A stretch of DNA of 64,000 nucleotides from Branchiostoma floridae (Eukaryota > Chordata > Leptocardii > Amphioxiformes > Branchiostomatidae), in assembly GCF_000003815.2 (NCBI RefSeq), contig NC_049992.1, forward strand, positions 21,444,333 through 21,508,332, in the 5' to 3' direction. The number at the start of each line of letters is the position of its first letter. Position 1 is the first letter of the stretch. Below the pieces are notes generated by a model, which had not been told where the DNA came from, made no database searches, and saw only the letters and a program-made list of their open reading frames with translations. A program made the position numbers and the translations under genes. Shown here one piece after another: positions 1 through 64,000 of this stretch.

Positions 1-1100
1 NNNNNNNNNNNNNNNNNNNNNNNNNNNNNNNNNNNNNNNNNNCTTTAAGGCCCAATTCACACGAGGAAAATTTCTGGTCTTGCAACAATGACCTACGATG
101 AAGTCGTACGTCAGCTTTCTGTTTAATAAAAAGTGGATTCACACGAAGCAAAAAATGCGTTGTTTGCCAAAGACATACAACATTGTCAGATGCCATCATC
201 GTGCAGACAGAAATTTTTCCTTGAGTGAATCTGGCCCAAGTCTTGTTAGCAGACTAGCCCTTGGTACTAGATAAGCTGGGCAGCCATGCTGAACAGTCAA
301 TACTCTGTCCTGCATGACATTGTGTGACTACTCACACATAAAACAGACAATCATGTACATGTACCTTTGGTATAAGGTATGGGAAGTGATTTCTGATGAC
401 AGCAAAAGACTTCCCACTGACTGCAAAGTGATATGTTCCTTCAGGTTCCTCTATTTGTATGTTCTGGTAGCTCTACATGTTGGGGAGGAAAACATACATT
501 TTGTCCGTACACATCTTACAATGTATGTCAAACCATTCTCCTATGCAGCATTGAATCTATGTCATAGAAGCTGCTCTAGATTCACCTCTGCGTAATCGTC
601 TTGTTGTCAATGATGAAATGAAAGTCTTCTAAATAAGCAGACATTTGAGATTTTGGGTCTCCTTGGTGAATAATCTTGGTGGTAGTATTCTGCACCCAAA
701 GAATATTGAAATAAAACTGGGAGATTTAAGCAATTTAACAACAGAATTTAAAAAAAAATCAAATTATGAACCTCTAAAGAATAACTTTAAAAGCAACAAG
801 GAATGTTTAGCAAAGTAATGGCAAAAGATTTTTGGATTCTTCAGGCACAATTCATAACTACAAAAAAAAATAAAATCCCTCAAAAATCCATGATAAACAC
901 AGTTAAACTCATGTTATAAAGTTTTTACATACCTCACAATATGTTTCTTCAAGTTATTTATGAATAAAAATCATGAAAAGTAATTCAATGACATGTCCTC
1001 CCAGCTTACATATAATATAGACTGAGGTAGCGTTTAAAAGTCTTTGACTATGGATAAAATGTGACATTTTAGAAGAAGCCTAATACTACAAAGAACTCAC

Positions 1101-1333
1101 CATGTCATACTCTACCAAAGGTTCACTCATATCTGCACCACTGTCCCACTTCCCTGGCTGCTGACCCTGGCCCTGCACCACACTGTCTTCTGTGGGATGT
1201 TCCGAGTACGTCCATGTAATGTGCGCAGGTTGTCCTTCCTCCGGAGGGTTGGCAGTCACCAAGATAACTGTGTCATTGGACAGCACCATTCTGCAGTTCC
1301 TGGCAACACTGACAGCAGTCAGCATGTTGTCAC
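1101..1333 (-). CDS. ATP13A2: ATP13A2-like exon, TGDN onward (last exon in view)
   Basis: Encodes [20 protein letters not shown], then [20 protein letters not shown], ending LVEYDM in phase 0. TGDN(M/L)xTAVxVAR is the P-domain hinge, and the PPEEGQPA stretch parallels ATP13A2. The acceptor is CTTACCAG and the donor ATG|GTGAGT. The rest of the gene (GDGANDC and M5-M10) lies beyond the left edge. Confidence 0.96.
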
Positions 1334-4300
1334 CTGGTAAGGACAGTCACACAACAGTCAGCATCAGTACTGTCTGGTCAGGTTTTGACTACATGTACTC
1401 TATCAATTTTAGACCTGATGTTGTCAATGATGAAAAAGATATAGTTTACCTCACCTGATACTATGTATGACTGTCCTGATGTTGTAAATGATGATGTGGC
1501 TACCTCACCTGTTACTATGACAGTCCTGATGTTGTAAATGATGATGTGGTTACCTCACCTGTTACCATGACAGTCCTGATGTTGTAACTGATGATGTGGT
1601 TACCTCACCTGTTACCATGACAGTCCTGATGTTGTAAATGATGATGTGGTTACCTCACCTGTTACCATGACAGTCCTGATGTTGTAAATGATGATGTGGT
1701 TACCTCACCTGTTACCATGACAGTCCTGATGTTGTAAATGATGATGTGGTTACCTCACCTGTTACCATGACAGTCCTGATGCTGTAAATGATGATGTGGT
1801 TACCTTACCTGTTACCATGACAGTCCTGATGTTGTAAATGATGATGTGGTTACCTCACCTGTTACCATGACAGTCCTGATGTTGTAAATGATGATGTGGT
1901 TACCTCACCTGTTACCATGACAGTCCTGATGTTGTAAATGAAAGGTGTGGTTACCTCACCTGTTACCATGACAGTCCTGATGTTGTAAATGATGATGTGG
2001 TTACCTCACCTGTTACCATGACAGTCCTGATGTTGTAAATGATGATGTGGTTACCTCACCTGTTACCATGACAGTCCTGATGTTGTAAATGATGATGTGG
2101 TTACCTCACCTGTTACCATGACAGTCCTGATGCTGTAAATGATGATGTGGTTACCTTACCTGTTACCATGACAGTCCTGATGTTGTAAATGATGATGTGG
2201 TTACCTCACCTGTTACCATGACAGTCCTGATGTTGTAAATGATGATGTGGTTACCTCACCTGTTACCATGACAGTCCTGATGTTGTAAATGATGATGTGG
2301 TTACCTCACCTGTTACCATGACAGTCCTGATGTTGTAAATGATGATGTGGTTACCTCACCTGTTACCATGACAGTCCTGATGTTGGCCTCCCTGAGTTGT
2401 TGGATGGTGGGTGTGGTTTCTGGCTTGAGAGCATTTTGCATAACCATCAGGCCCAGAAATGTTAGGTCAGTCTCAACTTGGTCCCTGTAGTAGAATCATT
2501 AAATTAATACACTGAGGGGATGACATTTATTAAAAACTAAGGTGATGTCTTTGGTGTTGTTTGTTTGTGCGTGTGACGTTAATTGCTTGCTTGCGTAAAT
2601 CATTCTGGATATTTTTGGTCAGCATAACTTACATGTTGTATGAATGGCTGGATGGATTGAAAAGATGTTTGGTATGCGGGTAGGCCTTGAAAAGACGAAA
2701 GTTAAGATCAAGTTTAGGCCCCTAGGTGTGTGAACTTCTTAATGAATTTCAGATTTTTTTTCTGGACATGCTGGTCTCTTTTCATGTAACTTAAGGAAGA
2801 GGTGTATAGATTTCAATTTTGTAATAATTTTGTAATAATTTTGTGAATGAATGCAGTAATTCCTTTGTGCTAAATGGTGGGAATGTGACATGTGTAAGCT
2901 TATCAATTGAAAGTGAATAAGTTAAGAGGAAAGTGGTATTGGTATTCTACCAAATAACTTTGAATTCACACACATCATACAATATTAATATGTGATTTTG
3001 GTAGATTATAACTTAAAATATATCATTCTTATTTGTATGATCACTAAAACAAGATAGAATAATATAAATCTATCATTTCATGGTGGTATACATACATGTA
3101 CACAGTCATACTAGTATTGAGTTGTAGCATTATGTGATCTATTATTCATCAATGTAAACTTGGCACAAAAATTTTGGAATATTGATTTTGGTTGATCATA
3201 TTTCCTTTGTTTCTGCATCAATATCAATGTATCATATATCAATAGAAAGCTTGATTGTGTGATTTCCTTTCAGGTAATCGGTATTTAATCATGATTTAAT
3301 TGAGAACTGCACGTCTTTTAATTGAATTTTAATCACCTGTAGACAGGAACATAATCAAGATCTGTACTGTACAGTTAATCTAAGTACAGCTTCCTTGTTG
3401 AAGTTCCTCAGTTCTTTTACAATGTGCCAAAGTGCAAGTAATGTGAGCTGGTGGTATGACGTCTCTGAACTCTTGCTCACTTCTCAAATTCAAGACGAGA
3501 GGAACATACAGTACAAAGATTTCACATTCAAGTCATTAAACAAAAAAGTTCTGCAATTCAGCTGTACAATAATGTATTCAATGTTCCTCTGAGACAGATA
3601 TTTTTGACCTTCAAGTTGTTGAATGTGTAACCTCCACTATATGTACAATGTACATTTAAAAACTGAGTTTTTCATAATGGGAGGAGGAAAGTCCTACCTT
3701 TGAATTTTCTGTAAATGATGAAACTTGATGCTTGTGTCAAGCATTTTCCAGGCAAAGGCAATGACTCTGAAGCCTTGGAGAGTGTACCTCATCAGAGTGG
3801 TGTGGAAGTCAGGAGGCACTGAGACAGAAAGTGAAGACAGCATTAAATTATATATTATCACTATTAAGATTTAACTTCAAAAAGCACATGAATTTCATTT
3901 TGTACCGATCCTCTTAATCAGAATTTACTAGCCCTACAAGTGTACTATTTGCGTAGTGTCATAGTCTTTATATCATACCTGGGCCGTGAAAATGTTCGAT
4001 ACAGGTTGTTCCGGACTGTGTGATAACTTTCTGTATCACACAGGCTTCGAAGTTGTATCACACAGGCTTCCTTCGAGTAAATTGAACTATTTCGAGCAGG
4101 CCTAGTGTGGCACAGTTGAAAATTTGAACAACGGGTTGGGACGTTAGAATTGCTGTTGTTACACATTTTCTCAACTTCTGGTGCATTTCATATCGAAACA
4201 TGTGTTTTCTTAGGTGAGTATGACATAAATAAGATACAACATGGTGTATTCCGCATCACCCCCGGTCCCGGGCTTGTACCTCGGGTGATACAGAAAACAG

Positions 4301-7300
4301 AGTGTTGTATTCTATTGTATACTGACTGACAGACAGACTAGCCTACATGTACCTGGCCACAGACTGTAAGATACAGAAGAGACTGGAGCGGCTCAAGAAA
4401 GGGGTTCCTCTGAGAGAGCAATCAAACCCTGCCATGAGAGAGAGAAAAAGCAACTCACCAGTTTCTTTAATACAAAGAGAAGCCACCATTTCTGGTGCAC
4501 CCTTTAAGTAAACATCCATGTTTCGATTCCCCAGAGTCCGTGTGATGACACTCATCCGCTGAAGACTGGACGAGAAAGGGAACTGGCGAAGAATTCCGAT
4601 CTCATATGGAGTCTGGTAGGGGTAAAACAGTATTAGTGTAAGATAGAAGCAATGCTACACATAAATCATCATAGGTGTACATACATGTGTATACACAGGG
4701 TTGGACAAGTCTTCAAGTCCTATTGTCCCGGGCAAGTGAAAATGCTGATCGGGCAAGTACATGTCCTACTCCACTTGCCCGATTGGACAAGTAAGATTTT
4801 TTTTCTAATGAGTGACATTTCATATACTTTTCAAAGTCATGGCATCAAGCATAATGGTGAATACAGAAAAATAGAGCCAATAAGAAGAAATCCATGGATG
4901 GAAGTGAAAATACATAGAAAAATTTGAGTGCAAGCGAAAGGTTTGTTCGGGCAAGTAAATTTTGTATGTACTTGCCAGATAGGACAAGTGAATTTCAGAA
5001 AACTTGTCCAACCCTGATACATGTAGGAGCAAAATAATATACATTTGTGGTCAAAAAGGCCAAATAACTCATTTTTGAAGTGACATATGGCAAAGGTGTT
5101 GATGAGGTTCTGTGGGCAAATGTCCAATGCACCTCTGTACCAAATTTCAGGTCATTAGGTTGTAATACCAGGGCACAGGGGCCCAAAATATATATATTTT
5201 TAGTCCAAAAATGACCCAAAACCCTAAATATAATAATTTCTAAGCCCTCTATCAAAAAAGTAAAAACAATGTCTTGGGGTATTGGCTATCTTTACCTTCA
5301 TGCCAAATTTCAGTGAATCCATTTGAAGATTTGACAGGAGAAGGAGAAGAGACACAGCAAAAAGCAAATTATTGTAGTATCATAAATGGATTGAAATATA
5401 ATGAAGAATCTAGAGTTTTGATGTACTATACTTGGTGTGTTTAATCATTTGTTTAACCTTCCTGAAAACTTTTTTAACCAAACTTTGTGCTTTTGAACAA
5501 TTGCGTCAGTTTGGCAAAGAAGATGTCCCAAATATGAACTAAATTGACATGCCTATTGGACAAAGTGCAAAGAAGTCTAACTTGCAGACGAGTTCCAGAT
5601 CTTGCAGCAATGTTGACTAACCTGACTGCTGGCTCCCATGATGAAGGTGTCAGCTGTAACTGGCTTCACTACAGTTGGTGCCAAAATGTCAAACCTGGTG
5701 TTGTCTGGGCCAGGCTCCTCTAGAAGCTAGCAGAAGAACAACAAAGAATCATTTAAAATGCCACCTTCAAACTACTAGGCAAAACGAAATTAGTTTTATT
5801 GATGAAACAATCTGCAATTTAATTCCAGGAAAAAAATTATGCTATAATTATACATAATTTCAAAAGATATGTATAATAAGGATTTTTCCATTATACATAA
5901 TTATACATAACCCATTTTTCCCGTTATCAATAATAATTATAGATATCTCTTTTACCATTATACATAATTATACATATCCCTTTTCACTATTATACATAAT
6001 TATATATACAGTGGAAGCCGCTTAATTGCACACACAATTTGCCAGCGAATCCCGTGCAATTATCCGGCGTGTGCCATAATGCGAAGTTACCCAGTTGGAC
6101 CGCACCGCCACTGGATTTTAGGATTCCGTGCAATTGACCGGCTTCCACTGTACAAATAAATATACAGTCTGTTATTATCATCATGCTTCCTTTCACAGTT
6201 TGAGATTGATTGTAGCAAGTGCTGACCCAATCTGTTGCTTCAAACATTTTCAAGTCCAGTGGGTCTCCCGTCATCTCCCCTTCAATCAGTGTGAGGGAGT
6301 GGCAGGAGGCCATGGCAGCCAGCAGCGCGCCACGGGGAAGGTCTGCAGCATTCTTCACCACGGACATGTCCGCTGGAACCACCCCCCACAAGTCCAGTCC
6401 ATCTTCTGTCAGTGTTCCTGTCTTCAATATACATACAGAAGGAGAATGAATTGAAACTTAGCCAAGACGACATTACTGCAGTCTGTCAAACTGTAATTTC
6501 CATTATACTTCATCAAATTGTTCAATGTTCAACTCCAGTCTTTTGGTTAAGGAATGAACAATGCAGTGCTACTGTGTGTGACATCATGTTATGCTGATGA
6601 AGATCAAGTGACTCAGAAACCAGTATAGATTATATATGTTCCACATGTAATGTCTTACATTTGTACATGTATATCCTATTTGTATAAAGTTTGCTCATTC
6701 CTTGAAACATTAAGAATTTGACGTGTCAGTTGAAAATTTGGGCAAGTCTAATCACAACATCCCCTAATTTGCTTTTTAAAGTTAAATTGACACAAACATT
6801 TTAAAATTTTTCATCCGAAAATTCCAATTTCATCAACAGATACACCAATAATCAACTTGATGGAATTTTCAGCACTAAGGACAGGGGCCATTTCTGACAC
6901 CATCACCAAAGCCTATACTGAATCACATGTACAGGTACAGTCAAACCTGTCTATAGCGGTCACTCAAAGGACTGGTCAAAATTGGCCACTATAGAGAGGT
7001 GGCCACTATAGAGAATATGTTAATTAATTGACCACAAGCAATAAGTTACACATGGTTTTAGTACCCACTGATCTTTATTCACATAATACAGTACTGTACA
7101 TGTACTGCAATGATTTTTACACTATATGTATTAAGAAAACAAAAGCTATAAAAAGTTTTAAATGTTCTACAGTTGATATTGTCTGAAGAGACCGGTATCG
7201 TCATATTTTTTTGATCTTTCGTCTTGTATACTTGTATCCTTGATACTTCGCCGTCCATGTATTCCCTCCTGCGTTCACATGTCAGATTCGCCCGTTATGC

Positions 7301-10300
7301 TAATGTGGTACTCACAAGAAAAGTCTCGTCATTTTAGACTTATCTCAGACGAACGTGTGCCGAAACATAGATTAGCGGTCCGCGTGGCCGTAATCGGCAG
7401 TGTTTTTGTACCTGCGGGACCGGAAATCGTGTGGCCGTGGCCGCGTTGGACAGGTGGCCGCTAAGCCTATTTCTTAATCATTACGAATCCAAGGGACCGA
7501 CAAAAAGTGGCCACTATGGGCAGGTGGCCGGTATGCAAAGGTGGCCGCTAATACAGGTTTGACTGTACATCTATTACACAGTTCTGCAAAAGTTGCTGAA
7601 TTAATACAACTTCTGAAACTCCCTGTAAAAATTTGTACGCCACCCTGCCATAGCCACTGTTAAAGTCATTCTAAATTTTATACTTTATTCAATGTCACCC
7701 AGACCTTCACTTCACCCTGATACTAGACATAGCTTTGTAACTTAACCTAACCTAACTTATACGATGTAACCTAACCTAACCTTACTTAACCTACATGTAA
7801 CCTATCCTAGCACACTAAACTAACCTACATGCATGTACATACATACATATATTATTTAGTACATATCTCATTCAATAGAGCCCTGTCTAACATTGCTTTT
7901 TCTACGTTCACAAAATCAATACCCGATTCTCTAGTGAAAGTGCCCATTAGTCCATAATAGTCAAACTTCTGCAATGTACCCGGCCACTTGGTTTCCATAG
8001 AACAGATGAAACTATCTCCTGTTTGCTCGACAACAATGTCCCGCCAATTGTACCCATGGATGAGTCAGCTTCTGAGACAGCCATCAGAGACTTATATTGC
8101 TTTAAAGTAGCATGTTGAAAGTCCAAGATTTATATGTGCTCTGCGAAGTAACTTTGTGTAACTAACCTAATGTACATATTATATTATATTACTTAACCTA
8201 ACCTTATTAAGCTACCTGTCACCTAACCTAACCTTACCTTATCAAAGCACACCAGCTTTGTTTTCCCTGACACGTTGATCCTCGGCGGACTGATACAAAA
8301 AATTCCCTGTTTCATCAGCCGTCGCTGTGCGTAAACTGATCCAACTGTCATGGCGGCAGGCAGTGCAGGAGGAACAATAACTGTGATCATGTCCAGGGCA
8401 CGAAGAATGATTTCTTTTACTGGTGCCTTGAATGAGATCATCATATAGACACTGAAGAACAAAACAGAGCAAAACACAATATTAGTACTGGCTACCATCT
8501 TAACTTGTTGCATTAAAAACAACATTACTGGAAACAAAAGACTATTACTTATAATTGTTAGTTTGGCATGACTTCCTTCAGAATTTGAAGCTAGAAACAC
8601 AATAATTTTATCCATTAGACCACATGTGGTCATTTGTGCATTTTGCCCATGGGTATAAACGTGCAATAAAGATTATCATTATTATTATCATTACAGAAGA
8701 ATCCGCCTATTTGCAACTGTCAGTTGATTTGCTGCAATTCTTCCGTGAACCGTGTTGCTATGCCTTGCACGTCAGGTTATTGTAAAAAGTCTCAGTGTTA
8801 TGATTTTACCTTTGGCTTGATTATACCTAGGGGTATTCTCTTTCTGACAATATCGTCCATTTTTGAGACTAAAATTAGGTAAATTACATTAGGTAGAATT
8901 AAATTCTGATCGTGGGTTTAATACCCATTTTTCTGTGAAAAAGTTTTGGCCCCCAAAAAGCAGAAACTGAGGGTGTATGCTATGAGAAACTGAAACCAGG
9001 TTGTTTCTTAAGCTGGAGAGATCCCCTTCAATCTCATACACGGCTTTTCTGCTTCAAATGTATTTCCTGGAAGAGACGGCCTCTTAACATGAAGGTGTGC
9101 AGCCCAAATTGAGACCCCAAATAAACTCAACAACTGTATAAACTCATAAACTCACTGTTTACCGTAGAAAACCAAATCAGCAGCAGTGAAAATGGGCTAA
9201 ATTGACAAAGTTAAACATATTTACATGTAGCTCCTAATATAACGCTAGTTAACCTTTATTCGTTCAGTTACCTTAATTCGTTTTTTCAAAAACAGGGAAT
9301 CTACGGAGATACGATAAATGCAACATCAGTAATAACCACAGGAATGCATAACCGAGAAACTCAAGTGTTCAGAATATTCATGAAAAGGCTCAGATGACCA
9401 CGCATTCGAAAACAGCGAGGTCAAAAACGTACCGTCCCTTATTACCGTCCCATCTCCGCTCAACGGGAGATTTTATGCACCACCAAGAATGGAAATGATA
9501 TTGAACATCGACAAATTAATTGATTTTACCCTGGTCCCTTTTTTCAAAATGTGAAAGTCCCAAACAGTAAACTGTTGCAAATACGGCCTTGAAGACGATA
9601 CCAACTGTCTCAGTACGGGTATGGTTAACCGATAACAAGATTTGGACTGCATATTTGTCGACCACAAGTCTAACAGCAATGTTTTATATCATTTATTGTG
9701 GAATCTTTCGTTCTTTGATCCAGGGCATTGACAACAGTGATATATCAGACATCGCACCCCTTCATCTTTAGTGTTGTTGGCCGCCGGAATAGACCTTTGA
9801 CACAAATATATCGGGTTACATTTTGCCGTGTGGAGGGTGCAAAACACTGTACAGATGGTTGTACTGCAAACTGATGATTACCCGCTTGGTACTAGCCGCA
9901 GCACGTCGTTCAAGTTGCAAAGAAAGGTGCATAAGTTTTATGGAACGATCATGGCGCCAGGATCGATTTTACGTCACGGTCTAATAACCCAACAACCTCA
10001 TTATTTTACCAACGCGCTACTGCGTGCGATGTAAATACTCAGCGGTAGTTGTCGGGATTTTTTGTTGCCTGAATAAGTTTGTAATCTAGAGCACTCCATT
10101 CATGTCAAGAAAGGAACAATAGCTTCAGCATATTAAGTAATTAGCAGCGGACAAACATAACAAGTCTCGTCATAACGAATAAAGGTCACGCCCTCCGGGA
10201 GCGCCGTCGTTCTCAACACAACGCGACGGTGTTTTCAAATTGAGACATTTTCATATTAGCATGGTAGTAGAGAAAATATATCGTGGATGGGATGAGTGAC

Positions 10301-13300
10301 AAAGGTAAACAACAATATCACCATGTTATAGACAGAAATTATGCTTTGTTCTTCTGCCAGATTGGAACAAGCTGACTCTTGATGAAAAACGCAACGAATA
10401 AAGGTTAATTAGCGTTAACATTTTACCATGTTTTTATTCACTACTTTTGCACGAGTTGAAGATGCCCAATTATTTAGATCTAGAGGAGATTTTGTCCATG
10501 AACACTTACTGGTCAACATGTAATAACATGACAATGGACAAAATGGCGACCAAGCTACATTCTGTATTTCATCAGTCATAATCGGCACACGACGTGATTT
10601 TCAATTGAAACTGCATTTCTTTGTTAACTTGACAGTTTGTCCCCTTACATCAACCCTCACTGAGTGCTCCAATGTCAGGCGGAACCACCAGCACATCGGT
10701 ATACTCGGCACAATTTTCAATAGAAACCAAATTTTTCTCTAAACATTTCAAGATAATTTCGAAAATTATGAATTCATGCCTTAGAACAGACCCTAAAAAG
10801 CCCATTGTCAATGTTATTGTTTTTTTTATCATAAGCCATAAGTTGAGTTTAGCAGAAGCCATAAGAGCGGCGGATAACAGAGACAGGTGGAGGAGAATAG
10901 TGGATGGAGTCATGGTGCCCCAACGACCCACACAGAGGTCAAGGGATAGGTGAGGTGAGGTGAGGTGAGGTGATGCAATTCGAACGTGATTAGTTGGCTT
11001 CTGCTACTGTATTATCATTATGTTGAAGTCACAAACCTGTATGAAAAGCCAATAACTGCCAGTCCTGCCAGCACTGCTAAAAACCGCATGGCATCCTGAT
11101 AGAATTTGAACCCCATCGGTTTTGGAAACAGGATAGACCGTACCAGTTCTCCCTTGGCAGTGACAAATCCTGTATTTTTGGACAAAACAAACAAAAGGTC
11201 ATAGATACATGTACAAGACTGGAGACAAAACAAGCTGGACGGATTACAAGGTGGAATCTAATGTTCTCTTACTAGAAGATTGGTCATAATTAGGACATGT
11301 ACGTCAAGCACATGGCACTGTGCTGCTCTCCAAGCAGCGGTTTGGCTCCGGAGCTTTGTTTATGACGATGTTCTTCGCCACTTTTGTCCAGATTTCCATT
11401 TGTGCTGTTGTTTTTTTTTTATTGCTGGAAGACATAAAAACAAATCAGCAAGCCTAATAAAAGGCCTAAACATAAGCCTTAGCCAGTGATTGTCCTTTTT
11501 AAACTACAGTAACTTTTACTCAATAAATGCATAATGATCATTTTAATTTTGCAGGTATTTGATTTTGAGGTAAGGAGAAAATGCAGTGTTTGTGGTGGTT
11601 TTGAGCTTGTGACAGTGCAATAGTCATATAATGTACATTTGTAATGGAAACCCCAGACTCTGAGCCTTTATAGACAGCCAGTCAAAAACACCAACTAGGA
11701 ACTGAAAAAGGATAGACGGACAGAACAGTGGTTGTCCCTACCGGCAATGCTGATCTAACATCATCTGCCCTTGAGATAACATACATGTGTATGTCTAGCA
11801 ATAAATCAATAAATTGTTGATTATGTACATGTACTAGTCAAAGATTGGGTCTGTGTTCAATACATGCTTTGTAAGCACATGAAATATGCCTGTTGACCAT
11901 AACAGGTGCCTCAAAACTGTACAATGATTAGTATGTATATGAAGCATTTTGATATTAGAGCATAAGGGGGGGGGATTTTCATGGTGGTTTTGAGTTTGCC
12001 ATGAAGCGGTCACTGCAAAAACATTTCAATCTGCATTATCTAATACATTTGTACAATGTGGTACATGTACAGAATAAGGTTTATACCTGTCAGTCAAACC
12101 TGTATTAGCGGCCATCTTTGCATAGCGGCCACCTGGCCATTGCGGTCACTTTTTGTTGGTCCCTTGAATTTTTAACAATGACCTTAGAATTAAGAAATAC
12201 ATGTAGTCTATAGTGGCCACCTGTCCAACAGCCTGTCCTGCAGCCACGGCTACATGACTTCCAGTCTCATAGATACAGAAACACTGCCTATTGCACATGT
12301 GACCATACAGAGGCCGTATGTCACCCAGTGCCGGGTTTTAAATCGTAGTTTGCGAGGATTTGGAGTTCCCAACAGGGTCATTTTGGCGGTAGCGGAAGGT
12401 ACGCGTGTCTTAAACGTTGGAGCTTAACCCTCTTAACACAGCATAAAATTTTTTATGTATTCCAGAACACTAGCTATAATTCCAGACTCTACAGTAGTCT
12501 ACGGGTACTTTGTGTGTATTATTTTTGCTGCTCTAATGTAAAGAGTAGACTAGGAAAACTATGTATTTTTGGAAAGCTCACAAGTTGAACTCTACAATAA
12601 AAGTAGAATGAATATTTTGCCATCTATCTGAGGACAGCAACTGTCATAAAAAGTACCCAGACACATTTGCAAAAGTCCTGAAAAAAGAGTTTCAACTTTC
12701 AAGTAAGGCGCAGAGATGGCCAGGGGCGAAAATGCTTGTCAATTATCATGAAACTCTACAGAAATACTCAACCATATGTATACAATGCATTTATGCTGTT
12801 ACAATAACTGAAAACTAAATCTGAAAGCATAATTTTACATATGTTCTGTGTTTACATATATACAAACATCACCACCAAACAAATGAGACCCCCTCCCCAA
12901 CCCAAGTTCTCTCCCAGCTAGGCTGGAAAGACATTAAAGCAACACACCAGTACAGCAATGCCGTGCTAGTCTACAAGGCCCTAAACAGCAAACTACCACC
13001 CTACTTGCGTCAGATGTTTGTGTACTGCAGGGACCAGAGTACACGGACAACCAGACAAAGCACAAGTAGTCAACTGGTTGTCCCAAAACCGAATCGAGAG
13101 ACCTTCTGATCAGAAGATCAATAGCCTACCGTGGCCCCTATGTCTGGAACAACCTACCACCAGACACACGTACGGCTCCAAATCTGACCAGCTTTAAGAG
13201 ACTCTTGAAGTAAAAGTAATTGACCAAAACGAACGGACACGGACTATGAACACTGAGCCATCTGCACCAGTATATGTTTTGTACAATGTATGTGTAGTGA

Positions 13301-16300
13301 TATAGGTTGATGAATCTAATAGTACTCAATGTAATCTGTATCTGTATTATATTTTATATGACCCTGACCTCCCTCATGACCTCAATGAAAAGCGGCCTGC
13401 TGGCCAATTTGAGCTTCTCATGAATAAACAAAGGTTCAAAAAAACCCCTATACCTTGCCTATTTCAGTGCTAAGAAAATGCTGGAAAATGATAGCCAATT
13501 ATTTTCTGGCAAGTTCTCCTTCTATCAGTGAGTGAAATAAAGTCATTGAGATAAAGAAATTTGCATCAATAATCAAGAAAAGTTCCCTTAGTCCTGACCT
13601 ATCAGATCTGACCTCTGGACATTTCATGTCAGAACATAAACAAAGAAAGCATGCAATGATTCATGCAGAAGAATAAGCAAAAACACCATCCAATTTTGTT
13701 TCAATAAAATCAGCTGCATATTTGCCTTCCTGTCATCCAAAGATTTCCCACCAAATTGGATGATATTTATTAAATTCACTAAAAAAACTTGACAAAACTG
13801 CAGTCAAAAACCTGCCTCCAAAGTCCAAGAAACATGGCACAAGTGTTACACACCTCCTGGTTGGTCATTCCTCTTTAGTTACTAGCCTTCTGATTGGTAT
13901 ATTCTGGTACATGGTTCTATTGTACACTTCATAGTTTGAAATTCCCACCAAAATTCAAGCTGAGCCTATATATAGGCTCACCGTGTTCAGTGGGTAAAGC
14001 CTATATAATGGCTCATCGTGTTGAGAGGGTTAAGTCTTTGTCGGCAAATTTACGAACATTACGCATGGCAATATCAATTATTTTCTGTAGATTTGACTTT
14101 GGCAGGGTCAGTTCAATTTTGAGATGATCAATGACAATGCTACTTTGTGTGAAAGATCAGTAGGTACTGAAATCATGTGTAATTTATTGCTTGTGGTCAG
14201 TTGATCAGCATTTTCTCTATATTATTAATAGTAGCCACTTGTCCATAGTGGCTAGATTTCTCCAGTTCCTTGAGTGGCCGCTATAGACAGGTTTGACTGT
14301 ATTGAAAAGAGAACCAGTCCTTTAAGGTATAACCATATACATTTTTGTATGTTGTATAGACTTAACAGATAGACATGAACCAGTGTTAAGAGGAATGACT
14401 CTGTACCATTAACCAGGAAGCATGATTTGCATGACTGTAAATGCTTTACATGTACTTGTACATTTAATGTACACATGCACATGCAGACCCTTTCATTGAT
14501 GCCCACACTGATCTTTTGCACATAACAGATGATACCGATAACATTCAGTGGCTATGTGATGGAATTGCTTTCATGGAGTAATTATGCATTATAACTCTGA
14601 TGAGATGTACGAATAATTCTCATTGTCATCACTGTCATTGCATGTCAGTGTACCGGGGTATAGCAGGCCATCGTCATATTCTACAACTTTTGTTTCTTGC
14701 TGTCCATTATGCCCCCCTCCACATTACTTAGTAAATGATATACAATGTATAATAACTCTGTTCAGTATTCCATTGTCATTAGACATCCCATAATTGTTTT
14801 TTTTTTGTACAATGGAGTACCTCCCCTTGACTTAAGACATTATTTGAGGCGAATGTAACACAAACCTGTCCTGATGACCACAGCCTTGACTTTCTCCCCT
14901 CCGTAGTACCTGGTCTGGATCACCTGGGTACCACAGAACAGGGTGTGGCGCTTGTGTTCCTCTGAGATGTACACACAGGGATCCTGCCCCTCTGTGGGAG
15001 GGGGGTTGGGGAGGGGGGTCTTGGTCACCGGAACACTCTCCCCTGTAGGGGCAACAATCAGAATGGGTCACATCTACGTGTGGTCCATGACTATCCACCA
15101 GAAAATAGTCCCACTGTAGTCTGACAGAACAAATATCTTCAAACTTATGGAATGTGTTTTTAATATGAATGTCATATTCAATGATTTGTTATTAAGGGAT
15201 GATGTTCATTAGGATATCACCATGGTTGACTGACAGTGGCTATATAACATAATGGAAAGAATGAAAAAATCCTCACAAGTCCAATGCAAAAATTCAAAAT
15301 GCACTCACAGCACGAATGAACTCCACAAAATAAACTATTCCAAAATCCTAGCATCCCCCCGTAAAAGCTAACCAACTGCAGCAGAAAATCTATACTGTAT
15401 GTAAAATTAAGTACAATGAAGCCAGCACAGAAACGTTCCCTTTTAAACATGCCAGAAGGGTTATACATCATTTTTCAATTCACACCTGATTAAGTACACA
15501 CATTAATGTCTTCTTTAATTACCTGTGAGCATACTCTCATTAACGATACAGTTGCCAGTAATAAGGACTGCGTCACACGCCATCATGGTGCCGTATGGAG
15601 GGATGGTGATGACGTCTCCTGGTACCAACTCCTGACCAGGGATGTCCTCATATACTGCACAGACAGGAACACATGCCTCTTAACTTATGTTATGTTGTCA
15701 TCTTTACTTTAATGTGCTGCAGTTCAAGCTGGAGATGCACATGTACATGTACATGTACACTGTCCAGGCAGCTAAACTCTGGAAAAGGCTAACTGATGCA
15801 GATCCTGAGAAAAGAACTCTGAGTCTACTACCAACAGACCTAACTGAAGTGCCCTTTGTGACAGAAACTGTCATTTTCATAGAGGATGTTTAGTAGCCAT
15901 AGCCCAACTGTAGGGCTGATATCAGTTAATCTGTTAGGACTTGACCATGGTCATTACTGACCAAAGGGGGGCCACATATAACGTGCAATAAATGTTTTGA
16001 AATGGCAAAATTCCACAGCATTGTTCTTAACGTCTAACCAACCTTTTCTTTAAAATCAAATGCACAAACCAACATAGCTTAGAGAACAACTGTCAGAACA
16101 TTGTCATTGCTATCATTACTGTCAGTGATAATCAAGACTGTCTAAAACCTGAAGCACAGACTGTTTTACCACTGTCTCCTCTCCACACGGACACCTCTGC
16201 CTCCAAGGCCACCATGTCCCGCAGGGTTTCTGCTTGCTGAAAACACAAGCAAAACTTCAGCTAACTTTTCAAACCAAGTGCCATAAGGGTTTGACAATGC

Positions 16301-19300
16301 GACATAATGTCTACTTTCCTATCTTCACTGTGCGCTCATTGGTTGATCCTGAATCACATGATTCTCACAACCATATAAGTACAAGGGATGATCACCCTAC
16401 TGCCTCTTGTTGGATCCATCCGCAACGCCGAGGTCGCCTGGCGATGGACGACCAGGTCTCCGCCGCTTGCGGTTCCACGACCGCGTTTCTCGCCGCCGGG
16501 CGGGTTTTGTGCCGGAGGCCGGAGCACACAGTGTTGCAGCCTAGACTCCGGATTACCAGTTGGAGGAAGACAACTTCTGAGGTTCGGCTGTGCAGCAAGT
16601 AACGGCGGGGCGAGGGATCCAGAAGCTCCGGCGGACCTTGGGGCAGACCCTCTCCACGCATCGAAAGGACGGAAGAGTCCTAGTGTTCTACCTAGTGGGG
16701 TGAAATTTCAGGACGGTGGATATACGGCAGGTTTGGGTGGAAAATGCGGTAACATACGTTGTGGTATTTGTCGAATTCTGCTTTTCTGGGAACAATGGTC
16801 TGGGTGCCGTTTGTTCACGTGTTGTTTTGCATATCTTTGGGTCGAGCTTTCGCCCGGTTTGCACGTGCTTTATTTGCATTTGTTTGCTTTTAGTTGACTG
16901 GGTATTTTGTCGATAAGCACACAGTACAGTGAGGCAGCATAGACTCCAGTTTGACAGTTGGAGGAAGACAACTTCTGAGGTTCAGCTGTGCAGCAAGTAA
17001 CGGCGGGGCGATGGAACCAGAAGCTCCGGCAGACCTTGGGCAGACCATCTCCACGTAGCGAAAGGACGGACGAGTCCCACATAGTGGGGGGAAAACTTCA
17101 GGATGGCTGAGATATGGCAGGTTTGGGTGGAAAATGCGGTAACGTACGTTGTTGTATGTGTCGAATTCTGCTTTTCTGGGAACACTCGTTTGGGTGTCGT
17201 TGTTCACGTGTTGTTTTGCATATCTTTGGTGTCGGGTTTTCTCCCGGTTTTTACTGCTTGATTTGCCGCAGTTTGTTTGCCTTAGTTGACTGGGTGGGAA
17301 TTTCATTATCTTTTGTTTGGAACGGAACGTAGGAGGTTTTGTTCTTAGGAAGGGAGGGAAACTCGTGACAGGATCCCCTTTGTGACCACGTGAGGTGTGT
17401 GCCAGCGTGGCGGGTGAATGCTCGAGTTGGGTTTAGCTGCTTTACTGTAGGTTCAGAATTTGTGGTCTGAACGTGTTGTTTTCTTAGCAGCTCAGCCCGG
17501 ATTCCAGCTCTCCCAGGCCGAGGAAGGCGACTACCACAGCGCGACTGAGATGCAGCAAGCTCTGACAGACTTTTGGCGGCCTCTTCACATATTGAAAGGG
17601 CGGAAGAGTCCTACCTGGCGGGTCGAAACGTCGGATGTTAAAGATACGGCAGGTTTGGGGGAAAATGCGGTAACAAACGTTTGTGTTTTTTGTCCAATTA
17701 TGTTTTCCTGGGAACAATGGTTTGGGGTGGCTAATGTGTACACGTGTTGTTTTGCATATCTTTGGTGTCGGGCTTTCGCTCGGTTCGCTCGTGCTTGATT
17801 TTCATTTGCTTTGTCTTTAGTTGATACTTGTGTTCTAAACGTGTTGTTTTCTTAGCAGATCAGCCCGGTTTCCAGCTCTCCTGTGCCGAGGAAGGTGACT
17901 ACCACATCGCGACCGAGGTGCAGCAAGCTGCGACAGAGCGTTGGAGCCAGCAAGCCGAGCATTCCCAACACATATGGCAGTTCTTCGCGGCATCGACACT
18001 AGACGACAGCCGTCACGGAGCGCATGGCTTTGGTTATTTCAGGGAGGCGTGCACGTTTTTGGTGACATCGATTTGAGGCGGGATTCCCCTCAGATATTTT
18101 GTCTTTATGTCTGTTGTTGCTGTTTTGAAGTGTTTGGTTTCCCTCTAATTAGGGATATTTTCTTTTACCGTTGTTGTTTGTAAAGTTTTGCTTGTGTTGA
18201 CACAGTGACGGCGACACAGACCTGGACTATTAAGGAATGCAGTCGTCTAAGGAACCACAGCCTGGCAGCAGCGTTGGCAGTATCTATCGCTGAGGGGAGT
18301 CTCCTTAAATCACGAGGAAAGAAGGTGTGTTTTGGTCCGTTTTGTACTATATTTTGGAGAAAACAGCGCATGTACGGATCGTTCTCGGTCGCTCCTGCTT
18401 GGTGTTTGATGGTTCTTTTATACCGTGAGAACACCGAGTAGCGAGGTCCGGAGAGGTTTCGGGTTGGCGTGTTTTCTTTTCAGCTGGTGAAACGGCGCGC
18501 ATGTGCGGGCCTCTGATCGTTTGTGCTTGGTGTTTGGTGCACTGTTAGTGTGCGATCACTGAGTAACGTTGATCAGAGAGTTTTTCCGCGCATGGCGGGT
18601 GTTTTCATGGGAGTGAAACGGCGCGCATGTGCGGGCCTCCGATCGTTGGTGCTCGGTGTTTGCTGCACTGTTAGTGTGCGATCACTGAGTAGCGTTGATC
18701 GGAGAGTCTTTCCGCACATGGCGGGTGTTTTCACAGAAATGAAACGGCGCGCATGTGCGGGCTTCTGATTGTGCTCGGTGTTTGCTGCACTGTTAGTGTG
18801 CGATCACTGAGTAGCGTTGATCAGAGAGTCTTTCCGTACATGGCGGGTGCTTTCACGGGAATGAAATGGCGCGCATGTGCGGGCTTCTGATTGTACTCGG
18901 TGTTGGCTGCACAGTTAGTGTGCGATCACCGAGTAGCGTTGATCAGAGAGTCTTTCCGCACATGGCGGGTGTTTTTCATAGCCATAGGAATGGAACGGCG
19001 CGCATGGGCGGGCCTCTGATGGTTGGTGCTCGGTGTTTGCTGCACTGTTAGTGTGCAATCACTGAGTAGCGTTGATCAGAGCGTCTTTCCGCACATGGCG
19101 GGTGTTTTCACAGAAATGAAACGACGTGCATGTGCGGGCTTCTGAACGTTGGTGCCCGGTGTTTGTTGCACTGTTAGTGTGCCATCACTGAGTAGCGTTG
19201 ATCAGAGAGTCTTTCCGCACATTGTGGGTGTTTTCACAGAAATGAATCGACGTGCATGTGCGGACTTCTGATCGTTGGTACTTGGTGTTTGTTGCACTGT

Positions 19301-22300
19301 TAGTGTGCGATCACTGAGTAGCGTTGATCGGAGAGTCTTTCCGCGCATGGCGGGGGTTTTCACAGAAATGAAACGGTGCGCATGTGCGGGCTTCTGATTG
19401 TGCTCGGTGTTTGTTGCACTGTTAGTGTGCGATCACTGAGTAGCGTTGATCAGAGAGTTTTTCCGCACATGGTGGGTGTTTTCACAGGAATGAAACGACG
19501 TGCATGTGCGGGCTTCTGACTGTACTCGGTGTTGGCTGCATAGTTAGTGTGCGATCATTGAGTAGCGTTGATCGGAGAGTCTTTCCGCACATGGCGGGGG
19601 TTTTCACAGAAATGAAACGGTGCGCATGTGCGGGCTTCTGATTGTGCTCGGTGTTTGTTGCACTGTTAGTGTGCGATCACTGAGTAGCGTTGATCAGAGA
19701 GTCTTTCCGCACATGGCGGGTGTTTTCACAGGAATGAAACGGCGCGTATGGGCGGGCCTCCGATTGTGCTCGGTGTTTGTTGCACTGTTACTGTGTGCGA
19801 TCACTGAGTAGCGTTGATCGGAGAGTCTTTCCGCATATGGCGGCTGTTTTCACAGGAATGAAGCGACGCGCATGTGCGAGCCTCTAATTGTTGGTGCTCG
19901 GTGTTTGCTGCACTGTTAGGGTGCGATCACTGAGTAGCGTTGATCAGAGAGTCTTTCCGCACATTGTGGGTGTTTTCACAGGAATGAAATGGCGTGTATG
20001 TGCGGGCTTCCGATTGTGCTTGGTGTTTGTTGCACTGTTAGTGTGCGATCAATGAGTAAAGTTGGTCAGAGTCTTTCAGCGCATGCCGGGTGTTTTCATA
20101 GGGGTGAAATGGCGCGCATGGGCGGGCCTCTGGTCATTTGTGCTCGGTGTTTGTTGCACTGTTAGGGTGCGATTACTGAGTAGCGTTGATCAGAGAGTTT
20201 TCCCGCGAATGGCAGGTGTGTTCATAGGGAAAAAAGGGCATGCAGGTGGCAGGTGAGGGCCTCTGATCGTTTGTGCTTGGTGTTTCTTGCACTGTTAGTG
20301 TGCGATCACTGAGTAGCGGTGCCGTTGGTCAGAGAGTATTTCCGCACTTGGCGGGTGTTTTGACAAGAAGAAAAGGGAACGCATGTTTGGGCCGCTGATC
20401 GGCTGTGCTCAGTGTTTGCTGCATGGTTATTGTGAGTTCACTGAGTGGCGTTGTTCAGAGAGTCTTTCCGCACGTGGCGGGTGTTTCCAGAGTCCGGAAA
20501 GAAAATGGCACGCATGTGCGGGCCACTGATTGTTTGTGCTTGGTGTTTGCTGCTCTGTTAGTATGCGATCACTGAGTAGCGTTGATCAGAGAGTTTTTCC
20601 GCGCATGACGGGTGTTTCATAGGAAGAAGATGTCATGCGAGTTTCTAGATCTGGTCGTTTGTGCTTGGTATTGGCTGCACGGTTGATAGTGTGCAATTGC
20701 TGAGTAGCGTTGGTCAGAGAGTCTGATCGCACACGGCGGGTGTTTTCACAGGGAGAAAATGGTACGCGTGTGCGTGCTGCTGATGGTGCTGGGCGCTGGC
20801 TGCATTGTTAGTGGGTGCTTAGTGGGACTCATAGGAGTAGCGTGAGTCAGAGAGTCTGCGTCCTTTGCACATAGCGGGCGTTTTCACAGAAAGGAAATGG
20901 CGCGCATGTGTGGGTTTCTGGTCGTTCGTGCGTCGTGTTTGCTGCACTCAGTGTTAGTGTGCGATCACTGCGTGACTAGTGGCGGTCAGGGAGCCTCTAA
21001 TCGCGTACGATGGGAGTTTCATGCTGGGAAACGGCACTCGTGTATTGGGGTCCAGTGGTTTGGGCTGGGATGTTTGTGGTCACTCTAAAGTGGTTAAAGA
21101 CGGAGTACCGGTGAATAAAGAATCTTTGTACATGGTGCGTTTGCATCCTGGCGAAGGAATCAGCGCGCATGTGCGGGCCTCGAGTTATTCGTGCCTGGTG
21201 ATTGCTGGCACCGTGAGGGTGCAAAACTGAGTTTGGTGGCAGAGTGTCTCCCTGCAGAGGACGGTGGTTCATGGCGAGAATATGGCAGGTTTTGTGGGAA
21301 AGGGAGTAGACGTATGTGTCATAATACNNNNNNNNNNNNNNNNNNNNNNNNNNNNNNNNNNNNNNNNNNNNNNNNNNNNNNNNNNNNNNNNNNNNNNNNN
21401 NNNNNNNNNNNNNNNNNNNNNNNNNNNGATTTTGGGCCTCCTAGTGCTTGAACTTGATACTGTATAGGTTGACCCTGTTTTTGTGTGGTTGGGGCATCCT
21501 CCCAATATCTGCTTGGTTTTAAAAACAGATTATGGTTGGGTGTAGAACCATCATCTGGCCTGGGCCACCTTCAATGTATCAGGTTACTTAGTGGCACTGA
21601 CAGTTTGCCAGATGACGGGAGTGTACAAGATTATATATCTGTTGGTCAGGTATAATTGGAGTTTGCTTATTACTCTTTGTGGTGTTTCTAGAGCTGTATA
21701 GTACTGAGTTTTAAGTTTCGGTACAAGTTCCTTTACCCTGTTGGCAATCATGGTTGAACTTGAACTTAAACAGAAGAAGATGCAATTTTCTAATGTGGAG
21801 GAGAACTGTATAGAGTGTGGGCATAAGAGAAAGGTATGTGTATGATTTGTCCTGTGTTTCTTTTTGTTTCTTTGGTAATGCCATTTCCATACTGTAAACA
21901 GGTAATTTGTTGTTTTGGGCTAGTCATATTCGCTTGGTTTTTGGGCCTGCTTAATCTATGGTACAGGCAGGGTTAAGTGGTGGAGGCTTAGCTTGGTTCT
22001 GTTTTAAATTCAGTATCGTTTGTTGCATTTTGTCGCGGCAAATATATGATGAAATTCCCCTTCTAAGCAACTGCTCATTGGTTTGCGGGGATGTTTGCTG
22101 GGTGTTTGCTCTGACTACAACAGCTTCTGAACTTTTCAAAGCTTCCGTTGCCAGCAGCTTGCCATCTATAAATGGGATTGACAAGGACATTTTTCATAGT
22201 AAATTATGCTGTTAAATTTGGCTTAGATACTACAGGAGATTTAGGTTTGGGTTGGATGGATTGAATGAAAATATCATACCACCCTGGGGACTAACTGTTG

Positions 22301-25300
22301 CTGCTGCATGGGGGCTACCACTATTCATATTGTCTAATGTCTATGGAACTACAGATAAAAGTATCATTGGTCAAATTATGCAAGTAACATTCCGATGTCA
22401 AGTGAATAACACCCCAGAAATAAATCTTTAATGAATATCATTGGAAGAACACAAACCAAGGAGACTTAGCAGCTGCATTAGGTCAGTACATTGAAATAGG
22501 AAGATATTAGTATATCATGTGACAGAGTAACTACATGTGCATGGGCCATCTGAGACAAAAAAAGGTAGCGTCTCAACAACTTCAAAGTACTGTGGTTGGT
22601 TACATACTTAAGAAATCCAAAATAAGTAATGTTCATCCATGTCCAAACTTACAAATTCAGAAAATGGAATTTCAGAGTCAGACTTTTGCATGGTGCACAA
22701 CCAACACGGTAAAAAGCTCATTTTTCCAACCACGTACCACAGACAAAAAGGCAAAAATACACAATAGGTCTACAGAAACCCAATACATTTCATGCAGGCC
22801 TGAGGTCTACGAACTCTTGTTTTGTTGAGTTTTTTTTACTATAGAGTCAACAAATTCTGAAGAAAAACAAGTTAGAGTATAAGGTACAAAAATATACAGT
22901 GTTGTCAATAAGGTGCCCATACTTACCTCTTCAAAAAGGAGTCTAAAATAGCTCTTGACATCAATATAAATAGAGTTTTCTCCATACAAAGCACATCTGA
23001 AATCAAAGCACACAGACTCAGTACACTGTTTTCTGATCAGTGGCACGAGGACAGGCATATCTGTATCTTATAAATCATGAACCTGGTAACCTGGCTATCC
23101 AGTCTACCATGGATTAATTTTCCTCGCCACCACATTTTTGGGCCAACACAAAGTGCAGTGAAATCTACAATTTCATCAAGCATTCCTAAAGGCCTGTGCA
23201 CGCGCAATACAGCATGTTACTTCAAAACCCCGGCCATACCGTAAAATACGCACAGGTCCATAACACAATGTGTATAGGGTGCTATACACATCAAATGTGA
23301 CATAAATAGAAGTCACAACATACTTCCTGTGCTGCTCCTCTCTGGTCAGACCACCCAGTTGGTAGAAGTAGGAGCAGGGTGTGGTGTCATCAAGGCCTCT
23401 GGAAGGTGGGAAGAAAGTTACCATCTGAGCTTTAACAACTTTTCTACTTGCAGAAAATGCAAAGCCAACACTTGTCTTAAGCAATTGATGAAAGCATGAA
23501 TGGTGAAATGCTTAACTTTCTTCCAACCCTAAGGTAAACACAGATCAAATTTTCAATGACCTTCTTCAGGATCAGTAATGACCAATTACTTTTGAATGTA
23601 CAAACATTAATGTAAACTTGTGAGAGTTACAGATACGTGATCTTATCAACAAGTGATATTGCGACATCAGCAACTGGTCAAATGTGGCAGGAAGTTTACA
23701 TCGCCTCTGCAAAGTGATGGCTGAAGTGCCCTGAAGCATCGTGCTTTAGTCCTCATCCTGAAGTCGGCCAGAGAGACAAAGGAAAAAGAAACTAAAAAAT
23801 ATATAATTTTATATACCTGAGTTTTGTGAAGCAGCTGATGTTGGAATTCCAAATGTACCGCACATGCTGGTGATCAAAGAATCGCACACAAAGTCTTTTC
23901 TGAGAGGAAAAAAACATGAAAAGGAGTCAAGAAAATTACAAAAAATAAGATGGAGGATATCAAAATGATTTGTCTTGGTTCCAATGAAGTGTAGCCTCGC
24001 TTGGCAAGGAGACTAACTTAAAGGTGAAAACCATTGTAGGAACCTAAAGATTTAAAGTCTCTACAGTAGATAGTATGAACAGCTCACTATAAGACAGACT
24101 CACATAAGATTAAAGACATTACATCAGACTCTACTTGCTAGATCTACAAATGCAGCATCAGTAATTTTCTAGGTATGCACACTAGTTTTTCAGGCATTAA
24201 GGTTCTTTAGCAGACCTCGCTAACTATTCTACAATAAGGGTACAAATAAAATGGAAATTATACTGTAGTTTATATCATTTCTCATCAAAGTCATAACTAA
24301 AATTCATGAAAACCCATGGACAGATCTTGCCAGGTAAATGATTCCTTAAAGTTGAATTCATCTTTATACTTGATATGAACTGACATTGTATTGTCCTATC
24401 TGTAATGTATTCTTCCTGCAAGAATATTTTTCTTCATACAAGAATTGTTAATTGGTAAATTATACATTTTAAAAAATCTAAAGAAAAAAACATTTTGGAA
24501 GTTTCTGCATTTTATAATGACTACTATCGGATAGCCAGGCGACGTTGACCAATCAGTAGACTCCATTTCAAGTTGGTTATGACACTGTAACACACATATA
24601 TATATACTGTCAAGAGCCGGGTGTCAAATGAATTTCTAGGTGTCAAACAGAAATGTCAAATGGTTACAGACATTAGAACAAATCAGAAATAAAGTTTGCA
24701 GAACATTGACCAATCAGAATAGCATTGGGCAAGGAGGAAAGATCAGACCCAGCAGGGAGGAATGATCATGAATACAGAACAGTGCAGTCAAGTTTTGGAT
24801 GGTTAGATATGCCAAGATTACAAAATTTTCTGTGGAAGATTTTGGTCTCAAAATCTGCTTATGATTATCTCCTTAATATATTAATGTACCTTGAGGACGA
24901 ATGAATTTTCAAATTAATTTGTCAGAAATCTGATGAATGAATGTATAGTAGAACTGTTACTGTTGTCCCTGATATTGTTATTGCTATTGGATGGGCTAAC
25001 AACTCTCTTTGCAGCCAGGAGCTGAATTGCAGGGAGCTTATAGAAAAGGCTAAATCACAAGGGTATATATATAGAGTGGTTGCCATTCGACAGTAACTCA
25101 GGTCACCTCAATATGACAGCAATTGCCCCAGGTGCAGGTAGGTTTTGAACCTGATTCACACCAGGAAGGACCCCAGGGCCTACTCTTTTTGATAAGTGCA
25201 GTGGGTTCTTTAACATGCTTGAGGTGAGACTTTCCTCAAAATGTGGACCTCCATTTTACGTCCTATCTGAGGGATGGCTCGAACCAACAGCTAAGTAGTA

Positions 25301-28300
25301 CTCATTTACACCTGAGTGAAGTGAGGAAAGTCATGCAAAGTGCCTTTCCCAAGGGCACAACATTGGTGACACATGACCCCACTCATTTTAGTCGCAAAAA
25401 AAAAATGTTGGGTGCTTGAGGGTTACATTATCGGATATCTAACATTGACCATTCTGGTCACATGTGGTAGTAAATACATTAAGCTACCCACAATCCAGTT
25501 CTAATAACAGAACTACCTTGTCGTTTGCAGATGTCAAACTTGTTTCCTCATCATCTTCATCCCCATCCTCTTCCTTGTAACTACTGCAGTCTCCACCTTC
25601 TGGCATCTGTCCACAGGACCTACACAGTACAACCATGTTCCTGTTAGATCTACATGTACAGCACAGAATATACAACTACTGGGACTTCACCAGACTTTTA
25701 AAGTGATTTGTGGCATCAATGACACTAAAATTATTGCACAACAGTTACTGTTACAGTTCATAATTACAGGCAAACATAAACATAGACATTTACATACAAC
25801 AAGGAGTAAAGCCCCTTGCACACACAATATACACCCTTCTGATGTTATTGAACAATTACTCTTTACAAATCATATTTCCAGTTCCAAATAAATAGTAAAT
25901 ACTGCAGCCAGTTTGAAACCTATCTGTTGTACTGTGGCTCTGGAAAAAATTCTGTTGAGAAGCAAATTGTGCATGATCATTGTGAAAGTACATATGGTTG
26001 CAAATGAAAGTTTCACGCAAGTTTCCTTTTCTGCTTTCTGGAGGTTTTTTTTTAGTCACAATGGCTGGTTCTGAATCTGCTGCAGTGTTTACATGGTGGC
26101 AGAAATCAAAACCTCAGGAAATATGACTTGTAAGATTCAATATTCAATAACATGAGAAGTTTTGAAAAAAGGTCTCTACTAAGTAAAACTGTCATGAACG
26201 AATGTAACAGGGAACTGTTGAATTTTGGTGATATGAGAACTTAAAAGCATTAACCTGTACAAAATGTGCCCAAAACAAAGAATATCATGTCAGCAAAGAA
26301 AGTTTGAGCCCAGATAAGCATTAAGCAGTAAGAAATATACAAAAGTTAAAAGCTAATAACTTGAAGATAATTTAGGAACTAAAGTAGAGGAACCTCGGAA
26401 AATTAATCCATCAGGTTGGTAGAATATAGATTACTAGATAGATATTGGAGAATTCTTTATACACAACCAGTAAGTTTCTTACTTGCTTATTAGTAATATG
26501 TTTTGATGTCTCTCAGGCCCCAGTGATGAACCAGGACGAGGGGGGATACAAGCTTAGCCACATCTGAGATTGTTTTCTTGCCGCAAAAGCACACCTACAA
26601 ATGTACATCGGCCACAAATAGCAGCGAGAAGCAGAACTCCAGTTAGAAGCTCTGAGGAAGATGTCTGAGAGACATCGAAACGTAAGCAAGTAGGTACTTA
26701 CTGGTTGTGTATTAAAGAATTCTCCTATATCTTAAAGAAGAGAAAGCCATTCCAACCCAGATGAAAGTATCCAACGTTGGAAGTAAGTACTATTTCAATT
26801 GTGCTTGAAGAACCTTACCATATGAATGTAAGAAAGAGTTTTTTCAAACTGTTACAAACTTGTATCCCTGAGAATAAAGTCACCAATTCTCCCAAACCAG
26901 CTCTAGATGATTATACGTGACACTCTACATCTGCATTCATTAGTCAAATTTACACCAAAATGGAAAAAAATTGCTTTTCTGGAAAAAGCCTTCTGGGGAG
27001 GGAAATGGAAAAACCAGTTACTACACCAGGTCCTGAAAGTTGGAATTGAACTTTAGGGTTTGTGATTAAGATCAGTCACCATGATCATGGATCTCAGTTG
27101 ATTATTTACTGGTGGAAATTAGTGATTTTCCAAAATAATGACATTGTTCATGGTCATCATAGTGAAATGCATGTATGCTTTATTGATGATGATTGTGATT
27201 AATTTATTGAATGATTGATTGAACTAAGACATTGTTAGATCACGGCTGGAATAAGTAGAAAGGGCCCTGCTACTGTACCCATATTGCTTTGCTGCCACTG
27301 TTTGAGTCTTTGGGTCCAAATGAAAATCAGGAGAGGCAGAAATGTAGGAGGCAAGCCAGTCTGGGACATGTAGGGTGCTGTAGAGAGAGAAAAACAACTT
27401 TTCACACAGGAGAAAAGAAAGTTCATCTGTGTTGGTAGACATCATTCAAGATAAAAGCTACTTCCAACAACAGTGGAGTTATCCAAACTATTGACAGACC
27501 AACTCCAGTCTTTATGAAAGAATGAGCAATGCTCTGCTACTGTGACATCATACATGTACAAATGTACTATGCAGGTATATAGAACATGTGACTTGGTGAT
27601 GATAAAAAAAATTTAAGACTTTTCATTTTTTCCATGGACATATAAGAAATAGTCTATAGCGGCCACCTGTCCAAAGTGGCCACAGCCATACGATTTCTGG
27701 TCCCGTATATACAAAAACACTGCCTATTTTGACCATACAGCGGCCGTATGTCACCCTGCGCCGGGTTTAAAATTGTAATTTGCAAGGATTTGGAGTTCAC
27801 TGTTTACGACAGAGTCGTTTGGGTGGTGTGTGTGCCTTGAACGTTAGAGCGCAGATCTTTGTCAGCAAATTTACTGACATTATGGATGGCAATATCAATC
27901 CTTTTTGGTAGATTTGACTTTGGCAGGGTAAGTTCAATTTTGCGACGATCGAGACAATGTTACTTGGTGAGATAGATTAGTGGGTACTGAAATCATGTGT
28001 AACTTATTGCTCGTGGTCAATTTTCTCTATGGTGGCCACATTTGGACAGCCCCTTGAGTGGCCGCTATAGACAGGTTTGACTGTATAATAAACAGCGTTA
28101 ACTTTGCTTTTCAAACTTTTCTCACAAACCGAAATGCTAGTTTATGAACTGGTTGCCATGTTTAATATGACGTCACTTAGTAATACATGCTTAATTGGAT
28201 TACCTTGCAACAAAATCCTCGAGTCTAAAGAATGATTTTTGATGGTGCAATGTCAAATAACAGGAAAAAGGTGTATATTTGGTGCAAATACGAACACGTA

Positions 28301-31300
28301 TGTTGATTGAATAATACTATCTTGATTGCGGAATATAGACAGAATTAATGTTGTACTTTGGTTTCATGAACCCTTTAACAGAGCAGGTGGTGCCACAAAC
28401 TTTCTGAAACTTATGATCCACTGCTCAGCGAGTCACATGTTCTACCAGGTTTTAAGTGATATCACAGTAGCCTTTGGGGGGGGGGGGTAACGCTGGCAAG
28501 TACTAGTAACAGCTTTTTCATTTAAGGAAAATGGTTATGGGTGATGACAATGTTATAGAATTGTTTTCCAACATCTCTGCATTTCTGTTGTAAAGGAAAA
28601 AAAGTGACCTAACAATCCAAGGCCCCCTTAATTTATTTTTGGTGACACACTGCATACATGTAATGTTAATACTACATTATGATGTGGAAAATACTGGTGT
28701 CTTGCTGCATTTATATCTTGCATAACTGTATTTATTGGATGACATTTTGACCGAAATATAAATAAGAGAAGAAAAGGAAGAGATTTCCTACCTAACAGCC
28801 CCATTTTTTTAGCTCGGTAAATCAGAAACATAACACTTCTTTTACTCGGCATACAGTGCTGTAAGCTTAATGCTCAGCAATGTAATATGAAACACTACAC
28901 AAAAGATTAGTAAAGTATTTCAAATTAAGCTAGTGGAATTTTGTAGTGCAAAGACAGCAAGCAAGATATATTTGAGCAGAGAAATAGAGATGTAAACAGA
29001 GAAGCATTCCTCATTAGGTCCAGCATAACAAATCACAGCACATTTGCACAAATCCTGCCGAAACTTGGTTTGTGAAATGTGATATGTTTGTCACATTCGG
29101 ATACTGCAAAAACAATGCGGTTTATCATTAATTATGCAAATTTGGTAACAATTTGTATAATTGATGTCTGTCAATAATTCTATCTTTTATTCAGTTACAT
29201 ATGTCATATGTTTGATTGTCCTATCATGAACTGCTGTGGATTAATAAACTTACGTCATTATTAATGTAAATTAGCCCCTGGTTTGCATTAACAGTCCTTC
29301 ATTATGGCATCTCTGAAGTTACATACATATAAAAAATCACGATGATCTGTCAACACCTTTCTAGAGTGATTCCTCTCCAAAAGAATGATGCAACTGTGCA
29401 CGCTTGGACCAATCTATGCCAATCAGACATATACTACACAGTTCGGCTACTATTTCTGTCTTTTTTCAGATACCATTGTCATATTTCATATGAGTATCCT
29501 GTTATGAAATACAGTGGATTTATAAACTTTCTTCAATAATTGTGCAAATTAGCCCCTGATTTGTATCATTTCAAATATCATAACGATCCGTCAACACTTT
29601 CTCGAGTTAGGCCACAGCAAGTAAATTTTATGGATGACATCAGCGCGTGCATTAATATTTGCCTGATTTCAGAAAAAAAACAAGAATTTTTTTTTCTTCT
29701 TTGGGGATGGTCAGATAGACCAAAATAGGCAAACATGTTGTGTTGTAGCCTAATAATCATAGTATTGTAGAAGTGACACTAGGGAGGTAGCCATGACTAT
29801 AGTAACTGTTACAGAAGTGAAACTTGTTGGATTGTTGTAAAAGTGCATTATAGAAGCCATGAATGTAGTTGTCAGCTTGGCAAGTGATACCAGTGTACCA
29901 TACTTTTACTACACTTCGTCTAGTTCACTTCTTTAATACAGAAATAAATGCCTTGTTAGTTCTGATGCCACGTTTTGTCACTTCAAATCTTGTCACGACG
30001 TTTAAGGTGTCTATGTTGAAAATTTAGCCATCTTATTTTTTTACCCATCTTGTTTTTTTTGGCGCTATCTCATTATTTTTGCACTCTGCACAGGATGTCA
30101 TCCATAAAATTGCTGTGGCCTTATTCCCCTCCAAAGGGATGATGCTACTACATGTACTAGCAGTACTAGGCACACGTGGAAAAATTCCCGAAATACGTAT
30201 TGAATTTGGGAATTCTTGCCAAATGGATGCACTCTATACTGTTAGGCTTGCCCCTGAGGTGTTTTCACCAAGCTTTTACAATTAAGGTCACCAAAAGACT
30301 GCATTTCTATAAAAATCACAGACCCCACTTCTCTGGGAACATGGGACGGTCCATTAACCACTGCATCTTGACTTTAGTATACTAAAGTCTTTGGCATCAT
30401 TATTCTCATTTTCAGTCTTCATTTGCATATTCGTGAGACTTCAATGGTAACCTTACCCCAGGCCTGTGTCAGTGTGACCAGCTCTGATTGCATCCCAGTA
30501 TGTCAATACACAAAAAAGAAACACTTTGGCTATTGACACACTGACTGAGGTGTTATAGCCAAAACGACACCCCGTGTGTCAATAGCCTTACTCGTAACAC
30601 CCTCCTGGTCCATCAATCAGCATTTTCTCTATACATGCGGATCCCTTCTATAGTGGCCACCTGTCTATAGTGGCCACCTGTCTATACTGGCCACCTGTCT
30701 ATAGTGGCCACCTGTCTATACTGGCCGCCTGTCTATAGTGGCCACATTTGGACAGTACCTTGAGTGGCCGCTACAGACAGGTTTGACTGTACCACACTCC
30801 TGGAGAAACAAAATCTACGATGATGAAGAATCTATGTAACACGATAGTTTACACATCAGATTATGAATATTTATCTGCATTGAGATAAACTGAAGAAATA
30901 TGACTAGAAGATAGGATTTCTGTTAGTTGATATGGCCTACACGAATCATGCCGTAACTACAAAGCTTGTGTTTTAATGAGATTATTTACCATTCATCCAC
31001 AGGAACATAGATGATATCAACCGTCTCCGTCCAACACTGTCCATAGATGTCCTGCAAAACATAAGGCTATCATTCTGTACTCCGTACTAAAGCAATTTTC
31101 TAATCAACAATAAAGAAATAGGAAGATCATAGAGACAGCAGTTAGCCAGGGGGACCATGCATGTTAGGTAATGCTCACAACCATATATACTTGGCATGAG
31201 TTTAGTATGGAAAACTTTGTAATACATCATTCATACAGGCTGACATACTTTGGCAAATGGAGTTGTGGAGCTCCAGTTACTTATATCTAACATCGTCAAC

Positions 31301-31742
31301 AATAATAACAATAGCAAAACAAACAGTGTGCGGCTTTCCGACCGTGGACGACGTCCCCAGCCGCCTGTAGCTTCCGCCAAGAATTTTTGTCCGTCAACGT
31401 TGACGGATTGGTTTTAAAATTTTTCAGTCACACACAGCAAATTTCCGTTCCGTGAAAAACGGACGCTGGCTAGAGCGGGTTAGCCAGTTTGGATGGGATG
31501 TTATTCAAGAACACCTGCAGTACATGTATGTCCTGAAGGTGTGTTCTGCCACGTACCTTCAGCAGGACAGCATCTGCCCTGTACAGCGGACAGCGGGACT
31601 TGGTGGCCCGTAGTTTCCAGTCTGGTCGCCAGCGGAACACCAGCATCGCCAGCAGGACGCCTACTGGTCCTCCCCCACACAGGAACACCACACTGAGGCA
31701 CAGAAAGGCCTTGTAGCTGTTGGTCTTGTAGCCCCGGCATTC
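1101..31742 (-). CDS. ATP13A2: P5B-type ATPase, ATP13A2-like (partial, 17 exons seen)
   Basis: A P-type ATPase of subfamily P5B; the vertebrate ATP13A2 member exports polyamines from lysosomes using ATP. Exons in transcript order: 31557-31742, 30990-31051, 25517-25619, 23817-23899, 23324-23398, 22927-22996, (M1-M2 missing), 16170-16236, 15523-15654, 14866-15042, 11037-11169, 8238-8451, 6227-6421, 5622-5726, 4459-4612, 3698-3818, 2360-2484, 1101-1333. All use GT-AG sites and all checkable junctions keep frame, giving about 745 residues. Seen in order: N-terminal hydrophobic segment, TGES loop of the actuator domain, PPALP in M4, the DKTGT phosphorylation site, KGAPE in the nucleotide domain, and MVTGDN in the P domain. 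Stretches such as [14 protein letters not shown] and GFKFYQDAM resemble ATP13A2 more than ATP13A3 (from memory of the family). The start codon, M1-M2 and the segment from GDGANDC to the C-terminus are not in view. Confidence 0.9.
1421..2384 (-). repeat. 50-bp minisatellite copying an exon end and splice donor
   Basis: About 18 head-to-tail units of 50 bp (one of 51), degenerating near 1421-1500. On the minus strand each unit holds about 25 nt identical to the end of exon 2360-2484 (CATCAGGACTGTCATGGTAA, then CAG), the donor GTGAGG and about 19 nt of intron. The array abuts the exon with no spacer. Unit changes are few (GCTGT for GTTGT; TTACC for CTACC; AAAGG at 1941), which suggests recent expansion or homogenisation. 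Confidence 0.95.
2360..2484 (-). CDS. ATP13A2: ATP13A2-like exon, P domain up to MVTG
   Basis: Encodes [20 protein letters not shown], then [20 protein letters not shown] and VTG (Gly codon split). It matches the R(D)xVExDLxxLGLxVMxNxLKP segment and the hinge before TGDN. The acceptor is CTACTACAG and the donor ACAG|GTGAGG. The last 25 nt of the exon and its donor are copied about 18 times in the following intron. Confidence 0.96.
3698..3818 (-). CDS. ATP13A2: ATP13A2-like exon, QGFRVIA
   Basis: Encodes [20 protein letters not shown], then [19 protein letters not shown]. It matches VPxDFxxxLxxYTxxGFRV(I/V)A. The acceptor is TGTCTCAG and the donor AAAG|GTAGGA. Confidence 0.95.
3955..4320. mobile_element. 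Palindrome-bearing MITE-like element, copy 1
   Basis: Shares a long stretch with 40487-40910: the blocks CATACCTG..CG.GAAAA.GTTCGATAC, GATAACTTTC.GTA, TCGAGT.AA.TGAACT.TTTCGAG, TATGACATAAATAA, ATACAACA.GGTGTATTCCGC and GTTGTATTCTAT. Its right part is a decayed inverted repeat. Non-coding; the class is not certain. Confidence 0.75.
4459..4612 (-). CDS. ATP13A2: ATP13A2-like exon, KGAPE
   Basis: Encodes [20 protein letters not shown], then [20 protein letters not shown] and [11 protein letters not shown]. FPFSSxLQRMSV and KGAPE are ATP-binding motifs of the N domain. The acceptor is CCTACCAG and the donor ACTG|GTGAGT, with a split Val codon shared with the next exon. Confidence 0.97.
4696..5016. 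mobile_element. hAT-like MITE (CAGGGTTGGACAAGT ends)
   Basis: 321 bp with inverted ends CAGGGTTGGACAAGT and ACTTGTCCAACCCTG, plus inner repeats of GGGCAAGTA and TTGCCCG in both orientations. CAGGG ends suit hAT-type elements. No exact 8-bp target duplication is visible, although ATACATGT occurs on both sides. It lies in the ATP13A2 intron between 4612 and 5622. Confidence 0.75.
5060..5385. repeat. Interspersed repeat, 'CCAAATTTCAGGTCATT' type
   Basis: A sequence with phrases such as ACCAAATTTCAGGTCATTAG, GGGCCCAAAAT and GCCAAATTTCAGTGAATCC. It resembles in style the multi-copy family at 34880-35900 and 48000-51330 but is not a close copy. Non-coding. Confidence 0.4.
5622..5726 (-). CDS. ATP13A2: ATP13A2-like exon, nucleotide-binding domain linker
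   Basis: 35 codons in phase 0: [20 protein letters not shown], then [15 protein letters not shown]. It aligns with the variable N-domain stretch after TGW(V/I)LEE. The acceptor is TTCTGCTAG and the donor CAG|GTTAGT. Confidence 0.88.
5840..6005. repeat. AT-rich minisatellite (ATTATACATAATTATACATA)
   Basis: About four degenerate units of roughly 50 bp, each containing ATTATACATAATTATACATA followed by a T/C-rich spacer (CCC.TTTTC). It directly precedes a TA-flanked MITE. Confidence 0.8.
6009..6150. mobile_element. Pogo/Tigger-like MITE, 142 bp
   Basis: Ends CAGTGGAAGCCGCTTAATTG and its imperfect inverse (CAATTGACCGGCTTCCACTG), flanked on both sides by TA (6007-6008 and 6151-6152). TA duplication and CAGT ends fit Tc1/mariner-pogo elements. 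No coding capacity. It lies 77 bp from exon 6227-6421. Confidence 0.85.
6227..6421 (-). CDS. ATP13A2: ATP13A2-like exon, [10 protein letters not shown]
   Basis: 65 codons in phase 0, beginning [14 protein letters not shown], then [20 protein letters not shown] and [14 protein letters not shown]. With the previous exon it completes the [12 protein letters not shown] motif of P5 pumps. GDPxDLKM is the start of the nucleotide-binding domain. The acceptor is TATTGAAG and the donor TGG|GTCAGC. Confidence 0.98.
6938..7565. mobile_element. Pogo-like element, copy A (CAGTCAAACCTG ends)
   Basis: 628 bp between TA dinucleotides, with ends CAGTCAAACCTGTCTATAGC and GCTAATACAGGTTTGACTG. It carries many internal copies of GTGGCC(A/G)CTATAG. 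Four related copies in the window (12091-14299, 27637-28083, 30614-30789, 46742-47525) define the family. No transposase reading frame is seen. Confidence 0.88.
7735..8236. repeat. Degenerate AACCTAACCTA runs
   Basis: Scattered runs of CCTAA and AACCT at 7740-7830 and 8160-8236, the last reaching the donor of exon 8238-8451. Pentamer-like and irregular, so simple sequence rather than a telomere. Confidence 0.6.
8238..8451 (-). CDS. ATP13A2: ATP13A2-like exon, M4 with PPALP and phosphorylation Asp
   Basis: Encodes [60 protein letters not shown] and [16 protein letters not shown] in M4 is the P5 signature for the substrate path. The final codons GAT AAG are the phosphorylated Asp and Lys of DKTGT; the rest of the motif is in the next exon. 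The acceptor is GTTCTTCAG and the donor AAG|GTAAGG. Confidence 0.98.
8452..11036. other. ATP13A2 intron, nothing recognised
   Basis: AT-rich intronic sequence. The only feature is a short (GGTGA)n run at about 10950-10973. The short open frames here show no domain, codon bias or splice context supporting a gene. Confidence 0.6.
11037..11169 (-). CDS. ATP13A2: ATP13A2-like exon, stalk and M3
   Basis: Encodes [18 protein letters not shown], then [20 protein letters not shown] and IGFSY. TAKGxLVxSIL is the stalk before M3, and the hydrophobic end is M3. The match to ATP13A2 (FKFY..xMKFxAxL) is closer than to ATP13A3. The acceptor is AATACAG and the donor ACAG|GTTTGT. Confidence 0.95.
12428..14029. 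mobile_element. piggyBac-like non-autonomous element (TTAA target)
   Basis: 1602 bp flanked by TTAA at 12424-12427 and 14030-14033. The ends are inverted: CCCTCTTAACAC at the left and GTGTTGAGAGGG at the right. TTAA duplication with CCCT ends is the piggyBac hallmark. Near the right end there is a subterminal palindrome (GAGCCTATATATAGGCTC). It contains a LINE tail at about 12905-13449 but no transposase frame. Confidence 0.85.
12905..13449 (+). pseudogene. LINE 3' end (CR1/L2/jockey-like RT C-terminus)
   Basis: Translates as [20 protein letters not shown], then [20 protein letters not shown]. After a stop and frameshift it continues [20 protein letters not shown] and FKRLLK-stop. The (Y)RGPxxWNxLPxxTR..FKxxLK ending is the C-terminus of many LINE reverse transcriptases. 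The 3' tail ends near AATAAACAAAGGTTC and an A run. A dead, 5'-truncated copy. Confidence 0.85.
14866..15042 (-). CDS. ATP13A2: ATP13A2-like exon, TGES loop
   Basis: Completes TGES and continues [19 protein letters not shown], then [20 protein letters not shown] and [13 protein letters not shown] is the dephosphorylation loop; [10 protein letters not shown] and the VxRTGF junction are diagnostic of P5B pumps. The acceptor is CCCTACAG and the donor ACAG|GTTTGT. Confidence 0.96.
15523..15654 (-). CDS. ATP13A2: ATP13A2-like exon, actuator domain
   Basis: Encodes [19 protein letters not shown], then [20 protein letters not shown] and MLT. This is the actuator-domain core (LVPGD, MPCDA, VNES) ending one base into the Gly of TGES. 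The acceptor is TGTGCAG and the donor ACAG|GTAATT. Confidence 0.95.
16170..16236 (-). CDS. ATP13A2: ATP13A2-like exon after M2
   Basis: 67 nt encoding [20 protein letters not shown] then DS. It matches the (R)KQ.QTLRDMVxL segment that follows M2 and opens the actuator domain. The acceptor is GTTTTCAG and the donor AGTG|GTAAAA. Its upstream partner (M1-M2) is missing, so a 6.7-kb interval of repeats and a gap sits where one or two exons are expected. Confidence 0.87.
16388..18450. repeat. GC-rich tandem repeat, about four units of 0.4-0.5 kb
   Basis: Units begin near 16535, 16930, 17490 and 17860. Each has a block ending TGCAGCAAG, then GAAAG(G)..CGGA.GAGTCC, GGCAGGTTTGGG.GGAAAATG, TTCTGGGAAC and GTGTTGTTTTGCATATCTTT. 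It lies in the ATP13A2 intron where M1-M2 exons are expected. The third and fourth blocks follow TTTTCTTAG and read [20 protein letters not shown] on the plus strand, so decayed coding origin is possible. Confidence 0.75.
18450..20980. repeat. Satellite with 122-128-bp unit, about 20 copies
   Basis: Head-to-tail units containing GCGCGCATGTGCGGGC, CTCGGTGTTTGCTGCACTG, TTAGTGTGCGATCACTGAGT, AGCGTTGATCAGAGAGTCTT and TCCGCACATGGCGGGTGTTT. Divergence rises toward 20300-20980. The open frames over it ([18 protein letters not shown] repeats) are a product of the repeat. Confidence 0.93.
20979..21230 (+). other. Open frame at the edge of the 126-bp satellite (83 aa)
   Basis: [20 protein letters not shown] onward, containing [20 protein letters not shown] and [12 protein letters not shown] before a stop. 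The part GCGCATGTGCGGGCCTC matches a satellite unit. The composition [14 protein letters not shown] vaguely recalls a cupin strand, which is weak. It may be the source of the satellite or chance; I do not claim a gene. Confidence 0.2.
21328..21427. other. Assembly gap (100 N)
   Basis: Default-length gap at the end of the GC-rich tandem repeats, inside the interval (16237-22926) that should hold the ATP13A2 M1-M2 exon(s). The true size is unknown. Confidence 0.95.
21428..22926. other. Intron sequence, no exon found
   Basis: I looked for an M1-M2 exon (NPFY then a hydrophobic pair of helices) on the minus strand and found none. The 79-aa minus frame at 21951-22190 lacks hydrophobic character. 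Confidence 0.5.
22927..22996 (-). CDS. ATP13A2: ATP13A2-like exon just before M1
   Basis: Encodes [20 protein letters not shown] then FEE, the conserved YGxNxI..V.SYxxLL segment directly before helix M1. The acceptor is GATTTCAG and the donor GAG|GTAAGT, phase 0. The next exon should begin with the (V/A)LNPFY motif of M1, which is absent from the assembled sequence down to 16237. Confidence 0.88.
23324..23398 (-). CDS. ATP13A2: ATP13A2-like exon (GLDDTTPC)
   Basis: Encodes [20 protein letters not shown] and onward to EEQHRK, aligning with the P5B segment that holds a conserved Cys followed by a GL-rich helix (SCDDVH...GLS in ATP13A2). The acceptor is CCTTCCAG. The donor is GAA|GTATGT, and the split Lys codon is completed by the next exon. 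Confidence 0.85.
23817..23899 (-). CDS. ATP13A2: ATP13A2-like exon (VRYIW motif)
   Basis: Encodes [18 protein letters not shown] and onward to CFTKL. It matches the family motif in which a basic segment leads to RY(I/F)W just before the LLDHG or LKGLD region. The acceptor is TCCTCTCAG and the donor CAG|GTATAT; the exon ends with two bases of an Arg codon. Confidence 0.85.
23900..25516. other. Intron with a diffuse interspersed repeat
   Basis: 25000-25390 has phrases (GAAAGTGAGGCAAAG-like, GTGCCTTTCCCAAGGGCACA, GGCTCGAACCAACAG) that I associate with a common marine-invertebrate interspersed repeat. No gene is seen elsewhere. Confidence 0.4.
25517..25619 (-). CDS. ATP13A2: ATP13A2-like exon with acidic insert
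   Basis: 103 nt with an acidic run ([10 protein letters not shown]) between [14 protein letters not shown] and TSLTSANDK. Phase fits exactly: the TG left by the previous exon plus G gives Trp, and the exon ends in phase 0. The acceptor is TGTGTAG and the donor AAG|GTAGTT. It is the low-complexity linker seen at this point in many P5B pumps; identity rests on phase and location. Confidence 0.68.
26440..26732. mobile_element. MITE with about 50-bp inverted ends
   Basis: 293 bp. The left arm AGATATTGGAGAATTCTTTA, TACACAACCAGTAAGT and ACTTGCTTA is mirrored at 26682-26732. The interior includes GAAGATGTCTGAGAGACATC then GAAACG, a phrase seen near the ends of several retroelement types. No coding frame. 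Confidence 0.8.
27637..28083. mobile_element. Pogo-like element, copy C (left end lost)
   Basis: Starts near TCTATAGCGGCCACCTGTCC and ends GCTATAGACAGGTTTGACTG followed by TA. It shares the GCGCCGGGTTT..AATTGTAATTTG and TTTGTCAGCAAATTTAC blocks with copies B and D. Confidence 0.83.
28860..29606. repeat. Interspersed repeat family R1 (octamer/GAGTTAT type), copies 1-2
   Basis: Two partial copies with ATTAATTATGCAAAT, AAATTAGCCCCTG, TTTGCAT and GAT(C)CGTCAACAC.TTCT.GAG.T. The second continues beyond the Harbinger-like element at 30121 (TTATTCCCCTCCAAA). Sister copies are at 34880-35900, 48000-48817, 50655-51335 and 51800-52300. Confidence 0.7.
29610..30120. mobile_element. Harbinger-like MITE, TTA target duplication
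   Basis: 511 bp with ends GGCCACAGCAAGTAAATTTT (left) and AAAATTGCTGTGGCC (right), both continuing into ATGGATGACATC. It is flanked by TTA at 29607-29609 and 30121-30123. Removing it restores CTCGAG-TTA-TTCCCCTCC, as found in other copies of the host repeat. A 3-bp TWA duplication fits PIF/Harbinger. A diverged left end recurs at about 43311. Confidence 0.87.
30614..30789. mobile_element. Pogo-like element, copy E, with inner tandem units
   Basis: Right end TACAGACAGGTTTGACTG plus TA. It is preceded by five to six head-to-tail units of about 20 bp (CTATAGTGGCCACCTGT, with CTATACTGGCC variants). The left part is missing. Confidence 0.85.
30990..31051 (-). CDS. ATP13A2: ATP13A2-like exon, N-terminal cytosolic stretch
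   Basis: 62 nt encoding [20 protein letters not shown] plus TG. The next exon's first G completes TGG (Trp). The acceptor is TTTTGCAG and the donor TG|GTAAAT. It is placed by phase and position rather than by strong sequence identity, since this part of P5B pumps varies. Confidence 0.72.
31290..31476. mobile_element. hAT-like element remnant, second copy (inverted)
   Basis: Inverted and truncated relative to 49902-50240. Shared blocks are AATAGCAAAACAAACAGTGT, CCGTCAA.GTTGACGGA, AAATTTCCGT and GGACGCTGGCTAGAGC. It lies between two ATP13A2 exons. Confidence 0.8.
31557..31742 (-). CDS. ATP13A2: ATP13A2-like exon: N-terminal membrane segment
   Basis: Phase 0 to phase 0, 62 codons. It opens with [13 protein letters not shown], runs through a hydrophobic stretch ([20 protein letters not shown]), then FRWRPDW and a Cys-containing segment ending ADAVLLK. 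This matches the conserved N-terminal hydrophobic region of P5B pumps (GY.., FRWKP.., ..ADxVLL). The acceptor is ATTGTAG and the donor AAG|GTACGT. The exon with the initiator Met should lie above 31742 and was not found. Confidence 0.85.
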
Positions 31743-33411
31743 CTACAATACAGGGAAGGTACGAAGGTGTTCTTTAGCATTCCCTGGAAGTACTAATCTC
31801 CAAGCAGATCTTATGGTAGCATGAGATAGTTTCAAAAGGAGTGAAGCCAGCCTAGGAGTGTGTATGCGACCGGAGGATCTGCAACCGGTCGGCAAGAAAA
31901 AACACTATTACATCCCATTGTTGCCTAATCAAACTGTGCCCCATCCAAACATAACAAACTCAGGAGGATTACGATCAGATGGCATGTTTGTAAACCTTAT
32001 CATGGACGTTCGTAAGATGTCATATACATTTGTATATAGATGAAAAAATTTAGCTTGTCAGGCATTATTTTGAGACTTTAAATCAATTTTAGAGTGAAAT
32101 TTCATGTATTGACGCTGTTGATAATTGTTGATCTGGTGACAGTTGGCGCGAACTTCCCACTGGGACATGCGTGGATCACTGACTCTGGCACAATTTCCAC
32201 GAGGCAAAAAATAAAACGTCCTACAACATTCGATGCGTGGCGCATATCCAAGGACACTTTTCTGCCCGTGTAAAAACGAAAATGACACGCTGTAGCGCTC
32301 CAGAGGTAACGTACGACACACCGCAGGGAGTCTGCGGCGCGGCCCGACCTCGTGTAAACAGATCCGCGTCGCAGGTAAACCCATTTCTGCGGCACTGTGA
32401 GCACTCCTGGTATGCTCTCGCACCTAAACTGTTCACTTGATGTGGCCTGGAGCATCAATGACAGCAACGGCTGCAAAGAAAGCTGCCTGTTGAATGTGCT
32501 GGTACCGGTCCCTACAACGTACAAGCGGTCTTCTGCGCCATGCCGAGAGCTGCATGTACAGGTGTCTTGAGTAAATTGGGCCTTTGTCCCAGTGTAAGTT
32601 GTTCGTAAAGTCATTAGCACATGGCCACAGGGAGGGGCAGCAAAACCATTGTTGAATAGAAATATTAATCCTTTTTCCTGTTTCCCTGCAGTGACGGCAG
32701 ACCTCCGGGTCTGTTTGACTCCCTTTGGCCGGCAATACTCCTTGTCCAGCTTTGATACTATCTTTTGGCACTGTATGATTTTCTTTGAGACTAGGAAGTA
32801 CTGTTACAGTGTGTAACAATAACTTAGAGTATTAACTATTATCTTCACTCCCATGGTTGGAACAATAACGTTACAGATAGTGGGAGATCTCACAGTCCAG
32901 CCATCTCATCTGGAACTAGTGGGCCAGCGAAGCTGGTGTGTTAAGCCGAGGGGGGGTTATACCGGCTATTTAATTTATGATACAGATGTCAGTCCTACCA
33001 TCTCATCTTCGCTCCCATGGTTGAGCAGCGTGGGAGATCTTTCTACTGGAGCCATCCACCTGTCTGCCTCCGGCTGATGGTGTCTGTGGACAGAACAAGT
33101 AAATCATGCAGAAGTATTACAAGTAATTTACAACTATGTAAAATGGTTGCATTGTCTTCTAGTAAATCTTTACCTCTTCACTTGATTATCATAACATTAC
33201 CAACTTAATACAGCATTGCACAGCTATTTCATATACTAATTATTACTATACTTATTAATAAGTAAATAACGTTATAACAAAAGTTACAACATTGCAGAGT
33301 TAGTTCATATAATGTTAACGTTATGTCTTATAGTAGTAACATTGATTATTAAAAAGAAACGTATCATATTAATATGAGCATTGCAGAGTTAGATAAAGTT
33401 CATAACAGCAT
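31743..33411. other. Region 5' of ATP13A2 exons; no gene assigned
   Basis: It should hold the first exon and promoter of the ATP13A2-like gene, but I could not fix them. 32100-32820 is richer in CpG and has three overlapping minus-strand open frames (to 172 aa) with Cys pairs (CSQCRRNGFTCDAD; CRHCRETG) and no recognised domain. A CpG-rich promoter, a TE fragment or an old exon are all possible. Confidence 0.4.
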
Positions 33412-33521
33412 NNNNNNNNNNNNNNNNNNNNNNNNNNNNNNNNNNNNNNNNNNNNNNNNNNNNNNNNNNNNNNNNNNNNNNNNNNNNNNNNNNNNNNNNN
33501 NNNNNNNNNNNNNNNNNNNNN

Positions 33522-34880
33522 ACGTAACGGATCCGTCCACATAAACAACAGCACAAAACGTTTAACTTCACATTAACGTTAAAACGTTACCACGTATACA
33601 AATCACGAATGTTAGCTGTCCTGGCACATAGATCGCCGGGGACAAGTGCATCACAACACACGCTGTAGGTGAAGTTTTTATTTTTTGACAGATCAAACAG
33701 TTGGCTAGTTCTAGCCAGGATAACATCAGAACAGGAAGGTGAGAACATGAAATTCATCCGTGCACTTCACACCTGCCCCCCTCCCCACTACCACAGCGAA
33801 ACAACAAAAATATACATGTCAAAGTCATTTATACAACCCAATCTCTATAATATATGCTTCACACCGAAAGCATAAGTGTGTTCAAGCTGACGTACTTAAC
33901 TGTGAAAGCAGACGGCGGTGGGAAGTTTCATCTCACCAGAGAAAACCTGCTCCAGGCGATCTTTCGTGAGTTGTGGCTAGCTACCATTATCAGCCTGCGA
34001 TGTGGCAGGACTGGTGCACAGTGCCACCTTGCGGAGAAGCTAAGCACTACAGGTGATGATTCGTTTGTGCATGCAAGGATATAACCTCCTTGGAATTAAT
34101 GGTGCATTGGACGCTAACTCTTGTACTCACATTAGAGGAAATAGAGGTTACATGTAACGTTACTCTCCAAATAGACGTTGATGGGGGAAATCGTGACCTT
34201 TTCCTAAACAATATGCCGCAAATAACGTTATTTCCGTGTTACACATAGTTAGCCTCATTGATTCGTCAAATGTCGCATAGGCCTTCGCATGGGGGCTTTA
34301 AAGGAAACCTGATTTCCCCATACCTCTGCTTGGAGAGTAACATTATTTTAGCTACATGTATTTACCGCTATTTCCTCTCACGTGAGTACAATAGCAATTC
34401 AGGGCCCAGTGTTCGAGCTTTGCTAGTCTGTAACATCTTTAATGACCAAAATAAATAACAACTAGAGTTCGACAAACACATCTCTTCGCCAAATAATCAT
34501 GCCTTTATTTAAGACTTTAAGTTTAAGGTCTTATTCATGTATTACTAAATAGTAGCATGAACTGTGATCCTCACAAAGCCAGAAATGCTCCCCAAAACAA
34601 GTCTGTGATCACAGATGACCTGGTACCATGCCTGGTCAATCAGAATTTCATGCCTTCTAGAGGTTTTGTCCCCAGTGTAACAGCGTCCAGCTCACAAGCT
34701 CCTCCAGCAAAACATCTGTGTAACAGCTGTGTCTATAGATATAGGTAAAAATGAGATAAATATATATAGAAAACAGTTTATTTCTGTTATTTGGCCACTG
34801 ATTACAACTAAATGCATCTTTCCATGTAGATTATTATCTAAAGTACCTTTCAGCCCAAAACAATGCAAACAAGTTTGGAA
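33522..34880. other. Intergenic, nothing recognised
   Basis: Sequence between an assembly gap and the R1 repeats. Short open frames only, without splice or domain support. Confidence 0.5.
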
Positions 34881-35910
34881 TTCAGTGGATTTCTGTACTT
34901 TCCTCATTAATTATGCAAATTAGCTGTTGATTTGAATAATTAGCATTACATTATGTAAGTCATCACTTAGGCTATCTACCACTCAAAAATCACGACCACA
35001 GCATGTTCAGAACACAAGATGTAGTACCTTAGAAAGCCGCTAGGAGGCCCACTATCATACTCGACCTTCGTTGTTCTGACCCCTACCCACCTACCAAATA
35101 TTATCAGGATCCTTTCAAGGCTTCTCGAGTTATACATTACACAAACAAACGGACGCACACACTCGGCCCGCTACCGTCCTAACGGAAAATGATATGCCAA
35201 CTGTTTTCGAACACAACCTTCCTTTCTGCAAACGCTACTCAAATGCAAAAAATATCATGAAAATCCATACTCAGATTCTTGAGTTACATGCTGTTGGAAT
35301 GGATTTATGAACGTTCCTCATTAATTATGCAAATTATCTGCTGATTTGCATAATAAGTATTACATTGTGTAAGTCATCACTCATTCTATCTACATACCGA
35401 AAATCCTGATGATCCGTCAACACGTTCTTGAGTTATTCTCGTCCAAAGTTTGAAAGGAAATCAGTGCCTGCAGTTCCCAAAAAGCCGCTAGGGGGTCCAA
35501 ACTCACAGTACTCACTCTCTGTCCCAAGGGCTATCTACCACTCAAAAATCATGACCAGAGCATGTCCAGAACACGAAGTGTATAATCTAAAAGTTTTGCT
35601 GCAGTACCTAATAGGCAGCCACTAGAGGGCCCATTATCGAACTTGACCTTCGTTTTCCTGACACCCACCCACCTACCAAATATCATCAGGATCCATTCAA
35701 GGGTTCTCGAGTTATCTTGCATACAGACAAACGCACTTACATACAAATCCCGCTACAGCACCGTAGGTAAGAGCTAGGTAAACCATTTTCGCACTTGACC
35801 TTCCTCTCCAAAACCGCTACACACCTACCAAGTGTCGTGAAAATCGTCCAGCTGCATCTTGACTTATGCTGCCCAAAACAAACCCCCAAAACATACCAAG
35901 AGGGTCTGCA
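34880..35910. repeat. Interspersed repeat family R1, copies 3-4
   Basis: Two to three tandem partial copies with CATTAATTATGCAAATTA, GCTGATTTG(A/C)ATAAT, TACCACTCAAAAATCA, GACCA.AGCATGT.CAGAACAC, AGCCGCTAGG.GG and ACCCACC(T)ACCAAATAT. It matches 48000-48817 and 50655-51335. Each carries an octamer-like ATGCAAAT. No coding frame. Confidence 0.8.
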
Positions 35911-35919
35911 TGGGGGGGG

Positions 35920-37110
35920 GGGGTCCTGGTAACGCTTAACGGTGAATTCAGGAGGCCCGGTAACGCTTAACGGTAAATTCAGAATGAGTTACAAAGCATA
36001 ACAGTAACATTGACGTGCATTTCTATTCATACAACGCTAGAGTACTGTAGTTAATGAAAATATCCGACTAATGGCATTGTGAGAAGAAAAAGGTGCCCAG
36101 AACCCGGAGGAATGACAGGGACAATGTCCATGACACCTGACGGAGGTAAATTGACGGAGGCAGAGTTCCCGGCCCGCCACAGAGACGGCGGCAGCAAATT
36201 TCTTATGGGGGGATTGAAGTACTAGTATTGTTTCAGTACATGGAGCGCCGGAGGCGCGACGCATTCCAGGGGGGTCCGGGGGATGCTCCCCCGGAAACAT
36301 TTTAAAATCAAGACCCTCTTAAATGCTATTTTCGGCAAATTTTGCCGACCGACTAAGATAGGTTGATTGTGACATTTTCATCAAATAACACATGATTATA
36401 CTCGTAGCTTTGGCCTCCACCCCCAGAGCCCCGACATATTTTTACTATTTCGAGCTCGGAAGGCACGAGATGTTGTAATATAAGTCCGGGGAAATTCTAA
36501 AATCTGGACCGTCTGAAACGCCATTTACTGCATTTTGAAGGACAGATTTTGCCGTAAGACGAAGCTAAATTAAATGACATTTTATTAGAGAGAAAAGTTT
36601 TTTTTGTGCGAAAACCCACGCCCCTAACATATTTTCGCCATGTAGCCGTGAGCGCCAAAGGCGCAAGCCGTCGCAATGGGGGTCCGGAGAAACCTCATTT
36701 TCTGCATTCTAGGAGAACTTTTTGCCCGAAACTAAGCTATGTTTGACACTAAAATCTGTATGAGTGATAAAGTTTTGAGAGCGACGCATCCACAACATAT
36801 TTTACCATGTTCAGAGCCGAAGGCCGGGAGGCTCGGAGAAATTTTGAAATCTGGACCCTTTGAAAGGCCATTTCCTGCATTTTCAGGGGTTCTATCTGGC
36901 ATTTGTCTTCGTGTGTATACTATTTAACGGGTTACGAAGAATTTCTTGGTAACGCTTAACGGTGAATTCGGGATAACAAATAATGATTAACGTTGAATTA
37001 AAACGACCAATAACGCTTCACGAAGAATATACCGATAACGATTAACGTTGAATTAGAGCGGGTCGGTAACGATTAACGGTGAATTAAAATGGCTAGTAAC
37101 GCTTAACGGA
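35920..37110. repeat. GGTAACGCTTAACGG units bracketing a 160-210-bp repeat
   Basis: GGTAACGCTTAACGGTGAATT-type units occur at 35928-35995 and again at 36945-37105. Between them are about four divergent units marked by GAGC(G)CCGAAGGCGCGA, GGGTCCGGRGAAA and CATTT.CTGCATTTT near 36243, 36452, 36650 and 36811. It looks like one composite repeat element. Confidence 0.7.
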
Positions 37111-37339
37111 AAAAGGCATGCAGACCCTCATACCAAGCTTGCTGCAGTACCGTAGGAAAACGCCAGGTAAACCGTTTTCTAACTTGGGATTTCGTTTGAC
37201 AACCGCTACACACCTACCAAAAATCACAAAGTTCCATCCACAATTTCTGGAGTTATTTGCTGTTGACCTACATACTGACCCAAGTCAGCAATAACATACT
37301 CTTCTTGGCGAAGAGAATAACAACAAGTGACCGTAGGTA

Positions 37340-39440
37340 ACAAACTCTGTGACCTAATTATGGTTTATGTTGGTTGTGATGTTTTCTGTGGTTAATGACT
37401 CGGTGTTTATATATATGAATATTATGATCAGTGGGAGTCTGCGAAAACTAACACTGCTCCAGAATTCATGTGTAGAAACGAGCTGTTGATATGGTACGTG
37501 CTAGTGCACGTACCTGTTCCGTGGTGTAGTGCTACAAATAGTTAACAGTTTCCCAACGTTTGCTTGGAGATCGTCACAATGTCACCACCCTATATCTGCT
37601 TGACTTGCATGTCAAGCTCTGGATAGGGACATGAGCCATGTACCCATAACCGCCTCTGTCCTCGTACATATTCTGGCCCCTTATCGCTAAGTCTGCGTCT
37701 GCATACCCTACACCTGAGGGAGCCTAGCTTCACTGGGTTAAAATTGTGTGTTCACGTTAGTGTCTGCTTATTCCCGAGTTGTTGACAAAACCTTATCGCA
37801 GAGTTCATCTCCAACAGCTGTTCTGGAATGTACTTTCCTGTGTGGCTCATTGAGAACCGACTTTTATGTTCCTTTAATGACCCCTGTCAATCAAATGCCT
37901 ACTTTTCCCGGGTACGAGGTAGCACAGCTGTCGTCAATTTCCGACGAGGACAACATCTGCTTGACGGTATCTAGTTACCTGAAATTATTATATCCATAAT
38001 AAAAACAGTTGCCGTGAAATAAAAACAACGTGCATCATTTCCCAACCGAGTACAGACGACATGCCAATCCACATGCGATTGCGGCATACGGAACATAGAG
38101 ATATAGGTGCGAACGCTCAACGCACAAAGTGATTACAATACTCTGTTACTGGAGGTTACCCTCCAGTGTCACAGAGTAATAAACCATTATTAACTAATCA
38201 AACTAAGGGGAGAGGGAACTGTAAGTTACTGTTTTTTACCTACACTAGTCGAAGGTTATGTTTTCGTTAAACAATTAAACAATGTGGGTGTAACATTATA
38301 ACAGAATGCGACTGTGTAACATTAACATTATGTATGTTTGTGGATGGACAGCATAGCTCTGGGAGGCCTAATTAAGTTAGAACCTCCTTGGTTAGATGGA
38401 TTGTATCAGTAGTTTGGTTAGGTGTTGAGGAGGAGACCTTGGGTGTTGTCGGTTTGTCCATTTCGCTAACAAAATGTTTTTTCAGGTGGAGTTTAACAAC
38501 ACTAACTGCCTCTGTTTTAGACAGAATTCTCACATGCGACAATTAGTGTCAATAGATATCAGTTATTCAAATTTTAGCCTAATTTGTATTATAGATGATG
38601 ATGATGCATCATAAGATGGGAAAACACTGTTGATGATTCCGTACCAATATATGTTCAATAGTAATTTTATTGTTGCGACATTTCATCGTTAAGCAAAGTT
38701 GCAAATTATTGCCATAGTTACATTGAATTATGAGCAACTGCTACAATAGTCTTCTTTGTTAAGTCTTTCATAATTTGAACAACTTGTTTTTGTCCTTGTC
38801 TATACATGTGTCTTAGCACCTATAGTCAAGATCCTTAGAAAGCATCGCACAATGGTAATGTTTGTTATAGTAATTTCTAAACAACATTTTGTTAAGCAAT
38901 GTCCGATACAATGTCAGGCAGTCAATGACCATTTCTTGTTTCTTTAGAAAGCCAGAAAATCGTCACAAAAAAAGACCATTTCTAGTCTTATACGTGAATA
39001 ATATAACCGTGGCAACCATCGTACTCGTGGTGGTAACGTTTGTTAGCAAATCTGGCGACAGGTATAAACCACCTCACACAGCCTCAGAGATCATTGTGAA
39101 GGGAGCGATCTGACATGATTGGTCAGAGGGCCTGGGTAGCTCAGGTTTCACCTGCCAATCATTCTGGGAACTGAATTGTTACATTTTTGGGTACTATTTG
39201 AATTCTTCGTTTTTACGCAGCGACAGCCATTTTTTAGGGGGTGAAATCCCACCCGTGGCTATAATATAATCTTCCAAGCCATGAACCAATTTGAATGTTG
39301 TGGTGCATCTTTTGTAAAACATTCCAGGGGTTGTGGAAAAATGAAGGAACCAGTGATGTTGTCTATAATTTGCCCCATATCAAGTCGTAAAGGCAGGCGA
39401 CAGCATTTTTTTTTTACATTTAAACGAGAACGAGCCAATA
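37340..39440. other. Intergenic, nothing recognised
   Basis: No exon, RNA gene or clear repeat seen. The short open frames lack support. Confidence 0.5.
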
Positions 39441-39448
39441 ACTGGTAG

Positions 39449-39545
39449 TAGGGGTGGGTACCAATACAGGAAATTCAGGTCCAGTTCAGGTCCAGAGGAT
39501 CAGGTTCAGGTCCAGACCTGAACCTGGGCCTAATTATCTGTGAAC
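39449..39545. mobile_element. Truncated copy of the TAGGGGTGGGTACC MITE
   Basis: Begins TAGGGGTGGGTACCAATACA, then CAGGTCCAG..TCAGGTTCAGGTCC and CCTGAACCTG, matching both ends of the element at 57438-57858. Confidence 0.7.
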
Positions 39546-39779
39546 TTGTCATACTTAAAACAATGTGCCAGTTTGCTAACAAAAGATTATGTTAGGTGGA
39601 GTATCCGATGTCCATTTAGCGTTTTAAAAACCTATCTTTGACCGTGGAAACTTGTACTATTAACTCTCCTTTACTTCGCTCGTTATTTGCTTGGACATGT
39701 AAGCCCCAAAACATGTGAATGCCTGCCAGTTAAATTTGTTCATTTTTTTCTAAATCAGTGAAACATCCGGTTCACTGAT

Positions 39780-42460
39780 TTTTTTTCAAGTCCTTTTTTT
39801 TAACCGTTCAATGAAGAAAAAAAATTACAATTGGCTCTCAAATTCCTGGACATTTACATCCCTTTGAAACTATTTATAGGTAAGACACTTAACCTTGAGC
39901 ATAATCTAGGAGTCTATGTTTTACAGCATAGAACGTGGGGTAAGCATTACCAATGGCGGTGCAGAAAAGGTAATATTTGGCCTGTAGGATACACCTGTTT
40001 AATGTTTCATTATTTTGAAGGTGGGACAAATGACCATAGATAATTTCATTGTTGGTAAGACCTACGGGATGCAGATTTTCTTTATTCCACCAGTCAGTGA
40101 AGTCTTTCAAGAAAGTTTTGGCGGTATGGCATTCGTATAGCATATGTACTGAAAGTATTGCATTTTGGTTTCTTGTGAGCATATGTAGGGTAGCATATAG
40201 CCTTTTTATGTCCTCTTCATCCTGTAAGCATCTAGTAATTTCATCTTTTGTTGAAGGTGGTTTTACTATTTTATTTACAAAGAGCGGATATAATTGTTTG
40301 CACTTGCGTGACGATCGGACATCGGGTTACCATTAAAGGGGTTATTAACACTCTTTTACACTCGGGGGAATTGAGGAGCAAAGACTATTTATAATATCTT
40401 AGTATGTCGGACGCATTGAATTTAAGACCAAATTTCCTCATAATAGCTTTTGGAATTAGAGCACTTCCCTCGTCATCAATAATGTCTTTTATGTCATACC
40501 TGTGACGCGAAAACGTTCGATACGGGTGTTTCGGACCGGCTGATAACTTTCCGTACGGCCCGGGGTTATCACACGGGCTCCATTCGAATAAATCGAACTG
40601 TTTCGAGTGGGCCGAGTACGGCGCCATCGAAAGTTCGACTACCTGATTCGGATGTTGGAACATTACTGTTGCAACGCTGTTTTTTTCGAGGGCACCAAAT
40701 TTGTTCAACTTCTGGCGCATTTCGCATCAAAACATGGGTTTTCTCAGGTGGGTATGACATAAATAAAATACAACACGGTGTATTCCGCATCGCCCTCGGT
40801 CTCAGCCCTCCCGCGGGTCGGATCACCCTCCGGCCTTCGGGCGATCCGACCCGCGGTCGGGCTGACACCTTGGGCGATCCGGAATACACCGTGTTGTATT
40901 CTATATGTATCGTCAGTATGCCACATATATACATTTCCTCCAAAAAACAGATTTTTTTTCCTGTTAAATATACTGATTATTCCATAAAATCTCTTGTTTA
41001 ATTTTCGTTGAAGTTTGAGGGCTATGTGAGTTCAATTCTTCCCAGGCCTGAAGTATCTTTATGTAGAAGGTAGGCATATTTCTAATTTTCAGAGTTTTGA
41101 TTGATTTTTGATTGAAAAGTTGCATTCGAAAAGGAAAACACCACCAAACTGGAGGAAGTGGGACTCTAACGCTTGTGTGGAGCAGATTCTCCCTACCCAG
41201 TTGGCTCTTAGTGCCTTACTGACCATGCTAGCAAAGTCCATCATTTTTAACCCTCCTTTATCTTTCTCTGCTATCGAAGTTGAAAATTTAACCTTATGTG
41301 GCTTGTGGTTCCATACGAATTTTAATCCTATAGAATTAACTTTTCGTTCGAAATTTGGTGGTGTTGTAAGAACAGGACAGTTATAAATTAATTTGAAACA
41401 AAGCACTTATATATGAGTATTCTCCCTACTAAAGTTGAATTTCTTCCTGACCAAACTTTAAGTAGGTTTTCCGTTTTCGTTAGTTTCTCATCAAAATCGA
41501 GTTCTTCGCATGTTTCCTTGTCGTAGGAGAAGTGTACACTCCTAAGACTCTTAATTGGTTTGTCTGGCCAGTGAACATCAAGTGGTTTGCGTTTTCTTTC
41601 TTTATAGCCCCCGATCCATGCACATGGCCTCCGTTTTCTTCTTACTGGCCTGTAACCACTAGCCGAACGTTTCTATCGTTGCCATCGCACGTCAGTTTGC
41701 CGAAGTAACGCTGATTGCTATTATTGTGACGTGTCATCGGCATACATAAGATTGTTTGTCATCTGATTATTCATATTTACACCTTCTATACTTGCATTCG
41801 AGCGCAATTTACATGCTAGTGATTCTAGGCCCAGTATAAACAGAAGACCCTAGAGAGGATCTCCCTGTTCGACTCCGCGTCCAGTCCGAAGAAAAACCAT
41901 TATTGATTACACAGCTACAAGAGTTGTGTCATGAGTGCCTTTTCCAAAAGATTCCATTCCAAATTATCAAAGGCCTTTCTAAAATCGACTAATAAGGCAA
42001 TACCAGGAGTTTGTGTTCTATCAGTCTCTTGAATTATATCCCAGATGCGTCTTATGTTATAAAATCAGTGCCAATGTACAGTATCTTTCTTTTACCCTGT
42101 TTGGTTCTCATGTATAATAGATGGTAATAAAGGTTCAATTCGTAAAGCTTACTAAAGACATTTCGCCAGGATTTTGTAGTCTGCGTTTAAGAGCCCAATC
42201 GGTCTCCAGTTTTCGAGCTTTCTACAGTCACCTTGTTTTGGGAGGAGGCGGATGATCCCTCGTTTCTGTGATATTGCTAATTCTCCCTCTACTAGTGCAG
42301 TGTTAAAGGAGTCCACGATTTTATTTTAAATCTTGTCCCGAAAGTATAAAAGAAACTCAAATGATAGAACGTCTGACCCCAGTGATCTATAATATCTTCT
42401 TTGCTATTTGAAATCTTGCCTATGAGTTCTTGCCTGCAAAGTCAGACATGTGGAATACAA
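39780..42460 (-). pseudogene. L1-like LINE remnant (reverse transcriptase)
   Basis: On the minus strand, in order: RGIIRLLPKQGDCRKLENWR then PIGLLNADYKILAKCL (42150-42265); GIALLVDFRKAFDNLEWNLL (about 41960); GRGVEQGDPL-stop-GLLFIL (about 41860); the catalytic-box remnant LMYADDT (about 41745); FVWNHKPHKVKFSTSIAEKD then KGGLKMMDFASMVSKALRAN (41089-41406); FYIKILQAWEELNS and ILWNNQYI (41000); and a C-terminal HMLYECHTAKTFLKDFTDWW, LTNNEIIYGHL, ILQAKYYLF (39889-40182). Stops and frameshifts show it is dead. The order and motifs fit the L1/Tx1 group. It is interrupted by the element at 40487-40910. Confidence 0.9.
40487..40910. mobile_element. Palindrome-bearing MITE-like element, copy 2, inside the LINE
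   Basis: Sister of 3955-4320. It contains a 134-bp near-perfect palindrome at 40767-40900 (arms AATACAACACGGTGTATTCC and GGAATACACCGTGTTGTATT, GC-rich centre) and an inner inverted pair TTTATGTCATACC / GGTATGACATAAA. The LINE frame is broken between ILWNNQYI and DEGSALIPKAIMRKFGLKFN, as expected for an insertion. Confidence 0.8.
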
Positions 42461-42469
42461 CAAAACCCC

Positions 42470-44270
42470 TAGAAATGAAAGCTTATTATAGCACGTTTTG
42501 CAGTGATTTGGCATCTGAAAGTAATAAAGTCATTTCTGCCACAAGCACTATAACAATCTAAGCCTCAAAAAACTGTCTTAGCTTTGTTTCCCATTGAAAT
42601 CCAAAATTGTCTTCAACTTGACTTTGCCTTACTTTTGTATCTATTGGAATCCAAATTGTGTTCAGCTTGTCTTTTTTTCATAGTTAGGGTATAAAACACC
42701 AGTTTCTTCCAGATCACTTCAGTGTCACTGACATTTCCAAAATCATATCCAGTTGCTTGAGTAACTGCTTTTTGGCAATTGTCATTTGTCATTTGTGACC
42801 TTCACACAATGACTGCAAAGGCTTAGCATGAAAGTTCATCTGTGTTGGTAAATGACATTGTGGAAAAACTAAACTTTACTTAACCAACACTAAGATTAAT
42901 TGGGACTTACCCCAAATTTGCAAAGGCTGTCACACCAAAATCAGAGTGTTAATGTTCAAACTCAACAGACAGCCATTATTTCAAGTTGTGCTGTGCACTT
43001 TATTCAAAATGTGCAGACATCTTAAACTCACATAAGTCCAGCTATCTTACAAAATATACTTGATACAACCAAAACAATCTCTGGTTTTGTCCACAAATCG
43101 AAGTATCAGTAAATTATCTATATCTACATTTGACTTCATTCAAGAAAGAATCACCACCTCACTGCTTCAAAAGAGATGGTGACAAATATTATACACTCAA
43201 ACAAACACGAGATAACACGCTCAACTTAAAATGTAAAAATACACTCTCTGATACATACAAGGTTAGGCATTCTGGTACAATGTAGTAAGATACACAAGGT
43301 AACAGTTAGGCCATGTTGATTTGATTATATGGATGACATCCGCGCTCGCACCAATTTTCGGCCGTTTCCAAAAAAAAAAAAAGTTTTCGACCACACAATA
43401 AATTGTGCAAAGCAGCTGTAAAATGAGCAAAAATATTCCGTAGATTAAAAAAAAGTATCAGAAAACAGATAACTAATCATAGTCTAATGCTATAGAATGC
43501 CAAAATAAATCTAAAGTCAAAGAATAAGATGCACTTGCACGCACTCACAACATGCAAGTAGGAAACCGTACGTAAGCAGCATGTGTAAGTACGGTCTGCA
43601 TTTGGTAATTTGGCAAACGCACAGAGATCGTACGTCATAAGCATGTACAACTCATCATAGGTGCATTGAACAATGCAAGCAGGCCAGCCAGTCGTGGCGT
43701 GCAGACCACGTACTTACACCTTGCGCAACCATGTGAGTGACGTGCGTTGACGTACTCCCTCCCTGCTCTTGCCAGTCCTTCCCCACGTTCTCCGAAAAAC
43801 GTAGCGGACATGGCCTCCCCGAAAAAACGCATGGACAAAAAACATGTACAGCAGGTTGTGACCTAGCCTTAAGGCACAATACAATGACACACTTTATCAG
43901 TGTCATCAGTTGTATTCTGACGGATAGTTTGAATGGTACTGACTGCAGAAGTGAGAACAAACCATTTACGTTACTGTGACAGCAACATGTCTCTCTATAA
44001 ATAAAATACTAGTCATAGGTCATGGAACAAACTGAATCATGAGAATGAAGAGACAACCATTACTTTATTCAATACAGTCTGTCACCTTCCTCAGGGCAAC
44101 TCTGTCTGGTACCCATTGTACTGCAGCATAGGTGTCGCTTCTTACAGTTTCAATGTAATACTAACAAAGACTGCAGTACAATGTGAACCACTCAATTGTC
44201 CTGAGGTAGGTGACAGGCGGCCATTGAAACTTCAGTGTAAATAATACACTGGTTGTAAAATAGAGTCACT
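42470..44270. other. Intergenic region 3' of the WD40 gene
   Basis: Holds a diverged Harbinger-like left end near 43308-43440 (TTAGGCCATG..ATATGGATGACATCCGCGC) and an imperfect inverted repeat at 44077-44126 versus 44170-44217. No gene is seen. Confidence 0.5.
44077..44217. repeat. Imperfect inverted repeat (hairpin) beyond the WD40 3' end
   Basis: Left arm CTGTCACCTTCCTCAGGGCA to CATTGTACTGCAG; right arm CTGCAGTACAATG to TGTCCTGAGGTAGGTGACAG. Arms of about 48 bp around a 44-bp spacer. It could be a small foldback element. Confidence 0.75.
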
Positions 44271-44273
44271 CTC

Positions 44274-44279
44274 TTTATT
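44274..44279 (-). terminator. Poly(A) signal AATAAA of the WD40 gene
   Basis: AATAAA on the minus strand about 170 nt beyond the TAG stop at 44450. It is the first canonical hexamer downstream. A second one occurs near 44063. Inference from position only. Confidence 0.5.
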
Positions 44280-44449
44280 CAATAACGTACCAACCTGATG
44301 AAACTACATTCACTGATGAATCATGAGACTCTTGCTACTACTGGCTGAAAACCTGACTAGGAATGAGAATAGGAGTATTTTCTGGTCATCTATGATCAAT
44401 AACAACACATCAGCCTAAAGAAGCCTCTTATTCCCCCACCCGGCCATGT

Positions 44450-44578
44450 CTAGCTGCCTGTCTTCTCTACTATGTACACCATGTTGGCTGCTCCGATGGC
44501 CACTTTGGGGACATTGCCATGATGGCTGTTGTCTGCACAGTACACACCCCCGGGGAGATCCACAAGTCGTCCTGTTGT
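44450..44578 (-). CDS. WD40 gene, last coding exon
   Basis: Encodes [20 protein letters not shown], then [20 protein letters not shown] and GS followed by TAG at 44452-44450. It closes the propeller ([13 protein letters not shown]). The acceptor is CTTTCAG after a pyrimidine run. Confidence 0.94.
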   Translation of the reverse strand, partial: TTGRLVDLPGGVYCADNSHHGNVPKVAIGAANMVYIVEKTGS

Positions 44579-47500
44579 CTGAAAGAAAGAAATTGTTGGT
44601 TTAATCATTATCTCAGCAAGATTTCCCTGGTAAGTTTGCAGACTGAGATCATATTATCTTTGGTTAGGAAGAAAACGGAGTGCTTGTGGTTGTTTCAACT
44701 TTGCAGATGAAGCAATAGCAGATCTGCAGTTCCATAATGGAAACAATGACGCCAGTTGGAAATCAAGACACGCAGACTTACACTTACTGGCAAGGTAGCC
44801 AAACTAAATCAGGCTTCTAGTGGCTAACCCAACAGTAACCCCCCACACCATAAAGGGACCATAAAGCCCAGCCGGCCAGCCCCAGAGTTTGTTTGTATAG
44901 TCAGGCGCCATATACAGACAGAGAAGTGAGACATGATCAACTGTCACTGATCTATATATAGAGTACAGCACTATATCTGCTCTCTATATTGTATTTTTAC
45001 CAAGATCACATCCTAAACATTTCATTTCATTTATTTCTTTAACCAGGTATAATGCTAATGCCCTGTTTTTCAGGAAACCCTGGGTACATAAAACTTCACA
45101 AACATACAATCCAACAAACAGCATAGTTACAAAAATAGAACAACAACAATGCATGATTTCATAATTATCAAATTCCCATCAATTGGTAAGATTCGTATTT
45201 AAAATCAGTCTTTGATCGAAATCAGTCCGCGTTTGAACTCCTTTAATGTACTGGAACGCCTCAGTTCTACGGTAACAACATTGCACATGAAAGTAGAGTA
45301 GTGTGGCAAACAGTGTCAATTGGGAGGATACTTCAAATCTGTTTGCAAACGTGAAAATAATTCATTGTTCCTATTTGCTGTTCAGCTAAAACTCTGCTCA
45401 TATGCTGTACAGCTGATATGCTGCTGTCAGTTCTGATTAGTTCATGGCAGTTCTAAGCCTTGATTGGCTCTTGACAAAAGAAAAAGAAGAAGAAAGAGAA
45501 CACATCAGGAACAACAGTTTGTTTCCCCTTTCCCCTTTGATTGGATAATGAAAAATGTCCCCACGGAGAATAAACAAGGTATCAAATGGAAAGTTTTGGA
45601 AGACTTGGACTATGCTGATAACCTAGGACTCTCAGCACACATACACCATCATGTACAAGAGAAGACAGGTTGACTAGTAGTAGTATCCATTATGAGGAGT
45701 ATTTTCTGACTACATGTATACGTACATTATTATTTTTGTAACTGTTGGCACTATTATCTCTACGGGTGAAGAACAAGAAAACACAAGTACTCAGAAAGAG
45801 AACTGCTAAGAACTTAAAAGAGGCCACATATCTACATTTTGTAGACAGTATGGTAACAGCTTATGGGGACTGTCCCTCAGAAAATAAATACAAGGGTTAG
45901 CATTAAGCCAACTGTAGTCATTATCTCAGTCATCAAAATGCTTGGTCCATTCTGGAGAAACATCTCAATCCCTCACACAGAGTAATGTGCAAGGCTGGAC
46001 AACCATAGCTACAAACTTTTCCAAATTAAATGCCTAAGGTGCATATTGGGGATTTTTTGGCCAAACACCATCCCAAACAAGGAACTTCCACACAACAGTG
46101 GTGCCTCTGTAGAATACTGTCACAACTCGTAGATCGCCATGACTTGGCCGTGTATGCTGTATGCCTCCTATCTCTATAACAAGGGGTGCATTGAAGTGGA
46201 CGTCAGCAGGGAAGAGAATTAATAGAGGCCATCCAAGAGAGACATGGTGAAGGACAGTAGAGAGAGACCTAAGAGAGAGACTGACCCTTGATACAGACTG
46301 GGCAGATGGAGAGCATACCTCCCGTTGCCTCCAGGACCACTAGGCCCAGAAGAGGACTGAGTGAGTGAGTATTATTGTGAGTAATGTGTGGTCCTGCATG
46401 TGGAGGCTGTACCTGTAGTGTTCCCCTGTCCACAATCCGAGCCATGTTCTGGTCACTTCCCCCTGCTGTAATACAGGATCTCCCTAACCACTGGCAACAG
46501 TAGACCTGACAAAAAGTAACAAATAGTGAAATACAGGTATGAAGCAGAACAAGGCAGATGAGACTTTCTCTTCAACTCTGCTTCTCAGCAATAAAAAAAC
46601 TCATTTTATCTATTTTTATTATTCTTTTTAACAGTACTGGGAATGAAAGACTCTTTCTGTAGACAAAAATTGCTGCAAATCCACATGATTAAATGACTTG
46701 ACAATGGGAGCAGGTATCTGTTCTTAGTACAATGGGACATACAGTCAAACCTGACTATTTTTAGCGGTCACCTTTGCATAGCAGCCAACTGGGCAGCCAC
46801 TTTTTGTCGGTCCCTTGGATTTTTCCCATGGACCTAAGCATTAAGGTCTATAGCGGCCACCTATCCAAAGTGGCCATGGCCACAAGATTTCCGGTCTCGT
46901 AGATACAGAAATACTGCATTTCGCGTCTCCACACCCTGCGCCCGGTTTAAAGTTGTAGTCTACGGGAGAGTCTACTATGATAATAGTATAGGTAGAAATG
47001 CTACTTGCAGTGGAAGTGTTCACCACCAAAACTGAATAAAATGTGCAGTTATTTGTCATGGAAGTAAAACTGGCTGTTTGATTATATATGATTTATGTTT
47101 CAAAATGAAAGGTGTTTGAGTTTTAAAATGCTGCTCGCCCTAGTCATGGTGATTATGAAACATTCCAGGTATATAAGTTAGCAACAAGCTTCTCGAAATG
47201 TCCATATGCGGTAATATTTTCTTGCAAATAACTTTTTCATAAATGTACAAACGTTGATTCAGGAATATGAACATAGAAGAGAGGGGCATTGATTAAGCAA
47301 TTCATAGAAACTATTTAGAGCTTTTATTCAGGCTTTATTTTTTCATTATTTTTTTTCTTTAGAAGCACTTAAACTGTAAATCTAAACATTGGTCACCTGT
47401 GCAATGTTCACATGAATAAAGATCAGCGGGTACTGAAAGCATGTGTAACTTATTGCTCGTGGTCAATAGATCAGCATTTTCTCTCTAGCAGCAACCCGTA

Positions 47501-50500
47501 CTATAGCCGGCCACATTATCCCGTCNNNNNNNNNNNNNNNNNNNNNNNNNNNNNNNNNNNNNNNNNNNNNNNNNNNNNNNNNNNNNNNNNNNNNNNNNNN
47601 NNNNNNNNNNNNNNNNNNNNNNNNNCTGGTGGAATGTCTTTGATCTTGTCTGTGGAGTTGAAGTCCCAGACCTGCAGGGCGCTGTCCTTACGCCACGACC
47701 CCGTCAGCACGTGGTTGTGCTCGGGGTCGATGTCCAGCCCCTCCCCACAGATGTGTGGGCCAAAAATCTTCCTGTTAAACCAAGATGTCAAGTTTCATGT
47801 GTTAAGGCACTTTCATGGTAATAACTAGAGTTTGGTGATCTCATACCTCCATGAATATTTAGAGCTTTTGTTAATTTCATGCAAATGACTTAACATTATA
47901 ATAACATGATTTATGCATGGTGTTGTTCATCATTGAATAATGTACAGTACACATGTCACAAGTAAAATTCCCAATTCAGATCATTAATCATTAAGTTGTT
48001 TTGCAATCTTTGCATAAATTATGCAAATAAGTTCCTCATTTGCATACTTCATATCTGCATATGTTTCACCGATTACAATTAACAAGTGCTACATTTATCA
48101 AAGTCCAGTTATTGCAAACAATGGAATTATACAATTTCCTCATTAATTATGCAAATTAAGTCCTCATTTGCATAAAATGCATATCAGTATGAACATCTTT
48201 GCCCAAGCTACCTGCATATCTAAAATGCAGGCAATCCATCGTTCCTTTCTGCAGTTATCCTTTGGAGTGTCTTGACAAAAACGCCCCTGCAGTTCCACAA
48301 TTAAATGTTAGGGGACTGAAACTTGCCCCACTTTGTCATAATGCTAAAAGGTATCTACCACCCAGATGTCTTGACCATATCACGTCCGGGACAAGAGATA
48401 CAACGAAAAAACTGCTATGATAGAATATTTTCATTAATTATGCAAATGTATTCCTTATTTGCATAATTAGTATCTTATCTTGTACAACATTGTCTAAGGT
48501 ACCTACATACCAAAAATCATGCAAATCCGTTGTTCCCTTCTTGAGTTATCCTCGTCAGAAGTTTTTGACTAAAATGCCCGTTATCCCAAAACTAAATGCT
48601 AGGGGCCCAAACTTATGTCATTTCTTCCTGAGCACAAGAGCTATCTGATACTCAAAAATCGTGACCATAGCATGTTCAGAACACTGAGATAGCAAACCCG
48701 GAAGTTGCGCTGCAGTACCAATGAAAGCCGCTAGGGAGCCCAAAATCTAGTCATATCTAGCTTTTGTCAAACACTACCAACACACCAAGTATGAAACCAA
48801 TTCACCCTGCCGTTCTTNNNNNNNNNNNNNNNNNNNNNNNNNNNNNNNNNNNNNNNNNNNNNNNNNNNNNNNNNNNNNNNNNNNNNNNNNNNNNNNNNNN
48901 NNNNNNNNNNNNNNNNNNNNNNNNNNNNNNNNNNNNNNNNNNNNNNNNNNNNNNNNNNNNNNNNNNNNNNNNNNNNNNNNNNNNNNNNNNNNNNNNNNNN
49001 NNNNNNNNNNNNNNNNNNNNNNNNNNNNNNNNNNNNNNNNNNNNNNNNNNNNNNNNNNNNNNNNNNNNNNNNNNNNNNNNNNNNNNNNNNNNNNNNNNNN
49101 NNNNNNNNNNNNNNNNNNNNNNNNNNNNNNNNNNNNNNNNNNNNNNNNNNNNNNNNNNNNNNNNNNNNNNNNNNNNNNNNNNNNNNNNNNNNNNNNNNNN
49201 NNNNNNNNNNNNNNNNNNNNNNNNNNNNNNNNNNNNNNNNNNNNNNNNNNNNNNNNNATCAGAAGGTCTTCATACTTACATGTAGACATCAGAAGGTGTA
49301 CATACTTACATGTAGACATCAGAAGGTGCACATACTTACATGTAGCCATCAGAAGGTCTTCATACTTACATGTAGACAATTCAGAAGGTGTACATACTTA
49401 CATGTAGACATCAGAAGGTGTACATACTTACATGTAGACATCAGAAGGTGTACATACTTACATGTAGACATCAGAAGGTGCACATACTTACATGTAGACA
49501 TCAGAAGGTGTACATACTTACATGTAGCCATCAGAAGGTGTACATACTTACATGTAGACATCAGAAGGTGTACATACTTACATGTAGACATCAGAAGGTG
49601 TACATACTTCCATGTAGCCATCAGAAGGTGTATATACTTCCATGTAGCCATCAGAAGGTGTACATACTTACATGTAGACATCAGAAGGTGTACATACTTC
49701 CATGTAGCCATCAGAAGGTGTACATACTTCCATGTAGCCATCAGAAGGTGTACATACTTACATGTAGACATCAGAAGGTGTACATACTTACATGTAGACA
49801 TCAGAAGGTGTACATCATAACTTACATGTAACGATCATGCAGAAGGTGCACATACTTACATGTAGCCATCAGGTGTACATACTCACATGTAGCCATTAGA
49901 ACAGGGCTCTAGCCAGCGTCCGTTTTTCCGTCAATTGACGGAAATTTGCTGCGTCTGACGGAATAATTCTAAAACCAATCCGTCAACCTTGACGGACAAA
50001 AGTCCTTGGTGGAAACTACAGGCGGCTTGGGGGCACCGTCCACTGCCGTAAAAGCCACACACTGTTTGTTTTGCTATTGTGATGTTTGTTGACAACGTGT
50101 GTCGGCGCCCTTTTGCATACGATAATCTCATTAAAACCCGTTTTTCAAGGTCTCAGTTTAGTCCTTCTAATTAATTTTCGCGGTTTTCGTGACGATTGTA
50201 ATTGGCTGACGGAAAAAAGTTCGAGCTGGCTAAAGCCCTGCATTAGAAGGTGTACATACTCACATGTAGCCATCAGAAGGTCTTCATACTTCCATGTAGA
50301 CATCAGAAGGTGTACATACTTACATGTAGACATCAGAAGGTGTACATACTTCCATGTAGCCATCAGAAGGTGTACATACTTACATGTAGACATCAGAAGG
50401 TGTACATACTTCCATGTAGCCATCAGAAGGTGTACATACTTACATGTAGACATCAGAAGGTGGTCATACTTACATGTAGACATCAGAAGGTGCACATACT

Positions 50501-53500
50501 TCCATGTAGCCATCAGAAGGTGTACATACTTACATGTGCATCAGAAGGTGTCNNNNNNNNNNNNNNNNNNNNNNNNNNNNNNNNNNNNNNNNNNNNNNNN
50601 NNNNNNNNNNNNNNNNNNNNNNNNNNNNNNNNNNNNNNNNNNNNNNNNNNNNCATGCATATCATTATGAACATCTTTGCCCAAGCTACCCGCATGCCTAA
50701 TATGATACCAATCCCTCAATCCTTTCTGCAGTTATCCTCTTTGGAATGTCTTGACAAAAACGCCCCTGCAGTACCAAAATTAAATGTTAGGGGGCTGAAA
50801 CCTACCCCACTTTGTCATGACACTGAAAGCTATCCATCACTTAAATGTGAAGACCATAGCATGTCTGGACCAAGAGATACATAGAAAAAACTGATAGGAT
50901 AGAATATCCTCATTAATTATGTTAATTCACTCCTATTTTGCATAATCTGTATTTTATCCTGTACAACATTGTCTAAGGTACCTATATACCAAAAATCACG
51001 AAATCTGTTGTCCCCTTCTTGAGTTATCGTCTTCAGAAGTTTTTGACAAAAGTGCCCCTGCTATCCCAGAACTAGCCGCTAGGGGGCCCAAACTTATGTC
51101 ACTTCTTCCTGAGCACAAGAGCTGTCTAACACGCAAAAATCGTGACCATAGCATGTTCAGAACACCGAGATAGCAAAACCGGAAGTTGCCCTGCAGTACC
51201 AAGGGGAGTCGCTAGGGGGCCCAAAATCTAATCATTTCCAGCTTTCATCACATACTACCAACACACCAAGAATGAAACCAATCCACCCAACCGTTCTTGA
51301 GTTATCTTGTTTACACACAGACACACACACAAACGCAGGGTAAAATATAACCTCCATGACATTTCATGGAGGTAAATATAACCTCCATGACATTTCATGG
51401 AGGTAACTACAGTAACTATTCACAAGACTTTGATGTCACATAAGAAAAACAACTTACCTCACTGAATGCTTCACCCTTGAATCCCAGAACTGTAAAAAAA
51501 AGAGGAATTTCAGCAAAGAAACAGAGTTTTAAGCTAGACCTGGTGCTGCAGATGCCTTTTGGGCATATATCATCACCATAATGTGGTGCTACTGATATCT
51601 AATGCAGTAACCCAATGTCATCTACATTCCATTCAACTAGAGTTCCACAACCCCATACCTTTGCTAACTGATCTTAACCTTTGCAACTTTAACAATCAAA
51701 TTGAATATTCTTCTCTTTCAGTTACAAACGTTACATGTTGCAATAGTCTTCTAACAGAGCAGTGCAAATTAGAATCCGATTTGGATGATTGGACTTAACT
51801 ATATGAGCATTGCTTAAGCTATCTACATACAAAAATCATGAAGATCTGTCAACCCTTCTCGAGTTACTGTAAATGCAGAAACTTTTGCGGTGGTTTAATG
51901 TTCGTGTTTTTCGCAGTGGCCACTTCACCGAAAACTCAAAACCACCGCGAACATTTTTCCATGGCAGTAAGAGACTATAGTGTATGGTGCTACCGAGAAA
52001 TTAAAACCTCTACGAAAAGTCCATTTTCCCGCTACCGCGAAATCAAATCCCCGCGAACTTAAATGTATTTATAGTATTCCCTTTCAAGTCTGACAGGTAA
52101 CCAGCCCCTGCTGTTCTAAAACAAGCCGCTAGGGTGCCCCAACCTATACCAGTTACTCTCGGCCTCAAAAGCTGTCTACCACTCAAAAATCATAGCCACG
52201 TAGCATGTCCAGAAATCGAGATATCAGTTCCGTTGCAGTACCGTAACAAGCTGCTAGGGGCTGATCAAGACGTACCCACACACCGAATATCAATACATTT
52301 ATCCATTGCAATAAATGATTAAATTAATACTGTTAATCAGCCAGTCAAGTAAAAGTTGGAGTGAGGTGTGTCTAACCTGGATGGTATCATCCCATCCACC
52401 ACTCAGAAACACACCGGGGTAGGCTACAGCATTAGGATGGTACAGAACACTGAACACTCGCAACATGTGTCCGTCCATAACCGTCTTGTCTGGACTACAA
52501 AAAAATCACATAGGAATGGTTAGAGATCTACATTTACCCTGCATTCAGAAGGAAATCTGCCATTACAAGTACACCTATCCAAACCTGTAGATTCATCTAC
52601 TGTACATCAATCAAACCCCAAAATAACCCCAGCAGGGGCAAAGTAGAGGGGAGGAGAAAGGGGAGATCATGGGCGGTGAACATGGTAAAACACTGACCTG
52701 GGTTCAAAGGTTCGGACCATCTTTTTGGTGGCAGTGTCATACATGTGCAGCTGTGCAGAGGCGCCACCTGTCACGAACACATCGCCGTGTGGGGAGAAAC
52801 TAGCAGTCAGAGTCTGTCTGTTCTCGTGGATGGTGTGGAGGCACGACCCCGACGATGGGTGCCAGAACTTTATCACACCATTGGCATCTGACATGCAACA
52901 AGAACAGTTGTTGTCACATACATGTAGCTATCAGGTGTACACAATGTACTTACATGTAGCCATTAGAAGGTGTACATACTTACATGTAGCCATCAGAAGG
53001 TGTACATACTTACATGTAGCCATCAGAAGATGTACATACTTACATGTAGACATCAGAAGGTGTACATACTTACATGTAGCCATCAGAAGGTGTACATACT
53101 TACATGTAGACATCAGAAGGTGTACATACTTACATGTAGCCATCAGAAGGTGTACATACTTACATGTAGACATCAGAAGGTCACCCTCACACTCAGGGTT
53201 GACATCGCGGCAAAGCCTAACGATATCACCCCTGACAAATCAGCCAGGGTATTTGGGTATTTGGCTTCTTGTTGTCGGAAGCTCGGAAAGGCGCCATATA
53301 AGGTGTACATACTTACATGTAGCCATTAGAAGGTGTTCATACTTACATGTAGACATCAGAAGGTGCACATACTTACATGTAGCCATCACAAGGTGTACAT
53401 ACTTACATGTAGCCATTAGAAGGTGTTCATACTTACATGTAGCCATTAGAAGGTGTTCATACTTCTGTCCATGGTCAGCGGGTATGAAGGCCAGACTAGT

Positions 53501-56500
53501 GCAGGGGAGGTGGGCATCACGAACCTCCTGGTCAGTCAGGTGGTACAGGACTGACCCATCATGAGCCTGAAAGATCTGAATAACAGCATGTCCATCAGAA
53601 TGTGCAGACTCATGTAATGTAACTGCATGGTATTTGGAACTTAAGGGTCCTGGGTAAAATCCTGTCGTCCTACCAATCTTCTAGTACAACTAAATATCAA
53701 TGCACTNNNNNNNNNNNNNNNNNNNNNNNNNNNNNNNNNNNNNNNNNNNNNNNNNNNNNNNNNNNNNNNNNNNNNNNNNNNNNNNNNNNNNNNNNNNNNN
53801 NNNNNNATGAGAGGATGGGGCAATACAGGCAGGGACATACTTCGGGACTGACACGGCTCTGATAAGTGTGGGTTTGGAAACAGGCAGTAGAAGTTGCAGG
53901 CATGCTGATCTCTACAGTCACAACAACACACCTAATTTTTGTAAAAAAAAAATATTTTTCAATCTGCAGCTTTCCTTGCTGGCCACATAAAATGAGGCTG
54001 TGTCTGTGTTTAGTGCTTGGGACAGGCGTCAACAAAACAAATATGCAGCCAGTGGATTTTCTGACCACCTACGCTACATCAGGGTTTGGGTTTGGCTAAA
54101 ATCAAACACAGCTTGAACAAATTTCTTCATAAAGTGTAATATACATTTATTATGATTTTAAAACTGTGTTGCAAGCATGAAATCTAATCCAGTTTCCATC
54201 ACGTTCCTGGCTCTTTCTGAACACGAGCCGAGCCCACACAACATCTAAGGTAAAAACCTTTACCTTAACAGCTCCATGAACAAGTCCAGCGGCCACCAAT
54301 GTCCCATCATAGCTGTACTTCACACACAGGACATTCTCATGGCCACAGTCACTGAAACATAACAACACACCATCAGCCTAACATTAGCTGTACGTCATAC
54401 ACAGGACATTCTCATGGCCACAGTCACTGAAACGTAACAACACACCATCAGCCTAACATTAGCTGTACTTCACACACAGGACATTCTCATGGCCACAGTC
54501 ACTGAAACATAACAACACACCATCAGCCTAACATAAGCTGTACTTCACACACAGGACATTCTCATGGCCACAGTCACTGAAACATAACAACACACCATCA
54601 GCACTTCACACACAGGACATTCTCATGGCCACAGTCACTGAAACGTAACAACACACCATCAGCCTAACATTAGCTGTATGTCACACACAGGACATTCTCA
54701 TGGCCACAGTCACAGAAACATAACAACACACCATCAGCCTAACATAAGCTGTACTTCACACACAGGACATTCTCATGGCCACAGTCACTGAAACATAACA
54801 ACACACCATCAGCCTAACATAAGCTGTACTTCACACACAGGACATTCTCATGGCCACAGTCACTGAAACATAACAACACACCATCAGCCTAACATTAGCT
54901 GTACGTCACACACAGGACATTCTCATGGCCACAGTCACTGAAACATAACAACACACCATCAGCCTAACATTAGCTGTACGTCACACACAGGACATTCTCA
55001 TGGCCACAGTCACTGAAACATAACAACACACCATCAGCCTAACATTAGCTGTACGTCACACACAGGACATTCTCATGGCCACAGTCACTGAAACATAACA
55101 ACACACCATCAGCCTAACATTAGCTGTACGTCACACACAGGACATTCTCATGGCCACAGTCACTGAAACATAACAACACACCATCAGCCTAACATACATG
55201 TAAGCTGTACTTCACACACAGGACATTCTCATGGCCACAGTCACTGAAACATAACAACACACCATCAGCCTAACATACATGTAAGCTGTACTTCACACAC
55301 AGGACATTCTCATGGCCACAGTCACTGAAACGTAACAACACACCATCAGCCTAACATTAGCTGTACGTCACACACAGGACATTCTCATGGCCACAGTCAC
55401 AGAAACATAACAACACACCATCAGCCTAACATAAGCTGTACTTCACACACAGGACATTCTCATGGCCACAGTCACTGAAACATAACAACACACCATCAGC
55501 CTAACATAAGCTGTACTTCACACACAGGACATTCTCATGGCCACAGTCACTGAAACATAACAACACACCATCAGCCTAACATAAGCTGTACTTCACACAC
55601 AGGACATTCTCATGGCCACAGTCACTGAAACATAACAACACACCATCAGCCTAACATAAGCTGTACTTCACACACAGGACATTCTCATGGCCACAGTCAC
55701 TGAAACATAACAACACACCATCAGCCTAACATTAGCTGTACTTCACACACAGGACATTCTCATGGCCACAGTCACTGAAACATAACAACACACCATCAGC
55801 CTAACATTAGCTGTACGTCACACACAGGACATTCTCATGGCCACAGTCACTGAAACATAACAACACACCATCAGCCTAACATTAGCTGTACGTCACACAC
55901 AGGACATTCTCATGGCCACAGTCACTGAAACATAACAACACACCATCAGCCTAACATTAGCTGTACGTCACACACAGGACATTCTCATGGCCACAGTCAC
56001 TGAAACATAACAACACACCATCAGCCTAACATTAGCTGTACTTCACACACAGGACATTCTCATGGCCACAGTCACAGAAACATAACAACACACCATCAGC
56101 CTAACATAAGCTGTACTTCACACACAGGACATTCTCATGGCCACAGTCACTGAAACATAACAACACACCATCAGCCTAAGGCACGATCTAGACACATTTT
56201 TTCCAGACATCCGTGAGCCTACAACCTCTCGCCGACAGCTTTTTTTCAGTGTCTAGATGGAACTGCAATATCGCCATAAAGATATCGGCAAAATTTCTCC
56301 TGAAAGGTCTGGAGCATTCGCCCGATAGCTTGTCAGGGGTCCCCGATAGCTTAGCAGGGGTCCCCGACAGATTCCGCACACGTGTAGATGTGTCCCGACT
56401 TCGGGAGGGCTTATTAGTCTATATAGCTTTTTTTGTATTAGAAAATTTTTTACACATATTCACTTCCCTTTTTTTTTGAAGACAGAATTTTCACAATAAT

Positions 56501-59129
56501 GTTGGTAGCGCCGAATCACTGTGGTCACCTGTTACTAGTTATTGGTGGCTCGTGTCCATAAATAAACAATCAGTAAAAAACAGCCACACAACTGTCATAC
56601 ACATAAGAAATAAAGCTTCACAAAATACTACAAATATTGGTCTTCAAATGTTTGTTGAGTAGAAGACCGGCCATAGTAAAAACAACATAAGCATCACCGC
56701 GGTTGTTTTCCCCAGGGAATGTGGCAGAAGAACGAACGCCCTAATAATTTGTTACTCTAACAAATGATTCATACCGTCTATAAAAGTGAAACTTCACAGA
56801 GTGATGTCGAATATGTTTCCCAATACGTACACAGAGATTTTTTTGTGATTTTGGCGTTGTCGTTTTTCATAATGATTTTGTTAGTTGGGCCGCCGCATTC
56901 AGTGCATTTCGCCCATTTCCCATGAAAACACGACCTGGATTGTGAATGACTTAGCCCTCCTCGCGGGAGACAAGAAGCACACAAAATTACAATTCTAGCT
57001 TTCCTTGAGAAAAAAATTTATAAAGTCTTTCTTTGATTGAGGTGCACAAATTGTATAGTAAACTAATTCTGTGGCAGAAGAGCCGTGTGAAGTACCTATT
57101 CACATAACACAAGCCAAGAGGCTAAGTACGTAACACAAGCCAAGAAGAGTCCTTCTTGTAACTGATCCTATACACAGGGTCACACTCAAATTTTGTGCCA
57201 AAAGATCACAAAGGGTGTCTGGGGGCATGGTCCGGCCAAAATTATGGACATTGTTGCTCAAAAAATGATCAATAAGACTGCAAAAATCAAAAGGACACAA
57301 TAATTTGAATAAATTCATGCTCACACCTATGGCAGACCTGTTCTGTTAGGGGAGGGTGGTTCTACACTGTAATCATGATAAAACCATTGTATGACTATGA
57401 GATCTAAGCATTTGTTTGTGCCTTAACATTGTGCAAGTAGGGGTGGGTACCTGTACATCACACTGGTACAAAACCGTTTTACTTGTTGGACGCTCCAAAA
57501 ACCACGGACCTGAAGAAATTTGGTGGACCGGTTGAGGGACCTTAGAAAACAAACAGATTATATGGACAGGCACTCACATGTTTGAGGGCTTACCAGTCAA
57601 AGAAAATGACTAGAACTAGAAGAGTTTAGTCACCTTTTTATAGTCATTTCTACCAAGTTTTTACAGTCAATCATATACAGAGGCAGTTATGCCGTGGGAG
57701 TCACATTTCTTTGTAGAAAAATGGACCATTGTTTTGAGTATTGTCCAAGTTTTCACATACAGTGAAAGTGAATCAGGTTCAGGTCCATACCTGGACTTGA
57801 TCCTTTGGACCTGAACCCAGACCTGGACCTGAATTTTCTGTACAGGTACCCATCCCTATATAGAAGGAAGAGTTCAAAATTGAGATCATCCAGGTTTCTG
57901 CCAGTTTGGGAGGGTGAAGATTTCCTGTACTCCTTATAATTTTAGTTTTTTTACTCCAATAAACTCCTATTCCTGGACCCCCTAAATGATTACATATTTC
58001 TTTGACCGTTGGCACTCTACTATTTAAAATGGAGATGACAGACAAATATTTCGAGCTGGAAAAAAGCCCCTAGCATGTTTTTGACATGGCATGAATAGCC
58101 AATGTGAGTGTTGGCATCTGATGACTGCAAACATATTGTGTAGAAATCTAACAATGGAGGTAAGGCATGACCAGACTATCAATTACCCTGGCATGGCTTC
58201 TTACATTACAGGGCCCCGGGGCTCTGGTCTAAACTGGAAGAATAAGCTAGCGGTATTGCATTAACACCAAACACACGCACGCACACACACACACACACAC
58301 ACACACATAAACATATACACAGACACACATATACACACAGACATACACACACACACACAGACATACATACACATATACACAGACACATACACACAATCAT
58401 ACATACATACCCTGTCATATACACAAACACATATACATACACACACAGAGACACATGCACACACAGACACACACACACACACATATGCACACACACACAC
58501 ACACACACATCCACAAATACATACGCGCACACACAAATATACACACAAACACACACATACAGACACATACACATAGTTGATACACTCACACATACTAGTA
58601 CATACACACACAGAGACACTCACATATATGTACAATGTATACCCATATACACATGCACACTCACATAAACACAAATACACAGACACACTTTCTCTCTGTC
58701 AGTCAGATATGATAAAGAATTCCTTCTAACTGAATCTAAGTTTCTTGTGGTCAGTCTGGAAGTAACGTGTGGGTAAGTAGAATCCTGGGCATACATACAT
58801 GTAACAGAACAGTACTCATCAACAACAAGGCAATAAATATACATTATCATCATAAAATGAAGGGATGGTTGACTTTACCCATAATAGGTCAGAAACACAC
58901 AGACAAGGTGAATAGAAGGACACAAGTCTGATAAATACTGCATGTTTGCCTACAGTTTCTGGAGGATCCTGAGGTTTCCCTCACACGTGGGTTCAGGCCG
59001 CCTCTCATGTGCCTCGTGCCCGTCTCCGTGATCGCTCGCCGCCATCCCGCTCAGCACCGACGCTCTCTTGGTCAGCCTGGGAGAGGACTGCGGAGAGTCC
59101 CCCGCTAGTGCCTGCAGTAGGTTCAGCAT
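44450..59129 (-). CDS. WD40-repeat (beta-propeller) protein, unnamed
   Basis: A cytosolic-type WD40 protein, presumably a scaffold; the partner is unknown. Exons in order: 58954-59129, 54264-54351, 53437-53575, 52698-52887, 52377-52494, 51458-51489, 47771 down into the gap at 47625, 46413-46505, 44450-44578 (TAG stop). About 370 residues are visible. Repeat-like cores are [87 protein letters not shown] and [15 protein letters not shown], consistent with a seven-bladed propeller. Start: ATG at 59129 (A at -3) follows an in-frame TAG 12 nt upstream; a second in-frame ATG at 59045 is possible. Frame is kept at all visible junctions. No signal peptide or membrane helix is seen. I do not recognise a specific ortholog. 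Confidence 0.9.
46413..46505 (-). CDS. WD40 gene, exon 8
   Basis: 31 codons in phase 0: [20 protein letters not shown], then [12 protein letters not shown] blade with the ITAGGSDxN core. The acceptor is TTTGTCAG and the donor CAG|GTACAG. Confidence 0.92.
46742..47525. mobile_element. Pogo-like element, copy D (right end in gap)
   Basis: Starts CAGTCAAACCTGACTATTTT after TA at 46740-46741, with the CTATAGCGGCCACCT and TGCGCCCGGTTTAAAGTTGT blocks. It resumes at about 47420-47525 (AGCGGGTACTGAAAGCATGT, CTTATTGCTCGTGGTCAAT). An unrelated segment of about 400 bp lies between. The right end is cut by the gap at 47526. Confidence 0.82.
47626..47771 (-). CDS. WD40 gene, exon 7 (3' end lost in a gap)
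   Basis: The first G completes Arg, then [40 protein letters not shown] and DKIKDIPP, running into the N gap. GPxICGxxLDI..xxLTGSWRxxxxLQxWD is a WD blade with a distinctive sequence shared by a subgroup of WD40 proteins. The acceptor is GTTTAACAG. The donor, and possibly a further small exon, is hidden in 47526-47625. Confidence 0.92.
47995..48817. repeat. Interspersed repeat family R1, copies 5-6
   Basis: Two stacked copies (48130 and 48430 onward) with CATTAATTATGCAAAT, CATTTGCATAA, GCCGCTAGGGAGCCC and a 3' end AAACCAATTCACCCTGCCGT running into the 440-N gap. It is about 700 bp long and closely similar to 50655-51335. Confidence 0.83.
48818..49257. other. Assembly gap (440 N)
   Basis: A sized gap between an R1 repeat and the 30-bp minisatellite, probably more of one or the other. 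Confidence 0.95.
49258..49893 (-). repeat. 30-bp minisatellite, dispersed block 1
   Basis: About 20 units of ACATGTAGMCATCAGAAGGT plus GTACATACTT, in the intron between WD40 exons 51458 and 47771. They are the same units as at exon 53437-53575. On the minus strand most carry the donor-like ACAT|GTAAGTAT, but four units read CTTCCATG, changing GTAAGT to GGAAGT. Confidence 0.95.
49902..50240. mobile_element. hAT-like non-autonomous element with 8-bp duplication
   Basis: 339 bp with ends CAGGGCTCTAGCCAGC and GCTGGCTAAAGCCCTG (one mismatch). It is flanked by CATTAGAA at 49894-49901 and again at 50241-50248. The 8-bp duplication and CAGGG ends are typical of hAT elements. It sits inside the 30-bp minisatellite, so it arrived after that array. 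No coding frame. A truncated relative is at 31290-31476. Confidence 0.93.
50241..50552 (-). repeat. 30-bp minisatellite, dispersed block 2
   Basis: About 10 units continuing block 1 beyond the hAT-like element and ending in the gap at 50553. Four units have the CTTCCATG variant that removes the donor GT on the minus strand. Confidence 0.94.
50655..51335. repeat. Interspersed repeat family R1, copy 7
   Basis: Nearly parallel to 48180-48817 (ATGAACATCTTTGCCCAAGC, CGCCCCTGCAGT, GCCGCTAGGGGGCCC, CACCAAGAATGAAACCAATC), ending CTTGAGTTATCTTGTTTACA and a (CA)n run. Then CATGGAGGTAAATATAACCT is repeated once in tandem to 51405. Confidence 0.83.
51458..51489 (-). CDS. WD40 gene, 32-nt micro-exon
   Basis: Encodes [10 protein letters not shown] plus AG and supplies the WD dipeptide that ends the blade begun in the exon at 52377-52494. 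The acceptor is TTTTTACAG and the donor GAG|GTAAGT. It is too short for ORF-based finding, but its phase fits both neighbours. Confidence 0.88.
51867..52074. mobile_element. TA-flanked MITE in an R1 repeat
   Basis: 208 bp with ends CTGTAAATGCAGAAACTTTT and the imperfect inverse ending AAATGTATTTATAG, TA on both sides. It contains GCGGTGG and CCGCGAA blocks in opposite orientation. Removing it restores GAGTTATTCCCTTT of the host repeat (51800-52300). Confidence 0.82.
52377..52494 (-). CDS. WD40 gene, exon 5
   Basis: Encodes [20 protein letters not shown], then [20 protein letters not shown]. GHxxRVFSVxxHP...[11 protein letters not shown] is a near-canonical WD repeat, finished by FWD in the next tiny exon. 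The acceptor is TTTTGTAG and the donor CAG|GTTAGA. Confidence 0.95.
52698..52887 (-). CDS. WD40 gene, exon 4
   Basis: 190 nt: [20 protein letters not shown], then [20 protein letters not shown] and [20 protein letters not shown], ending FEP plus AG. Two propeller blades, with the FW and MYD ends typical of WD40 strands. The acceptor is CATGTCAG and the donor CCAG|GTCAGT. Confidence 0.95.
52940..53437 (-). repeat. 30-bp donor-bearing minisatellite at WD40 exon 3
   Basis: Five units at 53303-53437 begin inside exon 3, followed by a unique 120-bp insert (53181-53302) and about eight more units at 52940-53180. On the minus strand the unit is CTTCTGATGGCTACAT then GTAAGTATGTACAC; every unit here keeps ACAT|GTAAGTAT. 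Variants alternate GCC/GAC. Confidence 0.95.
53437..53575 (-). CDS. WD40 gene, exon 3 (ends inside a 30-bp repeat)
   Basis: Encodes [20 protein letters not shown], then [20 protein letters not shown] and HLLMAT, ending ACAT|GTAAGTAT. The end was set by frame: only this donor (or one of its 30-bp copies) joins correctly to the next exon to give [10 protein letters not shown]. An earlier GTATGA at the GQ-K codons would put the next exon out of frame. Confidence 0.85.
53707..53806. other. Assembly gap (100 N) in a WD40 intron
   Basis: Default-length gap between exons 53575 and 54264. The phase of the neighbours fits without an extra exon. Confidence 0.95.
54264..54351 (-). CDS. WD40 gene, exon 2
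   Basis: 88 nt; the first T completes Leu, then [20 protein letters not shown] and AGLVHGAVK. It is the first WD-type blade. The acceptor is TATGTTTCAG and the donor AAG|GTAAAG. The first 42 nt of this exon plus its acceptor are repeated about 24 times in the upstream intron. Confidence 0.9.
54341..56178 (-). repeat. 75-bp minisatellite copying an acceptor and exon start
   Basis: About 24 units. On the minus strand each has GTGTGTTGTTATGTTTCAG (acceptor) followed by TGACTGTGGCCATGAGAATG, TCCTGTGTGTGA and GTACAGCT from the start of exon 54264-54351. That is 42 nt of exon plus 33 nt of intron per unit. Variants are ACGTACAGC/AAGTACAGC, TTAGC/TAAGC, a 4-bp ACAT insertion in two units and one deleted unit at 54600. 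Confidence 0.96.
57438..57858. mobile_element. MITE with TAGGGGTGGGTACCTGTAC ends
   Basis: 421 bp. The left end TAGGGGTGGGTACCTGTAC is mirrored as GTACAGGTACCCATCCCTA (one mismatch). The interior has repeated CAGGTCCA/TGGACCTG. No clear target duplication. It lies in the first intron of the WD40 gene; a truncated copy is at 39449. Confidence 0.85.
58262..58690. repeat. (CA)n-rich microsatellite
   Basis: About 430 bp of ACACAC mixed with ACATATACACAGACAC. The Cys/Val-rich open frames on the minus strand are a product of the repeat. Confidence 0.97.
58954..59129 (-). CDS. WD40 gene, first coding exon
   Basis: Begins [20 protein letters not shown] and ends [11 protein letters not shown] with the last Leu codon split (CT|GTAGGC). 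The in-frame stop TAG just upstream fixes the longest start at 59129. The Ser/Pro-rich N-terminus looks disordered. NLRILQKL followed by the next exon's GHEN is the usual lead into a WD repeat. Confidence 0.8.
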
Positions 59130-60560
59130 TGTTGTCGCCTAATCCACTTCAGCCACTGGCTCTAACAGGGATCAAATACCAACAACTTGTCATTTGAAGA
59201 GTATTAATATATAAAGTAAAAAATGTTGAGTTATTGCAGAAGTATTTAATGTAAACGGCTTGCAATTTAATGCTTTTCAAAAGTACCACCTACATGTAGC
59301 TAATTATGTACTACCAACCACACATTGTAGAAAACAGAACAAAGTGTTTCGACCCCTCTACCATGGCCAGTCAAGACTCTCGAACATAATTGGCTGGATC
59401 GATCAATTCAGGACACGCCAATCAAGAGTCTCAATTTCAGTAAAAATGTTGCTTGTCTAAATGAGATCATCTGGAAAGTGAAGCGTTGTGGGAACCCAGC
59501 AAGAATCTGTTCTGATGTTTGTGACTTTGAGATATCCAGAAACTACAACAAACCGTGCGTGTTGTCAAAACACAAGAGTTGTACACTACAGGTGACAGCT
59601 TCAAACCAGGAACCAGAATCCCTTCAACAAGGCACAGGGAACAAACGAGGCTTGAGAAATGGTACTAGACTGGCACTTGGGGGCAGCTGGTGTGATGGAA
59701 GACCAGTGGAGAAGGCTACATGACGCCAGGTGAGCTGTCGGCCGGCAGGTGAGAAACACTCAGTCAGGTAAGGTCACACTGGTAAGGTGTCATGGAGGGG
59801 TCATGACCTAGGGTAGACGATACCAATTAGTAAAGAGGGGTGCACCAAGAGAAAGTTTGATTATGTCAACTTTTTCGCAGCTGCAGCTAAATGGTCATAT
59901 CTTACTTGATATCTAATCAGTGTTATTTTTGAAAATGAAAGTGAACACTGTTATTGAAACGTTGAGCCGTAGTTTCTGTCACCACGGCAGATTGGACTTG
60001 TCTAAGATCTCTCGGCTCGGAAAAGCGGCATCTAGCGGCACCAGACGTGAGTGCAGTGGTGAGTTGGCACCAACAAACTTTTACCAAGCTGAAGTTGACC
60101 GCCTATTCATCCGCCCTTTCGTAGCCGCCGATTCAGCCGCCGATTCGNNNNNNNNNNNNNNNNNNNNNNNNNNNNNNNNNNNNNNNNNNNNNNNNNNNNN
60201 NNNNNNNNNNNNNNNNNNNNNNNNNNNNNNNNNNNNNNNNNNNNNNNACCGATTCGAAAGAACTGAAATTTCCAAAATTCGCCCCAAAGCGTCCATGGCA
60301 CTCAATGCATATCGGATATTGCTTCAATTCTGTAACAGCTCATGAATTCACATATAGATGATATTAGAAAGTAACATTTCATCTATAAAGTGCAAATTAG
60401 ACATTAGAAAACAAAACCTAGCGACAATCTCATGAACTACCGCCAAATCACTAGCAGAAAAGCAAATAGGGTCTTGAAAAACCCTACGTTTTCACAAAAC
60501 CAATAAAATTTTACATGGTTTGATTAACGAGCCACAGCGGGCCTAAGTGATAATCAGTAT
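59130..60560. other. Region upstream of the WD40 gene
   Basis: 59046-59150 is GC-rich and is the likely 5' UTR/promoter side of the WD40 gene. A plus-strand frame at 59920-60345 spans a gap and short CCGCCGATTCAG repeats; it has no recognised domain. Minus-strand frames over the same stretch are equally open. Confidence 0.4.
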
Positions 60561-63500
60561 TAGAGAGCGGGCAACTAAGATTAAAGTGACGCACAGATTT
60601 AACAGACATCACAGCGTTGCCATTAAGTTGACAGATGCGATCGGGAGAAAGACGGGGCGAGTTTGCCATTCTATTGACCCAATTAAACAATAAACTAAAC
60701 ATACAACTTCGACCAAACTCCTTCTGTTCTAACCGAAGTGTATCCGCTACGTAGTCTACGTGACAAATTCAACAGACAGCAAAGCATGATGACGACAGGG
60801 TGCCATAAAGTTAACATATGCGGTCAGAAGGAAGTCAGGGCGGGTTTTCCACTCTATTGTCCTATAAACTAAAACACAACTTCAACCAAACTCCTTCTGT
60901 TTACACCGGAGTACCTATGCTACATATTACTAGTCTCAAATTTAGCAGACATCAAGGCGTGATGACGTCAGAGTACCATAAAGTTGACATATGCGGTCAG
61001 AAAGAAGTCGTGGCGGATTTTCCACACTATTGACCTAATTAAAAAAATCATACACAATAAACTTAACATACAACTTCAACCAAACTCCTTCTGTTTACAC
61101 CGAAGTGCCTATGCTATATATTACTAGTCCCAATTTAACAGATATCAAAGCCTGATGACGTCAGGGTGCCATAAAGTTGACATATGCGGTCAGAAGGAAG
61201 TCAAGGCGGGTTTTCCACCCTATTGTCCTAATTAAAAGATTAATACACAATAAACTAAACATACAACTTCGACCAAACTCTTTCTGTTTACAATGAATTG
61301 TCTCCGCTACGTATAACTAGTCTTACATTTAACAGACATCAAGGCGTGATGACGTCAGAGTGCAATAAACTTGACATATGCGGTCAGAAGGAAGTCAATG
61401 CGGGTTTTCCACACTATTGTCCTATTGGAAAAATTTATACACAATAAACTAAACATACAACTTTAACCAAAATCCTTCTGTTTACACCCAAGTGCCTCAG
61501 CTACATATGGCTAGTTTCAAATTTTACAGACATCAAGGCGTGATGACGTCAGAGTACCATAAAGTTGACATAAGCGGTCAGAAAGAGGACTGGGCGGGTT
61601 TTCCACACTATTGACCTAATTAAAAGATTCATAGACAATAAACTAAACATACAACTTCAACCAAAATCCTTCTGTTCACACCCAAGTGCCTCAGCTACAT
61701 ATGGCTAGCTTCAAATTTTACAGACATCAAGGCGTGATGACGTCAGAGTACCATAAAGTTGACATAAGCGGTCAGAAAGAGGACTGGGCGGGTTTTCCAC
61801 ACTATTGACCTAATTAAAAGATTCATAGACAATAAACTAAACATACAGCTTCAACCAAACTCCGTCTGTTTACACCCATGTGCCTCCGCTACATATTTCA
61901 AGTCTCAAATTTAACAGACATCATGGCGTGATGACGTCAGAGTGCCATAAAATTGACATATGCAGTGAGAAGGAAGTCAGGGCGGGTTTTCCACTATATT
62001 GTCCTAATTAAAAAATCATACACAATTAACTTAACATACAACTTCAACCAAACTCCTTCTGTTTACATCGAAGTGCCTATGCTACATATTACTAGTCTTA
62101 AATTTAACAGACATCAAAGCATGATGACGTCAGGGTGCCATAAAATTGACTAAAACTGTCGTAATTGAATAAAACTGTCGTAATGGAAAAAAATTCATAC
62201 ACAATAAACTAAACATACAACTTCGACCAATCTCAGTCTGTTAACACCAGAGTATCTCCGCTACACATTACTAGTCTCAAATTTAACAGACATCAAGGCG
62301 TGTTGACGTCAGAGTGCCATAAAGTTGACATGTGCGGTGAGAAGGAAGTCAGGGCGGGTTTTCCACTATATTGTCCTAATTAAAAGATTAATACACAATT
62401 AACTAAATATACAACTTCGACCAAACTCTTTCTGTTCACATTGGATTGTCTCCGCTACATATTTACTTGTCTCAAATTTAACAGACCATCAAGGCGTGAT
62501 GACGTCAGAGTACCATAAAGTTGACATATGCGGTCAGAAAGAAGTCGTGGCGGATACACAATAAACTAAACATACAACTTCAACCAAACTCCTTCTGTTT
62601 ACACCGAAGTGCCTATGCAATATATTACAAATGTACTAGTCTCAAATTTAACAGACAGCAAAGCATGATGACGTCAGGGTGCCATAAAGTTGACATATGC
62701 GGTCAGAAGAAAATCAGGGCAGGTTTTCCACTATATTGTCCTAATTTTAAAAAATCATATACAATAAACTAAACATACAACTTCAACCAAACGCTTTCTA
62801 TTCACATTGGATTGTCTCCGCTACGTATTACTAGTCTCAAATTTAACAGACATCATGGCGTGATGACGTCAGAGTACCATAAAGTCAGGGGAAATCCGCT
62901 ATCTCCTATCTCCTAGACTAGAGGCGATAATTAACCCAAGCTGGTCTATGTTCGACGCTGAGGCCCGGGTTCGCCAGATGGCCTCCCGTGGGGTAGAGCG
63001 ATTAGCAAGCCTTTTGCCTGTCATAGAGTTAATCGAGCGTGTAATGTGAGTAAACACAGCGGTCAGAAGGAAGTCATGGCGGGTTTTCCACTCTATTGTC
63101 GTAATGGAAAAAAATTCATACACAATAAACTAAACATACAACTTCGACGAAACTCAGTCTGTTAACACCAGAGTATATCCGCTACATATTACTAGTCTCA
63201 AATTTAACAGACATCAAGGCGTTTTGACGTCAGAGTGCCATAAAGTTGACATGTGCGGTGAGAAGGAAGTCATGGCGGGTTTTCCACTATATTGTCCTAA
63301 TTAAAAGATTCATACACAATAAACTAAACATACAACTTCGACCAAACTCTTTCTGTTCACATACGATTGTCTCCGCTACATATTACTTGTCTCAAATTTA
63401 ACAGACATCAAGGCGTGATGACGTCAGAGTACCATAAAGTTGACCAAGGAGGTTGAGTTGACATATGCGGTCAGAAAGAAGTCGTGGCGGATTTTCCACA

Positions 63501-64000
63501 CTATTGACCTAATTAAAAAAAATCATACACAATAAACTAAACATACAACTTCAACCAAACTCCTTCTGCTTACACCGAAGTGCCTATGCTATATATTACT
63601 TGTCTCAAATTTAACAGACATCAAAGCCTGATGACGTCAGGGTGCCATAAAGTTGACATATCCGGTCAAAAGTAAGTCAGGGTGGGTTTTCCACTATATT
63701 GTCGAAATGAAAAAAAAATTATAGTCAATAAAATAAACATACAACTTCAACCAAAATCTGTTTGTTCACATTGGAGTACCTCTGCTGAGTAAAACTAGTC
63801 TCAAATTTAACAGACATCAAGGCGTGATGACGTCAGAGTGCCATAAAGTTGACAGGTGCGGTCAAAAGGAAGTCAGGGCGGGTTTTCCACTATATTGTCG
63901 AAATGAAAAAAAATTATAGACAATAAACTAAACATTCAACTTCAACCAAACTCTGTTTGTTCACATTGGATTACCTCTGCTGAGTAAAACTAGTCTCAAA
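60560..64000. repeat. 194-bp satellite with a CRE palindrome per unit
   Basis: At least 17 head-to-tail units of about 194 bp (169-196) continuing past the right edge. Unit landmarks are AACTTCAACCAAACTCCTTC, CTGTTTACAC, ACTAGTCTCAAATTTAACAG, ACATCAAGGCGTGATGACGT, CAGAGT.CCATAAAGTTGAC, ATATGCGGTCAGAAGGAAGT and GCGGGTTTTCCAC. TGACGTCA is intact in about 15 units. One unit is interrupted at 62885-63055 by an unrelated GC-richer segment. Confidence 0.96.

Follow-up and report, generated by a model that had tools for sequence, protein, structure and literature searches.

Minisatellites lying across an exon/intron boundary have previously been described in amphioxus under the name of mirages, and two papers (PMC3087553, PMC3902484) state, citing RT-PCR, that such arrays leave regular splicing undisturbed. 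In the globin genes BflGb6 and BflGb9 the mirages are tandem duplications over an exon/intron boundary, occur in donor-side and acceptor-side forms with the splice signals kept in many units, and vary in copy number between haplotypes (PMC3087553). The Adh3 mirage (Canestro et al. 2002, cited in PMC3087553 and PMC3902484) is made up of short repeats of 10-72 bp at splice boundaries, and it is cited both for somatic instability and for the absence of aberrant mRNA. Lancelet PGBD5, which is added as a further case in PMC3902484 together with a citation of troponin C, carries repeats of 60 and 108 bp at splice boundaries, the copy number of which varies between assemblies; a predicted insertion of 57 residues was weighed there and then omitted for want of RNA support. 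The creation of introns by internal tandem duplication, in which splice signals are copied, is also treated in PMC3087553.

In the present study we analysed a stretch of 64,000 nucleotides of the Branchiostoma floridae genome (the window), which contains a WD40 gene on the minus strand. The 3' edge of the exon 53575-53437 falls within the 30-bp unit GAACACCTTCTAATGGCTACAT/GTAAGTAT (the slash marks the splice boundary), and with 22 exonic and 8 intronic bases this tandem unit spans the exon/intron boundary, which is the defining property of a mirage. The initial annotation had seen the donor recurring at five exon ends, and all five positions proved exact: ACAT/GTAAGTAT stands at 53437, 53407, 53377, 53347 and 53317, identical letter for letter. 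Analysis of 52947-53464 with TRF gave 17.2 copies with a score of 477, and the array is not a product of chance. Thirteen near units lie on the two sides of a 123-bp stretch, for which 29 other full-length matches were found among the 41 genome matches listed (Table 1).

Table 1. Features of the window discussed in the text, with positions counted from its first letter.
Feature	Position	Strand	Remarks
Acceptor array before exon 2 of the WD40 gene	54310..56179	-	25 acceptors, mostly in 75-bp units
Exon 2 of the WD40 gene	54264..54351	-	Entered by the last, exon-proximal acceptor; aligns to WDR5
Exon 3 of the WD40 gene	53437..53575	-	Final 22 bases supply the exonic portion of unit 1; open frame and phase; donor after 53437 taken as authentic
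Four spare in-frame units	53317..53436	-	Donors 53407, 53377, 53347, 53317
123-bp repeated element, probably mobile	53180..53302	-	Splits the donor array; bears the stop 53240-53242
Latter half of the donor array	52947..53179	-	Eight more units, GTAAGT in all
Exon 4 (the next exon)	52698..52887	-	Phase +1; completes a WD40 strand (Y-ANGVIKFW)
More copies of the 30-bp unit, downstream intron as assembled	49258..50551	-	31 unit cores, of which 23 keep GT and 8 have GG instead
Insert splitting the downstream array, presumably hAT-like	49903..50240	-	338 bp; 8-bp target duplication TTCTAATG; ends CAGGGCTYTAGCCAGC
Comparison donor array, ATP13A2-like gene	1467..2385	-	18 donors CAG/GTRAGG, 50-bp units (one of 51), authentic donor after 2360

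The comparison with the described systems is close. As in BflGb6 and BflGb9, the exon-3 array is a tandem duplication over the boundary, and the arrays of the window likewise include donor-side and acceptor-side forms that keep the splice signals in many units; the globin units, however, measure 150-160 and 157 bp and are present in few copies (PMC3087553), whereas the exon-3 array repeats a 30-bp unit, which is in frame and stop-free, in 13 near copies. In the shortness of its repeats and their place at a splice boundary the array resembles the Adh3 mirage, which lies in a different gene (cited in PMC3087553 and PMC3902484). With PGBD5 it shares a period divisible by 3, but the PGBD5 repeats are longer, imperfect and limited to 2-7 copies (PMC3902484). 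The copied splice signals recall intron creation by internal tandem duplication (PMC3087553); here, in contrast, the intron pre-exists and a new one is absent. Intron gain by this route was rejected, since exon 4 begins with unrelated sequence behind an ordinary acceptor.

We propose, with a probability of about 0.85, that the exon-3 array is a mirage-type minisatellite produced by tandem duplication from the exon-3 donor, expanded into the intron and kept near-silent through splicing. The duplication would have started across the donor, taking in the exonic and intronic bases of the present unit, and would then have grown into the intron, with every added copy bringing its own donor. If the spliceosome picks the exon-proximal copy, the remaining copies would leave with the intron and the expansion would be nearly silent, while the 30-bp period and the open frame would be by-products of a short, mostly exonic unit. 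We infer that the spliceosome normally takes donor 1 and that such arrays survive because splicing keeps them silent.

Two other arrays of the window bear on this proposal. In the acceptor array of the same gene the dinucleotide is AG in 22 copies and TG in three; entry via any of the 24 upstream acceptors leads to a stop within 12-17 codons, the acceptor at 54351 offers the sole open reading among the 25, and a full-length WD40 product would, from coding need, require this exon-proximal site. The ATP13A2-like gene, which matches PDB 8iem with an E value of 2.1e-23, presents an analogous situation on the donor side. Its donor 1 joins VMVTG to DNMLTAV, restoring the VTGDN stretch aligned to human ATP13A2, and the first spare unit, included by all 17 later donors, has an in-frame stop (joins were printed for 7 of the 17); by the same coding need, the full-length product would depend on the exon-proximal donor. 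The exon-2 acceptor array and the ATP13A2-like array are not protein modules, because their spare copies reach stops. Thus, if the WD40 and ATP13A2-like genes yield full-length protein, splicing skips 24 and 17 spare sites, an argument made from coding need and not from RNA.

Further copies of the 30-bp unit were found in a contig (49258-50552) that is flanked by the N gaps 48818-49257 and 50553-50652, so that the placement of this array in the WD40 gene is uncertain. Among the 40 listed matches of the insert that splits it, which we take to be hAT-like from the form of its ends, 39 lie elsewhere, with 94-96% identity. The downstream array may be an intronic offshoot of the exon-3 array or another allele of it. 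In the second case the copies would be the exon-3 array allele of the other haplotype, misplaced by the assembly and not a separate intronic array, and to this we give a chance not far short of even: the contig consists mostly of units plus the one insert between its gaps, and in the published globin cases mirage length differs between haplotypes (PMC3087553), but the single assembly examined does put the contig within the same WD40 gene.

The choice among the near donors was approached through the product of the gene. A query joined from its exons matched the WD40 domain PF00400 with an E value of 7.9e-16, and its best solved relatives are WDR5 (E 1.5e-16). The product made with donor 1 aligns to strands b and c of WDR5 with no ten-residue insertion at the junction, and later donors would insert CKYxHLLMAT repeats into the turn between these two strands; the authentic boundary is probably the exon-adjacent copy, as judged from these alignments. 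In its own genome the gene gave five matches, all within the WD40 gene itself, and no paralogue was found among them. The predicted pairing with U1 is -7.9 kcal/mol for each of the five donors, with -6.8 to -10.7 kcal/mol for four other donors of the gene, and this equality means that the donor sequence alone cannot decide the choice and that nothing in it favours copy 1. Identical donors spaced by 30 bases, the first four spare ones of which bring no stop that would trigger decay, might be used by a leaky and functionless splicing, donors 2-5 giving a low-level noise of in-frame products, which the protein would tolerate since each unit only duplicates a blade strand. Such noise is a tentative reading, with odds clearly on the lower side of even, and against it stand the published cases without aberrant mRNA (PMC3902484).

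A stronger claim had been made in the initial annotation, namely that the array acts as a length-variable protein encoder. The coding potential behind this claim stood up when each donor was joined in turn to the exon 52698-52887: the period is a multiple of 3, the five units are without stop, the frame is kept, and the spare donors add 10, 20, 30 and 40 residues in turn. The limit of +40 residues, attributed to a stop at about 53240, was likewise borne out by an in-frame stop codon at 53240-53242 inside the 123-bp stretch. The frame-keeping, stop-free spacing expected of tandem donors that make protein isoforms is thus present. The interpretation as an encoder found no support besides the open frame. 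Stops in the exon frame are absent from all 39 units considered (the 13 near units and 26 of the 31 downstream ones, five irregular downstream units being omitted), and 26 of these 39 stop-free units sit in the downstream stretch, beyond the reach of any in-frame extension, where two long open frames of 161 and 131 residues are also found. The five reachable units differ from the consensus 5, 3 and 4 times at codon positions 1, 2 and 3, with no third-position excess or synonymous bias in this small sample; given these counts and the equal openness elsewhere, selection on the added residues, the other mark of protein-isoform tandem donors, was not detected at this sample size.

Among other donor arrays in the genome, 11 of 45 periods are divisible by 3 (p = 0.27), a share not above one third, comprising 7 of 35 in AGGTRAGT-type arrays and 4 of 10 in GTAAGTAT-type arrays, and we claim neither a preference for nor an avoidance of such periods. 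In this survey the periods were taken manually from the coordinates and strings of the matches, with irregular and simple-repeat arrays excluded and seven C7 places counted as one family; the exon-3 array was left out, as were those with periods of 50 and 75 bp. The open in-frame character is thus the outcome expected of a short, mostly exonic 30-base unit itself. A regulated or copy-number-dependent use of donors 2-5, which within a WD40 blade would insert 10-40 residues at the turn joining two of its strands, is accordingly improbable in our judgement: the frame, the openness and the five identical donors fit it, but unreachable copies are equally open, synonymous bias is absent, periods divisible by 3 are not preferred, the sibling arrays hit stops, WDR5 homologs have no ten-residue insertion at the site, and splicing is reported as regular at the published mirages (PMC3087553, PMC3902484). 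The retention of GTAAGT in all 13 near units, set against GT in 23 of the 31 downstream units, also points towards such use, but the difference is not significant (Fisher p = 0.08), and we claim no selection for donor retention. We give hardly any credit to the idea that the many strong donor-like sites of the intron bind U1 snRNP and guard the pre-mRNA against premature cleavage, playing no part in isoforms: eight contiguous U1-complementary bases in 12 of the 13 near copies, and seven in the last, are in its favour, but it is purely inferred and the acceptor array in the same gene would require a different explanation.

The whole genome (513 Mb, 431 contigs) was scanned for donor motifs occurring three times in succession, with the reversed motif as control; the counts are matches and not independent events, because a single array yields many. 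The donor consensus ACAGGTGAGT gave 154 matches against none reversed, and its donor-dead sibling ACAGGTGWCT, though more permissive, gave 14 matches in four loci. No reversed match was found either for CAGGTAAGT, with 30 matches in nine loci, or for CCAGGTGAGT, with 12 matches in five loci. For AGGTRAGT there were 508 matches against 111 reversed, a ratio that compares unlike things because the reversed controls are mostly simple repeats: by eye nearly all of their places are of this kind, with about eight loci that are not (100 of the 111 places listed), and the first 100 true places (C1-C3 only) fall into 21 loci, two of them simple repeats. The tandem acceptor motif TTTTGCAG gave 34 matches against 18 for its control, and the exact motif of the exon-3 array, GTAAGTAT, showed no excess (51 matches against 48 reversed). 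Arrays bearing donor consensus motifs thus exceed the control genome-wide for several motifs.

The class of repeat is known in amphioxus, and the WD40 gene alone would be an ordinary finding for this lineage; what is new is the scale, with donor-bearing minisatellites above control for several motifs, and no genome-wide count of such arrays was recognised in the literature searched, the coverage of which was partial. A wider reading, which we consider rather unlikely, is that splice donors seed or shelter minisatellites throughout the genome and that the exon-3 array is a rare in-frame, stop-free case with a possible 30-nt ladder of protein length. On that reading donor-bearing arrays would lie far above the control because spliceosomal removal renders expansions that contain splice sites nearly silent, and the copy number of an in-frame and stop-free array could leak into protein length; a variable-length protein from the exon-3 array is possible, if unproven. 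A gene in which one exon is preceded by some 25 almost identical acceptors, and the following exon is trailed by 5-13 identical donors, represents a natural test of how the spliceosome chooses between equivalent sites. Should mirages prove as frequent as the motif counts imply, amphioxus would offer many replicates differing in period, phase and copy number, among which in-frame mirages would let mis-splicing appear in protein instead of being cleared by decay, and what was an anecdote of a few genes would become a question answerable by long-read RNA.

Arrays outside the window were inspected at 34 loci, comprising 6 of the 13 GTAAGTAT loci beyond the WD40 gene, 20 AGGTRAGT loci and 8 CAGGTAAGT loci. 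At 18 of these loci a peptide ahead of the array was compared with Pfam or the PDB, the remainder having no frame judged worthwhile, and an exon end was recognisable at E <= 0.001 in 10 of the 34. The matches are to TMEM18, a dynein heavy chain, the domains dynein motor AAA_7, TALPID3, BAR and Na/Ca exchanger, CHD1, condensin subunit 3, DNA-PKcs and S-adenosylmethionine decarboxylase; the BAR match (E 2.5e-4) is under Pfam's own cut-off and is still among the ten. Two candidates were too weak to count, a KLHL3 exon at L064 (E 0.75) and a furin-like exon at L067 (E 0.18). At the CHD1 locus (L059) the exon end lies two imperfect units ahead of the first listed copy, and at the DNA-PKcs locus (L074) it lies inside a compound array, the start of which is outside the sequence inspected. 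In eight of the ten matched loci the peptide reaches the first listed donor.

Besides the array at exon 3 of the WD40 gene, the window holds two further tandem repeats in which each unit carries a copy of a splice site, one of donors and one of acceptors, and these are collected below with the insert described later. In the acceptor array the reading of every spare unit, that is, of all but the exon-proximal copy, contains a stop.

Splice-site arrays and insert in the window
Feature	Window position	Copies	Unit	Context
Donor array	1467-2385	18	50 bp	Exon end of ATP13A2-like P5B ATPase gene
Acceptor array	54310-56179	25		Upstream of exon 2, WD40 gene
hAT-like insert	49903-50240			8-bp target duplication

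Elsewhere in the genome, a TMEM18-like exon (C14:14013381-14016468) has after it an array in which GTAAGTAT recurs every 40 bp, in 18 copies. One 32-bp donor array is common to seven places within C7:17949685-18078746, which are perhaps a paralogous gene cluster that inherited the array. At C2:5277763-5280830 GTAAGT lies within a repeat of 30 bp whose open reading is that of a proline-rich coding repeat, illustrating that the motif by itself is insufficient to make a donor.

Further copies of the 30-bp exon-3 unit form a contig at 49258-50552 with N gaps at either side, which may represent a misplaced allele. The insert, presumably hAT-like from the form of its ends, was used to search the genome, giving 1581 first-look candidates, 40 of which were scored. 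A WD40 gene intron also contains two copies of a 31-bp unit (51343-51406) that is almost its own reverse complement, and big arrays with units of 122 bp and about 194 bp occupy 18488-20970 and 60864-63965.
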